From assembly GCF_028009165.1 (NCBI RefSeq), contig NC_079242.1, positions 5,022,001-5,086,000 of the forward strand: 64,000 nt of DNA, read 5' to 3'. Under the pieces are notes generated by a model, which did no database searches, was not told where the DNA came from, and saw nothing but the letters and a program-made list of their open reading frames with translations. Position numbers and translations under genes: made by a program. Positions within the stretch are counted from its first letter, which is position 1; each line of letters begins with the position of its first letter. Of the stretch, positions 1-64,000 are shown in pieces. Source of the stretch: Akanthomyces muscarius (Eukaryota > Ascomycota > Sordariomycetes > Hypocreales > Cordycipitaceae).

Positions 1-241
1 TTGTTCCCCTTGGCCAACCAACTTCTTTCCGCCTACTTTCTTCTTTCGACGACTCTTGGACCTCCTGATACGATACCTGCGCTCACCACGTCACCCGCCC
101 ACTCTAGCTGCTGTATGCGTTGCATAGACTCTGCGACAGGCATCACTCCTGCCCTCGCCGAGATTTCTCTCCTCGAATAATTCCCTGTCGCATCGTCTCG
201 CCTGTGCCCATGGTCCGCTAAGCTCCCGTCGCCCTCCGCTT
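1..241. other. Upstream region of the first gene
   Basis: Pyrimidine-rich sequence that probably supplies the 5' leader and proximal promoter of the large gene starting at 242. I see no TATA box, repeat or independent gene. Confidence 0.4.
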
Positions 242-3200
242 ATGCCGAGTATGCTTGCGACTGCGCCCCTCGCTCCGTCGCCGACTATCATGGGATCGTC
301 GACAGAGCACATGTATCGGGCCCTCTCCGACCCGTTGGTCCCGTCGCCTAGGCAGTTCAAAAAGCATAAGACCTTGCCTCGACCGGCAAACGACATCGAC
401 CTTGCCCCAGATGTCACTCCCTCCCGAGCCACCTCGGATGCCTATCGTCTAGTCCTTGACGCCTCATACGCCCTCAGCTCATCCGCCACCCACTCGTCCC
501 CGGCCGCCGGCTCCCAGACCGTCAAGCCGACGTCACGACGCCTTGCCTCGACTTCCGCTGCTGGCCCTGATCCTCCGCCAACACCCCCAGCGCACTCTCG
601 CGCTTCATCCAGTGGAAACCCCACACTAGATCCAAGCCCGACCGCAGCGGAACCTGCCAGACTGCATCCTCCTCCGCCCCTTGCGCTGCGGAAACCTCCC
701 GTAACGCCACCCGATCAAAGAAGCCCACCGACTCCTGACGTAACACCCCCGAAGCCTCAAACTGCCGTGAAAGCTGTGCGCCAACCGCACTGGGAGCAAT
801 CTTCCACTGGCGCCACCCCGACCGACTCTCGCAACGACTCGTTCAAGACGGCCCAGGAAGAGCAATTCTCCTCGGAAGACGACCATGCTCGCGCTGCCCT
901 GAAGTCCCGAACCAACTCGGCGCACACCTCACAGACCACCATCCTGCGCATCCCAGAGCTGCCTGCACCTGCTCCCGTGCAGGTGCAGCCCCTGGCCTCC
1001 GCCCCAGGGAACCCTCCCGTCAGTGTGCAGCAGCTGACTCCACGTACCATGGATGAATTTCGCCAATTCGACGGAGAATGGGACTCTGCGCGGCAGCTAG
1101 CCAAGGACCGCAACCACGAGCAGCAGCAGGACGGCAGCCGGCCGCGTGCAGTTGTCAGCAAGCGGAAGCGCCCAGTTCCCAAGACGCCCATCATTACATC
1201 CCCACCTACAGCTAAGCGCGAGGTGGTGGAAGAACATGTCATCACCCCTACCGCTGCCACTCGCGCCGCACGACATGTCCAGGTTCGAGACAATGCTGTT
1301 GTGGACGCATCGCCCGTTAGCTCCTCAGTACGATCCGTTTCCGAAACTTCAGCCAGTGTCGATGCTCGGAGATCTTCAGCGACATCTGCACGATCAAGTT
1401 CTTCTGCTGTTGTCGAAGTTCTTGTTATGAATGGCCCTGCTCAGCCGCCCCAGCGAAGACGCACTCTCCGACATGTCAAGAAACAAAATCTGCTGCGGCA
1501 GCCTCTACCCGTGCCCGATAGATCCTCCGGCAGCAGCTTCGATGCTCACCGGCGTCTTCCTCAGCCGCAGCGCAAGCGCCACGAAAGCCCCGTGTCTCGC
1601 GACCGCAGCCGACCACCCAGCACGCAGGTCACCTCTAATCACCCCATTGGAGATAATAGGGCGCGCCGTGAAATCTGGAGCAACGGAGGTATCCCGGTCA
1701 TTGTTGTGCCAGATAGGCGTTCCTCAAATCGCAGCAAATCGCGCGAACCGTCGCTACGCTCTACTTCTAGTAAACGCTCCAAGAGATCTGCTAGCATTGG
1801 TTCGCCCCAACGGACCCGAGGCTCCCTGGACACGTCTCGGCCCGAGTCTCTGGCCCGCGGCAGAAATGCTGGCAGAACCGCCGGCGATGAACGAACCATG
1901 GATTTTGCTCCATTTATCCCGGCTCGTTCCTCATCGCTCTCTGCTCCGACCAGCCGAAACGTTTCCCGCACGAACTCACTGACGACTGAGAGCATGCGAG
2001 CGCACAATGACTTGCAAAGAAAGGAGGACGAAGCAAATTCAGTCAATTCAGCCAAGGCCGTCAAATCAGAGCGTCATGTGGGTGAGACGTTCCCGGTGCT
2101 CAGCCTACCGCTTGCGCCGACATCTCCTATAAAGCCCGCTGATGCCCAGTTCAACCGCGACAGACCAATGAGCCCGCCGCTTGACCAGCTTCCTACTGAG
2201 GATGGCATGAGTGCCAAGAAATACTCATCTCGAAATACTCCCTTTTCAGTTACATCGGTTGCTACCACCGGGACTGCGCCAGAAGTCTCGGAGGCGTTCG
2301 CGGTGCACATGTACCCGCACCAGAACTCGTCTGTCGTCATGATAAACCATTCTGCCCGGCCGTCCGACTCTTCTAGCGCAGCACATATCGCAGCGTTACC
2401 TCAGCTCGTCCCGACTATTACTACTACTGACGCCCAAGGCGAGCCGCCCGTCACACCCCCCGAGCAGCAAAACAAGACCGAAGATGTCGACTCTCCACTG
2501 CGCAACCCACGAGCACCGCCTGACCCTCCTTCGCATCCACCTATGCTCAACCTGATCCCTGCTACGCCATCTGGAGCTACCCCAGCCGACGAGAGTGACA
2601 GGCGATTGGGAAATTTCTTTGAAACAACACCACCAAGACGCGAGTCTCTTATCAAACGGGCTTTCAGCCGTCGCCGTCGCAACTCTGTTGATTATCCACC
2701 AAACTCGGCCAAGTCTCCTGGCAGACTGACCCGGTCATTTTCGCTGTCTCGATCTCTGGGTCTGGACTCGAGTGCTCGCCCAGTATTTGGAGTCGACATT
2801 GATGGCGAGGTAGCGCCCAAGAAAGCGAGCAGGGACCCTGTGGAGCGAGAGAAGCTCCATCCACTGTGGCGTCCGCAATATGAGGACGACGAGTGTGAGT
2901 ATGGTGACAGCTGCCCTCACCACAGCAAGCGCGACACGACATATCGCTATCCACTCGTGGACAACCGCCCTCGCCCGCCCAAGAGGAGCCTCAGCGCCCG
3001 CATGAAGAACACATTTGCCATTCTGCCGGCCCGAAACGATAGGCAGTATCCGGTCGAGGACAGGACAAGTTGGCCAGAGCGTCGAATTATTCGCCGGACG
3101 CCCAGCGGCAATTTGCGAGTGATGCAGCGACGCGCCAGTCTAGAATCCCTGCCCATGTCGCCCCGTCTCAATAGAGGACAAACAGAGCCGCTACGCCCGT

Positions 3201-3499
3201 CCACCGATACGGAACAAACTCGACGTCCGTTTCGACTGCCAGGCGCCCTCCGCCGCGCAGAGACGGCAGACGCTGGAACAGGCCAACGCCGACGACGTTT
3301 CTCGTTGAGCGATAAGCTGGAAGACATTCACAACATCCCGCGTTTCCTGAACGACAAGCGACGCGAGAAGAGAACGCAAGAGCTGCGCCAAATGATCAGC
3401 GGTCCTACCAACGTTCGCGATGGCGTCGGCGAGGTGGTCCGCCGGGGCAACAGCTGGGGTAACCGGGAAACCTTCAACGCGAACCACAACGACTTTTGA
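242..3499 (+). CDS. Large Ser/Pro/Arg-rich intrinsically disordered protein, function unknown
   Basis: A single 1085-codon open frame with no in-frame stop. The protein is dominated by Ser, Pro, Thr, Arg and charged residues, with proline-threonine runs (PPPTPP, TPPDQRSPPTPDVTPP), many Arg-Ser steps and several basic clusters (SKRSKR, KRAFSRRRR). No signal peptide or membrane segment is visible. The C-terminal third is more structured and more likely conserved; around residues 875-910 it has WRPQYEDDECEYGDSCPHH, a His/Cys-containing acidic patch, then basic segments rich in RR and Ser that look like phosphorylation sites. The composition suits a phospho-regulated scaffold or cytoskeleton/nuclear-associated protein, but I recognise no family. 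The start follows a pyrimidine-rich leader; a second Met lies three codons later. High confidence that it is coding, none on function. Confidence 0.8.
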   Translation: MPSMLATAPLAPSPTIMGSSTEHMYRALSDPLVPSPRQFKKHKTLPRPANDIDLAPDVTPSRATSDAYRLVLDASYALSSSATHSSPAAGSQTVKPTSRRLASTSAAGPDPPPTPPAHSRASSSGNPTLDPSPTAAEPARLHPPPPLALRKPPVTPPDQRSPPTPDVTPPKPQTAVKAVRQPHWEQSSTGATPTDSRNDSFKTAQEEQFSSEDDHARAALKSRTNSAHTSQTTILRIPELPAPAPVQVQPLASAPGNPPVSVQQLTPRTMDEFRQFDGEWDSARQLAKDRNHEQQQDGSRPRAVVSKRKRPVPKTPIITSPPTAKREVVEEHVITPTAATRAARHVQVRDNAVVDASPVSSSVRSVSETSASVDARRSSATSARSSSSAVVEVLVMNGPAQPPQRRRTLRHVKKQNLLRQPLPVPDRSSGSSFDAHRRLPQPQRKRHESPVSRDRSRPPSTQVTSNHPIGDNRARREIWSNGGIPVIVVPDRRSSNRSKSREPSLRSTSSKRSKRSASIGSPQRTRGSLDTSRPESLARGRNAGRTAGDERTMDFAPFIPARSSSLSAPTSRNVSRTNSLTTESMRAHNDLQRKEDEANSVNSAKAVKSERHVGETFPVLSLPLAPTSPIKPADAQFNRDRPMSPPLDQLPTEDGMSAKKYSSRNTPFSVTSVATTGTAPEVSEAFAVHMYPHQNSSVVMINHSARPSDSSSAAHIAALPQLVPTITTTDAQGEPPVTPPEQQNKTEDVDSPLRNPRAPPDPPSHPPMLNLIPATPSGATPADESDRRLGNFFETTPPRRESLIKRAFSRRRRNSVDYPPNSAKSPGRLTRSFSLSRSLGLDSSARPVFGVDIDGEVAPKKASRDPVEREKLHPLWRPQYEDDECEYGDSCPHHSKRDTTYRYPLVDNRPRPPKRSLSARMKNTFAILPARNDRQYPVEDRTSWPERRIIRRTPSGNLRVMQRRASLESLPMSPRLNRGQTEPLRPSTDTEQTRRPFRLPGALRRAETADAGTGQRRRRFSLSDKLEDIHNIPRFLNDKRREKRTQELRQMISGPTNVRDGVGEVVRRGNSWGNRETFNANHNDF

Positions 3500-4265
3500 G
3501 GCGACAACGGATCACACCTTTTGCATTCTTGCGTATCATGACGCATTACGACGCAACGACACCCATACATGACTACAAAGAAACAAACCAATCACAAGAT
3601 TGATACCTGTTAACGATTGCTTACGATTTACACGATACAATGAACAAAAGAGAAGACGTCTTTATCAAGACAGAAAGCGAGAGCAGATGCGATGACATCT
3701 TCTACATTACGTTTCAGCGCATGATTCTTGCTCGCATCTAGCAGTGACTGGGGAAGAGGGGAACAAAAAATATTTGCCTTTGTTTTGCTTGGAAGAGATG
3801 GTGATGGGGGGTTTGCGGACGAGTCTTGGCTGTTTCGGGAGGTTTTTTTTTGCTGTATAATTAGGGCACATGGCCCCCTTGGTTTTAGTTTTGCTGCTTT
3901 ATATATCGATGGAAAGGGATGTATATATATATGCCGAGTCCCGTTGGAAAATGGAAAGATTTGCAAAACAGACAAGGGCCGGCTCCTTGAGGTGAAGCAA
4001 TGAAATCTTGGTGTTATGATGTCAACTTTGTCTTTTTCCCCATGCTATAAAGCTACGACTGTGATGTTACTTCAACATTTGTGCTGTGTATACAGAAAAC
4101 TAAAGCTGTAGATGCCAATCCGAAACGCCGAGATGTTTGCCCCTGTGATGTAATCAACGCCACCAGTAATATTTTTTCCCATGATACATGATGTCTCTTC
4201 TCCGCCTAGCTTCCTCCTTTATCGCTCTACCCTAGCTCTCTAGTGTCCTACAGCACGACGAGCCT
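3500..4265. other. Convergent 3' region between the disordered-protein gene and U1-C
   Basis: The two flanking genes converge here. The stretch is AT-richer, with T-runs and a short (AT)n tract near 3925-3932, as expected of two 3' UTRs and polyadenylation regions. No open frame with coding character was found. Confidence 0.4.
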
Positions 4266-5129
4266 CTACCGACGAGGATCCTGGCCAGGAGGCCCGCCAC
4301 CAGGGAACCCGGGCGGCGGCGCACCACCGGGCGGCGGGAACTGAAAGTTGGGCGGCAGCCCTCCAGGAGGCGGAAACGGCAGGCCGCCAGGCGGGGGAAA
4401 AGGTAGCGATCCCGGGGGAGGCATGGGCAGGCCGTTGGGACCTGGAGGGAACGGCGGCATACCAGGAACGCCGCGACCACCAGGGGGAGCTACCAAATTT
4501 TGCATTAGCGACTCGAAGAGATTGTCTCTCGTTTGAGAGGTCGAACGTACGAGGAAGACCAGATGGGAAACCGCCAGGAGGACCACCAGGCATGCCAGGA
4601 AACGGCGGCAGCCCGCCAGCCGCGCCCGGGGGCGCGCCTCCGGGAAAGGGAAACGGCGGAGGGTGGTGGAAGCCGTGGTGCGCGCCGGGCTGGTTCTGCG
4701 GGAGCATGGGGTTGGCGTGGGCCTGGCCCTCGGCGGCGTAGGACGAGGTGATGCTGTCGATGACGGACTGGGCCTTTTCGTGGCCGATTTCTGTGTTCAA
4801 CCCCGTCAGTACTTGCTGGTTTCCGCATAGGGACCCTACGTCGCGAGTCAGAAGGTGAGGGTGAAGAGCGTACGTTGGTAGTAGTCGACGACGTTTCGGA
4901 GATGGTTGCGACCCGAGTTGTGGGCTTTGCGCACGCTCATGGAGTCGTGCGTCAGGTAGACGTCGCAGTAGTCGCCTAGAGCGTGAAGCTTTTTGTCAGT
5001 CATGCTGCCAGTCGCATGGCGTGGGGAGCATTCGGTCGGAACTCACAAAAGACTGGAAATGTATTAGAACGGTGCTTCAGAGTAGGAGTCTCATGATTGG
5101 GACGGGGTTGGGAACTCACATTTAGGCAT
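4266..5129 (-). CDS. yhc1: U1 small nuclear ribonucleoprotein C (U1-C), five exons
   Basis: U1-C is the U1 snRNP zinc-finger protein that stabilises pairing between the 5' splice site and U1 snRNA. Exons on the minus strand are 5129-5120, 5052-5047, 4975-4874, 4790-4551 and 4489-4266, giving 193 aa. The N-terminus reads MPKFFCDYCD, then [18 protein letters not shown], the C2H2 U1-type finger (CDYC then H-x5-H), and NVVDYYQQIGHEKAQ. The rest is the Pro/Gly-rich tail typical of the family (GGPPGGFP, repeated FPPPGG), ending GQDPRR. All introns are GT-AG: GTGAGT, GTGAGT, GTACGC and GTACGT donors with CAG or TAG acceptors. Exon 2 is only 6 nt, placed because it alone restores the conserved FFC. 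The gene is divergent from the Erv25 gene across about 450 bp. Very sure of identity. Confidence 0.95.
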
Positions 5130-5581
5130 TGCGGCGGTATTTTGGGCGTTTGCGATGCGGGATACAGCTTGGGCATTGAAGGTGTTGTCGCGCGACAAGA
5201 TCAAAATGTCTCCAGGCATCGCCGCCGCCCCACACGTGATTTCGGTGGCGGTACCTGTTTTCTGGCGTACAATGCTAGGAAAACATAAGTACTGGAGCTA
5301 TTTAGGTAGCGCAAGCTTGTGATTGGCGCACCGCTCCAGAGCCCCTGACAGGCGAAAGCCACATGGAGCTTTCCGCTGAACGGGGGGTGGATTTTTGGCC
5401 AACGCGACACCTTGCAAGTTCCCCCTCGAACTTTTGAACATTCTCCCATCAAAAACCAACGAACGACGACATCGCACCTCTCTGCCCCACGGAACGAAGA
5501 GCAGGGCCGATTCGAAATCACGACAATTGATGAATAGGGACGAAGACTAAAGAGCTTACAAAGGGAGATAAGGAAAAAAAG
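5130..5581. promoter_or_regulatory. Bidirectional intergenic region between U1-C and Erv25
   Basis: About 450 bp separating two divergent housekeeping genes, so it should hold both promoters and leaders. The Erv25 start is preceded by a purine-rich leader (aaggaaaaaaag). I see no clear TATA box or other motif that I can name. Confidence 0.45.
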
Positions 5582-6403
5582 ATGGCCGTCACTTCGAAAA
5601 CGCTGCAGTGGCTCTGCAGCCTCCTGCTGCTCGTCGGCGTCGCCAGCGCTCTCAAGTTTGAGCTGCCCGCGCACACGGGCGGCGAGAGCCACCGCAAGGA
5701 GCGCTGCATCCGCAACTTTGTCAACCGCGACACCATGGTCGCCGTCAAGTCGATTGTCGGCGGCCACAAGGGCGACGGGATGGTGGTCAACATTCACGTG
5801 GGTGGAACCGCCCTTTTTGACACTCGTTGGCAATCTCAAGGGGGAGAGCAATGGTGCTAATATTTGGTGCATATAGATCCGTGATGCTCTTGGCAACGAG
5901 TACGGCCGTCCTCGGGACGTTGTCGGCGAGAACCGCGTCGTGTTCACCTCGCACTCGGACGCCTCCTTTGACGTCTGCTACGAGAATCTGTTTTCCGGAT
6001 GTACGTATACGTCCAAACCTCCCCATGAGCAAGAAGTAAAGAGCGTGAGGAGATGGATGCTAACTTGTGTTGGACAACAGCCCACCGCCCTTCCCCCTCG
6101 ATTCGCGAAATCGAGCTCGACGTCGAGATTGGCGCCGACGCCCGCGACTGGTCCGCCGTGCAGGCCAACGAGAAGCTCAAGCCTGTCGAGGCCGACCTGC
6201 GCCGCATCGAGGAGATGACGGGCGAGATTGTCCGCGAGATGGAGTACCTGCGCTCACGCGAGCAGAAGCTGCGCGACACCAACGAGAGCACAAACACGCG
6301 CGTCAAGTGGTTCGGCGTGGGCACCACCTGGCTGCTGATTGGCCTCTGGGCCTGGCAGATCATGTACCTCCGTGCTTACTTCCGCTCCAAGCACTTGATT
6401 TAA
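5582..6403 (+). CDS. erv25: p24 family cargo receptor Erv25 (p24 delta)
   Basis: Type I membrane protein of COPII/COPI vesicles cycling between ER and Golgi in a complex with Emp24. Exons are 5582-5797, 5877-6000 and 6081-6403 (GTGGGT and GTACGT donors; ATAG and CAG acceptors), giving 220 aa. Visible parts: signal peptide (residues 1-23, [16 protein letters not shown]), a GOLD domain beginning LKFELPA with the paired cysteines of ERCIRNF and FDVCYENL, a coiled coil around residues 145-185 ([21 protein letters not shown]), one transmembrane helix near residues 190-210 ([17 protein letters not shown]) and a short cytosolic tail ending RSKHLI. That tail type distinguishes the delta subfamily (Erv25) from Emp24. 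Length is normal for the family. Confidence 0.95.
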
Positions 6404-8429
6404 AAGGGTTTGGCTGTTTGTGAGATGGATGCGCTGGGGGAAACAAGTGAAAGCTGTGGTCTAGAATGGAGGATTGTAAGAAGAAGAAGGTTAAATTTTT
6501 TGCATGCACGATGGGCTGGCGTTTTGAAAATACATCATGACCGGTTTTACACACGCTATCTTGATGCTTGGGAAGGAAACGAAAAGGAAATGGGTGGATG
6601 AGGTGCAAAGATAGCAGACAGGCAGACAAGCAGTGATGAATTGGCGGCTGTCGCACGTTATATACACGCCGGCTTGGCTGGTCAATAATACTGATGCTCT
6701 ACATCTTCGGCTTTTATGCCTGAAGCGTAGCGGGTTGTTGGGCGAAGATCTATGTGGCTCTCGGCAATGTGAATATGATTCTGGCTGATGGCTAGTTCGC
6801 CTGTTATGGAACACGAGGCTTGCGAGGGCATCGACTCGGAGAAAGACGTCTCGAAGATGAGCTCCCAGGCATACGGCAGGACGCTTGCGAGAAGGCTGGT
6901 GGCCAGAATACGTACTTTGCCCAGATTCGTTACCACGGGAGCGCCTCTGCAATACTTTCGAACAGGGTGCAAGGCTGAGACAGCTTATTCGCAGGTCGAG
7001 GGGATCGGACGCTAGTTCTAGAAATTTGTTTGAGTGTTATATTAACTCAACCTGTTCTCCTACTCAACCTATTTGCGTCGTGCAAGAGAGTTCTTTCCTG
7101 CTTTGGGACCGATCACGCTTCGTCTCACTGGACCTGTCCAGTCCCTTGTGTGAGGGGGGCCCGTTTCAAGTCTGCCGTCGATCTATCCACAAGTTTCTCG
7201 GAAGGCGTCCTGTTCTGCTGCTTCATTGTCTGTGACGTCCTTATAAACATGGCTAGAAATAGTAGCTTTGGTTGTTGTTAAAAAACTACTGGTAGTGTTG
7301 TATTGTAAAAGAGTGGCTCCCAAGTGGGTGCCCGACGTTGCCTCCTCTACGCCGCAGCGCCACCGGCGCCCTCGCACGATGTCTATGCGAATCCGGCACG
7401 AGCCAAACAAGTGGTGATCCTGCCTATGATCTAGAATTACTGATATTACCATGATGGCGGGGTCTACGCGGAACCCTGCAATCCGACAGATCCATCCCGA
7501 AGTGGTCCTAGGCTGTCCAAACCTCGTCGGAAGAAGTTCTAAAGCTTGATATTGACAAAGATCAACGGCGATGAGACAATACGCGATGAAGAAATTGCTC
7601 GGTTGCACGCTCAACTCATTACATGCCTCCAGTTAGTCCGCGAATGCTGGCACTCAGCACTACCGTATTGCCGCAAGGAAAAAACCCGCTCATGACGCAA
7701 AGCCTTGAACAGAGACGCAGGGCGATGCGTCATAGAACGTCATACTTGCTAAAGAGAGAAAAAGGTTGGCCGTCCCTAGAGTTCCGTAACGGACGATTCT
7801 TGTCTCGGCAAGCTATTCGTCTGATAGTCTTGAGCGACACCAGAGTACGGCAGTGTGTCTCAGCACCAAAAACGTCATACACGTAAGCCGTTTGAGAGCA
7901 GCAGTTCCAGAATTTGACTTTAAACGTCAACGACGCCATAGGAATCACAGATGCCCAACTGCGTTTCGATCTGTGCCCTTTGTTCCGTCCTGTCTCAGTC
8001 CAGCAGTGTTTCAGTCCAGTCTTGTCTCAGTCCAGCCGTGTCTCGGCATCAAATGGTCGCCAGCTGTTACTGAGATTGACAGGATAAAATATTGCAGTAA
8101 TCAACGTCGTAGCCGCATGAGACCAGACACACCCGCAGTAGTACCAAGTGCCACGTACTGGAGCGAAACAGAGCCTTCAACAGCGCCGCACCGCAGATCC
8201 AGAACATTTCATAGTTGAATGATTGCGTCATTGCGGGCTGTGGTTGTTCGTGTCACGTCCAAGTCTAGATGGCAGTATTTAACGCTTTATGCGTAATAAG
8301 ACAGAGGCCTCAGGATTCAGCTATATAACCGTCTACAGCCACCGCGCCGTTATCAAAGCATATACAACTCACCTCCGACTGTCCTGCATAAATCTCACGC
8401 ATATTTCGCGCTATATCACACCCCAAGCC
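6404..8429. other. 2-kb intergenic stretch without a recognisable gene
   Basis: It holds the Erv25 3' UTR, unremarkable single-copy sequence with many short open frames lacking coding character, and a short tandem minirepeat at 7989-8045 (listed separately). The last ~60 bp before 8430 are probably the leader of the deiminase-family gene. Nothing else was recognised. Confidence 0.4.
7989..8045. repeat. Short tandem minirepeat, unit about 16-18 bp
   Basis: The unit TGTCTCAGTCCAG recurs three times with small changes (TGTCTCAGTCCAGCAG, TGTTTCAGTCCAGTCT, TGTCTCAGTCCAGCCG) and a fourth partial TGTCTCGGCA. It lies about 390-440 bp upstream of the deiminase-family start codon. It could be simple replication slippage or a regulatory array. 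Confidence 0.75.
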
Positions 8430-9494
8430 ATGGCAAACGACTCCAACTTTCACCGGCGCGCAGAATGGGCCCCGCACAAAGAGACCATCTTAGGCTGGCC
8501 TGGCCTAGAGGGGACTCTCAAGGAGCATCCCGAAAGGCTGGCAAGAGCTACGCAAGAAGTGTCAAATATTGCTCAAGCCATCGCCCATTTCGAGCCCGTT
8601 ACTGTAATTGTGGGCAGTGAGCGCATTGAAGAGGCTGAGACATACTTTGCCGGAATTGATACGCCTTTCTCAATCAAATTGCACCGTATTGAAGGTACAA
8701 GCTTGGACATATGGTTGAGAGACTTCGCGCCCACATTCGTCGTCAAGGAGTCCGACGGCAACCTTGCCGGCCTTGACTGGAACTTTAACGGCTGGGGAGG
8801 GAGATACCCCACTCCTACAACCAAAACTCTGGCAAAAACTTTCTTGTCTGACAATTCAATCGAGCGAATCGAAACGTCCATCGTGACCGAAGGTGGCGCA
8901 CTCGAGACGGATGGTGATGGAACTCTCTTGGTGACGGAAAGCTCAATCCTCAACGACAACAGAAACCCAGGCAAATCGCGTAAAGACGTTGAAACTGAGC
9001 TTCGTCGTACTCTGGGAGCCGAAAAGGTCATTTGGATTCCTGGCAGGAAGCGCGCAGATGCGACGGACTGCCATGCTGACGCTTTGGCTCGCTTCGTTAG
9101 GCCAGGTGTGGTCCTCCTGAGCAAAGCCAATGAGGTCGAGGCGAAAGACAGGACTATCGTCTACGAAGAGGCACTCGAGATTTTAGCCAATGCAACTGAT
9201 GCAAAGGGCCGTCCGTTCGAGATCGTCGAGATAGAAGAACCTGACCAAGAGATGTTCCCTCCGAGCGACTTTGGCGACAGTCCTCCTGTGCGAAGCTACG
9301 TCAACTACGTGCTGGCCAACGGAGGCATTATTCTTCCTCAATTCGGCGACCCAGCCCATGATGCTGCGGCCATAAGAGCAATGCAGAGGCTTTTTGGCGA
9401 CGAGAGAAGAATCTACCCCGTTCTGATTGAAGAATTGCCACTATTGGGAAGTGGACCTCATGCAGCGACGCAGGAAGTGCCCATGTTTCCATAG
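8430..9494 (+). CDS. Agmatine deiminase / peptidyl-arginine deiminase (PAD_porph) family protein, catalytic Cys apparently missing
   Basis: Single-exon gene of 354 aa; ATG 8430 has a good context (CAAGCCATGG), and the open frame upstream of it has no family similarity. Family members hydrolyse guanidino groups (agmatine to N-carbamoylputrescine, or protein arginine). Visible landmarks: EWAPHKETILGWPG near the N-terminus, the substrate-binding WLRDFAPTFVV near residue 93, WNFNGWGGRYP, DCHADALARF (the GHxD-type block with catalytic His/Asp) near residue 213, and NGGIILPQFGD near residue 296. The C-terminal block that should read IHCITQ or HCATQ reads GSGPHAATQEVP near residue 345, so the nucleophilic Cys appears to be Ala. 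Unless another Cys substitutes, it would be a non-catalytic paralogue. There is no signal peptide. Confidence 0.88.
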   Translation: MANDSNFHRRAEWAPHKETILGWPGLEGTLKEHPERLARATQEVSNIAQAIAHFEPVTVIVGSERIEEAETYFAGIDTPFSIKLHRIEGTSLDIWLRDFAPTFVVKESDGNLAGLDWNFNGWGGRYPTPTTKTLAKTFLSDNSIERIETSIVTEGGALETDGDGTLLVTESSILNDNRNPGKSRKDVETELRRTLGAEKVIWIPGRKRADATDCHADALARFVRPGVVLLSKANEVEAKDRTIVYEEALEILANATDAKGRPFEIVEIEEPDQEMFPPSDFGDSPPVRSYVNYVLANGGIILPQFGDPAHDAAAIRAMQRLFGDERRIYPVLIEELPLLGSGPHAATQEVPMFP

Positions 9495-10229
9495 GTGTGG
9501 CAAGACAAATGATAGGTTCGATGGCTCGGAATTGTTGGAGGATTTTACCCAGCATCCGGGCGGCAAAGCTATCAATCAATTAGTCTCATACTAGCACACA
9601 ATCGATTCTCATCTTGATTATACTGTCGGTAGCATGCCGTCTGTTTCTCCACCCAGGCACTTTCTACTCAAGCACAAACAAGAATCGGATTTTTAAATAA
9701 ATCGAGAGACTCGGCGGAGTGGAAATTACCAAATACCCGAATTATAGTAGCGTATTGTCCTCCATTCGATAGCCCTCACCGAGTTCCGTATAATAATGCC
9801 AGGATGGAGGAGCCGAGGACCAAGCACCTCTCCGCACCCTGCCCATGGCTCTTATCCACGACTGAGTCATACCCTCTACGGCCTTTGGCCTCGCGAGACT
9901 ATAGTCCGCTCGGGCCCTGAGCAACCTTACACGCTATGTGACGTTGCCTCGTATGCCAATCGCCCGACAGCCGGGCACAGCACGTTTCTCGCCACGGACA
10001 CGGCCTACGCTGACGTGCAGTAAGACGCAATCATGCCAGCATTTCTCCCATCTTCATCGCCAGCAGCGAAAAGAGCTTTGGAGACACAGCGGAGGACGAG
10101 ATGCTAGGCCACAGAACGAGTTCGCGCGGCGCCGTAGCTACTAGAAGTGGTTATTGCATGCACTCATTCCAGGGAAAGTCAGGGGCAAGCTTGGTTGGAA
10201 TTAAAAATGTACATCCAGATTAAAAAGTA
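9495..10229. other. Convergent intergenic region
   Basis: 3' regions of the deiminase-family gene (+) and the lactonase-like gene (-). It contains A/T-rich stretches and short open frames with no family resemblance. No RNA gene or repeat was seen. Confidence 0.35.
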
Positions 10230-11231
10230 CTAGTCGAATACCTCTGCCTGGTTTTTGAGATCAAAAAATACATCTTTGTCATGTCCGGGTATCACTTGGC
10301 CTTTTGTTATGCGCTGTAGGTGTTGTAGCCGCCTCGTACTTCTAGACCATGCAGCGTGATCTCTTGCCAGCCAGCCTTGCGGAATTCCATCCCGCCACTG
10401 AGACAAAGTTAGCAGTTAGAATAAGTAGTAACTCGAGCGAATACTTGCATTCTCAATAACGTGACAATGGTCACTGACAAAAAAGAATGTGCCCGTTTTT
10501 TGCATATTGATTTGCATTCCCACCAGCCCGGCTGTGTGGCCAGGAAGATGGTGAAGGGTGATGCCTTGACAAAAGTCCAGAGTCTGCTCATCAAACGTTT
10601 TCCAGTTCCTTTTTTACGCGAAAGGTTAATAAATCATATCTTTTTTTCAAGCTATTGGCAGGAAGAGGACTTACAGATTGGGGTTGAGGTAGTGACCTAG
10701 GTACACACCTTCATCCGCGCCTGTTGCTACTGACCAAAATGCGGATTTGAGCTCTTCCTCGTGCACCCAGATCTCCACGTCCTTTCTGTCCAAGAACTGA
10801 TCAAGCCCACCTGCATGATCTAGGTGTAAATGTCCCATGATAATCTTCTTGACATCCTTGATGTTGTGGCCCGTAGCCTGAATTGCAGTCGCTAATTCAT
10901 GCTTGGGTTCGTAGCGCACTCGCGCAAAGACATCAGAGGCTGCTGGGCCCCATATCTCTGGGTAGTCCTTACCGCAACCCGTCTCCCACAAGATGAGACC
11001 CTCATGCGGGTGGTCAATCAGCACGCAGTATAGCACGAGCTCACGACGCTTGTTAACAAATGACACGTCGCGAGTCGACCGAAGACTTGAGTTGCCGCCC
11101 CGCACAACGAATCCTTCATCACACTCGAGCCATCCTACCTCTATCAGGTGGAAAGTCGTCCCGAGTGGACATACATTGGAGACATAAGAAGCAATCGCTC
11201 CATTGTCGATTTGGGCATGTATACCGGCCAT
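10230..11231 (-). CDS. Metallo-beta-lactamase-fold hydrolase resembling N-acyl-homoserine lactonases
   Basis: Exons 11231-10675, 10608-10449 and 10397-10230 give 294 aa. The metal site is complete: GHLHLDHAGG (HxHxDH) near residue 134, LHHLPGHTAG with the third His near 205, and the final His in VIPGHD near 279. LIDHPHEGLILWETG near residue 60 and WRDGIPQGWLARDH near 240 are typical of the AttM/AiiA-like lactonase group, which opens the homoserine lactone ring of bacterial quorum signals; fungal members are known. No signal peptide, so probably cytosolic. Intron 1 is GT-AG (GTAAGT). Intron 2 must use a GC donor (AAT|GCAAGT...CTCAG) to keep the conserved ENWRDG frame. It is divergent from the seven-helix gene, with a 132-bp tandem repeat between them. 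Substrate is inferred from family only. Confidence 0.9.
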
Positions 11232-12382
11232 AGTCGCAGCGAAATAAACTTGGAGCCTGCCTCAAAATGAAAACTGCTGACGTATCGGAACAATCGCAAC
11301 GGCTGGATCTCGTTGGCCAAGTATTTATACCGCTAACGTATAGTAATGTTGGGTTGTGAGCAACTGATCTTCTTCCCTTTGCGGCCTGCATATGAATGAT
11401 CTCGGCACCATGCGGCGGCATCTGGCAAGGAAATTTGGTTCGCAAAAACGTCTGAGCGAATCCCTGTCCCGAGTCATGGCGGCGTTCGGGGCTGGCCACA
11501 TCCGATCATTTGACAGCCTCATAAATCGTCAATGCGATGCTGGTCTCCACATTGTGCAGATTGAGGCGACCCCTACCATTATGCAGAATTGACAAGGCGC
11601 GGTAGGGCTGCAACGTTGACGAAAGATCGGCGCAAATCTCTTCATTCCATTGTTATTTCGTCAATGCGGTGCTAATCTCCACATTGTGCTGGTTGAGGCG
11701 ACCCGTACCATTGTGCAAGCTTGGCAAGGCGCGCGCGGTAGGGCCGCAACGTTAACGAACGATCGGCATAAACCTCATCATTTTATTGTTTGTTTTAGCG
11801 CCCATTATGGAGCGACCACAGTGCGCACAACGCGGTGAGCCAATCAGAAAAGGGTCTAGAACCCCAGACGATGTTAAAGGTGGGCATTACCAGAGCCGTC
11901 GCCCGGTTCTCGGTAGGCACAGACGCTTTAGCCAAGGGTTCGGGCTTAGAAGCCGTTTCTTCACAAGGGATCCAGCGCTCCTGATTGGCTTCCTTTCAAA
12001 TTGAAAATCTTGCACCTCGGTTCTGTGGGTAAGTCGTGACCCGGCTATATGGGTGCATGCACTCATGGGCACATCTCTGACATGTACAGATCCTCGCGGA
12101 TCCAGGCAAACCCAAGTGGGATAACCGAGCATAGCGTGCCCATGACATATGTAAAGCTCATGATAGGGGATAACTCTACCAAATTGGCGGCAGGAAAGAG
12201 CTAGCACTGCCTTTGACTCGCGCTATTAGAGTACTGATTCGTAGTTTGAAATGCGCCTCTGTAGATGGCAGTGGTGGTAGATTCTACTTAATCCCACATA
12301 CCCCAGCCTCTGACTCCCCAACTTCGTTCCGAGTCAATCGTTATTGTCCAAAACCTCAACCTTTTTTATTCTGTTGGCAAAA
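11232..12382. other. Divergent intergenic region with tandem repeat
   Basis: 1.15 kb between the lactonase-like gene (-) and the seven-helix gene (+). It contains the 132-bp tandem duplication at 11526-11790; the remainder shows no gene-like open frame. Confidence 0.4.
11526..11790. repeat. 132-bp tandem direct repeat, two copies
   Basis: Copy 1 starts at 11526 and copy 2 at 11658, each opening TCGTCAATGCG. Both run through an AATCTCCACATTGTGC-type block, GAGGCGACCC, GGCGCGGTAGGG and GCAACGTT(A/G)ACGAA, then a T-rich end. The copies differ at scattered positions plus a small insertion (GCGCGC) in copy 2. They lie 300-560 bp upstream of the lactonase-like start codon. Confidence 0.85.
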
Positions 12383-13636
12383 ATGGAGCTTCCTTCCCTC
12401 TTCTACGGCATCTTTCTGGGCGTGTTTCCTTTTACGTTCCTCAAAGTCGTCACACAAACCGAGAAGATACTTCGACGCTCGCGGGCACTCCAAAACAGTT
12501 ACCTGTACATGATTTGGATTGAAGCCATTGTCAATTTCATCTTTGCCCTAATCACCATTCTATACCTCGAGAAAGTGATACCAGGCAGCTTCATGTTCTA
12601 TTTTGGCACAGGTAAATATCCGAGGCTACCATTAGACTCTGCTCCATTCCGTTCTGCAGTGAAGTACTAACCACACAATAGTAACACTATGGGCCATACA
12701 AACTCAACTCTTGTCCCAGATTATTGCCAATCGTGTCTCGATTATTATGGTCAATCGCCATAAAGCCAAATGGCTACGCCTCGGTCTTTTCGTCTCAATA
12801 CTAGCTGTCAATATTGTCGTCTATGTGGTCTGGATCACGGCACATATGCCAAACGCGACACCAGCGCAGCAACAGCGCAACGAGATTTTCGAAAAGGCAG
12901 AAAAGACTTTTTTCCTCGTCGTGGACTTGGGACTCAATATTCTGTTTCTATATCTAGTGCGCTTCCGACTTATTGCCGGAGGCTTGTCAAAGTACTGGCG
13001 CTTGTTGAAAATGAATGCGGTACTAGTAGTGGTATCGACGGCCATGGATGCAGCGCTTCTAGGCATGCTGAGTTTGCCAAATCAATATGTGTACGCGGGA
13101 CTGCCAAAAGTGTTCTTTTCTTCGTCGATTCGCTAACTTGGCGTTGATTCAACAGATACGTCCAATTCGCGCCGCTGGTGTACATTACCAAGCTCTACAT
13201 TGAGCTCGTCATGGCGTCCCTCATTGCGAAGATTGTTCGCAGCTCATCTACTGTCAACCATGGATACCCCAACTCAGACTATGGTGGCCCTCATCGTCGC
13301 CAAACACTGACAGGTGGCAAGCCACCTTCTAAGCAGTCTCACATCACTCCCATTGCTACGCTTACCGGCGATCGAGGAACTGAAGTCTTCAAGGCTGATT
13401 CGAGGAGCATAGCGACCCCGTCGTCATGGAACACCGACGACGGCGGCCACTATGAAGTCTCCGAGGAATTTAATCTCTCCGACGTTGCACCTTCCGCACA
13501 AGACAGGAGCATACTGATGACAACAACCACAACTGTGGTTTCGGAAGATGTCACGAGCGAGAACTACAGAGGGCACCACAAGCTAGACCATGGCGACATA
13601 GAGAAGGGAGTACCGCAGGGCTGGATTGATCGATGA
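12383..13636 (+). CDS. Fungal seven-transmembrane protein of unknown function
   Basis: Exons 12383-12611, 12682-13090 and 13156-13636 (donors GTAAAT and GTACGC; acceptors ATAG and ACAG) give 372 aa. Seven hydrophobic segments are visible: LFYGIFLGVFPFTFLKVV, YMIWIEAIVNFIFALITILY, FYFGTVTLWAIQTQLLSQII, LGLFVSILAVNIVVYVVWIT, TFFLVVDLGLNILFLYLV, AVLVVVSTAMDAALLGMLSL and FAPLVYITKLYIELVMASLI. A hydrophilic tail of about 130 residues, rich in Ser/Thr and His, follows and is probably cytoplasmic. The layout resembles fungal GPCR-like or integral membrane proteins of unassigned function; no CFEM domain or diagnostic receptor motif is present. Family role unknown. Confidence 0.82.
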
Positions 13637-13930
13637 ATGAGACAACACGGAGTTGATGGATAACCATTGTTTTTTAAACAACCAAAGCTGGCTGCCTACT
13701 CATCAGTGTCTACAGTGACGACCCAGCGATTCTTGCTGACTAGCTCTACCTGCAGAAAAAGACGGAACGACTGTTCACTTCGAGTCAGACATGAATGACG
13801 CTTTAGTCTGAGAAGTAACGTTAGTATTTTTGAGTGGTACGACTATGAGAAAAATACAATATCAGAGAGCATAATGTAGGACTATTATATAAACAAATGA
13901 ACGATACTTTGGTTACATTCCGAGGCGCGT
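13637..13930. other. Short convergent spacer
   Basis: 3' regions of the seven-helix gene (+) and the DUF3176 gene (-). No features recognised. Confidence 0.35.
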
Positions 13931-16106
13931 TCACCGTGCTGCAAATCTCCATTCGCCATGCTGTTCTACCAACCTCACTTCCACCTTCTTCGCCGCCATC
14001 TGGTCAGGAGCAAACCCCTCGAGAACAATGTTGCTCCCCGTACTCCAGCGCGGTGGGGCATTGGCGACGTCCTCGCCACGAATTGCCTGCGCCAGAAGAG
14101 GGAGGGCCGACGTTTTCCAGTTCTCGCACCACCAGGGACTGCGCTGGCTGATGACGACGACGGCTGCAAAGAACAGCACCTCAATGGCAAGAAGAACTGC
14201 CAAGAAGGACAGGTACCTCCACTTGACGCGGATGCACACCTCGGTGTAAAGCGCGTCTCCGGTGACGCTTCCGGCGCTGAACGGGACCCCGTCGTCAACG
14301 TGCTGCTGCGGCGGCGGCTTGTTGCTGCGCATCTCGGCGCCAATGGCAAGTGCCACGCCGTCCATGAAGCGGTCGACGGACTCCATCGTCATGGTGCCGG
14401 TACTCCAGAGTGTCTGCAGCCACACGGCGCCGTCGACTTGGTCTACGCCGAGTACGAGCTGAATGGAGGCGGCGCCGAAGATGCGGCTGACAAAATCTGC
14501 AAGCGCGCTGGTCGGACTCGTGGTGAGAGAGTAGACACATTCAGGCATGTACCACTTGCCAGGTAGGCTGCTGCCGTCATCGTCAAGGCCGGTGGATTTG
14601 CTCGAGGCTGACGCTGGCAGGAGGACGTGTGCGCTGTTGGTGGCTGTCTTTTCGTCGCTGGCGACACATGTTTGCCGAGATCCGTTGATGACTGCACTCG
14701 AGGTGACGAGTTGGAACGACTTATCAAATGGAATAGCATGAAGATACTGTCGTGCGATTTCTGTCTCGGCATACTTGCCATTCTGGACGCTGGCGTTGAA
14801 GGATACGACGCACGGTCGGAGAGCGCAGTCAAACGCCATGGGGACTAGATCCGACTTGTTGTCTTGCAGCGTTGGCTTGACCAGCGCAATGCCTTGGATG
14901 CTTAGCAAGGTAGTGCTGTTCCAGCCTTCGACGGGCCACAAGTTTGTCGGATCGCTTCCGTACACACCGCTGGAGGTACCGAAAGTAAAAATCTTACCGC
15001 TGAAGCCCGACCCCTTGCTACTAGCCAGGGATAGATTACCCGGGTAGCCGGTCAGAACATAGTCACCTGCCTCTTGGGCGTCTTGTTTGCTGCTTGTTGC
15101 ATTGCTCATGGCGAGCTTATTTGTGACATCTCTGCACGTATGACACATGGTCAACGTATCAAAAGAGGCACCACTTTCCATAGGAAATGTGCAGTTGCCC
15201 GTCGGACAAACTACGGTGCTGCGTATGCTCTCAGAGCTGTTTGTTGGCCGGGCGTATAAGCCCGTATACACGGCGAGCTGCATCGCCGTCGTAAGCGATG
15301 CAACAGTCGCGTCGCTTTGGGCAATGGCGTAGTTATTGAACCGCGGCACAGAGGCTTTGCTGTGCATCACTCGCTCGCAAGTTCCGATGGCGACGGCCGC
15401 CTGCGAGAATGGTTCGGTAATGAGTGTGAGGAGAGCAATGGCAGCGCCAAACGCGGCGAGGGAGCTAAGAAATAGTGAGTTCAGCCAGGATACGCTGAGT
15501 GGCGGACTTACGATAGTCTGCGATCGCCAAACTGTCTGAAAATGAAAAGCAAAGATCCCCAGGCACCTCGACTGGCCTGGTCGTAGACATCCATGGTGAC
15601 CATGTCTTGAGGCTCCTTTGAGAAAGAGAGCCATTTAAGCTGACTTATTCCTGCGATGAAATTAGATGTACTGTCTTTCACTAAGAAAAATGTGAGTGAA
15701 TATGTATACCATTGGATATGGGTATGAGTAAGGAGCCTTTGAAGATGGTCGTAATAATGGCTATGACGGTATTTATGGAAATCGGCGCCTTCCACTGAGA
15801 AAGGGCTTTATTCTCGTACTCTCGCAAAATAACAATGCTCGCTATAAAAATGACGAGGCTCACAACAAGCGCAGAGCACTCCCACTTCCATAGCAGCATC
15901 ATGCCACGGAATGCGCTCTGCGGCTTGGGCGAGACGTAGACAGAGGAGCGCTGGCTTTCGGTGCTATCCGTCTTTTTGTGCTGCTTCCGAAAAGACTTGG
16001 ACGAGGCTCCACTCCTGGGAGGATTGCCGAAAGAGAAGTTGCTGGTGCCCAAAAGGCTTTCCAGGCTGGTGTAGCCGGGGTTGCGCTTCTGGTATGCTGC
16101 CCGCAT
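13931..16106 (-). CDS. DUF3176 family fungal membrane protein
   Basis: Exons 16106-15710, 15650-15512 and 15464-13931 (donors GTATAC and GTAAGT; acceptors GCAG and TTAG) give 689 aa. The DUF3176 signature opens with LLWKWECSALVVSLVIF, then ALSQWKAPISINTVIAIIT, and SNGISQLKWLSF just after intron 1. Helices lie near residues 72-90, 105-130 and 180-200. A large extracytoplasmic region follows with paired cysteines (CPTGNCTFP, MCHTCRDVT), and a final helix near residue 605 (YLSFLAVLLAIEVLFFAAVVVI). About 70 hydrophilic residues precede the first helix. The ATG at 16106 is the first in-frame ATG; an extra upstream exon cannot be excluded because the frame stays open upstream without ATG. DUF3176 proteins are common in Pezizomycotina and have no established function. 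Confidence 0.85.
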
Positions 16107-16604
16107 CTTGTTCGGTTGCGGGCATGTAGGAGCTTCTGGACTGTCACTTATTAGGTCTCGCCGCTGCACAATTCCCCGAAGGTGTGCCCGCCTGAGCTGT
16201 GGCGGTGCACTCGATGCGAAATGCGCGCGCGGGTCCTGAGCCGCATACGCTTCATACCACTCTATTGCAAAAGTCCTTCAGAACACACACGGTGTTCAAG
16301 ATGAGGATGTATATATGTGTGTCAAAGGAAAGGCTTGAGGCTTAGGTTGCAGGCATTTCTGTAAAATGACCTGGCAAATGTGCGCAAAACGGGGCTCGTT
16401 CTGCCTCTTATGCACAGGGGAGAGCAAACCAAGAAACGGAGATGTTTAAAGGCTTCGTAGGGAGAGGCGCAGTGGTGTCCATAATTATAGATATTCCAAC
16501 GGATACGTCTATGCTACTGCTTTGGTCCCGGAGTCGGTTGAGCATATTAGTGGGGGAAGATAAATTGAGAAAAGACTCCCAACACTGCTAATTGTAAAAC
16601 TAGT
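16107..16604. other. Intergenic region upstream of the DUF3176 gene
   Basis: About 500 bp between the DUF3176 start and the 3' end of the nuclease remnant. It should hold the DUF3176 promoter. No TATA box or repeat stands out. Confidence 0.35.
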
Positions 16605-17038
16605 CTACAACAAGGCGGGGCCATCATCTATGCACGTGTTACCCCTACAAGCTGTTGAGCTGTTTATCTCAAGAAGTGATCCCAAGGGAGTTCTTCCAGA
16701 GCGCACGCATCGCGAGGCCTGGGGGCCGCTGTCGGCCTCCTTGACACTCGCAAAAGTGTACTCGTCGCAGGACGTGTTGGGTGGCCCGCGGTGGCCCGGG
16801 CCCGAGTTCTTGGTGCCGCGCTTGTTGCCGTGTGGGTTGCAGCCGGCCTTTGTGCTCCGAGCCTCCTTGGCCTTGTTGGTGGGAAAGTCAAAGGTTAGCG
16901 TCTATAGGAAAGTTGGACTCGCGCAGCGGACGGCCTGACACATGTTGGTGCAGACTTCCGGCATCTTGTCGTATTGGAAGGAGAGGTCGGGAGGTGTGGC
17001 TTGTACATGTTCTGTAAGCGAGGGTAGGGAGACCAGAC
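16605..17038 (-). pseudogene. Broken NucA/NucB-type secreted deoxyribonuclease
   Basis: One minus-strand frame from 17038 reads LVSLPSLTEHVQ, then SFQYDKMPEVCTNMCQAVRC, an in-frame TAG at 16904-16902, and continues in the same frame as TLTFDFPTNKAKEARSTKAG and NTSCDEYTFASVKEA. MPEVCTNMC, RR/ARSTKAGC and SCDEY-FAS are the hallmark blocks of the DNase_NucA_NucB domain (secreted nonspecific nucleases). The TAG falls between two conserved blocks, too close to any acceptable donor for a normal fungal intron. After SRCVR the sequence stops resembling the family. A likely acceptor (CTAAC branch, TTCCAG) precedes 17038, so at least one upstream exon existed; a possible signal-peptide frame lies near 17300 but I could not join it. 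Family assignment is fairly sure; pseudogene status probable. Confidence 0.6.
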
Positions 17039-17867
17039 CTGGAATTGTATCAAGGCTCTGGTTAGAGGAATTTCTTCTTTTCTCCGATCAGGTTGATTAC
17101 TGTCTCGTGTCACCACTCTGTGCTGACGGGACGGTGTATATCTACTTTAAAAATTACCTCTTCTTATGGTTGCTCACAGAATTTTTAATTCACGCCTTAC
17201 AAGTGGGAGTCGGTCTTGAAATATGTATAGTTGTGCTGCCGAATGTACTGGGCAAGGTTTCTGCATGTAAGCGCACTTGCAGTTCAACCGCCCAACATCG
17301 CGTCAAGAGTAGAACGAGGACAGCCCTCAATATCGGACGCCAAGGCGGACACCAAAGGTCCTGAATTAGATATTTTTCAGTTTTCTGACATTGCTCAGAC
17401 ATGCGTCAATAGCACAGACTGACCCTCCAATGATTCGTCAATTCGTGTACAAGGCTGCGGGCCGTGTGTAACGCTCGGCATTACCATAAAAGGCTAGTAT
17501 GTATAAGAGTGCCATTTTGTTTGTCGACTTACGATATAAAACAAAAAGTACGCGTACAAGAAGGTCTACTGAAGGCAAATGCTGAGGCAGTGCCAAGGCG
17601 GTGCATCAGGGCGGCGCATCAACACGCTCGGCGTCGTGCGCGGTCCAGAAACAGTCCAGCCATTTGAGCAAGTATCGAAAATAAGTTTTTGCTGAGAGCG
17701 CTGTCGATTAATTAAATTGACAGGCGGTCCACCAGATGTCAGCATCGCGTCACGTGGAAATGACGTCGATGAACTGATGTTCAAGCAGAACAAAATTCCA
17801 ACCGTCGACCCCTCACTTTTGGCGTAACACAATATTCATCACTTGACGTTTGCCAGTACTCTTCGCA
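17039..17867. other. Region upstream of both the nuclease remnant and the DUF6924-like gene
   Basis: May contain 5' exon(s) of the broken nuclease on the minus strand (a possible donor GTAAGG lies near 17203, and a hydrophobic, signal-like frame lies around 17260-17330), and the promoter of the plus-strand gene at 17868. No TATA box was identified. Confidence 0.3.
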
Positions 17868-19049
17868 ATGAGTGCGCTGACTGAGGATACCAATTTTAAA
17901 GTCTACTGCACAGCCAGCCGCCTAACGGAAGAAGAAATTTACAGATTCCTCTACAGTGATGTCTATGACAGCCTCGAAGATCTCAAGGAACAATTCACTA
18001 TCAAATCTGTGCCCGGCCAAAGACCGCTAGAAATATTCCGATACCAGAATAACAACTACAAGACCCCGGGTTACAGTGAGCAGGATTACTTTTTAATCGT
18101 CGACTCTGCCGATGCAAAGAAAGACGGCCTTTTGCTTTGCAACTTGAAAGCCGACCATGGCTTTCCGGATGCTGTCCGTAGTGTGCCGGATGAGGCTGCC
18201 ATAGAGGCAGCATCACTGAGCATCGCGAACACAGACTGGTTCGAAGCGCGAGAAAATGCATTCGTTACAGAAGAACCTCCAATGCGCCGCCTCGTTGTGT
18301 ATGACAACAGGGCAAGCAAAGAGCCGAACAGCTTCTTAAGACTGGCCGAGGCTGTCGACAATGGACTGCACTATGTGTTCAACGACCCAGATAATGATGA
18401 GCCGCCGCCGTTGGAGCAGAGCCTGGACGATCTCTTTCGATACACGGCCGTAGAGCTCGACGGCCACGTCAGCACGAATGAGCTGTGCAAACAGCATCAG
18501 CGTCGCGCTGAGGAGACGAACTTGGATCAGGACCGTTTTGCGGTTGTTGACGACAGGTTTCCTGAAAAGGGAGTTTTGCTCCTGCAGGTCGAGCCACGGA
18601 GAGAGTTTCACTGCAAGCCGCCTGCGGCAGGAGAGCTGCTATGGTGGAACGCGATTGGCTTGATGAGCTGGCATGAGATTGAAGAGTTTGCGTCCCATCA
18701 CTCTGGAATGGAGTACAGATGGACAGTCGACTGCATGACTCGGCTGCAAAGAGAAGCGGGGAGCGGTTCGAAGGACCCCGACACCGGGGTCGCTAACAGC
18801 GACGACAGCGATCACGTTGAAAAAGGAGAGGCAACGCAGCACGCGGAGAAGCGTCGATTCCGATATTATAGCACAAGGCTGGGAAAGGTCATTGCGTCCA
18901 TGGAGCCGTACGAAGTCCCCAGCACCTTTACCCGACCGCGCGAGGAATCGGACGGGGTGGGTGAGGATGGACAGATAGGCCCGGTTGAGGACACTTTTGT
19001 CGAGGAGCTTCCGTGGGATTATTACCTGAAAAAGGACGATGCCAAGTAG
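17868..19049 (+). CDS. Protein with two DUF6924-like repeats, function unknown
   Basis: Single exon, 393 aa; ATG 17868 is the first Met of the frame (context CGCAATGAG). Two halves share a pattern. Around residues 75-130: QDYFLIVDSADAKKDGLLL, then a proline-containing strand and SLSIANTDWFEARENA. Around residues 225-285: LDQDRFAVVDDRFPEKGVL, then the matching region ending MSWHEIEEFASHH. The block 'R-x-x-P...LSIAN-x-D-W-x-E' resembles the C-terminal signature of DUF6924, a domain of unknown function; that match is from memory and moderate. The tail is acidic and ends VEELPWDYYLKKDDAK. No signal peptide or helix. Neighbours are the broken nuclease upstream and an unknown convergent gene downstream. 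A nuclease-immunity type relationship is conceivable but purely speculative. Confidence 0.8.
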   Translation: MSALTEDTNFKVYCTASRLTEEEIYRFLYSDVYDSLEDLKEQFTIKSVPGQRPLEIFRYQNNNYKTPGYSEQDYFLIVDSADAKKDGLLLCNLKADHGFPDAVRSVPDEAAIEAASLSIANTDWFEARENAFVTEEPPMRRLVVYDNRASKEPNSFLRLAEAVDNGLHYVFNDPDNDEPPPLEQSLDDLFRYTAVELDGHVSTNELCKQHQRRAEETNLDQDRFAVVDDRFPEKGVLLLQVEPRREFHCKPPAAGELLWWNAIGLMSWHEIEEFASHHSGMEYRWTVDCMTRLQREAGSGSKDPDTGVANSDDSDHVEKGEATQHAEKRRFRYYSTRLGKVIASMEPYEVPSTFTRPREESDGVGEDGQIGPVEDTFVEELPWDYYLKKDDAK

Positions 19050-19217
19050 ACCGAATGATCTGTACATCGCCAAGCCTTTGGGAAAGAAGCGTAAAACGGG
19101 TAAGGAGGGGCGACGACTTGAGAGGCATGTGAACAATTCGGATTGAATCTGGGAACACACGTTAGAAGACTTATATGATGAGGAATCAATTGAAATCTAT
19201 ATACATGTATGACTCTG

Positions 19218-20345
19218 CTAATCATCATCTGGAAACCAGCCGTGCGATCTTCTGATTAACATAGGACGTAAGCTGTCAATGGTTTGTAGGTCAGGAGAAG
19301 CACAAGCACTCTCTCTCGCCAAGTTCCGCTTTATGTTTGCCTTGCTGTAGTCGGCATCGCCACCTGGGACGCACAGGTTATAGTCGATAACAGTCTCTTC
19401 GGATATATGCATGCCAAAAAAGAAATCTGAACCATCCAACATGCAGGCGGAACCCCACTGTTCTCCAACGCTGTATGCAAGCACTCTGAGATAGAGACCG
19501 AGAACGCTTCTGTGCGCACCGTGGTCGCGTACGTTGGCGAAGGTTTCGCGAAGCATGTCCTCGAGCTGATAGCAGGTAAACTTGCCCCGAGAAATGAGAT
19601 TTTTCACTTCTAGGATTTGCTCATAATCCCTGTTCTCGCAACCGAAGTCTCCAAAGATATCTCGGCCAAATTGGACGCGGCCTTCCTTGTAAAACCGGCT
19701 TTTCTTGCGACTGCCATCGACCCCTGGAGGAAAGGGCTTGTTTTCAACGCCGTAATCGCGTGCTTTGATGTCGATGAACAGCTTAGCGGTAGCGTAAGAT
19801 GCAGACGAGAGAACGTATGCATTAACCGTCTCGCTTTGATGATCCACAAAGGTTGGTCGCAGGAACTTGGACTTTTTGGCCTTTGGTCTTAGTGGTAGCT
19901 GAATAAGTTTTCCTCTACTATCAGAAGCAGCCTTCCGCTTAGTAGGCGATGCTTCCTTGGCGATCAGTGGCTAATTATTGTGTTGGACACCAGGTCAGAC
20001 GGAGTCCGGCTTTACAGAGAAGCAGCCAAAAGCATATAGCCGAATATCCATGAGGATGTTCCACTGATCAGCACCCCTATACTCCGCTTCATCGTATCTG
20101 GCCGCGTTGACCCACTCGTCGGGCACGATGGCGGTTCCAGGCTGGATAATGCGTATGCTCAGAGTGAGCAGTTTGAGATATTCTGGTTGGTATGGGAAGT
20201 TCATCCAAGTCGGAAAAACACTGATGTCCTTGACCAGCACAACGTCCGGAACAAATGGAATCTCAACGTCGCCCGACTTGAAGACTATATTGGTCTCACA
20301 CGAAGCTAGCGATTGGTGGCTCGTATCCCTTTGACAAATAGCCAT
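19218..20345 (-). CDS. Two-exon protein of unknown function
   Basis: Exons 20345-20016 and 19970-19218 give 360 aa; the 45-nt intron has donor GTAAAG, a CTGAC-like branch and acceptor TTAG, and keeps phase 0. Exon 2 has no ATG near its start but opens straight from the acceptor, supporting the join. The N-terminal half has a mixed alpha/beta look (VPDVVLVKDISVFPTWMNFP, TLSIRIIQPGTAIVPDEWVN). A basic linker follows (SPTKRKAASDSRGKL, RPKAKKSKFLRP), then a region with RDHGAHRSVLGLYLRVLAYS and a Trp/Asp-rich end (SHGWFPDDD). No signal peptide, membrane segment or family recognised. It converges on the DUF6924-like gene. Its ATG overlaps an ATG on the opposite strand, so one start may be wrong. 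Confidence 0.6.
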
Positions 20346-20657
20346 GGGCTTTTTTGCTTCGGAACATGAAGCTTTGTCCTTTCGGGAAAGTTTCTATCAA
20401 AACAGTTACGCAGACGTAGATGGCCCTCCTGAAACTTCGGTTGAAAGAGGGCTCGTCTTCACGCCAACCGCGCCGCAGGATTTCGCGCCACAAAACTTCG
20501 ACGATGATCCGGCGGAAAAATCTCCATGGAAGCTGGAGCAGATTGAAGTAAGTCTGTTTGCAGTCATCTCTGATAAATGAGAAACTTTCTGTTTTGTTTT
20601 TTATGATGAATTTAACATTTGGGTTGGGCGTAGATTAGCGTGGTCTTTGAGAGGTAG
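20344..20657 (+). CDS. Small two-exon gene model, possibly the 3' part of a larger or decayed gene
   Basis: ATG 20344 in a good context (tagccATGGGC) opens MGFFASEHEALSFRESFYQN. Exon 1 ends at 20547 at GAA|GTAAGT; after an 86-nt intron ending GGCGTAG, exon 2 (20634-20657) adds ISVVFER and a stop, for 75 aa in total. The splice signals are strong and the join LEQIE|ISVVFER is smooth, which argues for a real transcript. I know no family. No larger upstream exon was found on this strand. Its start overlaps the opposite-strand start of the 360-aa gene by two bases, so at least one of the two models needs revision. It could be a remnant. Confidence 0.4.
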
Positions 20658-23389
20658 AATGACTCAACCAGTAGCGATCCTTCCAGGGACGAGGCTGCGA
20701 AGTCAGCGCTTTTGCTGATAGATGTATGCGACATCGGAAACGCATTGATCTTTGGCCTACCATATGCTCACTGTGCGCTCGTCCGATCATATCGAGAACA
20801 ACCGAATACAACAAGTACATAGCAATCTGACGCCTTTCGTGCACTTTGTAACCTGCCTGCCTCAGCACAGTCTTTGCTACACACACTGAAATGACTCAAC
20901 TCAACGGTGAATTTTCAGACTGCACTGTGTATTTCAACTCACCGTTGATAAAGATAGGGTTCAGGAACTTAGTTATTATTTCATAGGCGCACGCCTTCTC
21001 CACGCAACCTTGCGGCATGTGTTGAGTTGCTTGATGGTTGTGCCCGACGTTTCAATCTGGGCGTCGTCTATGCCCCTTCGAGCATCACGGGCATCTCTCC
21101 CGCCATTGAAAGTCCTACTGAACGTGGCATTTTGAGCATTTGATAAACTAATCTATCGAGACATTTTCAAGATGTTCCAAATATCCTTGATGCCGAGAGC
21201 GTCGTTTTGCCAGGGAGGCGACGGGTTTGGGTAAGCCTTCAAAAAGAAGAAAACCCTCCGGACCGTGGCTAGTTCAACAATTAAAAGGGGGGAAGTGAAA
21301 ATAAAACCGCCAAGAAGGAAGAAGAGAAAAGCAAAGGCCCTTTCTGTTCTTGGTGTGCTGGCCCTCTGCCTCGGCCACCTTCACCCGACCCATTCCTTGG
21401 CAGAGCTGCGTGCCACCAATTACGTATTGCAACCAAGTAAATGAAGAGTATCCCTGGAATATCGCAGCCGATGGATCTCGAGCGGCTTGATTGCGCGCAT
21501 TTTAGTAAAGGGCCCTCAGCCGATCGGTAAGCCCTCCTGCCGTGTAGAGTTGACTAAAGCCGGCAACGAGGTGGACCAATCATTCGGCGGGTCTCTGGGG
21601 CAGTGATGAGGCGTATTAGCCAAGGAAATCATCGTAATACCCAGAGCAGCGCTGCTGATCGTTACGTAGCTACGCCGCGGAGTGAGTATCGAGGGAAGGG
21701 CCTCGGCCCGTCGCTAATGTCTCTGCCTGTGCAGAGGCGTCTTTAGCAGGTAGCGCCATGACTTGCGTGGGGCATCAACCGTGTTTTCAGCAGATTATAT
21801 CATGCACCTAAGGATACAATTGATTTTGTTAAAGATATCACTCGGCCACTTCCCGAGATAGAAGGAGACGCATCATCGACGGCGGAGGGAGGCCATGCTC
21901 ACTAGCCAGCCGCTCACACTAAGCTTCATCACATCAGATAGAATCGGATAATAAGCTCCGCATCACCAAAGAAAAAGAAAATCAGCTCGTGTTTGTGAAT
22001 GTTCCGTTGAATAATCGCAGTTTAATACGGACGAAGATCTCACTGAAAGCGTATCGAATGAAAGCTTGGTGTGTTAGTGCTTACGCTAAATCACCACGGC
22101 CCATTGTGGGGTGACTGTACCCGCGGATTGTGACGAGTAGTTGAACGAATCGCGAGGCGTGTCCACGAGCTTAATCTGACCGTTCGCCCTATGATCAGGC
22201 AGGCCCTAAACAACGAAACCAAGCCTTACGGCACTTGGATGGTGAAAGGGGTGGATCGTTTATCCAAGGCTTTCGTCCATCCGGCCGGCAAACTGAGGCG
22301 CCCCACGCAGCCAGCGGCACGCCGGACGCACGGGCCACCGAGAAACAGGACCCCTGCATCCAACGGCAATATCCGTCAGATTCCTATCGGGGTGAGCCTG
22401 GCCAGGACACACACAAGTGTCTTTTTTCTGGTGTTATTTTTGACTGGCCAAGCCCTATGTGCGTGTTCTGGCTCAAGCCTTGAATTTTACAGCTCAAAGG
22501 CAAAGGGAAGACAGCTATGGATACGTCGAGCGGCGTGGTGAACTAAAGAACGAGACGTGATGATGGACAGCAACAAAGTGAGACACTGTCGATGGCTTCA
22601 AGTCTTCGCATATGCAGGGGGGACGGAGGCTTAATACAAGCATGTATTCAAGTTCTCACATCTGCAAGTAGAAGGTCGTTTGCACCAGCCGTGCAGCTCC
22701 AGCTCCAGCCCCCAACAGATGCATAGATCGTATGGTCTTACGACGGACCCTCGGCCGAGTGCTAGCTTGCTTTTTTCAGTTTTTGATGAGGCGAAGGAAG
22801 GCGGGGCATAAGCACGGAGTACAAAGGGGTGCGTGAGGCGCGGATCACATACCAGTAGTTGCAGATCTACCACACCCACCCGGATCTCGCAAGGATATCC
22901 ACATAAACTTACAACGTAGCATGCATGACTAAACTATTGTATGTATGCACGTGGGTGTTAATTACATGGCTAGCTTTCATATTGACTTTATTGACGAATC
23001 TGATGAAATTGAGAAACTTGAAAATGTTGTGTCTACCAATTCGCTGGCAAACGTACAGTGTTGTGCAAAGTGCAGGCACCTCGTTGAACTAACTGCACGC
23101 TGCTTTTAGTCGTAACATTTATCTAGCAGATTGACCATTTATAATTTATATACCCCAACCGAGCGTGTCTCACAACTCACACTCACACATAGGTGCTTAC
23201 TAGTTCAAAGTGCTGCTACTTAGCGGGGTGCTTGTGATTGAGCTGAGTATCGTCTCTCAACCTGGCCAGCTGAAGGGCGACACGCAGCTGTGACCACCCC
23301 AGCCAGGTCATATAATCGTCAGTAATAAGGTGGTAAGCGCTAGAAATTGTTAAACGAATAAACCTGCATCATGCTGGAAGAGGTATTGA
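20658..23389. other. 2.7-kb intergenic region without a recognisable gene
   Basis: Single-copy looking sequence of normal base composition with only short open frames, including one of 116 codons at 22191-22541 without family resemblance. A small hairpin is seen near 20899-20948 (TCAACGGTGA ... TCACCGTTGA). A stretch near 22858-22900 weakly resembles the repeats at 23390-23579. No tRNA or transposon signature was seen. Confidence 0.35.
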
Positions 23390-23579
23390 GCTGCAGGTTC
23401 ACTATCCCCATCCGGGTCTGCTCAAGACAATCGACAGGAGGAGTGTACCGCGTCATATGCCCATTTGGGCTTCTCAATACAGTCTGCTCGAGGAATGAAG
23501 TGTACCTGCCGGGTTGCTGCAGACTCACTGTGCCCATCCCGGTTTCTCAAGACAATCTATACGAGGGCTGTACCACGTC
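23390..23579. repeat. Three imperfect direct repeats in the promoter of a secreted-protein gene
   Basis: Units A (23390-23454), B (23455-23515) and C (23516-23579) share the order CCCAT..GGG, (T/G)CTCAAGACAATC, (C/G)GAGG, TGTACC. A and C also share CTGCAG at their start and CC(G/A)CGTC at their end. The block ends just before the TATA-like box at 23587 and about 120 bp before the ATG at 23697. Position and repetition suggest a cis-regulatory array. Confidence 0.75.
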
Positions 23580-23586
23580 TGAAAAG

Positions 23587-23594
23587 TATATAAG
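23587..23594 (+). promoter_or_regulatory. TATA-like box of the eight-cysteine secreted protein gene
   Basis: TATATAAG sits 110 bp before the ATG at 23697. The leader that follows is C/A-rich (CATCATCATCC, CAAACAACAATCC, CAATTCAACTTC), typical of highly expressed fungal secreted-protein genes. Confidence 0.6.
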
Positions 23595-23696
23595 GAGGGC
23601 GCTTTCCTACCCTTTGTTCAACTCTTCTACATCATCATCCAAACAACAATCCAAACAATTCAACTTCAACTTCAAACCCAACTTCAATCAGCAATC

Positions 23697-24075
23697 ATGC
23701 AGTTCTCTACCGTTGTCACTACTCTTTTCCTCGCCGGCTCGGCCATGGCCTGTGCCAACGGTCCTTACAAGACCGGCGCCAGCTGCGGCGGAAACTGTGC
23801 CAACGTCAAGCGATGCGGTGACGGCAACCACATTGTAAGTTCTCACTGTGAAACCCGCCCATACTCTACAACGGTCTGTCACGCTTGCCTCTGCGCTGTC
23901 AAAACCTTTGCGCCTCAGGACGCAGATGCTCAGAAATGCAGAGGACAGTCTGGAGCAAACCGGTGGAGTGTCCTGGCTCAAGATGCTAATCATATCGCTA
24001 TAGATTCAATGCCTCGACGGATACTGGAGAGAGGTCCAGGCCTGCAGCCACTGCAAGTTTGGCTCTTGCGCTTAG
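23697..24075 (+). CDS. Small secreted cysteine-rich protein (eight Cys), effector-like
   Basis: Exons 23697-23834 and 24004-24075 give 69 aa; the intron runs GTAAGT...GCTAATC...CTATAG and is phase 0. A signal peptide (residues 1-18, MQFSTVVTTLFLAGSAMA) is followed by a mature peptide of about 51 residues with eight cysteines at 19, 30, 34, 40, 49, 60, 63 and 68 (GASCGGNCANVKRC, IQCLDGYWREVQACSHC, GSCA). The even Cys count implies four disulfides. Fungal small secreted proteins of this form include effectors and antimicrobial peptides; I cannot place it in a named family. Promoter features are a TATA-like box and a threefold repeat. The 169-nt intron is long for this genome but its signals are good. 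Confidence 0.82.
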
Positions 24076-24302
24076 AGGTGACCAGTTGGTCATCTCGTGC
24101 TAAATGTCAAGGAGTGGAATCTGTAGGGGGAGCCGCCTGAGGCATGATAGATACTAATTTAGTCTAGCTAGATTATCTTCTAGGGAAATGCCAGCGAGTT
24201 AAGAGGAGAAATAATTTGCTCGCTAATTGTGAAACATTACTATCTTCACACTTTGCTCTCTCACACCTTATACCACTAACTCATAGGGCTTCGCAGGGAG
24301 AA

Positions 24303-24336
<34 letters not shown>

Positions 24337-24755
24337 ATGAACAGACGAAAAGATTTAATTGAAGCCACTGAAAACCCAGGAGCTACTCGAGGCTCACATT
24401 TGCATCTGTTTATTCCTGGTCTAATCCTTCGGGGGCTACCTTACCTCGACTTTTGTAGACACGTCTAATGCCTTGCATGAATATAACTGGCGTGGAGTAA
24501 ATTGTCACTATCACCAACAGCGTCCATAGAATTTTTTTAGACTTTCTTTTCCACACAGATGTTCTACCGCTGATAGTATTCGCAAGTCGCCAATTGGCTA
24601 AGACATTCGTAACCCTAACCCTAAGAAGGCATATTTCCAATGCACATTCAACCTCGACTATACAGCCTCAGCCCCGACCCGGTACCAGGAGCTATTGAAA
24701 CAGACATCATAATTTTATCACTGCGGTGAACACGCAGTCTTCTTCACGGCGATGA
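24076..24755. other. Intergenic region with (AT)n microsatellite
   Basis: Convergent 3' regions of the secreted-protein gene and the Dabb gene. A (TA)n tract of roughly 30 bp occupies about 24305-24333, and two telomere-type units (CCCTAACCCTAA) lie near 24611-24622. No gene was recognised. Confidence 0.5.
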
Positions 24756-25234
24756 TCAGGCAATCAAACCAGGCGTAAAGTACACCGTCAAGACGCCCTC
24801 AACGCCCAGCGTTCTGGCAGTGTTCTTGAACTCGCCGTGCGCAGGGCACTCGTTGTCATAGAACTTCATGTCGTCCATACAGGCGAACTCCGTTTTGCAC
24901 ACGACCGTGTAGCCTTGGGAGCGGGGGTCCTCCTTTGCGGAACCGACGACGAGGGATTTGATGCAAGGTTTACCGTCCTGCAGTAGTAAGAGCGAGGTAC
25001 CTATTAGCTAGAAAGAAAAGAAAAAAGGAACAAAGAAAATTGATCAACGCGGGAATTCCGGCGAGCTTTACACTTGTAGAAATAGGACAGATTCTTGAAG
25101 CTTTTGGTTGTTCAAGGACAGAGACTTGCCTTTTGGTCTGCCTGGTTGACTTTGGCGTAGGCACTAATGAGCTTCGCCTGGTTCTCCTTGTCGGGGATCT
25201 TGAACATCGTCACACGATGGATTTGGTCGGCCAT
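24756..25234 (-). CDS. Stress-responsive alpha/beta barrel (Dabb) domain protein
   Basis: Exons 25234-25130 and 24977-24756 give 108 aa, the usual size of a single Dabb domain. Visible blocks: MADQIHRVTMFKIPDKENQA (strand 1 with the conserved HRV-x-x-FK), then KPCIKSLVVGSAKEDPRSQG, TEFACMDDMKFYDNECPAHG (the H-x-F-like C-terminal helix region) and GVEGVLTVYFTPG. Dabb proteins are small dimeric barrels; relatives act in stress responses or as cyclases in polyketide and aromatic pathways, but the sequence does not tell which. The intron needs a GC donor (CAAAAG|GCAAGT ... CTGCAG) to keep phase 0; no nearby GT gives a workable frame. It is about 2 kb from the metabolite locus, so membership is possible but unproven. 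Confidence 0.88.
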
Positions 25235-27128
25235 TCTGGCGGCGAGCCCAGCTATGTCTCTTCAATAAATCAGGCCGCTTAGTGGTGGACTGGACGTGGA
25301 GGAATAGGTGGAAATGGCAGAGTAACGTTTTTGATAGCTGTATCATGGGGAAGTGAACTTGTTCACTTGGCGGGGGCGGCAGTGGAGTAGTAGTAATATT
25401 AACGCCGGCGTCGTGTAAGACGGGCCAACATATCAGCAAAGAGTGAAGACCGCCTTGGCAGCTGGGCCAGCTCGCAAATGCGACTTTAGAAGTTTGGTGT
25501 AAGTCAGCACCAGGTCGTCCAAGCCACGTCGAGTTTCGCGCACTAATCATCCGTCCTGCAGTCTTTATTGGTTATTTGTTCCCACTTCGCCCTGAATTAG
25601 CGCTACCGCGGGGCTTTGCCTGGCGAAAATGATGCCCCCATGGACACACCGCGCGGCATCTCGCAATGTGAATGAAACGGTCATATCGCTCTTTCAGCTG
25701 CGATGCATGCTTTGACTCCTGATAGGCCGAAACACTCTGGCATCAGGGGCAAGGGATCTAAAGTAGGGAAGTTCAGGGAGTTACACCGGGCGGGGAGAGT
25801 TTACCTGCATGCAAATCCTTCTTGGGCCTTTTTTATGACACATCTGCCATAGGTGTGTGTAGATTGGGTTCCGCGCGAATATCCGTGAGCCACAAAAAGA
25901 TCGGACGAACCCCGCTAGAGACTCCAGAACTTCTCAGCCCTCATCGCGGCGACGTGGGTGAACGGATAGTTTGCTTTAGCGTTGCCGCCACGGAGATGCT
26001 AGAAGCCTTCATCGTTCGTCGCATGGATTTAATCATCACGCGCTGTCATAGTCGCATCGAGCAGCTCCTAGCCAATCGGGGGCTTGAGCTATCCAGGCTG
26101 GCATTACTCGGTGGAACATTAGCCCATTGCAGATGAATTCTTACAATGGGCTGAGTCCTTTACAGCCACCGGGCGGGCATACAGGAACAGTACGATGAAT
26201 GTGTTGAAACAAAAGCAGATATAAGCATGTTTCGTAAACAAATCCTTGGCATGCGGGTTTGACAAAGGCAGTTGACTAACAGTGGATAAAAAGCGTTGCG
26301 CTAGGTCTCAGCCGTTGATTCAGCCCGCTGGCCGCACAGCATAAAACTAATTTTCGCAAGAGACAGACGTACTTTGGGGTCAGAGTAAGCTCCTGCTGCT
26401 ACGCGTAGGCTTTAAAGTCTCTAGACGGCTCCATCTGTGCAATCGGCGTACGGGCTAGCAATCAGGATGTTGAGCGGGTTGTCGCTCCATTGCATGTGTT
26501 CTCCCTGCCGCTTTGCGGGCTGAGTGGCGATGAGAACACCTCACATCGTACCAGCATGCGGGAGTTGCCGAATTAGCAGGCAGAAAAGAGCAGAGAAGAT
26601 AAAGACTCTTGTTTGTTTGCTTTTCCATACCCTTTTCTGTAGCCGGATACAAACCGGGTGTCCGATTCTCTTCGGTAGTTCCATCGGCTATGCTTCCAGT
26701 AAAAACGAGAGGGCTTCGGGCTGTGCCGATTAACTAGCTTGCTAGATAGGCACGAGATGGATCGGTCAGGGACAGGGACTTGACGGACTCTCGTGGATCC
26801 GATGTGCGTGACTAACTACGGCATTCGTCTACGCTGAGATTCAACAGTAAATTGTACCTTTTCTACCCGCGCTCTGGCTGAAATACTTCACTTCTACATC
26901 CCACATTCAGCGCCCGCATATTGCGAAGAGCGCCACGTCATGCCTCGATCAGCCTTACCACCTCTCATTTTTCACCCGAATTCTTTTCTCCCCCTTGCAA
27001 CGCCCTTTTGACGACGACCGCACTTGAAATATCGCAGACGCTGCAGCTGTTTGCCTCCCCGTCCGTCTATCCGCGACGACTGATTGCCACTGTGTCACCA
27101 CGCTAAACCATAGCCTGTGGTTCTGGGC
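25235..27128. other. 1.9-kb intergenic region
   Basis: Contains the promoter of the Dabb gene (-) and, at its right end, the leader of the Zn2Cys6 regulator (+). Short open frames only; no repeat, RNA gene or transposon signature was recognised. Confidence 0.35.
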
Positions 27129-29355
27129 ATGCGACCAGCTGAAAAGCCCGGTAAGCTGCGCGCCCATCTCAAGCAAAAGAAGCAGAAAAAGCCAGCTTAC
27201 GACCGGCTAACCACGCATCGCAGCGGCTCGAAGCCTGCATGGATGTTGGACGTGTCGCGTCCGCCGCAAGAAGTGCGATGAGTGCAGACCCGTTTGCACG
27301 TCGTGCGCGTCGCTGGAGCTGGAGTGCCACGGCTACGGCGCCAGGCCCGCCTGGATGGATAATGGCGCTCTACAAAAGGAGCAGGCGCTGCGCCTCAAGC
27401 AAATTGTTGGCCAGACAAAGTCGAAGAAGAGCCGGCAGCGCGCCCAGGCTGCCTTCATCGCCCAGCCGAGCCACGACGTGCGTAGCGCCACACAGGCAGA
27501 CGCTGCAGCCAAGATGATGGGCCTGCTCGACGGCAGAGCGATGCCACCAACAAAGCCACACTTTCAACAGATGCAGACACATCGCCCCGGAATGACAGCC
27601 ATTGTTGACTCGGCCGGCTGGATCACGGCGCCGCCCAGCGACGTGACAACCGAGTCGCCGTCGCCCTTTTTCAGCGGCAGCAACGAATACTCGCCCAACT
27701 CGACAGGCCTCCACCGCAGCGCAGACACGCGACCCGGCAACATATCGCCAGCGTTGTTCGCGGATGCTTCGATTCCCGAAACCTCGAATCTGGTTGCATT
27801 CGTGGACGGAGATGTATGCTGGGGGGACATCTTGGCTGACTTTGACAACTTTCACGAGACAATCTTCCAAGATCGATACGCTCCGGCCGAGCCTACTGTG
27901 TCCGGCAATATCATGGAGCTGCAACAGACAGCGCCGCAGCGTGATCGACCATTGACGCCGAGTACTTCTGCGCCTGCCGCCACAACGGTGTCCAGCTGGC
28001 CGCACCCCGCCAAGGAGGAGGCCGCAGAGGAAGAAGCCGAGGACGTCATATTCATGCACTTTCTAGACCAGGTGTTCTACCTGCAGTATCCGTACTACCA
28101 ATCGCGTGACGGCCGCGAACGGGGCTGGCTGTTTTCAATCCTGAGGCGCGTCAAGCCTGCCTACTACGCCACGCTGGCGCAGAGCGAGCGGCATTTCCTG
28201 GCGACGGTGCCGCACAACAAGGGCATTGCCAACAGCCTGGCGCAACGCCGCACGGGGACGACGTACTACGACCTGGCCATCCACGGCATGCGGTGTATCA
28301 TGGCAGGCGTCAATAGCCGTACAAGCCTCGTGCAGAGCGTGGAAGCGCTCACTTCGCTCTTGCAATTGCTGTTTTTAGAGGTGAGTAACGAAAACAAATT
28401 GACTCAAAATGAGGCTGGCGAGTATTGTTGGCTAATGTAGAGAAAGGGCTTCACCGGTGGGACAGAAAACTGGAAAGAGTTGCTGCGAGCCGCCGCGAAA
28501 TTGTTGCCTACATTGGTCAGCGCCCGACGCGTCCCGTCAACTCTCGAGCTGGGTGATCGCGGCTGCGGCGTCGATCGCTATCGTCACTCGGGCCTATCCC
28601 CGGACCTCGGCCGATCCTGCTGCGTGATGCTCGGCTCCTTCATCTCGTTTGACATCATCGCCGCCGCCTCGACACGCGGCGAGAGCTTCCTGGACGTGGA
28701 CCACCTCAAGGAGCTGGAGAACCTAGGCACACCCGTGCAGAGCATGATGGGGTGCCGCAGCACGGTCATGGCGCTGATCTGCGAAGTCACGACACTCGAT
28801 CGCTGGAAGAAGACGGCGCAGGCCGCCCACAAGCTGTCCATTGTCGACCTCGTCAAGCGCGGGGCCAGGATCGAAGAGCGACTCTGGCAGGAGGTATGGA
28901 GCAACAGCCCGAGAAACTCTTCTCAGTCGTCGCCCGGATCGACACCGCCATGGGAGCCGTCGGCGCCGCCGACGCACCCGGGTATCAACAAGGTGTATGC
29001 ACTGGCGGGCATAATATATTTACACGTCGTCATGTCGGGCGCGCACCCGTACTTGCAGGAGATTAGGCAGGCTGTGGAGGCTGTTCTGGAGGCGCTCAAG
29101 GACCTGCGGGGCTCGGAGCTGCTGCAGAGCCTTCCGTGGCCGCTGTGTGTGGCGGGGTGTCTGGCGACGGAGGATCAGTACGGCGCTTTCAGACAGCTGC
29201 TGTCTGCTACGGAGGCGTGGGAGGCAACAGGCGGAACATGCTCCGCGGCCTACAGAATAGTCAAGGACTGCTGGGAAAGGAGGAAAGGCTCCGATGAGGA
29301 CTCTGATTGGGCATCCATCATGCATCGGGATGGGCGCCATGTTCTACTCCGATGA
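27129..29355 (+). CDS. Zn2Cys6 transcription factor with fungal_trans_2-like regulatory domain
   Basis: Exons 27129-27150, 27224-28380 and 28441-29355 (donors GTAAGC and GTGAGT; branches CTAAC and CTAAT) give 697 aa. The binuclear zinc cluster lies at residues 15-45: CWTCRVRRKKCDECRPVC followed by TSC and LELEC (C-x2-C-x6-C-x6-C-x2-C-x6-C), with a basic linker (KSKKSRQRAQ). A low-complexity middle leads to an acidic patch (KEEAAEEEAEDVIFMHFLD) and the body DQVFYLQYPYYQ, GWLFSILRRVKPAYY, characteristic of the fungal_trans_2 family (ACR-2/ARG81-like regulators). The C-terminus DWASIMHRDGRHVLL matches the usual family end. The 22-nt first exon is supported because it alone supplies an ATG in frame. 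It may be the pathway regulator of the NRPS locus, which starts about 0.2 kb downstream. Confidence 0.88.
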
Positions 29356-29446
29356 CATGGATGAGTGCCGCGTCAAAAACTACATCTAACTAAACGTGGG
29401 TGGGTACTGTATTTAAATAACTATGTATTGATTCCTTTTATTCTTG

Positions 29447-29473
29447 GTGGTCATGGTGGTCATGGTGGTCTCT
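29447..29473. repeat. 9-bp tandem microsatellite
   Basis: The unit TGGTGGTCA is repeated three times in the spacer between the regulator and the next gene. It is probably simple slippage. Confidence 0.6.
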
Positions 29474-29554
29474 ACTTCATCTCCCCCTCACACGCTATTC
29501 CTATCTTGAGAAATCCTTGAAGCTTCCATGCATCGTGCACCCTTGAGCAAAGTC

Positions 29555-30226
29555 TCAAGGCTTGACGGCCTCTTCCTTGGCGCCCTCTTTGACGTCGCCC
29601 ATGTTCTTGGTGATGCGCATGGCAATGTGCTTCTCCAGGTCCGGGATCGGAGGGTCCTCCTGCACGCGCAGCCCAATCGTCATGCGTGCGACCATCGAAA
29701 AGAATCCCAGCACGATAAACACCTCGACAATCTCATCCTCGGACATGACGCGGCGCGCCCACGCAATCGTCTCGGGAGTATTTCCCCACGTCGCGAGCGA
29801 CTCGTCGAGGAGCGTGATGAGGCACTGCTGGCGCTCCGACCACACGCCCATGGCGAAGAGCTCCTTGGCCGGCAAGCCCTCGCGCAGCGCCGCGATGCGC
29901 TCCTCGCCCATGCCGTTGACGCGCGACACGGGCTCGTTGATGCCGAACACGTACTCGGCGCCGACGGTGCTCGCCATGCGCAGCACGATGAGCTGGTAGT
30001 CAAGGATCTGGATCTTGCGCGTGGCGCCATTGAGGAGCGCCTTGAGGAGCTCCATCACGGGCACGAAGAGGCCCGGCGAGCGGGCGAGCGTCGCAAAGAC
30101 GTTGCGCTTGATCTCAAAGTTGCGCAGGAGCTCGGCGTTTGCGTCGTGCTCGGCGTCGGCGTGCCAGATGTCGAGGGGAGCGACAAGGGGCTTGCCGTCG
30201 GTGATGGAGTGACCTTGCTGATGCAT
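29555..30226 (-). CDS. Carboxymuconolactone decarboxylase / AhpD-like protein
   Basis: Single exon, 223 aa from ATG 30226 (MHQQGHSITDGKP). The helical AhpD-like core is visible: SPGLFVPVMELLKALLNGA near residue 52, RKIQILDYQLIVLRMAST near 75, then VWSERQQCLITLLDE near 128 and a helix ending VFIVLGFFSMVARM near 175. The first part fits the carboxymuconolactone decarboxylase family, whose members cleave lactone acids or act as peroxidase-like disulfide proteins. The redox CxxC of AhpD is absent; only one Cys (QQC) sits at the expected helix. No signal peptide. It lies between the Zn2Cys6 regulator and the exporter and is divergent from the exporter, so it could be a tailoring enzyme, but that is inference. 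Confidence 0.85.
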   Translation of the reverse strand: MHQQGHSITDGKPLVAPLDIWHADAEHDANAELLRNFEIKRNVFATLARSPGLFVPVMELLKALLNGATRKIQILDYQLIVLRMASTVGAEYVFGINEPVSRVNGMGEERIAALREGLPAKELFAMGVWSERQQCLITLLDESLATWGNTPETIAWARRVMSEDEIVEVFIVLGFFSMVARMTIGLRVQEDPPIPDLEKHIAMRITKNMGDVKEGAKEEAVKP

Positions 30227-31060
30227 TTTGGGTGGAGTGTTTTGCAAAAGTATGTGTTGAAGTGGACGAGGGCGAGAAGAAGATGGGTGTAATTGAGACG
30301 GGCCAAGACTAGATGACCCATGAAGGGTATTTATCAAGACGTCATTTTTTTTGTCTTGTTTGACGACCACGGCGGCTCATGTCGTGAAATATGGGAACTG
30401 TTCCAGAATGGCATTATTCCGAGATGTAATTGTCGTCTTACTCCCAAGAGCGTGCAAGTCGCGGACAACCTTCGCTTGTGCGCAGCAGCAGGAACAATAA
30501 GAGCCACCACCGCCGGCGTCAACGCTAGTCCGCCTTGGAACGAGGAAAACCTGAGATTCGCTTGCGCCTGGTTTGTCCCTGATCAGGCCATAAGACAGAG
30601 TCGCAGGGCAAAAATCACTGGCCGGGGCTGAGGCGTGCAAGCCGTGGTGCCTGGATCGGCGGCCCGCCAACTGTGTATCGCCTCACGCCCCAGAGAGTTA
30701 CCGCCCACCCCCCTCCCCTCTCTGTGCCGCCGGTGGGCTCTGTTTACTGCCCGCCCACGTCAAGGCCATGTCAAGAAAGAAAAAGGAGAAAGAATGAGCT
30801 GGCTTGATAATAAAGAATCCAGAAGCTGACAAATTTTACTTTCGCTTATTCACCAGAGCGGAAGGAAACCCCGAGAAAATAGTCTCCTGTCTTGTCCTCT
30901 CCCACACATCATTGTCCATCTGACCTAGGTCAAAACTCGATCACACACCACCGTATGCTTTTTTATGAGCTCAGATTCGCACAAAAGAATCAATTGATCC
31001 CTTCTTACCTCCCATCCATTTAATTTCTCTCCGGTTCATTCTTCCAACGATCGAGTCAAC
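30227..31060. promoter_or_regulatory. Divergent promoter region between the CMD-like gene and the exporter
   Basis: 0.83 kb shared by two divergent genes of the putative metabolite locus. GC-rich patches such as GATCGGCGGCCCGCC near 30655-30670 contain CGG/CCG triplets of the kind bound by Zn2Cys6 dimers, but such triplets are common, so this is only suggestive. No other gene was found. Confidence 0.4.
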
Positions 31061-32764
31061 ATGGAGACCGAGACCGAACACGGCAGCCTCTCCAAGAGCA
31101 ACGACTCTTTGCCTCGTCATAGCCCCCCGGACTTCGACGAGAAAAATGCTCGCAGCAGCTTGAACCAGCTGCAGCCGCAGAGCGGCATCGATGATGTATC
31201 CGAGCCGCCGCCGCCGCCGCGCGACATGCCCGGCTGGAAGTGGACTCTCGTCATCTCTGCCATCTACAGCTCGCAGTTCCTCTTCGCCCTCGACAACACC
31301 ATTGTCGCCAACGTCCAACCCGTCATTGTGCAGGAGTTCAATGCCGTGCAGAAGCTCTCGTGGCTGAGCGTCGCCTTCCTCATCGGCGCCGCCAGCACCA
31401 ACCTCGTCTGGGGCAAGGTCTACGGCCAGTTCAACGCAAAGTGGACGTACCTCCTCTCGGTGCTCGTCTTCGAGGTGGGCTCGACCGTCTGCGGCGCTGC
31501 GCCCAACGTCGACGCCTTCATCATTGGCCGTGCCATCTGCGGCGTCTCGGGCGCCGGCATGTACGTCGGCCTAATGACCATGATTGCCCTCAACACGACC
31601 CTACAGGAGCGGCCCGTCTACGTTGGCGGCACCGGCCTCGTCTGGGGGCTCGGCACTGTCCTGGGCCCGATCATCGGAGGCGCATTCACCGACTCATCCG
31701 CCGGTTGGCGATGGGCTTTTTACATCAACCTCGTCATTGGCGCCCTATGCGCGCCCGTATACATCTTCATGCTCCCCAGCAAGGACCCGCGTCCGGGTGT
31801 TTCTGCCAGGGACCGCTGCCGCGAGTTTGACTACGTCGGTGTCGTTCTCATGATCAGTGCGTGCGCCTGTTTTGTCATGGGCGTCTCCTTTGGTGGCGTC
31901 ACGTACGCGTGGAACTCTGCCCAGATCATCGCCCTCTTCTGCGTCTCAGGCTTGCTTTTCATCATCCTCGGCTTCCAGCAGGTCTATACGGTCTTTACCA
32001 CTGTCGCTCGCCGCGTCTGTCCCGTCGAGTTCTTTGGCAGCCGTACCGTCCTGATCCTCTTCGCCATGACGGCTGCTGGCGGCACCGGAATCTTCCTGCC
32101 CATCTATATGGCGCCGCTGTATTTCCAATTCACCCGCGGCGACTCGGCGCTGCAGTCGGGCGTGCGACTCCTGCCCTTTGTCTTCCTCGTCATCTTTACC
32201 ATCACCAGCAACGGCGCCCTGCTTGCCCGCTGGGGCCTGTACATGCCCTGGTACCTTGTTGGCGGCATCCTAGTCTCCGTTGGCGGCGGTCTCATGTATA
32301 CCGTCACCCTCACCACGTCCGTCTCCATGGTCTATGGGTACACCGTCATCCTCGGCTTCGGAGTCGGGCTCTTTGCCCAGGCGTCGTACTCGGTTGCCCA
32401 GGCCGTCGTCAAGCCCGAGCTCGTGCCCTCGGCTATTGGCTTCATCTCCACAGCGCAGATTTTCGGCATCACCCTTGCCCTAGCCATTGCCAACGCGCTC
32501 TTCCTCAATGAGAGCGAGCGCGGTATCCATGCGCTGCTGCCGAACGTCTCCCTCGAGGAGATTGAGCAGACCATTGCTGGAGCCAAGTCGGAGTTGCTGC
32601 ACCAGCAGAGTGCCGAGATGACGACCAAAATTCTGGAAGTTATTGTCAATGCCCAGAGCAGGACATACATTCTGGTGATTGTCGCGGGTGTGCTGGTGAC
32701 CCTGTTGAGTCTGGTGATGAAGCGCGAACGGCTGTTTATTAGCACCGCGGCTGGCGGCGTGTAA
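31061..32764 (+). CDS. MFS multidrug/metabolite exporter, DHA2 (14-helix) type
   Basis: Single exon, 567 aa. A hydrophilic acidic N-terminus of about 50 residues is followed by about 14 helices. Diagnostic features: FALDNTIVANVQPVIVQEF in helix 1 (the DHA2 LDxTIVNVALP-type motif), WLSVAFLIGAASTNLVWGK, RAICGVSGAGMYVG, the antiporter motif C region GLVWGLGTVLGPIIGGAF, then GWRWAFYINLVIGAL, and a late helix pair ending AQIFGITLALAIANALF. Such proton antiporters export drugs or endogenous metabolites and are regularly found beside NRPS and PKS genes. The NRPS follows 1.06 kb downstream on the same strand, so this is the likely product or self-protection exporter. Confidence 0.92.
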   Translation: METETEHGSLSKSNDSLPRHSPPDFDEKNARSSLNQLQPQSGIDDVSEPPPPPRDMPGWKWTLVISAIYSSQFLFALDNTIVANVQPVIVQEFNAVQKLSWLSVAFLIGAASTNLVWGKVYGQFNAKWTYLLSVLVFEVGSTVCGAAPNVDAFIIGRAICGVSGAGMYVGLMTMIALNTTLQERPVYVGGTGLVWGLGTVLGPIIGGAFTDSSAGWRWAFYINLVIGALCAPVYIFMLPSKDPRPGVSARDRCREFDYVGVVLMISACACFVMGVSFGGVTYAWNSAQIIALFCVSGLLFIILGFQQVYTVFTTVARRVCPVEFFGSRTVLILFAMTAAGGTGIFLPIYMAPLYFQFTRGDSALQSGVRLLPFVFLVIFTITSNGALLARWGLYMPWYLVGGILVSVGGGLMYTVTLTTSVSMVYGYTVILGFGVGLFAQASYSVAQAVVKPELVPSAIGFISTAQIFGITLALAIANALFLNESERGIHALLPNVSLEEIEQTIAGAKSELLHQQSAEMTTKILEVIVNAQSRTYILVIVAGVLVTLLSLVMKRERLFISTAAGGV

Positions 32765-33820
32765 GCCTGGGGACTGGTTCACTAAACTTCTCGATCGCCA
32801 TGAAAGATGGGCGCATTGGAGCGAATACCCAAAAATGGATGTTACTTAGTTTACAGCAAACTACTCTGCGGTACTGCTTTGACAGATTTCAATGAGAAGT
32901 GTGCCAATGCATCTCTGTCACTCTTCTCTGCTCGGCTATTTTAACGTTGTAAAATTAGTTGATCTCGCTGCTCCTGGCTGGGTTGATTTCATCGCGAACT
33001 GCTCCCTACCTGCAAGGATGAGGTGAAGCGAAAAAATCCGAAACACGGTTAATTCTTATACTTTCCAAGAAACAAAATCCATCATCTTACCTTTACAGAT
33101 TTTTAATAGTAGTTACTAACTCTGTCTCTGTTGCTTAGCACATTTGCTCGGCCTGCCTTTACGTGGGTTTGGTGACAGCCTTAGTCGGGGGACGCACTCA
33201 GGATGGCCGATGCCTGAGCTAGAAGGCTCATTACGAAGCACATTACAAAACCAGAACAGTTAAAACTCTAGATGGTCTCCGTGAATTACAAATCTAGCCT
33301 CAACCCTTACCAATCATGATTAACTGTTCTTCCTTTCTCCTCCTCCTGTCGTACAAGACGGGCTGTTCGGCGTGTCGCGGAAGCAACATTGCTAGACCAA
33401 CCGCCAACCCCCCTAAACCGGCCTGGCGTTACCGCTGATGGGCGTGCCGTTAAAGATCGTGCGACACCCCCCACCCTCATCGCGCCATGACTCCGTCAAC
33501 CGTCAAGCCACGAGGCAATCCGCCACCTTCCAACCGTCAGCATAGCGTCGAAGCTACTACGTACGTGATGAAGCTGAGGCTGGTCCTCTGGTAGTGGCCA
33601 GGTAAGATGGGATTCAATTTAGCCCGAGTCCTTGCGCCGCAAGCGCAATGTACTAGGGCTGCGAGCTCGCGGGAATATACCGTAAACAGCCCAGCTGGGC
33701 TTGTAGGCAGATTCAGCTGTTTTGAAGAATAAAGACGATGGATTCTGCGCTGCACATCAGAGCAGAGTACTTCGCCTGCTACATTGAGCTTTCTCTGCCA
33801 GGTGTCATTGAACAGAGAAT
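32765..33820. other. Intergenic region upstream of the NRPS
   Basis: 1.06 kb that should carry the NRPS promoter. No convincing TATA box, no palindromic CGG motif shared clearly with the exporter promoter, and no extra gene. Confidence 0.35.
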
Positions 33821-36800
33821 ATGACGATCGATCCGTATACACCAAGTTTCGCTGAGCGACGCGGCTCTGCTGATGCCCATCCCACCAAGGCTCTCGTGCC
33901 CATCTCCTCCAATGAGCAGCTGCAGCGCCATATAAACAGTGGCAGTACGAATGCAGAGGATGCAACCAACTTTTGGAAGGATCGGTTCCGTCGCCACGCA
34001 GGGCAGCAGCCGGTAATACACTGCTTCCCCCAGCAGTACAACTGGCCCCGTTCCGAGACTGCCATCGTTGTCCCGAATGATCTGCTCAAACAGGCTCGTG
34101 GGCTATGCGACCGCTTCAGACTCCGCTTTGACGACTTTTTATACGGTACCTGGGCCATTGTTGCCGCTCAGCATGCACCCTCTTCGACGGCGAAGGCCGC
34201 CGCGATCTTCACCATACCGAGCCACAGACAAACCAGAACCCCTCAGAGTGAACAATATATCATCACCGAGGATAAAAAAGACTTAGTACCGCTTGTTCTA
34301 TCTTTCTCCAAAGATATGTCTGTTCTTTCATATCTTCGTCATGTTGCCGAGGTTGTGCACCAGTCCGCAGCAGCTAGCTTCCTGAGTCATGAGGAGATTC
34401 TTCGACTCGCTGGTGCCTCCCGGCCCCAAGTCAAGCTCAGTGTCGACTGCAAGGGCCCGAGCCTTGTCCAAAACCACGTCATGTCCGCTGACGACGAGTT
34501 CCCTCTCGTCATCAATATTTCCACGTCGCCACTGTTCGTGATGAGCATGCGCCACAGCGCGGACCTCCCCAAGCTCGACGCTCGCTTGATCCTCGAGCAC
34601 TTCACCGCCACCCTACAAAATGTTACCGAGAACCCCAAGCAAAGACTGTCAGAAGTACGCATGATTTTACCTGTCGAAGAGTTTCTTCTGAGCGAGTACG
34701 GAAAGGCCGCTGTACCAGCACAGACAGGCCTGCTGCACCAGCTTGTCGAGACACAGGCGCTCAACACTCCGCACGCAGATGCCGTACAGTTTGAGGACGA
34801 CGAACCCATCTCATATTACACACTGAATCAGCGCGCAAATCAACTTGCACGAAACTTACTGCAATATAGACCCAGAGTTGTGGCAGTGCACATGCGCACC
34901 TCTGCCGACTTTATAGTCTCTCTCCTCGCCATTCTGAAAGCTGGCGCTGCGTACGTCATTCTCGATGTCGACGCCGCACAATCTCGCAAAGCCTTTATGG
35001 TCGAGGACGTCGCCGCTGACTTTCTCCTCGTGGACGAAACTACACGCGGGCAGTTCCCTGCCGAACACGACATTGGTCAAGTCACCATCGTATCCCGCCA
35101 GTACGACGCCAGCAACCTCTTCCTCGCTCAGGAACCAACCGATATCGCGTACATCATCTACACTTCTGGTTCCACCGGCCGACCCAAAGCAGCCCTGCTA
35201 GCTCACCAGGCCGCGTACAATGGCCTTGTCTGCTTCCCCAGAATCGAGGAACTGCGCCAGCTGCTCTTCTTCAACCCTGTCTTTTCGGCCGCGCAGCGAT
35301 CTATCTGGGCGACCCTCTCGGTCGGAGGCTGCCTCTGCTTGGCGCAGAAGAAGAATTTCATTGTAAACTTGGCCGACACAATACAGAAGATGGATATAAC
35401 CTCGATCGACATGACGTCCACGACTGCGGCGCTCATATCGCCTGCGCAGGTGCCTTCGCTGCGACGAATGATGCTCGGTGGCGAGCCCGCCAGTCCCTCA
35501 GTGGTTAAGACTTGGGGGCACAGAGTTCAGCTGTACTCATCGTATGGCTTGAGCGAGTGCACACAGCTCAACATGCGACAAAGACTACTCTCGGAGGCCA
35601 GCTCGAGCTCGCGGGTCATTGGGATGCCGTATGACACAACGATGTCGTACATCGTTGAACCCGGTACGATGGAGCTGTCGCCGCTGCTTGTCCCCGGTGA
35701 GCTTTGTCTCGGTGGTGCACAACTCGCCAGCGGTTATCTGAACTCGGAAGAACTGACAGCCAAGCGCTTTGTCACGAATCCGTTTAGTCACGGGAAATTA
35801 TACAGGACTGGAGACATGGCTGTGCGACACGCCGACGGGGCGATTGAGCTGATTGGGCGCGTGGACTTCCAGGCCAAGATCAACGGCCAGAGGGTAGACC
35901 CGGGGGAGCCAAACTTCTTTATACAAAGGCACAAGTTTGTGAAACATTCTTCTATCGTGCCTTGCGTAATCAACAACAAGACGGTTCTTGTTGCAGCAGT
36001 CGTGGTCGCGCAGGGTGAAACCGTCTGGTCCAGCACGGTGCGCGCTTTGCGCGCGTACCTTGCCGCTCAAGTGCCCGGCTACATGATGCCGAGCTTTTGG
36101 ATCCCCATGGACAAATTACCACTGAATGCCAACGACAAGGTGGACTTGGGCGCCATTCGAAACCTGGCGGAGGAGTCTGGACGTGCGGGGACTCTCGGGC
36201 CTGATGCGGGCGCAGAGGGTGGTCATGATGCTGTCTTTAATGCTACAGAGACTGTAATCCGCGTTCTTTGGTCCGAAATTCTGTCTGTGTCATTGAACGC
36301 GGTGAAACTACAGAGTTCCTTAGTCTCACTTGGAGGCACCTCACTCGAGGCTATCCAGGTGGTGTCGCGACTACAATCACAGCACGGTCTTGTCCTCGCA
36401 GTGGAAGACATGGTTCTCGATCACATCCTCGCTGAAATTGCCAAGCTTGCCGCCACTGTCACGGCACCGGCAACATCACAGGCTCCTGCGCCATTCAGCC
36501 TGTTGAAGCACGCAACATCTGCGGAGCTTCTAGGAATGAAGGTCACCGAGGCAGAAGACGCCTTCCCCGTCACAGCGCTCCAGGAAGCCGTCATAGCAAA
36601 CACTATCCTCGGCGGCACAGCTTACATCTACAGCCGCTCGTACAGCTTCCAAGGACATAGCGAGCAGGACGTGATGCGGAGCCTACAGTTTCTAATGGAG
36701 TCTCAGCCTCTTTTGCGTACTACGTTTGTTCCCAGCGGCACCTCCTTCGTTCAGGTCATCAAAAAGACTGCGACTCTCCCGCTCACCACATCAAATCTCA

Positions 36801-39800
36801 ACGTTGAAACATACATAAAAAATGCGACGGCACAGGGCATGCGCATAGGGGACCTCTGGTGGCGGGTCGGCATCCTCCCCGACCATGTCCTTGTCATCAC
36901 CAGCCACCATGCCCTGTTTGACTACTGGTCCAATGAGTTCATCCCACAGGATCTGTCGTCTATCATTAGCGGACGAACTCCCGCGGCAAGAGGCCGATTT
37001 AGCAGCTATGTCAAGTATTTACAGTCGAAAGATGCCACAGTCACAAAAGACTTTTGGAAGAACTATCTGGAGGGGATTAGCCCTAAGTCCCTGCATGATC
37101 GCACGCACGCCGAAAATAAAGTCACAGCGTCGCTTGCAGCGGACCTAAGAAAGACGGCATCCAAACTCAAAACCACGCCCAGCATCTTACTCTACGCCGC
37201 CTGGTCCGTTGTCCTTTCCGCCGTGCATGCCACTAATGACGTGGTGATGGGCGTTACTCTCTCCGGCAGAGATTCGCCTGTCCCAGGTATCCTGGAAATG
37301 GCCGGTCCAACACTCATGATTGCCCCGTTACGGGTGCAAGTCGACAGAACTAGCTCTTTTGGCGCGCACTGCGCCTACGTCCAGAAACAGCTGCTGGACG
37401 TCGCTGCCCATGCGCATGTTGGCCTTCGAACGATTCTCAAAATCAGCAGGCAGTCCAATAGCCTGTTTGACTCGATGGTGAACTTTCTCATTAAGATTTC
37501 GCCGGCCGATCAAAACGACGGTCTGAAGGCACTACCGTTCATGAGTCTCGGCGAGGTGGAACATGCCAAGCTCGAGCTGAATAACGAAACCTTGGACCGA
37601 ATTACACTTACTTCAACACTGGAATCCGACTTTGCACAGTACTTAGCTGACTTTGTTGCCAATGTGCTTCGCAATGGTGGCGAGGCGCTAAACGCTCCTG
37701 TCAAGGAGCTGGTGTCGGTGTCGCTCCCAGCTGAATCTGAGTTGCACAGTTCTGACGCATCAATCCTAGCTACACCAAGATCCATTAGCGAGAGGAATGT
37801 GGCTCCATCACTCACCTCGGACGATGAGAATATGCTTGACGAGGCATGGCCATACATGCCCTCCGACCTCGGCTTCTCTGCCTTCATGCGCATGGCAGCC
37901 TCGCACCCGTCACGCATTGCCGTGCAAGACATTTCTGGAGACGACATCACTTATGCCGGTCTCGCAATCAGAGTCCACCAGCTCGCCGGTGTCCTCCCCT
38001 ACCGCGGCGTCAAGCTCGAGCAGATCGTTCCTGTACTGCTTGAAAAGTCCATCAACACTATCGTCGCAATCTTCGGCATCCTTGTCTCTGGTGGTGCTCT
38101 GCTGACTCTCGGCCCAGAAACCCCCAGAAGCCGCAACATGGTTATTATTGAGGACTGCAAGGCTACGCATGTCATTACTGACCGCCTGAATAAGAGTTTC
38201 TTTGACGGCCTCCCATATAGGGTTATTGTCATTGACGACATTGACTGGAATGGCTTGCCGATTGAACGGCCAATTACGCCGGGTCTGAGCCCAGACTCTC
38301 TTGCCTACGTCATTTACACCTCTGGCAGTACCGGCAAGCCAAAGGGCACGCTCATCACGCACGGGGCCCTGGCGGCGGCGACCGAAGGCATTATTGACAA
38401 CACAAATTTGAGGAACAACCGGTTTCGAATCCTGTGGACCCTCAACTATACATTTGACGGCTCTTTCGACGGCCTCTTCTCTGCGCTGTCCAGCGGTTCA
38501 ACTCTCTGCGTGGCCCAACAGAGCTCAATCGTCGCGAACCTTGCCGACTTTGTTAACGAAATGAAAGTCGATCGGATCAACATCACACCGTCTATGGGCA
38601 CACTCTTTCATCCGAACGACGTGCCACGCGTCAAGGTACTCATGACAGGCGGCGAGCCCATCACACCCCATATACTGAGTGTGTGGGCGCCTCGCGTTGT
38701 CGTGTATAACGCCTACGGGCCGACCGAGGCCACAATCTGCATCAGCATCAGCATAATGCTTCCCGGAATGAACTTGCGCAACGTCGGTCGCATTTTCAAA
38801 TCTGTGCAAGCCGTGATCCTCGACGCTGACACAATGGAGCCCGTAGCAGACGGCGAGATTGGTGAGTTGTGCTTGTCTGGTCCCCAATTGGCCCGCGGCT
38901 ACCTCGAGCGGGCGGACGCCACGGCTAAGGCATTCCGATTTGTCGATGGTGTGAGAACTTACCTGACCGGCGACTTGGCAAAATTTCTTCCAAACGGTGA
39001 GATTGAGCTCTACGGTCGCAAAGACGACCAGGTCAAGCTCAACGGGTACAGGATCGAGCTGGGCGAGATTGAGGTCTCGATAGTGAAGAGTGGCGCTTTC
39101 GAGGCGTGTGTGGCTGTGATTGCCACTATCATGAAAAAGAAGCAGATTGTGGCATTTTGCTCTCACGAGAATGCAGAGACGGGAGATAATATTTTGCTGC
39201 CAGTGGACAAGGCCATTGAGGTTAGCCAGGTCACGGCGCGCCTTACGTCGCTGCCCAGGTACATGGTTCCCACACTCTGGCTCCCCGTCGCGACGTGGCC
39301 ACTCACACCAAACGGCAAGGTGGACAGGAAGCGCCTAAGCCAACTCGCCGAGGAGATGCCAGTAGAGGCCGTGAAGAAATACTTACCGCGCGAGGAAAAG
39401 ACTACTGTGGCGACTGAGCAGGAGCTTGCTCTGCAATTGATCTGGGCGAACCTATTTGAGGTTGCGACGCAGGATATTCATGGCGGAACCACTTTCCATA
39501 GTCTAGGCGGTGACTCCATATCTGCTCTCAATCTCGCTGGCGTGCTTCGCAAGGCAGGCTATGATATCAAGGTCAACGACTTGATTTCTGCACAGACGCT
39601 CCAAGGCCAGGCCAATCTTCTGTCTGAGGAGCGCAGGATCATAGACAAGATGGACGCAGTTGATCAATTGCCTGTGTACATACCAGCGCCAGAGATTTAC
39701 ACGCGTCTCCAGGATCTGGCTATTACGGATGACGAGATTGAGGAAATTTACCCCTGCAGCCCTGGCCAAGTGGAATTTCTCACGCAAGGCAACAAGCAGG

Positions 39801-40975
39801 AGCAATTCTGGCAGTTGTTGACCCTGCGAGAACTTCCAGCTGATGTGAACTTTTACCGCTGGATCGAACTGACTACGATGCTCACAGCGCGGAACCAGAT
39901 TCTGCGCGCTGTGTACATCTGCGGGGAGGAAGGTAACACGGCGACAGCGGTGCAGGTAATTCTCAAGCGGCCAGCGTTGAACCTGCGCTATCAGTCTTAC
40001 TCCACAGACGACGAAATGAAAGCCATCGTTGACGCAGAGTGGGCTCTTCGCTTCGACCCGAGCAAAGCGTTTGTGCGGTACACATTGCTCACACACACGG
40101 TCACTGGCAGGCGAGACATCATCATCAAGCTGGACCACGCATCTTACGACGGCACGCTTCTTCACATTTTTGACGATCAGTTCAAGACCTTGAACCAAGG
40201 GCATGCTTGCGCCCCCAGCACCGAGTTTCGGGAATTTATCAACCACATACGGGCGACGCCCAAGCAACCGCAGCTGCAATACTGGACCGACCTGCTGAGG
40301 GGCAAGACATTCCATTACCCCGTTCAGGCGAGGAATCCTAGGGTGTACCAGTGGCAGGTCTCCAAAATAAGCCTGGAAGCCGGCATCGACGACACCGCGC
40401 AAGCTGCCGGCGTGACGGCGCCGATTGTCTTTCAGACAGGGTACAGCCTACTGCTAGCGCACCTGAGTGGCTCACAACACGTTGTGTACGACAATTTGGT
40501 TACGGGGCGCAACGTGCCTCTGGACAACCCGCAGCTGATCAACGGCAATTGCGCCAACTTTTTGCCGTTCCTGTGCAGCGTTGACAACACCAAGCCAATG
40601 AGGGTGCTGCTCCAAGAAACGCAGGCGTCATTCTGGCAGTCTACCGAGAACGGGCTTGTGTCTCTCGGCGAGATTTACGATGCTCTAGGCGAGGATCGGA
40701 ACACAGCGGCGGCAAAATGTCTGTTTTGCTTCCAGCCATTTGAGCCGGCCGACGCAGCGGACAAGCGCGACCACATGCGTTGGATTGTCATGAAGATGAG
40801 CCACAACACAATGTCGTTCAACTACGCCATCCAGCTGGAGGTTGGCAAAGGGGCGATTGCGGGTGAGTATGTTGTCAGGCTTGGGTTCGATGAGCGGGTG
40901 TTTACGACGAAGGAGGCGAGGGCTGCGCTGGGGTGGTATGAGGAGTGTCTGAGAGGAATGTTGGCGAAGATGTAG
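33821..40975 (+). CDS. Dimodular nonribosomal peptide synthetase, C*-A-T-C-A-T-C
   Basis: Intronless 2384-aa protein. Residues 1-300 are a truncated condensation-like domain without HHxxxDG. A1 is about 303-800 (YIIYTSGSTGRPK near 444, YRTGD present). T1 is about 805-885 (LGGTSLEAI, carrier Ser near 840). C1 has SHHALFDYWS near 1028. A2 is about 1350-1850 (YVIYTSGSTGKPKG near 1496, YNAYGPTEATIC, NGKVDRK). T2 has LGGDSISAL near 1895. The terminal C domain has LDHASYDG near 2104 and ends the protein; there is no thioesterase or reductase. Terminal C domains of this kind usually release the peptide, often by cyclisation, and the A-T-C-A-T-C core is the layout of fungal diketopiperazine synthetases. 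A2 has the usual Asp after the A4 Phe (TFDGSFDG), whereas A1 reads VFSAAQRS, so Asp235 appears to be Ser. Product unknown. Confidence 0.95.
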   Translation: MTIDPYTPSFAERRGSADAHPTKALVPISSNEQLQRHINSGSTNAEDATNFWKDRFRRHAGQQPVIHCFPQQYNWPRSETAIVVPNDLLKQARGLCDRFRLRFDDFLYGTWAIVAAQHAPSSTAKAAAIFTIPSHRQTRTPQSEQYIITEDKKDLVPLVLSFSKDMSVLSYLRHVAEVVHQSAAASFLSHEEILRLAGASRPQVKLSVDCKGPSLVQNHVMSADDEFPLVINISTSPLFVMSMRHSADLPKLDARLILEHFTATLQNVTENPKQRLSEVRMILPVEEFLLSEYGKAAVPAQTGLLHQLVETQALNTPHADAVQFEDDEPISYYTLNQRANQLARNLLQYRPRVVAVHMRTSADFIVSLLAILKAGAAYVILDVDAAQSRKAFMVEDVAADFLLVDETTRGQFPAEHDIGQVTIVSRQYDASNLFLAQEPTDIAYIIYTSGSTGRPKAALLAHQAAYNGLVCFPRIEELRQLLFFNPVFSAAQRSIWATLSVGGCLCLAQKKNFIVNLADTIQKMDITSIDMTSTTAALISPAQVPSLRRMMLGGEPASPSVVKTWGHRVQLYSSYGLSECTQLNMRQRLLSEASSSSRVIGMPYDTTMSYIVEPGTMELSPLLVPGELCLGGAQLASGYLNSEELTAKRFVTNPFSHGKLYRTGDMAVRHADGAIELIGRVDFQAKINGQRVDPGEPNFFIQRHKFVKHSSIVPCVINNKTVLVAAVVVAQGETVWSSTVRALRAYLAAQVPGYMMPSFWIPMDKLPLNANDKVDLGAIRNLAEESGRAGTLGPDAGAEGGHDAVFNATETVIRVLWSEILSVSLNAVKLQSSLVSLGGTSLEAIQVVSRLQSQHGLVLAVEDMVLDHILAEIAKLAATVTAPATSQAPAPFSLLKHATSAELLGMKVTEAEDAFPVTALQEAVIANTILGGTAYIYSRSYSFQGHSEQDVMRSLQFLMESQPLLRTTFVPSGTSFVQVIKKTATLPLTTSNLNVETYIKNATAQGMRIGDLWWRVGILPDHVLVITSHHALFDYWSNEFIPQDLSSIISGRTPAARGRFSSYVKYLQSKDATVTKDFWKNYLEGISPKSLHDRTHAENKVTASLAADLRKTASKLKTTPSILLYAAWSVVLSAVHATNDVVMGVTLSGRDSPVPGILEMAGPTLMIAPLRVQVDRTSSFGAHCAYVQKQLLDVAAHAHVGLRTILKISRQSNSLFDSMVNFLIKISPADQNDGLKALPFMSLGEVEHAKLELNNETLDRITLTSTLESDFAQYLADFVANVLRNGGEALNAPVKELVSVSLPAESELHSSDASILATPRSISERNVAPSLTSDDENMLDEAWPYMPSDLGFSAFMRMAASHPSRIAVQDISGDDITYAGLAIRVHQLAGVLPYRGVKLEQIVPVLLEKSINTIVAIFGILVSGGALLTLGPETPRSRNMVIIEDCKATHVITDRLNKSFFDGLPYRVIVIDDIDWNGLPIERPITPGLSPDSLAYVIYTSGSTGKPKGTLITHGALAAATEGIIDNTNLRNNRFRILWTLNYTFDGSFDGLFSALSSGSTLCVAQQSSIVANLADFVNEMKVDRINITPSMGTLFHPNDVPRVKVLMTGGEPITPHILSVWAPRVVVYNAYGPTEATICISISIMLPGMNLRNVGRIFKSVQAVILDADTMEPVADGEIGELCLSGPQLARGYLERADATAKAFRFVDGVRTYLTGDLAKFLPNGEIELYGRKDDQVKLNGYRIELGEIEVSIVKSGAFEACVAVIATIMKKKQIVAFCSHENAETGDNILLPVDKAIEVSQVTARLTSLPRYMVPTLWLPVATWPLTPNGKVDRKRLSQLAEEMPVEAVKKYLPREEKTTVATEQELALQLIWANLFEVATQDIHGGTTFHSLGGDSISALNLAGVLRKAGYDIKVNDLISAQTLQGQANLLSEERRIIDKMDAVDQLPVYIPAPEIYTRLQDLAITDDEIEEIYPCSPGQVEFLTQGNKQEQFWQLLTLRELPADVNFYRWIELTTMLTARNQILRAVYICGEEGNTATAVQVILKRPALNLRYQSYSTDDEMKAIVDAEWALRFDPSKAFVRYTLLTHTVTGRRDIIIKLDHASYDGTLLHIFDDQFKTLNQGHACAPSTEFREFINHIRATPKQPQLQYWTDLLRGKTFHYPVQARNPRVYQWQVSKISLEAGIDDTAQAAGVTAPIVFQTGYSLLLAHLSGSQHVVYDNLVTGRNVPLDNPQLINGNCANFLPFLCSVDNTKPMRVLLQETQASFWQSTENGLVSLGEIYDALGEDRNTAAAKCLFCFQPFEPADAADKRDHMRWIVMKMSHNTMSFNYAIQLEVGKGAIAGEYVVRLGFDERVFTTKEARAALGWYEECLRGMLAKM

Positions 40976-41091
40976 ACGATAAGACGAAAATAGAAAAGAG
41001 GATCTGAAAGAAATGAGGCAGACAGAGAAGGGCAAAAAAGGGCCTAATCTATGGCGATAGTTGGCTGGAGCTCACTGAGATCAGCACTTCT

Positions 41092-42148
41092 CTACATGGG
41101 GTTGGAAATTGCAAATAAACATCCCTTGTTCACGCTCAGTTCCACAAAATGTGCAATCAAGTTGTAGTAGAGTCCGGTTTCTTTGTGTTGGTAGGGAAAG
41201 ATAGAAAGCATGTATATTTTAAATAAAGACATCGAGCCTAGTAAATGTTCATCTTTTTCGCACATCCTAGTAGTTGCAAATACCTTGTCCACGGGCGAAT
41301 GCGGCGGGACTGAAGTTCCATTGGGCTGTGGTCTTGTTAGCTCTTTCAACATATCTGCATAAAGCTTGACCCGATGCTGCTTACTAGGAATGCTGTCCAT
41401 GGGCTGGAGATTGTCGGCAGCAAAGAAGTAGTAGTCGTCTGTGCGGAAGTCCGAGACCGAGTTGGGGGGGCAAGTGTTTTTGAATTGGGTGTAACGGTCA
41501 TCGTGCATGCTGTGGTGCCATTTGCTCACAAAGACACGGGCGTGGTTCTGATACTTCTGGCCGAGGCTGAGCTGATCGTTTCCATTGGAAAAGGTGTTCT
41601 GAATATCACCCCACTGCTTTGAGGGGTGGCTGCCATCTTGCTCAAAGATCATTCTGTTGCGGTAGAAGGTCTTGCCGCCATCATTGGAGCCCCAAACGAG
41701 AATCACCCACTCGATGTCGTGTCGGTGCCCAGTGTCCTTGGTAAAGTACACGTTGTAGGCGATACGGAACTCCGTCTGGCTGCAGCGGCGGAGGTCCCAG
41801 TAGGTAGGGAAAGAGAACAGGTGGGTATTTGCGCCATTGAAGTTGGGCTGGGCGGGGCAGTTGTGGTTCAGCTTGTGGATGTTGCAGTTGTCTTGCGCAT
41901 TTCCACCGTTTTGCTGTCCATTCACGCTGGCGGAGCTGGGGAGGCAAGTACCAGTAGGAAAGTTGAATTGACTATATAGGCGACATGGTTAAAAATGACA
42001 TCAAAGTGCTGCGACTAGAATGTAAGACGTACGGGGCTGCTGCAGAGGCTACACCTATTGCGTTGTTGTAAAACATGTTGACATCGTAGGAGTCATTAGC
42101 AAAAGCGCCAGCTGCGAGAGCGACAAAGGAGAGAAGCTTTGAGAACAT
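41092..42148 (-). CDS. NPP1-type necrosis-inducing-like protein (NLP family), secreted
   Basis: Exons 42148-42033 and 41971-41092 (donor GTACGT, acceptor ATATAG) give 331 aa. A signal peptide (residues 1-17, MFSKLLSFVALAAGAFA) is followed by a Cys-containing region and the NLP heptapeptide region GHRHDIEWVILVWG at residues 120-133, the family's cation-binding site. NLPs are secreted proteins; plant-pathogen members act on plant membranes, while many others are non-toxic or of unknown role. After about residue 245 the sequence stops resembling the usual family end, and the protein is some 80 residues longer than typical NLPs. A missed 3' intron (possible GTATTT donor near 41286) or a real extension could explain this. 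The gene converges on the NRPS and is the last gene before the RIP-decayed block. Confidence 0.85.
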
Positions 42149-42600
42149 TGGTCAAAGTAGCGTAGAGATGTATAGATGCAAGTGTAGAGCTTTTCTGAAG
42201 CTTGTTGTAATTCTGCTCAAGTGTAGAGATGTCGAACCTTTTATACGCGAGAGCGCGCGAGAAGGCTTATACAGAAAACAAGGCTGGATGAATAGTTCTT
42301 AGCCGATATCCTAGCAATCTTACGTGAGAAGTTAAAAAAACTCGGAAAAACTGGCAAGTTCTTTTGGAACCATGTCTACCAACAGAACGCTGATTAATTG
42401 GCGTATCGAGTAAGAACACGAGAATTGCACTGATATCCAATACTCGGGCCCGCCGATCCGGCAACTCACTATGGGTCAATGTGGGACAATTTGTGCTGGA
42501 GGAGTTTAGCGGTATGGGCGGCCGCAACTTCACGTTTCCACCAACCAGGGCATTTTACGCACTCTACATCCATAGTAGGAAGACACTAGCCACTTGACTA
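42149..42600. other. NLP upstream region and boundary of the AT-rich block
   Basis: Promoter and leader of the NLP gene, passing within about 450 bp into sequence that is almost entirely A and T. The change in composition near 42610-42650 is abrupt. No gene was seen. Confidence 0.5.
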
Positions 42601-42913
42601 GGTAACGACCTGACTCATAGGGGGGAAAATTACGGGAAAATATAATAGCCTAAGCGAACTAGTATTTTTATTAATAACTAAGTAGCTAGTATATTAGTTT
42701 TATACTTAGCTAAAAGTATTTCTAAATAATTTACTATTAATTATTATATATTAGTATATAAGACTATTTAGAAATATTATAAAGATTATAATATATATAA
42801 TATTAAAACCTAATTAGTAGTTAATTTTCTTTTTAAATATAAATTATTTAAAAATAAAAATTATAATAAAAACATAATTATAGAAAACTATTAACTTTTA
42901 AATTTATAAAATA

Positions 42914-45663
42914 ATATAGTTAATAAGTAAGTAGTGTAGATAAGCGAGTACACGTGCCCACACTACTTCCTACAGAAGGGTGGTATATAGCCCTATAACT
43001 ACTATAGTTATAGAGCTATATTATAAGGCGCTCTAACTTTAAATAATTATATTAAATTAAGTATAATAGATAAAAATAAACTAATTTAACTTCTAACTAT
43101 ATAAGCTACTTAATCTTTACTTTCTAATTTTTTCTCTTTTTTTACGTACAGTTTCTTATTCTTATTCCTACTTCTTCTCCTTATATTATACTTTATATTA
43201 GGCTGCCTTAAAGGCTGCCTTCTACCTCTCTTAGACTATATAATGTATAAAAGAGGTGTATAAAACTCCTCCTTTTTATAGATAATAATTCTATTATCTA
43301 TAAGCCTTATAAGCCCGGTTTTATATATTTTTAATATCTTTAAGGTAGTATAAAATCTAATTATATTAGGTAGTAATAGCTACTATACTAGTATATACCT
43401 ACTTAAGGTACTAAATAAAGTAATAATAACTCTACCTATACTATTTAATAGGTATTAATTTTTTAACTAATAATTCTATAAAGTAAAAGGTAATATTAAT
43501 AGTATATAAATTATATAGAGTTTATAGTAGTAATAAGAAATTATAGCTAAGAGGTGATAATAGTGGTATTTCTAGTACTTTATCTTTTTTAGCCGCTTAT
43601 AGGTATAATTTTCGAATTTCTTTAAGTATAATTTTAGGATTATATAAAGAAATGCTAATTTTTTAAAATACTAAAAAAATTAAGTCTATCTTTATTATAT
43701 AGAGATATATATTTTAGATAATAGTGAAGAATTTAATTTTAAAGATATTAATTAGCTTATTATATACTAGCTTATTAATAGCCTCTAAATAGTAATATTT
43801 TTAAAACAAATTTACTATATTAAGAGACTAAAAAATATAAGTTAATTATAATAGGAAGTTATAATATATAATATTTTTAGAATTTATATAATTTAGAAAT
43901 TTATATATATAGTACCTATTATAACTATTAAATAAAAGTAATTATTACTTTAAAGAGCTCTTATTTTTAGTATATTTTTTAAAGAATTTAATTTAGGTAA
44001 AGCCTACTTTATTATTTAAATAACCTTTATCTATAATAGTAACTTAAGTAGTATTTAAAAGCTTAGAAATATTATATTATTAAACTAAATACACTTTATC
44101 TTATACTATAAGATATAGTACTTTAATAAAGTCTCTTCTAACTAAGATTAACTTAATATAGCTTACTAGTTTATAGTTTAAAGGTATAGCTCTTCTTAAA
44201 GCGTTTTTTAGCTTATAGGTAATAATAGACATCCTATTAGCTATCCTAATTTAAAAACCAGTCTTATCTATATTCTATATAGTATCTAAAGTAGTTCTAT
44301 AATTATTAATAGTTTTCTAGATATCTTTAAAATAATTTTTAATAGTACTAAGATTTTTAGTATCCTACCTTACTAGATTATAAATTTTATTATATCTAAT
44401 ATTTAATTTATAGTGTTTAATAAAGTTATTAACTTAGTATATAGTAATATAGTTTAAAGTAGGATTATATAGTAATAACTACTCTTTAATTATCTAATTA
44501 GCTATATTTATTATCTATAATTTTAATACTAAAAGATTTATATTATCTATATAAATAATTATATCTAAAATTATATATTCTTTACCTTCTTCTAGCTTTA
44601 CTATATATAAATATTATAGGCGACCTAGCTAGACACTTATACTGTGTCTATATAGTACCTTATATGTTAGCCTATATATCTTTATAACTATTTAAAGTTT
44701 TACTTTAGGGTTTTAGCTAAGATAAAATAAGGTATTATTAATACGTTCCTCTTAATCTTAATCAAATCTATTTATTAGGGTAGAAGTTACGTGTTATTAA
44801 AGATAGAATGTGGAAAAAGTGGCTGTAGGGCTATAGTGGTTATAGGGCTATATAGCACCCTTCCGTAGGAAGTGGTGCGGGCACGTGTAATACACCTCTA
44901 CTAACCTTTTAACCTTTAATTATTAGTAATTTAACTATAATATAGTTTATAGGTGAGTAAACTATATAGGCGAGTAGGCTACCTTATATAACCTTATATT
45001 CTAGAATATATTAGAATAAAGGAATAAAATTTCTAATTAATAAAGACTACTTAAAATCCTCTAAAAAGGGAATATCTATTACCTTTCTATATATCCTACA
45101 ATTATAGCTAATTTCACTATACTTTTTAAAGTACTAATAGTATATTTTATCCTATCTTAGCTAATTAGGATTTTTAGAGTTAGTTTTATAATACTAGGAA
45201 TATAAATACTAAAGAAAAGCTATACACCTACTTATAGAATACTCTATATACTCTAATATTAAGGTATTACTTTTATAAGGGTAATATATTAAGTATTAGT
45301 ATAATAGAGTGTGTTTTTAAGTAATTAATTATAATCTTTAAGAATTAAGTTAATTTAGGTTAAGTTATTTTATATAGGTTAAAATTAGTAAGTTTTTTTA
45401 AATTAAGTATAAAGTTATATTATATTTAGCTATTATATTAGTTATAGATAGTTATTTAAGGTATATTATAGATTAATATAACTTTTTTATAACTTAATTT
45501 TAAGTCTTTTTTAAAAGCTTTAAGTGTAAAAATAATACCTACCTCTTTTAAAAGGATTTTTATAAATTATTATTAAGTAATAGAAGTGTTAAAATAAAGG
45601 GTGTTAAAAACTAGGTAGAGTAGATAACTTACTTATTTAGGCGACTTACTTATTAACTATATT
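42914..45663 (-). mobile_element. Nested inverted-repeat DNA transposon(s), Fot1/pogo-like, RIP-inactivated
   Basis: The outer inverted repeats start ATATAGTTAATAAGTAAG at 42914 and end with its complement at 45663. A second, better matched inverted pair lies inside: 42951-43020 (CACGTGCCCACACTACTTCC...) and 44819-44889 (complement). On the minus strand near 44280-44243 a frame reads NIDKTGF, then a TAA, then IRIANRM. This is the pogo/Fot1 DDE transposase block (MDETGF-x-IG) after Glu-to-Lys and Gln-to-stop RIP changes. The 1.94-kb spacing of the inner repeats matches a Fot1-size element. The outer pair may be a second element or subterminal repeats. Confidence 0.65.
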
Positions 45664-46008
45664 AAGTAATATAAAAATATTATTATTCTTAATATAGTAT
45701 ATTTTATTTTTATTTTTCTTAAAAAGTAAAGTAAAGTTAGTTTTTCTTTAAATCTTCTAGTATTTAAAATTAGTTTCTAAATAAGGTTTATAATTAATAT
45801 TAGTATTATAATATAAAAACGATTTATACTTAAGTTTTCTATAAGTATTATATATAGTTATTATATAAGTATAATACTTAAAGAATATAGTATATATTTA
45901 GTATATAAAGTTAAATACTTAAATAAAGTAAAGTAGTTTTATTACTTTATATAGAAATATTATTTTCTATTAAAGAAAACTAATAAATTAATATAGTTAA
46001 GTTAGATA

Positions 46009-46762
46009 ATGTGGTTAATAAGTGAGTCGCCTAGATAAGCGAGTCGCCCGGTTTTCCCTATATATTTCCTAAATCTAGAATAACTTTATTATAGTAGGGC
46101 TAAAATAGCTAGTCTCTTTTAATATTAGATATAAAACTATTAAATTACCTATATATTTAAGAATAATATTTTATATTAATTATTTAAATTTAAATAACTA
46201 ATTTAATAGTAATTAGATTTAATTCTTTCTTAAACTCTTTTTAAAATTAATTATATTTTAGTCTCTTTAAAAATAGAATATCTTTTTAATATATAGTATA
46301 CTATAATAATAAGAATAGATATAAAGGCTTAAGAAAAAATATCGTTAATCTTTTTAATAAGTTAAATAAGAAAAATAAAGAATAAAAGAAAATTTCTTAT
46401 TTTTAATATAACTTATTAAAAGGATTAATTATATTTATCTATTAAGTCTTACTAGCTATATATAGTTTCATTAAAGCTCTCTATTAAGTCTTATAGTTAT
46501 ATATATAAAGACTATAAAGTTATTAAATTTAAAGAGAATTTAGAAAAGAATTAAATCTAATATATATTATTTAATATAATATATAATTACTATTTATCTT
46601 TAATTATTACTATTTTACTATAAATAGTTTAATAACTTAATATACTATATCTAAAAGCCTAGCTATTTTAGCTTTACTCTTATAGAGTTATTTTAACTTT
46701 AGTAAATAAGTGGGGCAAAACGGGCGACTCGCTTATCTAGGCGACTCGCTTATTAACCATAT
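46009..46762. mobile_element. 754-bp inverted-repeat element (MITE-like)
   Basis: Terminal inverted repeats of about 50 bp: left 46009-46058, right 46712-46762. Each contains a doubled 15-mer (AATAAGTGAGTCGCC then GATAAGCGAGTCGCC) followed by CGG/CGTTTT(C/G)CCC. The interior is AT-rich with no recognisable protein. The outer repeats of the 42914-45663 element resemble these, so this is probably a non-autonomous relative. Confidence 0.75.
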
Positions 46763-47634
46763 TATATTAAATATATTAATATTTCTATAATTAATTTAAA
46801 GTTTCTTTCTTTTATAAATAGAGTACTAACTAAGGTGCTTTTAAGTTCTAATATTATTAAGATATAATTAAATACTCTCTAAATATCTAATCTAGTAAAT
46901 ATAGGTTTATTATTTTTATTAGATACTAATTAGATTTTAAATTCCTAGTCTTTATTTAAGCTAGTATTATCTATTAAGTAGTATTTATTTACTTTTAAGT
47001 ATTATTCTATATTAGAGATATATATTTTACTATTTACTATATTTAGATTATAAGTAAATAAGTCTTTATAGTTAGCTATATAAAGCTTTTATTCTTCTCT
47101 AATAAGCTTTTATTATTTCTTAAAAGTTTAGTATTTATTTATAAAGTATTTAATTTTATTATAATTATAATATTTCCCTTTTTTTATATATATATAATTA
47201 AGTTCTATTAGTTTAATATAATATTTATATATAGTAAAAGCTTTTTAGGATTTACTTATATTAGGTTTATTAAACTTTATATAGTTATTATATTTTTATT
47301 TACTTATTATTTCTTAATATTATTTATATAACTAGTTATTTATTTTTATAACTATTTTAATAAAAGTATTAAATAGTTTAAGTTATTTTTTTAATAAATA
47401 TTATTTTTAACTTTTTTTTTAAGATCTTAATAGAAGATTTTAATTAAAACTTTCTATTTCTAATTAAGTTTAGTTATAATTTATTTAAACTCTCTTATAT
47501 AATAAGTAGTAGATTTAGTTTATTAAAGATAGATAAGCTATTAAATAGCTTTTTTATATTTATTAGGATTTCTAAATATATTAAAAAGTTAATTTTTAAA
47601 AGTTTTATATTTATAAAGGTACTAGGCTTTAGCC

Positions 47635-47850
47635 CACTATTATGACTAAGATGGCACGGGTTAAGCGTCAGCCGGCCGAGCTCAGGGTCGACTTCGCTAA
47701 GACCCCGGCTAAACTCCGTACTAACTCCGTATAAAACCTAGACCACTACGAAACGGGAAGGGCTCGCTGTCTTCCCGTTTCTTCTCCTTCTTCTCCTTAA
47801 GAGAGTTAATAACAATTATAACGCCTATTCGCAGACGCCCTAGGGCTAGT
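47635..47850. other. GC-normal island inside decayed block, possible LTR or late insertion
   Basis: About 200 bp of ordinary base composition containing GGGTTAAGCGTCAGCCGGCC, a TATA-like GTATAAAACC and a TTCCCGTTTCTTC pyrimidine run, surrounded by AT-rich decayed DNA. The TATA-like box and pyrimidine run would fit an LTR. I could not define termini or target duplications. Confidence 0.4.
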
Positions 47851-48359
47851 CTATAATAATATTTTAAGAAAATATAAATAATATTTATATTAGTTTTAAT
47901 ACTATACTTTAAATATACTTATAATATAAATTCTTATTATTTTATAGCTTTTCTAATTAAAAGGTTACTAATATAAAGGATTTTATTTTTAATAGTATTA
48001 AGTGTTTTATTATTAACCTAAAAATAAGTTTAAATTTAAATAAGGAAACTCTTTATATCTTTTTTATAACTATTAAATAGTTTAGATTTAAAGAACTTAA
48101 GTTTATTTACTTAAGCCTTTTTAGATATTCTAAATATAATAATCTAACTTTTATATTATTTTATAGTTTTATAAAAGGTATTAGTTTAAATAAAATAGTT
48201 TTAGTTTAAGTTACTAGATTTCTATTTTAAAGTTAGTTATATTTTTACTTTTAATAGATATATTAGCTATTTAAGGTTTTAAAGTAACCTACTAAATAAG
48301 ATTAATTAAAATATAATAATAACTTATTTATTAAATTATAATAAGTCTATTTCTTAAAA

Positions 48360-48808
48360 AGTAAGTTAAGCTAAAATTATTAGGTAATATATTCTTAAAT
48401 AATAGGTAATAAATAGTTATTAAGAGTAAAACCCTTAATAGTAAAACTATTACTTAGATTAATTAATAAAGATCTAAACTACCTAGCTACTAGAATATCT
48501 CCTCTTTAAGTACTTATCTATCTCTCTATTATATTCCTTAGTATACTATACTTACTAGTAATTATAATATATACTACTTATTATACTTACTTATAGGCGA
48601 GGTGATTAGTCATGTGACTATCTGTCCTAATCAGGCAATCTATATACGCCCGTAGGGCCGCTGCCTTAGGCCGCTCCTACGCCCGCTTCTGTTCTTTCTT
48701 CGTTCATAACACACGTATTCTGATCAGGCGGAGTGCAGGCGCCTTCGTCCAGGCCGTCAGCCCAGCCGCCCTAGGCCGCCTCTATGTTACTTTTCGTCGT
48801 TCGTAACA
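48360..48808 (-). mobile_element. Reverse-strand LTR retroelement head(s)
   Basis: Read on the minus strand, two LTR-like starts occur 97 bp apart: TGTTACGAACGACG at 48808 and TGTTATGAACGAAG at 48711. Each is followed by GC-rich blocks (GCGGCCTA, GGCGCC). The sequence continuing to about 48360 (TTTAGATCTTTATTAATTAA..., ATAGTTTTACTATTAA) matches the sequence after the LTR heads at 55038 and 62666. So the same family is present in inverse orientation, one copy probably inserted beside or into another. Confidence 0.65.
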
Positions 48809-48830
48809 CCTAGCTTATAGTAGCTATAAG

Positions 48831-49885
48831 GTTATAGTAAGAGGTTTTAGAAAAAGCTTCTTATTAAGAATATTACCTTTATCTTTATAGCTAGTTATTA
48901 GCGCTACCTCTAGTTAGGTTAGTAGTAGTATCGTTTCTAGTAAGTATCCTTATAAGTATCTCCTAGCCTATTAGTATTAAGCTTATAGCTTCCCTTTTAT
49001 AAGTCTATTAAGGTGTCTTTATTAGCTTTCTATTTAGGTTATAACTAAGACTTAGTCTTATATCTTGGCTAACCGGTGTTATTAGGGGCAACTGCGGGGG
49101 CTCTAGGACGGAGATGCGTCATTAGCGGTCGGCCGTAGCTCCGCCGAAGCCGTCTCGTTTGGCCTGTTGGAACAGCTAGTAGTTCCGCCGGCTGAGCCCT
49201 AGACATGCATATGCATACAAATTCATGTCCACCTACGATTGGGCTATTACTGGTAGCCACAAAATGGTGACCTGGAACAGCGGTTGGTGAAGGGGCAGCG
49301 AACAAGTTAAACTCCGGCCCACCTAACCGATTAGGCTGGGCCTATGGCGGGTGTCTTGATTATGGCAAGCCGGTATTGCCACCTAGACGCCCTCTGTCAC
49401 GCAGGCATGGCAATTATTATTAATTTGCGAACGTAAGGCAATCTACTGCAATTTCACTTTTACGCGCGTATTACCATAATGCTCGGACGCGTGCAAGCCG
49501 ACTTGAGGGCTCTGAAGGACTGGCACGGTGGTGTACTATGGTCGGCTGGCTGGAATAAGTTTGGGAACGGTGCCCCTTTCGGGCGATTTACGACGCCTCT
49601 CGTGCAGTAGAAGCCAATTTGGTGGAAAAGGGCCCGTTATGAGAGGGATCCGAACAGGGGTGGCCGGGGAGTAATGCTTAGGTGAAAAACGGGAACAGGG
49701 CCTGTTCCAGTAACTACTGACTGAGTAGGTTTGACAGGATAAGCGATAGGATCAACCATTTTATTAGACTAAGCGCCTCAAGCTTAGCAACTATATAGGG
49801 AAAAACCTATCTAATAGGAGAGAAAAAGCCCTATATGAAAAAAGTCTAAATACAGCTTTTAGGGAAGTCTAATAGGAAGATTATC
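48831..49885. other. Transition from decayed block to gene island
   Basis: AT-rich remnants up to about 49050, then normal-composition sequence without a credible gene. A 78-codon open frame (49069-49305) has no coding character. It includes the 3' region of the secreted-protein gene that ends at 49886. Confidence 0.4.
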
Positions 49886-50241
49886 CTACTTTAAATCCTC
49901 CCCTGACTGGATACAAAAATCAGACTTTCCTGCTGGGGCTTCATGACATCTACCACACGTCTCAGCGAATGCGATTTCATAGTCGTCCACACAATCGAAA
50001 AGCGAATCGACCCTGTTATGCTCTGTCGTAGTCACGTGGGCATCTACGAGAGCTTGGACGATATTAGGTTCCCAGCCCTCTTTGCTCTCTACATACCATA
50101 AGCATCTCTACCACCTATATTCGGCTGTTTGCACTTACTCATCTTGCGGAGTGTCCGTCCGCAATAACTCAAGCCAGGACTGCACGGTGAGGCAACGACA
50201 ACCGCCGCCGTAGTAGCCATCAAGAAAGAACCCAGCTTCAT
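49886..50241 (-). CDS. Small secreted cysteine-rich protein
   Basis: Exons 50241-50139 and 50088-49886 (donor GTAAGT; acceptor TATGTAG) give 101 aa. A signal peptide (about residues 1-18, MKLGSFLMATTAAVVVAS) precedes PCSPGLSYCGRTL. The second exon carries NIVQALVDAH, a Cys in DSLFDCVDDYEIAF, then ETCGRCHE and KSDFC. The order CSPGL-x-YCG, a helix, LF-x-C, F-x-x-x-C-x-x-x-C/CHE, G-x-SD-x-C is that of a small secreted protein type I recall from many ascomycetes, with no assigned function. The two introns-exon phases fit (1 nt carried over). It lies in a gene island between two transposon blocks, a typical setting for fast-evolving secreted proteins. Confidence 0.82.
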
Positions 50242-52165
50242 GGCGAACCAGGATTTAGTAAAGGACAAAGAGGACCTTACTAGTGGAACAGAAATTTTGG
50301 GGTGCAGTAGTTGCTGGGTTTTGTTAACCAGGTTCGTCAACGGCACTCGAGCCGGACATTCTTATTTATACCCCGACGCTTATGGTGAAGATATGCTTAA
50401 CTGCGGCACTGAGACATATTATCAAAGCTGATAGCTGAAAGTAAGACCGTGGATGTAAAAATGTGTTGTAATTGTTTCAACCATTAGGAGCCTTATCCAA
50501 GTAGTAGCTTCCGAGTGACAAGGAATATGCAGGCATATTTTGTTCTACAACCTATAAACTTTCACATTGGATCAACACGATCGACGTGACTAGCGCTAGT
50601 CTAGTTGCTGTGTCTCGGTTGCGTGCCGTGTCTCGGCTGCTTGCCCACACAGCTATCCGCGCATTTGCGATTGCAGAGTTACACTTCGCAGAGTTTTCTG
50701 GATGTAAAAGAAATTCGTCTACTGTGGGACAAAACTAACAAAAAGTCCTTATTATGAGCAGCATTCGTCAGCATAATGGCTCATATGTTTTCCCACATTC
50801 GCATTTATGCTGTGTTGTTATCAGCATAAAGCACTGGCTGCCCGCGATCCAGCCAGCCTGCCAAATCACAATATTCAGCGGTTCATCCACCCGAGTTCAC
50901 CCGATACATTGACCCCACTTCATTTGCTGGAAATTGTTCCAGACTGAGCATAGTCTGGAGAAAATGCGTGGTACTGCTGTCAGCCTGACCTGTGCTCAGT
51001 TCAGCTCGTTCTACGAAGGCTGGACTATGAACATGTCTGAGGTGCTGGCAAGTGAAGGATTTCCGGTCGACGCAATGCACTGTCTTGGCGCATAGTGCGG
51101 GCTGAAGCATGAGTGACAACATTATTGCGTTGTGTTTCTTGACTACCTAAGAACGCGATTTCGGCCGGGCCAGGGTCGTCGGGATCGCCCTCGAGCGAAA
51201 CACCGTAAGGCTTTCAGAGAAGCTCATGGACTAGGAAATTAAGTGCATTGGGAGATATTCTGATCAAGGACTAACCCTAGAGGGGCGGGATATAACCTCA
51301 CAAAACAGCTATGGCAAACTACAAATAGGAGGAGGCTCGTCCAGCTGCTGCTTTGCTACAGTGTCTTGCGGCAAACGTGCAGAGATAAAAGGTTCGACGT
51401 AAGGACGTATCCAGACCTGACTTATTTGGTTGGTCATGTTTAGGTGCTATACAATCTACTTTCCCCGAAACTCTTAGGATGTGTCTAACGAGCTATAGGC
51501 AGAGATACATGGGAAGACATTACAGGGAGGACATGCAGCGGTTAAAGGCAATTCATGCTAACTGAAACCTAGCATCTGAATGAAAAAGCGGTGGCAACGT
51601 TACTATAGGGAGGGCGCATGGTCTCAAATGGGCGAACGCGATGGCGCCAACCGAGCCCAACGAGATTGAGAGACAAGGACATCATAAACTAACCCATCTA
51701 CCGAATACTTCTATCAGATTGACCTCATAACGCATCAAAGTGGCGTGCCTGAGGCTACCTGCCGCGAAAGACTCGATAAGAATAAATATATCTCCAGGTA
51801 CAATAGCCGCTGTGCTTCGCCCGCTTTGCAGGCCCACTCCCCCGCGCCCTTGGTGAGACATGAATAAGCTAGGGGGCCAAGACAACATTCTGCCCAAACA
51901 TGGCAGGGATGCTGCAACACGACTATTGCCTTAGTTGGCGAATTGTAGGCAATGGCCGCCTGTGAGTTACTGGACCTTTGACTGAGACCTTTTGTCACCG
52001 CCCGGTGTAGCAGTACCTGTGACTCACTGGTGCTAGAAATTAGACCAAGCCTAGAATATATAATTCCGACTTTTCCAGTCTCCCAGAGTTGCCTATGATC
52101 ATTTTCCGCAGAAGGCAATTCACTCTTGAGACTCCCTTCATCTTGTTTTGTTTTAGCCCACCACC
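50242..52165. other. 1.9-kb intergenic region in the gene island
   Basis: Divergent upstream regions of the small secreted protein (-) and the beta-propeller-like gene (+). It has ordinary composition with only short open frames on both strands; no repeat or RNA gene was recognised. Confidence 0.35.
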
Positions 52166-53353
52166 ATGGGAAAAAACTCATCCATTGTAGCTTTCCTCGC
52201 TACACTTGATCTGCTGTGTCCAATCCAGGCCCGTCAGCTGCCGCTTGGCTCAAAATCCGACGCAATCGGCAGCATTGGCCCATCCCCTATCCCAAGAATC
52301 CTTACCAACATCCGAGGCACTGACACCACTCGACCTGAAATCAGGATTCTGGATGCCAGAGGCGGTGAGATCATGTGGAGCTGGAATTCTGATGTGGACC
52401 TTCATTTTACCGGCGGTATCTCCAAGTCATTACGGAAGTGCATTACGGAAAACGTCAGCGCCACTGATGCCAAGCAGTCGCCGAGCGGCGACCTCATAGC
52501 CGCGATATACGGAAATTCGATCATTGTTGTTCAGCACTTGCCAGAGACCTCTAGTGATAGAAGGGTTGTCTGGGCAGTGTGCGCTGATTCTGGCCTACTT
52601 GCGCATTCCCATACGCTAGAATTCCTGCCAGATGGTCTACTTGCAACCGCCACTTCGGGTCAAAGCCAAAAAGACGGGCTCTTGATATTCAACATCAGCA
52701 CCGGTTTACAAGATGAGCCCAAACCAGTCCAATCCATAAGCGGCTACCCAGATATACACGCTTTGGTTTGGGAACCCGCAACAAGCCTCCTGTGGGCGGC
52801 CGGAGCCAATGCATCTATTGACGACGCTGCGACTTCCTCCGGACTGATACGAGGATATCAGTATCAACGTCCCGGCACACACGCTTCGCCACTTCATACA
52901 ACGCCAGTTTATGAATGGATCATGCCTCATCCCACTCAAATTTTTACTGAGTGGTCCGGTGTCGGCGCGTATGAGGCGGAATGGGATGGTCCGCACGACC
53001 TGATCTCCGTCCCTGGACAAGACGCTTTCCTAGTCCCAACAGACACGGACTTGTATTATTTGAACAGGACTACTGGCGAGTTCCGAGTGGGCAGCAGCGT
53101 GGCTAAAACCTACCTTCCCTCTTTTCGGCCTGTCGGCAATCGGAGCGGGGTGAATCGGCAGGGTCATCCAGAAGAGCTACCCCGGTCGGATCTCAAAAGT
53201 ATTAGTTTTGGAATAGATGGGGCGGTGGTTTATGTGCAGGCCAGGTGGCGAGCCTTTTTTGGAAATTTTATCAACGTTTTGGACGAGAGAGGCTGGCGTT
53301 ATGTTCGTTCTCGGGGGCAAATTTACCGGGCACGATGGTTGCGACCTACCTAG
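52166..53353 (+). CDS. Secreted beta-propeller-like protein, function unknown
   Basis: Single exon, 395 aa; ATG 52166 has an ideal context (CCACCATGG). A signal peptide is likely (SSIVAFLATLDLLCPIQA, cleavage near residue 22). The rest is a chain of beta-strand blades with recurring strand-turn pairs: RILDARGGEIMWSWNSD, SPSGDLIAAIYGNSIIVV, TLEFLPDGLLATATS, HALVWEPATSLLWAAGA, HDLISVPGQDAFLVPT and LKSISFGIDGAVVYVQA. The pattern 'D-G-x-hydrophobic strand' plus 'H-x-hydrophobic-x-x-W/V' suits a six- or seven-bladed propeller and resembles DUF6528-type proteins; that name is tentative. No catalytic motif was seen. Two Cys (about residues 91 and 135) could pair. Confidence 0.8.
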   Translation: MGKNSSIVAFLATLDLLCPIQARQLPLGSKSDAIGSIGPSPIPRILTNIRGTDTTRPEIRILDARGGEIMWSWNSDVDLHFTGGISKSLRKCITENVSATDAKQSPSGDLIAAIYGNSIIVVQHLPETSSDRRVVWAVCADSGLLAHSHTLEFLPDGLLATATSGQSQKDGLLIFNISTGLQDEPKPVQSISGYPDIHALVWEPATSLLWAAGANASIDDAATSSGLIRGYQYQRPGTHASPLHTTPVYEWIMPHPTQIFTEWSGVGAYEAEWDGPHDLISVPGQDAFLVPTDTDLYYLNRTTGEFRVGSSVAKTYLPSFRPVGNRSGVNRQGHPEELPRSDLKSISFGIDGAVVYVQARWRAFFGNFINVLDERGWRYVRSRGQIYRARWLRPT

Positions 53354-54400
53354 CTTCCAATAAGTTCTCTATGGGGATTAGAATAGCCCACTTCGCTTCC
53401 GCCAGCCAACCCAGCCCTAGTCTAGAAGACCTCCGCAGTTCATAACCTCCTGGGCTATCTCATCGACATCAATAGTCTTATCGTCTTTGGTTTATTCAGA
53501 ATAAAGATATGGAGCTCGTTTCACCGACAGTTAGACGTCTTAGTCATAATTTCAGAAGTACAGAGTAGCATGCCTCTTCTCTAGAACGCCTTCTTGGAGA
53601 AGGAAAAGCAAAGCCAACTGTTCCACATGTTTGCACATGTGAGCTTCACCCGCGACCCTCGTGCCGTAAGGGATATGGTGCCTGAGAAGGTGTGGGTGAA
53701 CTCACAAACTAGAATCGCGATCCATATTAGCTTGCTGTCTGCCGTCATGGTTCAGTCTGCCCCAGTAGAAGGACTCGCTGTATCGAACCTGTATGTCTTG
53801 ACTCGCCGCCAGTGCTCGAAAACACGATGAGAGTCGAATGTCGATCCCTTCGGCCGTTCCCATCCGGGAATGGCTGAGTCCGAGCCCCAGCCACTTTGAC
53901 ACCATGTGGTCCCCAGGGCTACGGCTAGTTTTTCGTGCCTGCTTCCTGGGGCCACTAACGATGCTGGCGACTACAGCTGCAACCCGGCAGCCAGGTTTGC
54001 GCCCTAATCGACGGCTGCTACTACCTCGTCTAGCTAGATCTTCTGCAGCGCAGTCTTCCCCGCCGGCTCATACTTCCAAACTTGTCCAGGTTGCTGGTGC
54101 TGCGAGCTGCCAGCCGACCACTCAAAAGCGGGGGGCATGATTCCTTTTTTTGCTTTAGTGTCATCACTGCCTATTTTCAAGAGAGTCCATAGAGTGCACC
54201 GGAAACTGATGAATCAGAACAACAAGCATATTAGCAACGTCATTCTTCATTTTGGGTACGTGATAGGCACTCCAGTGTGGTGAAACAGCTGTTTGGCTAC
54301 GTCCTCGTCATCCCCAACCACTTCGATTTGCTATCGCTTTCCACGCTATAGCTTGATGATTTTAATAGGTGTTTTCGTTTTAGGAGCTCGCAAGATACCT
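53354..54400. other. Intergenic region before block 2
   Basis: 3' region of the propeller gene and about 1 kb of normal-composition sequence without a credible gene. A 100-codon open frame near 53838-54140 is Arg/Ser-rich with no family resemblance. Composition shifts to AT-rich at about 54380-54420. Confidence 0.35.
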
Positions 54401-54750
54401 AGTAACTAAATCCGAAATTATATTTCTATATTTACTTTTAAATTTCCCGCTCCGCTAAGCTTACAACCTTTTAGCGTAATAGTACGGCGGCTTGCTAATT
54501 AGCTAGCTAATAGCTTTATAGCTAGTTATAATATTATAAATAGCGATAGTAATATAATTAGCTCTAGTTATACATTAGATAGCTAAGTGTTAGCTAAAAG
54601 GTAAGGCGTCTAATAAGAGCTTCTTATAGAAAAGCCTAAAAATAGAATTACGCTAGTAACTAGTAACTATCTTATAAGGGTAAGTATAGACATCCTACTT
54701 TAATATACTTTAAGTGTGTAATATAAGGGCGTATAAAAGAGCGTATAGAT

Positions 54751-54920
54751 ATAAGAGGTGTGCCTTTGGATTTAGCTAGCGTAGCAGTTAGGCTAGTCTA
54801 ATATTAGGCTAGCTAAACGCCTTTACCACAGCTAGTAGGTCGAACACCCAGTCTTTTACACTAGAGCTATTAGGCTGGCCTAACTGCTACGCTAGCTGAA
54901 TCTAAAGGTAAAACTCTTAA
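54751..54920. mobile_element. MITE-like inverted repeat, about 170 bp
   Basis: Left arm 54751-54802 and right arm 54869-54920 are inverted copies of about 52 bp sharing the core TAGCGTAGCAGTTAGGC and flanking (A/T)GATT(T/C)AGCTAGC. About 66 bp separate the arms. The palindrome could form a stable hairpin; no coding capacity. Confidence 0.7.
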
Positions 54921-55037
54921 GTCTATATGCCCTTCTATAAGTATCTACCCCCTATTTTTATACGCTATCTTATATAAAGGTATATACTATCTTATATCCG
55001 CTATCTTATAAAAGCACGCCTCTTACCTTTATGCGCC

Positions 55038-58000
55038 TGTTATGAACGATAGGAAGTGACGCAAGGCGACTAGGGAAGCGGCCCAAGAGGACGGCCTTAT
55101 AGCGCCTACAGGCTCCCCGATTAAGCCTTACAGTCACGTGACCTTATTGGATCACTAGAGCGAGTAAGCTAATAAGCTATAAGGGGATTATAAGAGTGAG
55201 TAAGCTAGTAATCTAAGAGAAGTAATAAGGAGGTAAACTATTATATAAAGAAAGTATTAAGAACTAGAATGTATATAAGGCAGACTAGGGAAGCGGCCTA
55301 AGGAGCGACTAGGTGGGCATCTATAGGTCGCCTAATTAGGATACTAGGTTATATAACTAGATTATTATAGATTATAGTAAGCTAGTAGTAATCTAAGATA
55401 GTATCTTTAATAATAGATTATTTAGGATTACTAGTAATTTAAGTAATCTAAGAAATATAATAAAGAGGTAAATAAGTACTTAAAGAAGAGGTATTCTAAT
55501 AGTTAAGTAGTTTAAATCTTTATTAATTAATCTAAATAATAGTTTTATTATTAAAAGTTATACTTTTAATAATTAACTTATAATATTACTTAATATATTA
55601 CTTTATAACTTTAAGTTTAACTTATTTTCTAAGAAATAGATTTATTATAACTTAAATTTAAGTTATTATTATATTTTAATTAATCCTATTTAGTAAATTA
55701 CTTTTTAACTTTAAGTAATTAACCTTTTATAATATCTATTATAAATAAAAATATTACTAATCTTATCTAATATATAGTATAAATAAGGTAGTAAATTAAA
55801 GCTTTTATTATATAAATCTAAAATATATAAGTTAAAAATATTAAAACTTTTATACTTTTTAAGTTCTTTAAACCTAAATTATTTAATAGAATTAAAAAAG
55901 ATATATATACTTTCCCTATTTAAGTTAAAACTTACTTTTAAGTTAATACTACTATTATTAATCCTACTATCTAAATACTTACTATTAGAAACCTTCTTAC
56001 TAATAAGATAATAGAATAGTAGGAGCTAACTTTTAGGGACTACCTTAATAATAAAACCTTTAAAGATAGCTAAATAGAACTCTTTTATAATAGACTATAA
56101 GAAAATATAAAAGATAAAATTATAAAAAAAGACTAATTTAATAACTTTAATAAATTTATTAGTAAGATTATTAAAGTTAATAATTAACTTTATATTAAAT
56201 AGCTTAAGTATAAAGATTATAATAACTTTAAGACACTTATATACTAATACTAGCTAAATATAAATAGACACTAAAGTAGATTTATAGCTTATAAAGTTCA
56301 CCTAAGACTAATAGAACTTAACACTATATATAAAGAAAAAGGGAAGACTTATTATAATTATAATAAGATTAGATACTTTACTAATAAGTGTTATACCTTA
56401 AAGAAATAATAGAAGTCTATTAGAGAAGGATAAAAGCTCTATATAGCTAATTATAAAGACTTATTTATTTAAAACCTTAATAGATATAAAATTAACTAAA
56501 TAATCACTTTATAGCTTTAATTCTTAAAATATTATATATAACCCCTATTAGTTATATTTTAAGCTAGCTATATATGTTTTTAATATCTATAATTTTAATA
56601 AAGATAGAATTAAGGTTAGAATTAACTTTCTTCTATTATTTTTATAGTAATAGCTTTCTTACTATATAGAGTTTTATATTCTTTTATTTTAAGAAGAGTA
56701 TTTAGGCTTATTAGGTATAAAATTACTTTATAATCTTATATTATATTAGCTATAAGGTATACTAGCTAGTTAAAAGATATATACTATTAGAAAGAAGGTA
56801 TTAGAGTTAATATATATTAGTAGATGTTTTAACCTCTAATAGGGCTTTTATAAGTACTAATTTTAGCTCTAAAAGAGGTGTTTTTAGTGTTATTAGGAGT
56901 AGATTAATAAGTAACTTACTTATTAGTAGCTTTACTATACTAACTAGCTATAAGCTAGCCCTTCACTACCTAGTATAAATATTTTAATTTAATAGACTAG
57001 TTATTCTAATAATAATATAACTTTTAAGAAAATTTCTTTTTCTAATAGGTAAGGAATTATTATTATTAGGCTAGTTACTAATCTCCTTATAATAATAGGC
57101 TTTAATTAAGCTAAATACTATTATATTAAGAGGTTAAAAAATATAAGAGCTATAAGCTAGTAGAAATAGAAGGTATATATTATAGTAATAATATTTATAT
57201 AAAAATTCTATTATATAATAGCTTTTATAGCTATTAATAATAAGGAGGTAGTATTAGCTTAAAGATAGTCTTATTTCTAAAATAAAGATAGCTTATAACT
57301 AATAGAGAGCGATTTTATTATTAGTCTAGCCCTAAGCTATTACCTTAAACTTCTAGCCTTTAAAAAGGCCTAATTCCTTAATAAACTATTACTCTTAAAC
57401 ACCTTTACTATTAAATAGTGCTAATAGAGTAAGGCTCTTACCTAATATTAAAATACACTTAAAAATTATACTTTAATAGTATATTCTAGACTACTTCTTT
57501 AAGGCAATTCTCTTCTATAATAACCTTAGTACTAAGCTATTCTCTTAGAGACCTATTATAAGTTTAGTCTTATTTATATTATATTAGTTACTTAAGAGTA
57601 TCTTATTAATAGTGCTAATTATTAGAAGCTTAAAGAAACTCTATATAATATAAGTTAAGACACTATTAGCCCTTTTAAAATTAAGTCTCTTATCTTTTAA
57701 GGTCTTAATTTCTAGGTTTCTTTTAATAAAGCCTTATATTTAGTTCTTACTAACTAGTTCTATATCACTATTAACTCTAGCTAACTTACCTACTATCTAC
57801 TAGATCTACTTATAAGTTAGCAGGTTACTTAGAGCGTCCTAAATTAATATCTAGCCTCTTAAATCTACTTTTTATATTAATAGAAGCTTTTATATACCCT
57901 TAAAGGCCTCTTTATATAATATTCTACCCTTTAATCGTTCCTATATTATTAACTATAATACCTCCTACTACTATATAGTAATATAGAGTTTTATACCGCT

Positions 58001-61000
58001 AATTACGTCCTAAATAGTATTTAAAAGGGCCTATTTAGTATATTTAGGAGATATTATTATATATATAAAATTTAATATTAAAATAATTATAGTTATATAG
58101 GAAAACACGGTTCTAGTAATATAGGTTTAGTGTTAAAGTGGGTGGAATAATAGCGCTAAGATGTGGGTAGGGCTAAGAAGTGGGTGGCTAATATTAGTAA
58201 ATAGTAAAAAATATATCTTTTAGCTTAATTACTATTATTATTTAATAGATAATATTAAATTAAAAAAAGACTAGGAATTTAAGGCCTAACTAATACTTAA
58301 TAAGGATAATAACTTTATACTTACTACTTTAAATATAAAAGAAATATTTAATTATATCTTTATAATACTTTTAAAACTAATTAAAGAATATATAATTAAA
58401 GAATACTTTTACTACTAAATAGATAACTTAAATTAGTTCTTCTTTAAAGAACTAATATTTTAGACCCTATTATACTTATAGCTATCCTAATAGATACTAA
58501 GATAAGGGAATTACTAATCTTAAAAGTTAACCCTAAAATACCTAAAATAAGTATAATATACTATAACTATATAATAATCTTATAAGCTTTTTACCTATTT
58601 AATAAATTATAATTATTTTAAACTAGAAAAAATAAGTTTTATTATCTTATAATTATAAAAAGAAATATAATAAAACTTAACTAAAAAGTAGTTAATATAA
58701 AAGTAATATAACTTTTAATTAATATATAAAATATAAAATATTAGATTATTTTAGATATTATTATTATTTTTAAAGATAATATTATATTAAAAATACCCTA
58801 TTTATAAGTAAGTAATTTTTAAATTAGCTAAAAAATAAATAAACTTTAATAGAATCTATTAGAATATAATTATAATAATAAAAGTAGTTTATAAAGAGTA
58901 CTTTAATTAAATTAAAATAAGCTTTTAAAAAGATATATAATTATTAAAAAGCTTAAAATTAGTATAATAGAGATTTCTAAGAAATACTTAAAGTATAATA
59001 AGCTATTTAGTTAAAAGCTGAAAATAGGACTATTAGGGTATTTATATTAAAACTATAAGATTAAACTCTAACTTAATACTAAACTAATATTTAATAAGAT
59101 ATATTTTTAGGACCTTATATAAGATAAAGCTTTTAAAAAGTATCTATATAAAATACTATAAAAGGAATATATATAACTATTAGTATCCCTAATAAGATAC
59201 TTAATTTTATAAATATTAAAAGAAATAGAAAGTTATAACTATATATTAATTACTAATAGTTAAATAAAATTATAATTATTAATTAGTATTTATTATTATT
59301 TATTATAAAGATATAAAATAAGTTTAAATAAGTTAAATAGTTTATTACTTTTAACTTAAAAGAAGCTTATAATTTAATTTATATAACTAAGAGTTATAAA
59401 TAAGAAACCGCTTTTTAAACTATAAAAGGACACTTAAAGTATCTTATAATACTATTTAGCCTTACTAATATATTAGTAATATTTTAAACTATAATTAATA
59501 ATATTTTATAAGAATAATTTAATAAGTTTATTATTATTTATCTTAATAATATCTTTTTATTTTTTAATAATTTTAAAGAATATAAGAAAAATAAATATAA
59601 GGTATTATAAATACTATAAGATAATAAGCTCTTTATTAAAGTAACTAAAAGTAAATTCTATTAATATAAAGTTAAATTCTTAAAATATAAAATTATATTA
59701 GGATAAATTTAAATACTTTTATTTAAAATTAAGGATATTTAAAACTAATTTATACTAACTGATATTAAAAACGTAAAAAGGTTTTTTAGATTTATAAACT
59801 TCTATTAATATTTTATTTATATATTTAAAGAAATTATAATTCTTTTTACTAACTTTATAAAAAAAGATAATAAATTCTAATAGATAAATAAGAAAACTAA
59901 TACCTTTTAGAAACTAAAAAAGAAAATTCTAAATAAGTTAGTCTTATTTATAATTAATCCTAATAAACTATTTAAAGTTAAAACTAATATATTTATTTAA
60001 AAAGAGAATTTAAAGATAAAATAGTAAGTAAATAATATACCCTTATTATACTAAATTAAAAATAAGAACTTTATATTAAATACTTAAGAAACTAGTATAA
60101 CTTAATAAGTATAACTAAATAATATCTAGTTATAAAAAGTTAAATTAAGAATCTAAAAAGACTATCTAATTAACATTTAAAGATTAACCTTATTTTTTAT
60201 ATAAAAAAAAAATAACTATTTTTATAATAATTAATTATATATTTTAACTATACTATAAAAATAGCTTATAAAAGAAATATATATATACTCTTTATATAAA
60301 TACTAAAATATTATAAAAATAACTAATTAATTATAAAAATTATATAATTTCCTTATAAATAAAAACATTATATAAGAAATTATAAAAGAATATAATATTT
60401 ATAATAAGATAAAATTAGTATAATATATACTTTATAATAAATTATAACTAATATTATTACCTAAAAAAGTATAATAGATTATTATTATATATTTTATTAT
60501 TAAATTATTATAGTTTAAAAACTAATAATAAAAGTACTTTATAATAATACTTTAGTTATTATTAATAAACTTCTAAAATATACCTACTATATTCTATATA
60601 TAAAATCTAGTAATATTAAAAGTTTAGTAGATATATTTTTTAAAATAGTTATTATTTAATATAGATTACTAATATAATTCTAAGAATATAAACACTAAGT
60701 AAAGCTATATACTAACTTATAGAAATATTCTATATACTCTAATATTAAGGTATTACTCTTATAAAGGCTATATATTAAATATTAGTATAATAAAAAGGCG
60801 CTTTTAAGTAATTAATTATAATCTTTAAGAATTAAATTAATTTAGGTTAAATTACTCTATATAAGTTAAATTTCTATCTTATATATTATAGTAAGGGCTT
60901 TAATAATAATTTATTATTATAGGTTAAAAAAGAATACCTAAAAGGGTAGTTCTTACTTATAAGTATAGGGCTTAATAATTAATTAATTATAATATTTTAA

Positions 61001-62665
61001 AATTATATTAAGGGAAAAAAGGTTTAAATTCTACTACCTACTATAAAATATTAGGCTTTTATAATTATAATATTAGAGTAATATAGTATATATATATTAA
61101 GTATATTATTTAATATTATACTAATAAAACTTATATTAAATTATAATAAACTATTTATATTAAACTTTTAAAAATACTTTATTAAAATAATAAAAATTAA
61201 ATAAACTTTATTTATAATATTTTACTTTTAGTTAAATAGTTAGATTAAGATTTTAAACTAAAAATTAAAATAATATTTATAAAGCTATATTAACTATTAA
61301 TAGAATAATTAAATAAAATAGTTATTACTTATATAATAAACTTATAATAGTTTTAAAATTAATAATATAAAAATACTATTATTTAAAAGAAATTATAAAT
61401 TTAACTTTATTATTAAAGTATATATAATATAAAATATAAATATATTAGTAATTATAATATATATAATAATAATTATAGATATATAAAAGTACTTATAATA
61501 AAAATAAATAGTTTTATAAAACTATATAAAATACTATATAAATAAAAAGAAATTACTAATATTAATTTTAAAAGAAAGATATAAAGTTTACTTTATATAT
61601 AAAAGTATTAAAATAAAATAATTTAATAATAAACTTAATTAAAAGAAAATTAAACTATTTTTTATTAAATAAAGAAATATTAAATACTAACTATAAACTA
61701 TTATTATTTAATAAAATAAAAGTTTATTTTATATTTTATATCTTATTATTAGAATAAAGTATTAAATAATATTATAGTTATTATAAATATTATTATAAAA
61801 AATAATAATAAATATAAAATTAAGAAAATACCTAAAATATAAGGAAATATTAAGAAATATAAATATCTTATTAAATAAAAAAAATATCTAAACTCTAAAA
61901 ACACTTAAGAACCTATAAAGAATCTTATAAGTTATTTAAACTTACTAAAAAGCTTTTACTAATAGTTAATAAAGGGCCTAGTTTAAAAAGCTTATTTAGA
62001 CTAAATTATAACTAGTTAGGCTTATTAAGAACACTTAATACTTATAAATTATAAGAAACCTACTATTTATAAGAGCTTAAAGTAAAAAGGATATTATCTT
62101 TCTTATCTAGCTCTTATATACCTTACTTAAATAACTTTTAGCTTTTATTCTTTACTAAATAGTAAGTTTTATAAATCTATATTAAATAATTTACTATTTA
62201 AAATAATTAAGCTTATAGTTTAACTAAATACTTTTTAGCTTTCTTTTTAGTATTATTTAGCTTTCTTTATTATATTAGTAAATATAAAACTATAAAAATA
62301 AATTAGTAATAAACTATAATACTAAAAAGGATTAAGACCTATAAGAAAATACTATTAGTATATTATTATAAGAGTAACTATAATAAATACACTTTTTATA
62401 ATAAGTCTTACTATTAGTAAGGTAATACTTTAACTAGTAGTTAAAATAATAAGTATATAGTATTTTAGTATTTTAACTATAAAAAGTAATAAAAGACTTT
62501 AAAGTGTTTTTACTTATTAGACTTTAAAGAATAAGGTTTCTTTATATAATCTAATATACTAGTAGTATATAATAATAAAAAAGAAAAGTTCTATATACTT
62601 ATTAAATAAATAACTTAAATAAAATTAGTAGATTTAAAGATAAAACTAATAAAAGAGAAGTATTA
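55038..62665 (+). mobile_element. Ty3/Gypsy LTR retrotransposon, RIP-inactivated
   Basis: An LTR head TGTTATGAACGATAGG at 55038 recurs as TATTATAAATAATAGG at 62666, giving a unit of about 7.6 kb; a purine-rich tract (AAAAGAGAAG) sits just before the second head. Near 56350-56391 the frame TYYNYNKIRYFTNKCYTLK is a gag CCHC zinc knuckle whose Cys/Gly/His became Tyr/Arg/Tyr. Near 59539 the frame IIYLNNIFLFFNNFKEYKK is the reverse-transcriptase catalytic block (YLDDILIFS) with both catalytic Asp changed to Asn. These changes are G-to-A or C-to-T. Nested insertions inside (for instance around 56850-58200) are likely but not resolved. Confidence 0.75.
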
Positions 62666-63720
62666 TATTATAAATAATAGGAAGTAATATAAGGCAACTA
62701 AGGAAGTAATCTAAAAAGACAGCCTTATAGCGCCTATAAGCTCCTTAATTAAGCTCTATAATTATATAACCTTACTAGATTATTTGTGAGGAACCGGGGC
62801 GCTAGGTAAACCACTCGGCCACAGAGATCAAAAAGATCAAGCAATACCAGACCGTAGCCGAGTATCCCTAGCATCTACTATATAGCTTCAAGGTCCCTGA
62901 TAGGCTGCCCTTCCTTCCACGTAGCCGTCCCTGGCTACTATAGGTCTTACCCACCTGTTAGACCACCTAGAAGTATATAGTGTTAGGACCCCTAGGCTCC
63001 CTATGGCCGCCTCCATAGCTTACCTATTAGCGCGACGAAGATTAGCTGGTTGAACGCTAGTACCGATAACCCCGTACTGTAATACCCTAGCCAACCTAGC
63101 AACTATATCTATAGCTAGGATTCGAACTAGCGACCTCTTCTAGGCGCCTTTAGCTCGCAATCCTTAATACAGTGCACCGTGACGGTCTGGTATCCTGTGA
63201 GGAACCGGGGCGCTAGGTAAACCACTCGGCCACAGAGATCAAAAAGATCAAGCAATACCAGACCGTAGCCGAGTATCCCTAGCATCCACTATATAGCTTC
63301 GAGGTCCCTGACATTATTAGAGTAAGTAAGTTAGTAAGTTATAAAAGGATTATAAGACTAAGTAAGCTAATAATTTAAGGGAAGTAATAAAAAGATAAAC
63401 TATAATATAAAGGAAGGACTATAATTAGTTTAGATAGTTTAGATCTCTATTAATTAATCTAAATAATAGTTTTACTATTAAGAGTTCTACTTTTAATAGC
63501 TATTTATAATATTACTTAATATACTATTTTATAGCTTTTAGTTTAACTTATTTTAAAAAAGAATAGACTTATTATAACTTAATAAATAAGCTATTATTAT
63601 ATTTTAATTAATATTATTTAATAAATTACTTTAAAATCTTAAATAGTTAATATATTTATTATAAATAGAAGAACTATTAACTTTAAAATAGAAATATAGT
63701 AATTTATAACTAATATTATT
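62666..63720 (+). mobile_element. Second LTR-plus-leader copy of the Gypsy family, interrupted by a TRIM
   Basis: From 62666 the sequence follows the LTR at 55038 (GGAAGTAATATAAGGCAACT, CCTTATAGCGCCTATAAGCT), is split at 62784/63314 by the TRIM, then resumes (AGAGTAAGTAAGTTAGTAAG) and continues with the same leader sequence as after the first LTR, up to about 63700. So it is either the 3' LTR with part of a tandem copy, or a long LTR. Confidence 0.6.
62785..63313 (-). mobile_element. Intact 529-bp terminal-repeat retrotransposon in miniature (TRIM) with tRNA-like Pol III boxes
   Basis: Two 118-bp direct repeats (62785-62902 and 63196-63313) begin TGTGAGGAACCGG and end CCCTGA(C/T)A, almost identical over their length. 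They flank 293 bp of non-coding interior. The element is bordered by a perfect 5-bp duplication TTATT (62780-62784 and 63314-63318). On the minus strand a purine tract GGAAGGAAGGGCAG ends just before the distal repeat, like a polypurine tract, which sets the orientation. Each LTR carries TGGCCGAGTGGT (perfect tRNA A-box) on the minus strand, and the interior carries AGTTCGAATCC (B-box, 63118-63128) within a tRNA-like stretch. It has normal GC content, unlike its surroundings. Confidence 0.8.
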
Positions 63721-63933
63721 AAGTTTAAGAAATAAAACTAAACTATTACTTCCTTTAGATTACTAGCTTACTTACTCTTATAATCCTTATATAACTTACT
63801 AGCTTACTTACTCTAGTAATCTAGTAAGGTTATATAACTATAAGGCCTGATTAGGGAGCTTATAGGCGCTATAAGGCTGTCCTTTTAAGCCACTTCCCTA
63901 GTCGCCTTATATCACTTCCTATTATTCGTAGCA
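63721..63933 (-). mobile_element. Inverted LTR copy of the Gypsy family
   Basis: Read on the minus strand from 63933 it starts TGCTACGAATAATAGGAAGT and follows the same order as the LTR at 55038 (GGCGACTAGGGAAGTG, CAGCCTTATAGCGCC, TTATATAACCTTACTAG, AGAGTAAGTAAGC). It faces the copy at 62666, so the two form a large inverted arrangement. Confidence 0.65.
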
Positions 63934-64000
63934 CTAGACTCTGTCTAGTTAGGATATATAGTTATATAACTACCTAAATTAGTAGAGCCTACTAAGTGCT

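Follow-up and report, generated by a model that had tools for sequence, protein, structure and literature searches.

Near one end of the window, by which is meant the whole stretch of 64,000 nucleotides of Akanthomyces muscarius DNA analysed here, a short element with a GC content of 0.51 lies between flanks with a GC content of 0.17, which raises the question of what kind of element this is and how, without coding capacity, it may be transcribed, primed and moved. The element occupies positions 62785-63313 (529 bp) and runs on the minus strand from 63313 to 62785, an orientation that follows from the polypurine tract (GGAAGGAAGGGCAG and CC, 62903-62918, minus strand), which adjoins the left LTR on that strand. 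Its two 118-bp direct-repeat LTRs lie 411 bp apart (in the orientation of the element, 5' LTR at 63196-63313 and 3' LTR at 62785-62902, both minus strand); they end in TG..CA, or in one of the two in TA..CA, and are surrounded by the target duplication TTATT (62780-62784 and 63314-63318). The longest ORF touching the element encodes 52 aa. The element is thus shorter than about 1 kb, has two LTRs and lacks coding capacity, and a PBS and a polypurine tract stand at the ends of its interior, the PBS being self-complementary. The repeats, duplication, polypurine tract, absence of coding potential and GC contrast, from which the first-pass annotation had recognised a TRIM, were all borne out, whereas the single LTR mismatch that it had reported becomes 3 differences among 118 positions in the alignment (2 G/A, 13 C/T and 27 G/A), all of them G/A or C/T.

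The proposed genome-wide search for the LTR, which covered 36.19 Mb in 12 contigs, yields further copies with target duplications. Of its 27 matches, a lower bound, 9 are full-length copies and 8 are complete solo LTRs, which leaves 10 others. Perfect 5-bp duplications surround all eight complete solo LTRs, which belong to the same subfamily as the window copy, and 8/9 full-length copies, L009 being the exception. The 10 other matches, all left out of the solo count, include two composites (L010 with L019, L022 with L025), a RIPed solo LTR whose ends were not scored (L023), an LTR with a PBS (L011), two truncated matches (L021 and L024) and two members of a second subfamily (L026 and L027). 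In four full-length copies (L002-L005) the LTR pairs are identical, and L003 equals L005 over all 529 bp. The full-length copies and solo LTRs with their duplications confirm the identity of the element, which is a real, recently mobile TRIM. The L010/L019 composite (C6:3665811-3666139) is an inverted-LTR product of the TRIM, in which a reversed LTR with 3' interior is followed by a forward LTR, so that both outer ends are U5 ends, and the whole is surrounded by the 5-bp duplication CTGCG. Elsewhere, a 192-bp LTR of a 6.9-kb family has been inserted in a TRIM LTR, with the duplication GTGGC.

The insertion in the window is shown independently by paralogous empty sites, in which TTATT occurs as a single copy. 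When the two flanks are joined through a single TTATT, the resulting sequence aligns with uninterrupted DNA at 89% over 183 bp (L062 744-926, inverted and nearby), and a second match reaches 76% over 215 bp (window 55040-55254). Beside the TRIM, the R/U5-like part of a RIPed chromovirus LTR is found at 63426-63602 (plus strand), which aligns with the LTR of a chromovirus that is intact elsewhere in the genome, at 84% over 82 bp (LTR 217-298; window 63426-63507) and at 76% over 41 bp (LTR 356-396). This intact chromovirus (L058; the 6.7-kb element) measures 6695 bp, has the duplication TACTG and a distance of 6300 bp between its LTR starts, and its family codes for gag and for a pol with Chromo and SH3_Tf2-1 domains. 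Coding remnants of the same lineage, AT-rich and with 61-62% DNA identity, occupy three stretches within 58601-61925 (plus strand) and, as judged from these similarities, are those of the element whose LTR the TRIM invaded. Insertion into a RIP-dead LTR, as originally described, is upheld by this flanking match together with the AT-rich remnants, and mobility after the RIP of the host element agrees with the AT contrast and with the identical LTR pairs in the four other copies.

The further suggestion that the TRIM may be small enough to escape RIP is ruled out by the pattern of C-to-T/G-to-A changes among its copies. Differences were counted against L005 and given a direction on the assumption that L005 has mutated less. 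The window copy (L001) shows 16 changes, all C-to-T/G-to-A and 14 of them in CpA context (p 2.6e-8), and only such changes are found in L002 (2), L004 (4), L006 (27, with 21 in CpA) and L007 (44, with 30 in CpA). They make up 81/95 differences in L008 and 88/93 in L009, where CpA falls below a majority (38/81 and 43/88, with 31 and 38 in CpG, respectively), and in these copies, the oldest, CpG changes may also have arisen in other ways. These patterns mark the TRIM as subject to RIP, either directly or by spread from repeats close by, and the graded series of copies displays RIP-type mutation in an element of about 0.5 kb.

How such an element may be primed is suggested by a feature that the first-pass annotation overlooked. 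Two bases (GG) past the 5' LTR, the 12 nt ATACCAGACCGT (63182-63193, minus strand), proposed here as the PBS, form a perfect complement of LTR 48-59 (ACGGTCTGGTAT; 63255-63266, minus strand), the proposed self-primer and predicted 5' end of the RNA. The self-primer begins 29 nt downstream of the start, at LTR 19, of a putative TATA box (TATATA, LTR 19-24; 63290-63295, minus strand), a spacing like that of Pol II promoters. In Tf1-type elements, too, the PBS can pair with part of the 5' LTR; as far as sequence can tell, the layout here is that of Tf1-type self-priming and a stronger signal than the Pol III motifs discussed below. The match to the copy's own 5' LTR is perfect in 7/9 full-length copies, in L009 with altered letters, and is missed in L007 (9 nt) and L008 (5 nt), both of which are RIPed. 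Among 60000 sequences simulated from the dinucleotide composition of L005, 4 contain a 12-nt self-match at offsets 0-5. When the leader is folded, its structure of minimum energy has precisely LTR 48-59 paired with element 121-132 (z -2.5; 3/200 shuffles are equally stable); folding of the window copy's right part gives nothing unusual (z -1.5). Throughout the genome, the PBS pattern with up to one mismatch has 16 matches versus 7 for a reversed control; eight of nine exact matches are situated at TRIM copies or L011, and the remaining one (C7:524325) in unrelated DNA.

Enzymes for reverse transcription and integration would have to be supplied by another element, and the most suitable candidate is the 6.9-kb family, a RIPed Ty3/gypsy family with 193-bp LTRs whose starts are about 6.73 kb apart. 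Its LTR gives 40 scored matches, including 9 pairs 6.3-6.7 kb apart. The TRIM matches this family at 89% over 46 bp, from the polypurine tract through the start of the 3' LTR (E 2.9e-10 against a set of 11 loci), so that the polypurine tract and LTR ends are held in common, while the family's own LTR/PBS match is different. An RVT_1 domain lies between five of the LTR pairs, with in-frame stops in 5/5, and for the other four pairs there is none among the matches listed; no intact partner of this family was seen in the assembly, although the TRIM moved recently. In one member, L044, the LTR pair is five transitions apart in the compared stretch, and its pol shares 36% identity over 785 aa with that of the intact chromovirus. 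The latter was also considered as partner and is rejected for now, since it does not agree with the TRIM in polypurine tract or LTR ends; the 6.9-kb family fits.

Two observations concern the wider complement of retroelements. The reverse transcriptase of the 6.7-kb chromovirus (L028-L037) recurs four times at a 6299-bp spacing near the end of C1 and of C4 (C1:7427655-7447034 and C4:4834770-4854149), and single copies occur at C4:333713 and C7:431582. A different reverse transcriptase match, exemplified by L057, is found in ORFs of about 1000-1400 aa on 11/12 contigs (16 matches at 57 bits), lying 2 to 34 kb from the end on contigs of known length, and is perhaps a telomere-associated retroelement.

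The self-complementary arrangement is shared by all three families, each of which matches its own LTR at offset 2: over 12 nt in the TRIM, over 9 nt (ATTATCGCT) in the 6.9-kb family, and over 9 nt (TTGATCAAT, which contains a palindrome) in the 6.7-kb element. The six cross-family comparisons of LTR and PBS yield 5-6 nt, which is background. Of four tested copies of the 6.9-kb family, two retain 9 nt (L079 and L081) and one has 11 nt (L085), and the match fails in L086. Against self-priming count this failure, the shortness of the 9-nt match, which at offsets 0-5 arises in 142/60000 simulations of TRIM-like sequence, and the unequal distance from TATA box to primer, which is 29 in the TRIM but 41 in one of the other families and 50 in the remaining one. 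The three-family comparison also bears on the possibility that the element is an ordinary tRNA-primed TRIM, its 12 complementary nt forming a hairpin by chance. Most LTR elements do use tRNA primers, in some cases internal tRNA regions (PMC10886601), yet tRNA-type TGG is absent from the opening 6 nt of the interior, the 12-nt match at a fixed place is as rare in simulation as stated above, and the three families match just themselves; an ordinary tRNA-primed TRIM is quite improbable.

The reading we consider probable is that the TRIM is self-primed and a parasite of the 6.9-kb Ty3/gypsy family. We infer that Pol II would begin transcription within the 5' LTR, some 29 bp past TATATA, and that the first 12 nt or so of the RNA (ACGGUCUGGUAU) would fold onto the PBS to which they are complementary. 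Cleavage past this stretch of about 12 nt would free a 3' end, which could prime minus-strand cDNA as in Tf1, and the polypurine tract, given its position, would prime the plus strand. Reverse transcriptase and integrase would be provided in trans by the 6.9-kb family, with which the ends are shared; integration would produce the 5-bp duplication seen at the copies, and the copies would later decay by RIP, as their mutation pattern records. The start site, the use of Pol II and the priming step are thus predictions for the TRIM. Priming by the RNA's own 5' end, which lies in the LTR, is described in Tf1, and the same has been proposed for Tj1 (PMC4600332).

A separate observation is provided by L011 (C4:657979-658119), in which GG and a 21-nt complement of LTR 39-59 come after an LTR and give way to single-copy DNA, with no target duplication. 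It may represent an integrated cDNA that copied a longer RNA primer, and if the primer was indeed copied, the 5' end of the RNA would be at LTR 39, not 48.

What self-priming leaves unexplained is a conserved block composed of a T5 run and an A-box. The A-box TGGCCGAGTGG occurs in both LTRs from LTR 82, within the A-box-like sequence TGGCCGAGTGGTT at LTR 82-94 (63220-63232 in the 5' LTR and 62809-62821 in the 3' LTR), and a B-box-like AGTTCGAATCC lies in the interior (element 186-196; 63118-63128), 104 nt from the A-box; all are on the minus strand, where the first-pass annotation had placed them. The letters that it gave for the B-box need correction, as the window copy reads AGTTC, and GGTTCGAATCC is present in 5/9 copies. 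The T5 run occupies LTR 69-73 (63241-63245 in the 5' LTR, minus strand). In 60000 simulated sequences, an LTR A-box pattern accompanied on the same strand, at most 150 nt away, by a B-box appeared 0 times with the exact A-box and 3 times with a looser one (singly, the boxes appeared 88 and 86 times), the patterns having been selected after the motifs had been seen. The A- and B-box motifs are beyond chance, and they are probably of tRNA or SINE origin.

One may also ask whether the element as a whole is a tRNA-derived or SINE-like repeat, with terminal repeats that are a secondary feature. The presence of both boxes would fit, but this description is contradicted by the TG..CA LTRs, by the solo LTRs with 5-bp duplications, by the positions of PBS and polypurine tract and by the ends in common with a gypsy family, and it is extremely improbable.

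A more serious alternative assigns transcription of the element to Pol III, in the manner of the TRIMp3 elements: the A-box of the 5' LTR and the interior B-box would drive a transcript that starts near LTR 62-75 and stops at the T5 run of the 3' LTR, giving a one-unit RNA like those of Cassandra and Helenus. Solo LTRs, which are without a B-box, would then be silent. The rarity of the A-B order in simulation argues for this proposal, as does the arrangement of T runs, since in 9/9 full-length copies the sole runs of four or more T are the two LTR T5 copies immediately upstream of the A-box, although 35343/60000 simulations are likewise devoid of TTTT elsewhere, which makes that absence uninformative. 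Four places in the genome, which resemble tRNA genes by eye, fit a tRNA-like pattern containing TGGCCGAGTGGTT, with 0 in the control, the pattern itself having demanded that string. Against these points, the boxes stand 104 nt apart, and no tRNA was called by ARAGORN in the window or, with introns allowed and four option sets at default thresholds, in the nine copies, nor by Rfam in L005, where 5S rRNA was also absent up to E 10 and one unrelated match fell just outside the element (E 5.3). Loosened settings of ARAGORN produced 34 tRNA calls in the nine sequences, differing between copies in the part shown, and were disregarded. Of the tRNA-like Pol III modules originally inferred, the motifs themselves are therefore real and their A-box block is kept across subfamilies, while a recognisable tRNA is not returned by either program. 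A Pol III transcript would moreover be without the 5' self-primer, and TATATA stands at a Pol II-like spacing before that primer. We hold this alternative to be unlikely.

The second subfamily (L026, L027 and L088-L094; n=9) is older and represented here by solo LTRs only, no full-length copy having been found in the genome. Three of its nine LTRs have perfect duplications by script; some other boundaries are inexact, and L091 is cut short at its 3' end. Compared with the L005 LTR, overall identity is 0.70, and the T5/A-box block (69-94) is the best conserved part, with 0.88 at 69-81 and 0.85 at the A-box, which is a further point for Pol III. Identity amounts to 0.81 at the 5' end, 0.80 at 60-68 and 0.59 at the 3' end, and drops to 0.53 both in the self-primer and in 13-25 with the TATA box, the latter value being lowered by a 2-base gap. 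TTTT is kept in 9/9 and the exact TGGCCGAGTGG in 2/9; TATATA occurs in 1/9 and ATATAG in 3/9 LTRs, so that the TATA box is weakly kept, which counts against the proposed Pol II start. The self-primer segment has changed, to CTCGTTGGCTACCATT in L027 and L089 versus ACGGTCTGGTAT. Retention of the T5/A-box block alongside a changed primer fits coevolution of primer and PBS together with some function of the block.

Use of the boxes by Pol III is possible, and could coexist with self-priming. The TRIM would in that case give rise to two transcripts, a self-priming RNA made by Pol II and an RNA made by Pol III, the latter with a promoter that is partly in the LTR and partly in the interior and with T5 in the 3' LTR as its terminator. 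We hold this combination to be rather doubtful. If true, the Pol III unit would be active in complete elements only and silenced by solo-LTR formation, and primer and PBS would diverge together from one subfamily to the next, with the T5/A-box block unchanged.

Several known systems share parts of this design. Helenus (TRIMp3) is likewise a TRIM with tRNA-like A and B motifs, 5-bp duplications and solo LTRs and is found in fungi, yet both of its boxes are in the LTR, whereas here the A-box is in the LTR and the B-box in the interior (PMC10886601). Fungal Helenus elements are Copia-linked, their primers are tRNAs, mostly used at the anticodon loop, and their hosts are Pucciniales and several Agaricomycetes (PMC10886601); the present TRIM has a PBS that matches its own LTR and a 3' end in common with a Ty3/gypsy family, and its host is a hypocrealean ascomycete. 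Cassandra resembles it in the Pol III-like signals of the LTR and a possible transcript from the 5' to the 3' LTR, but carries 5S rRNA sequence instead of tRNA-like boxes split between LTR and interior (PMC10886601). Tf1 and Tj1 have a PBS complementary to the predicted RNA 5' end within the LTR, and they are autonomous, in contrast to this non-coding element of 529 bp (PMC4600332); a likeness to Tf1 within the host genome is the intact 6.7-kb element with its SH3_Tf2-1 and Chromo domains. Canonical TRIMs and SMARTs are also short non-coding LTR elements mobilised in trans, but have a tRNA-type PBS in place of a self-complementary one. Among the open-access papers listed in literature searches, no title or abstract opening presents a self-primed TRIM, and the same holds for Pol III TRIMs in fungi, ascomycete TRIMs under RIP and later work on Helenus. 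The few papers listed, out of many, for TRIMs in Hypocreales do not carry the TRIM phrase, which is uninformative. New here is the 12-nt self-complementarity of PBS and LTR in a TRIM, for which Helenus/Cassandra and Tf1/Tj1 are the closest known systems. Motifs of the tRNA-like Pol III type are now seen in a Ty3/gypsy-type TRIM of an ascomycete, and a self-primed element of 529 bp, if it is one, would provide a small natural test bed for the RNA features that Ty3/gypsy enzymes require in trans.

The remainder of the window offers a few minor observations. A search of the PLSDB plasmid collection gave no match, as expected. Two window ORFs of equal length (567 aa) were considered as relatives and found to be unrelated, and another is about 50% identical to Trichoderma proteins. 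Positions 33821-40975 (plus strand) code for an NRPS of 2384 aa, whose residues 1-1000 are 71% identical to a Beauveria bassiana protein.
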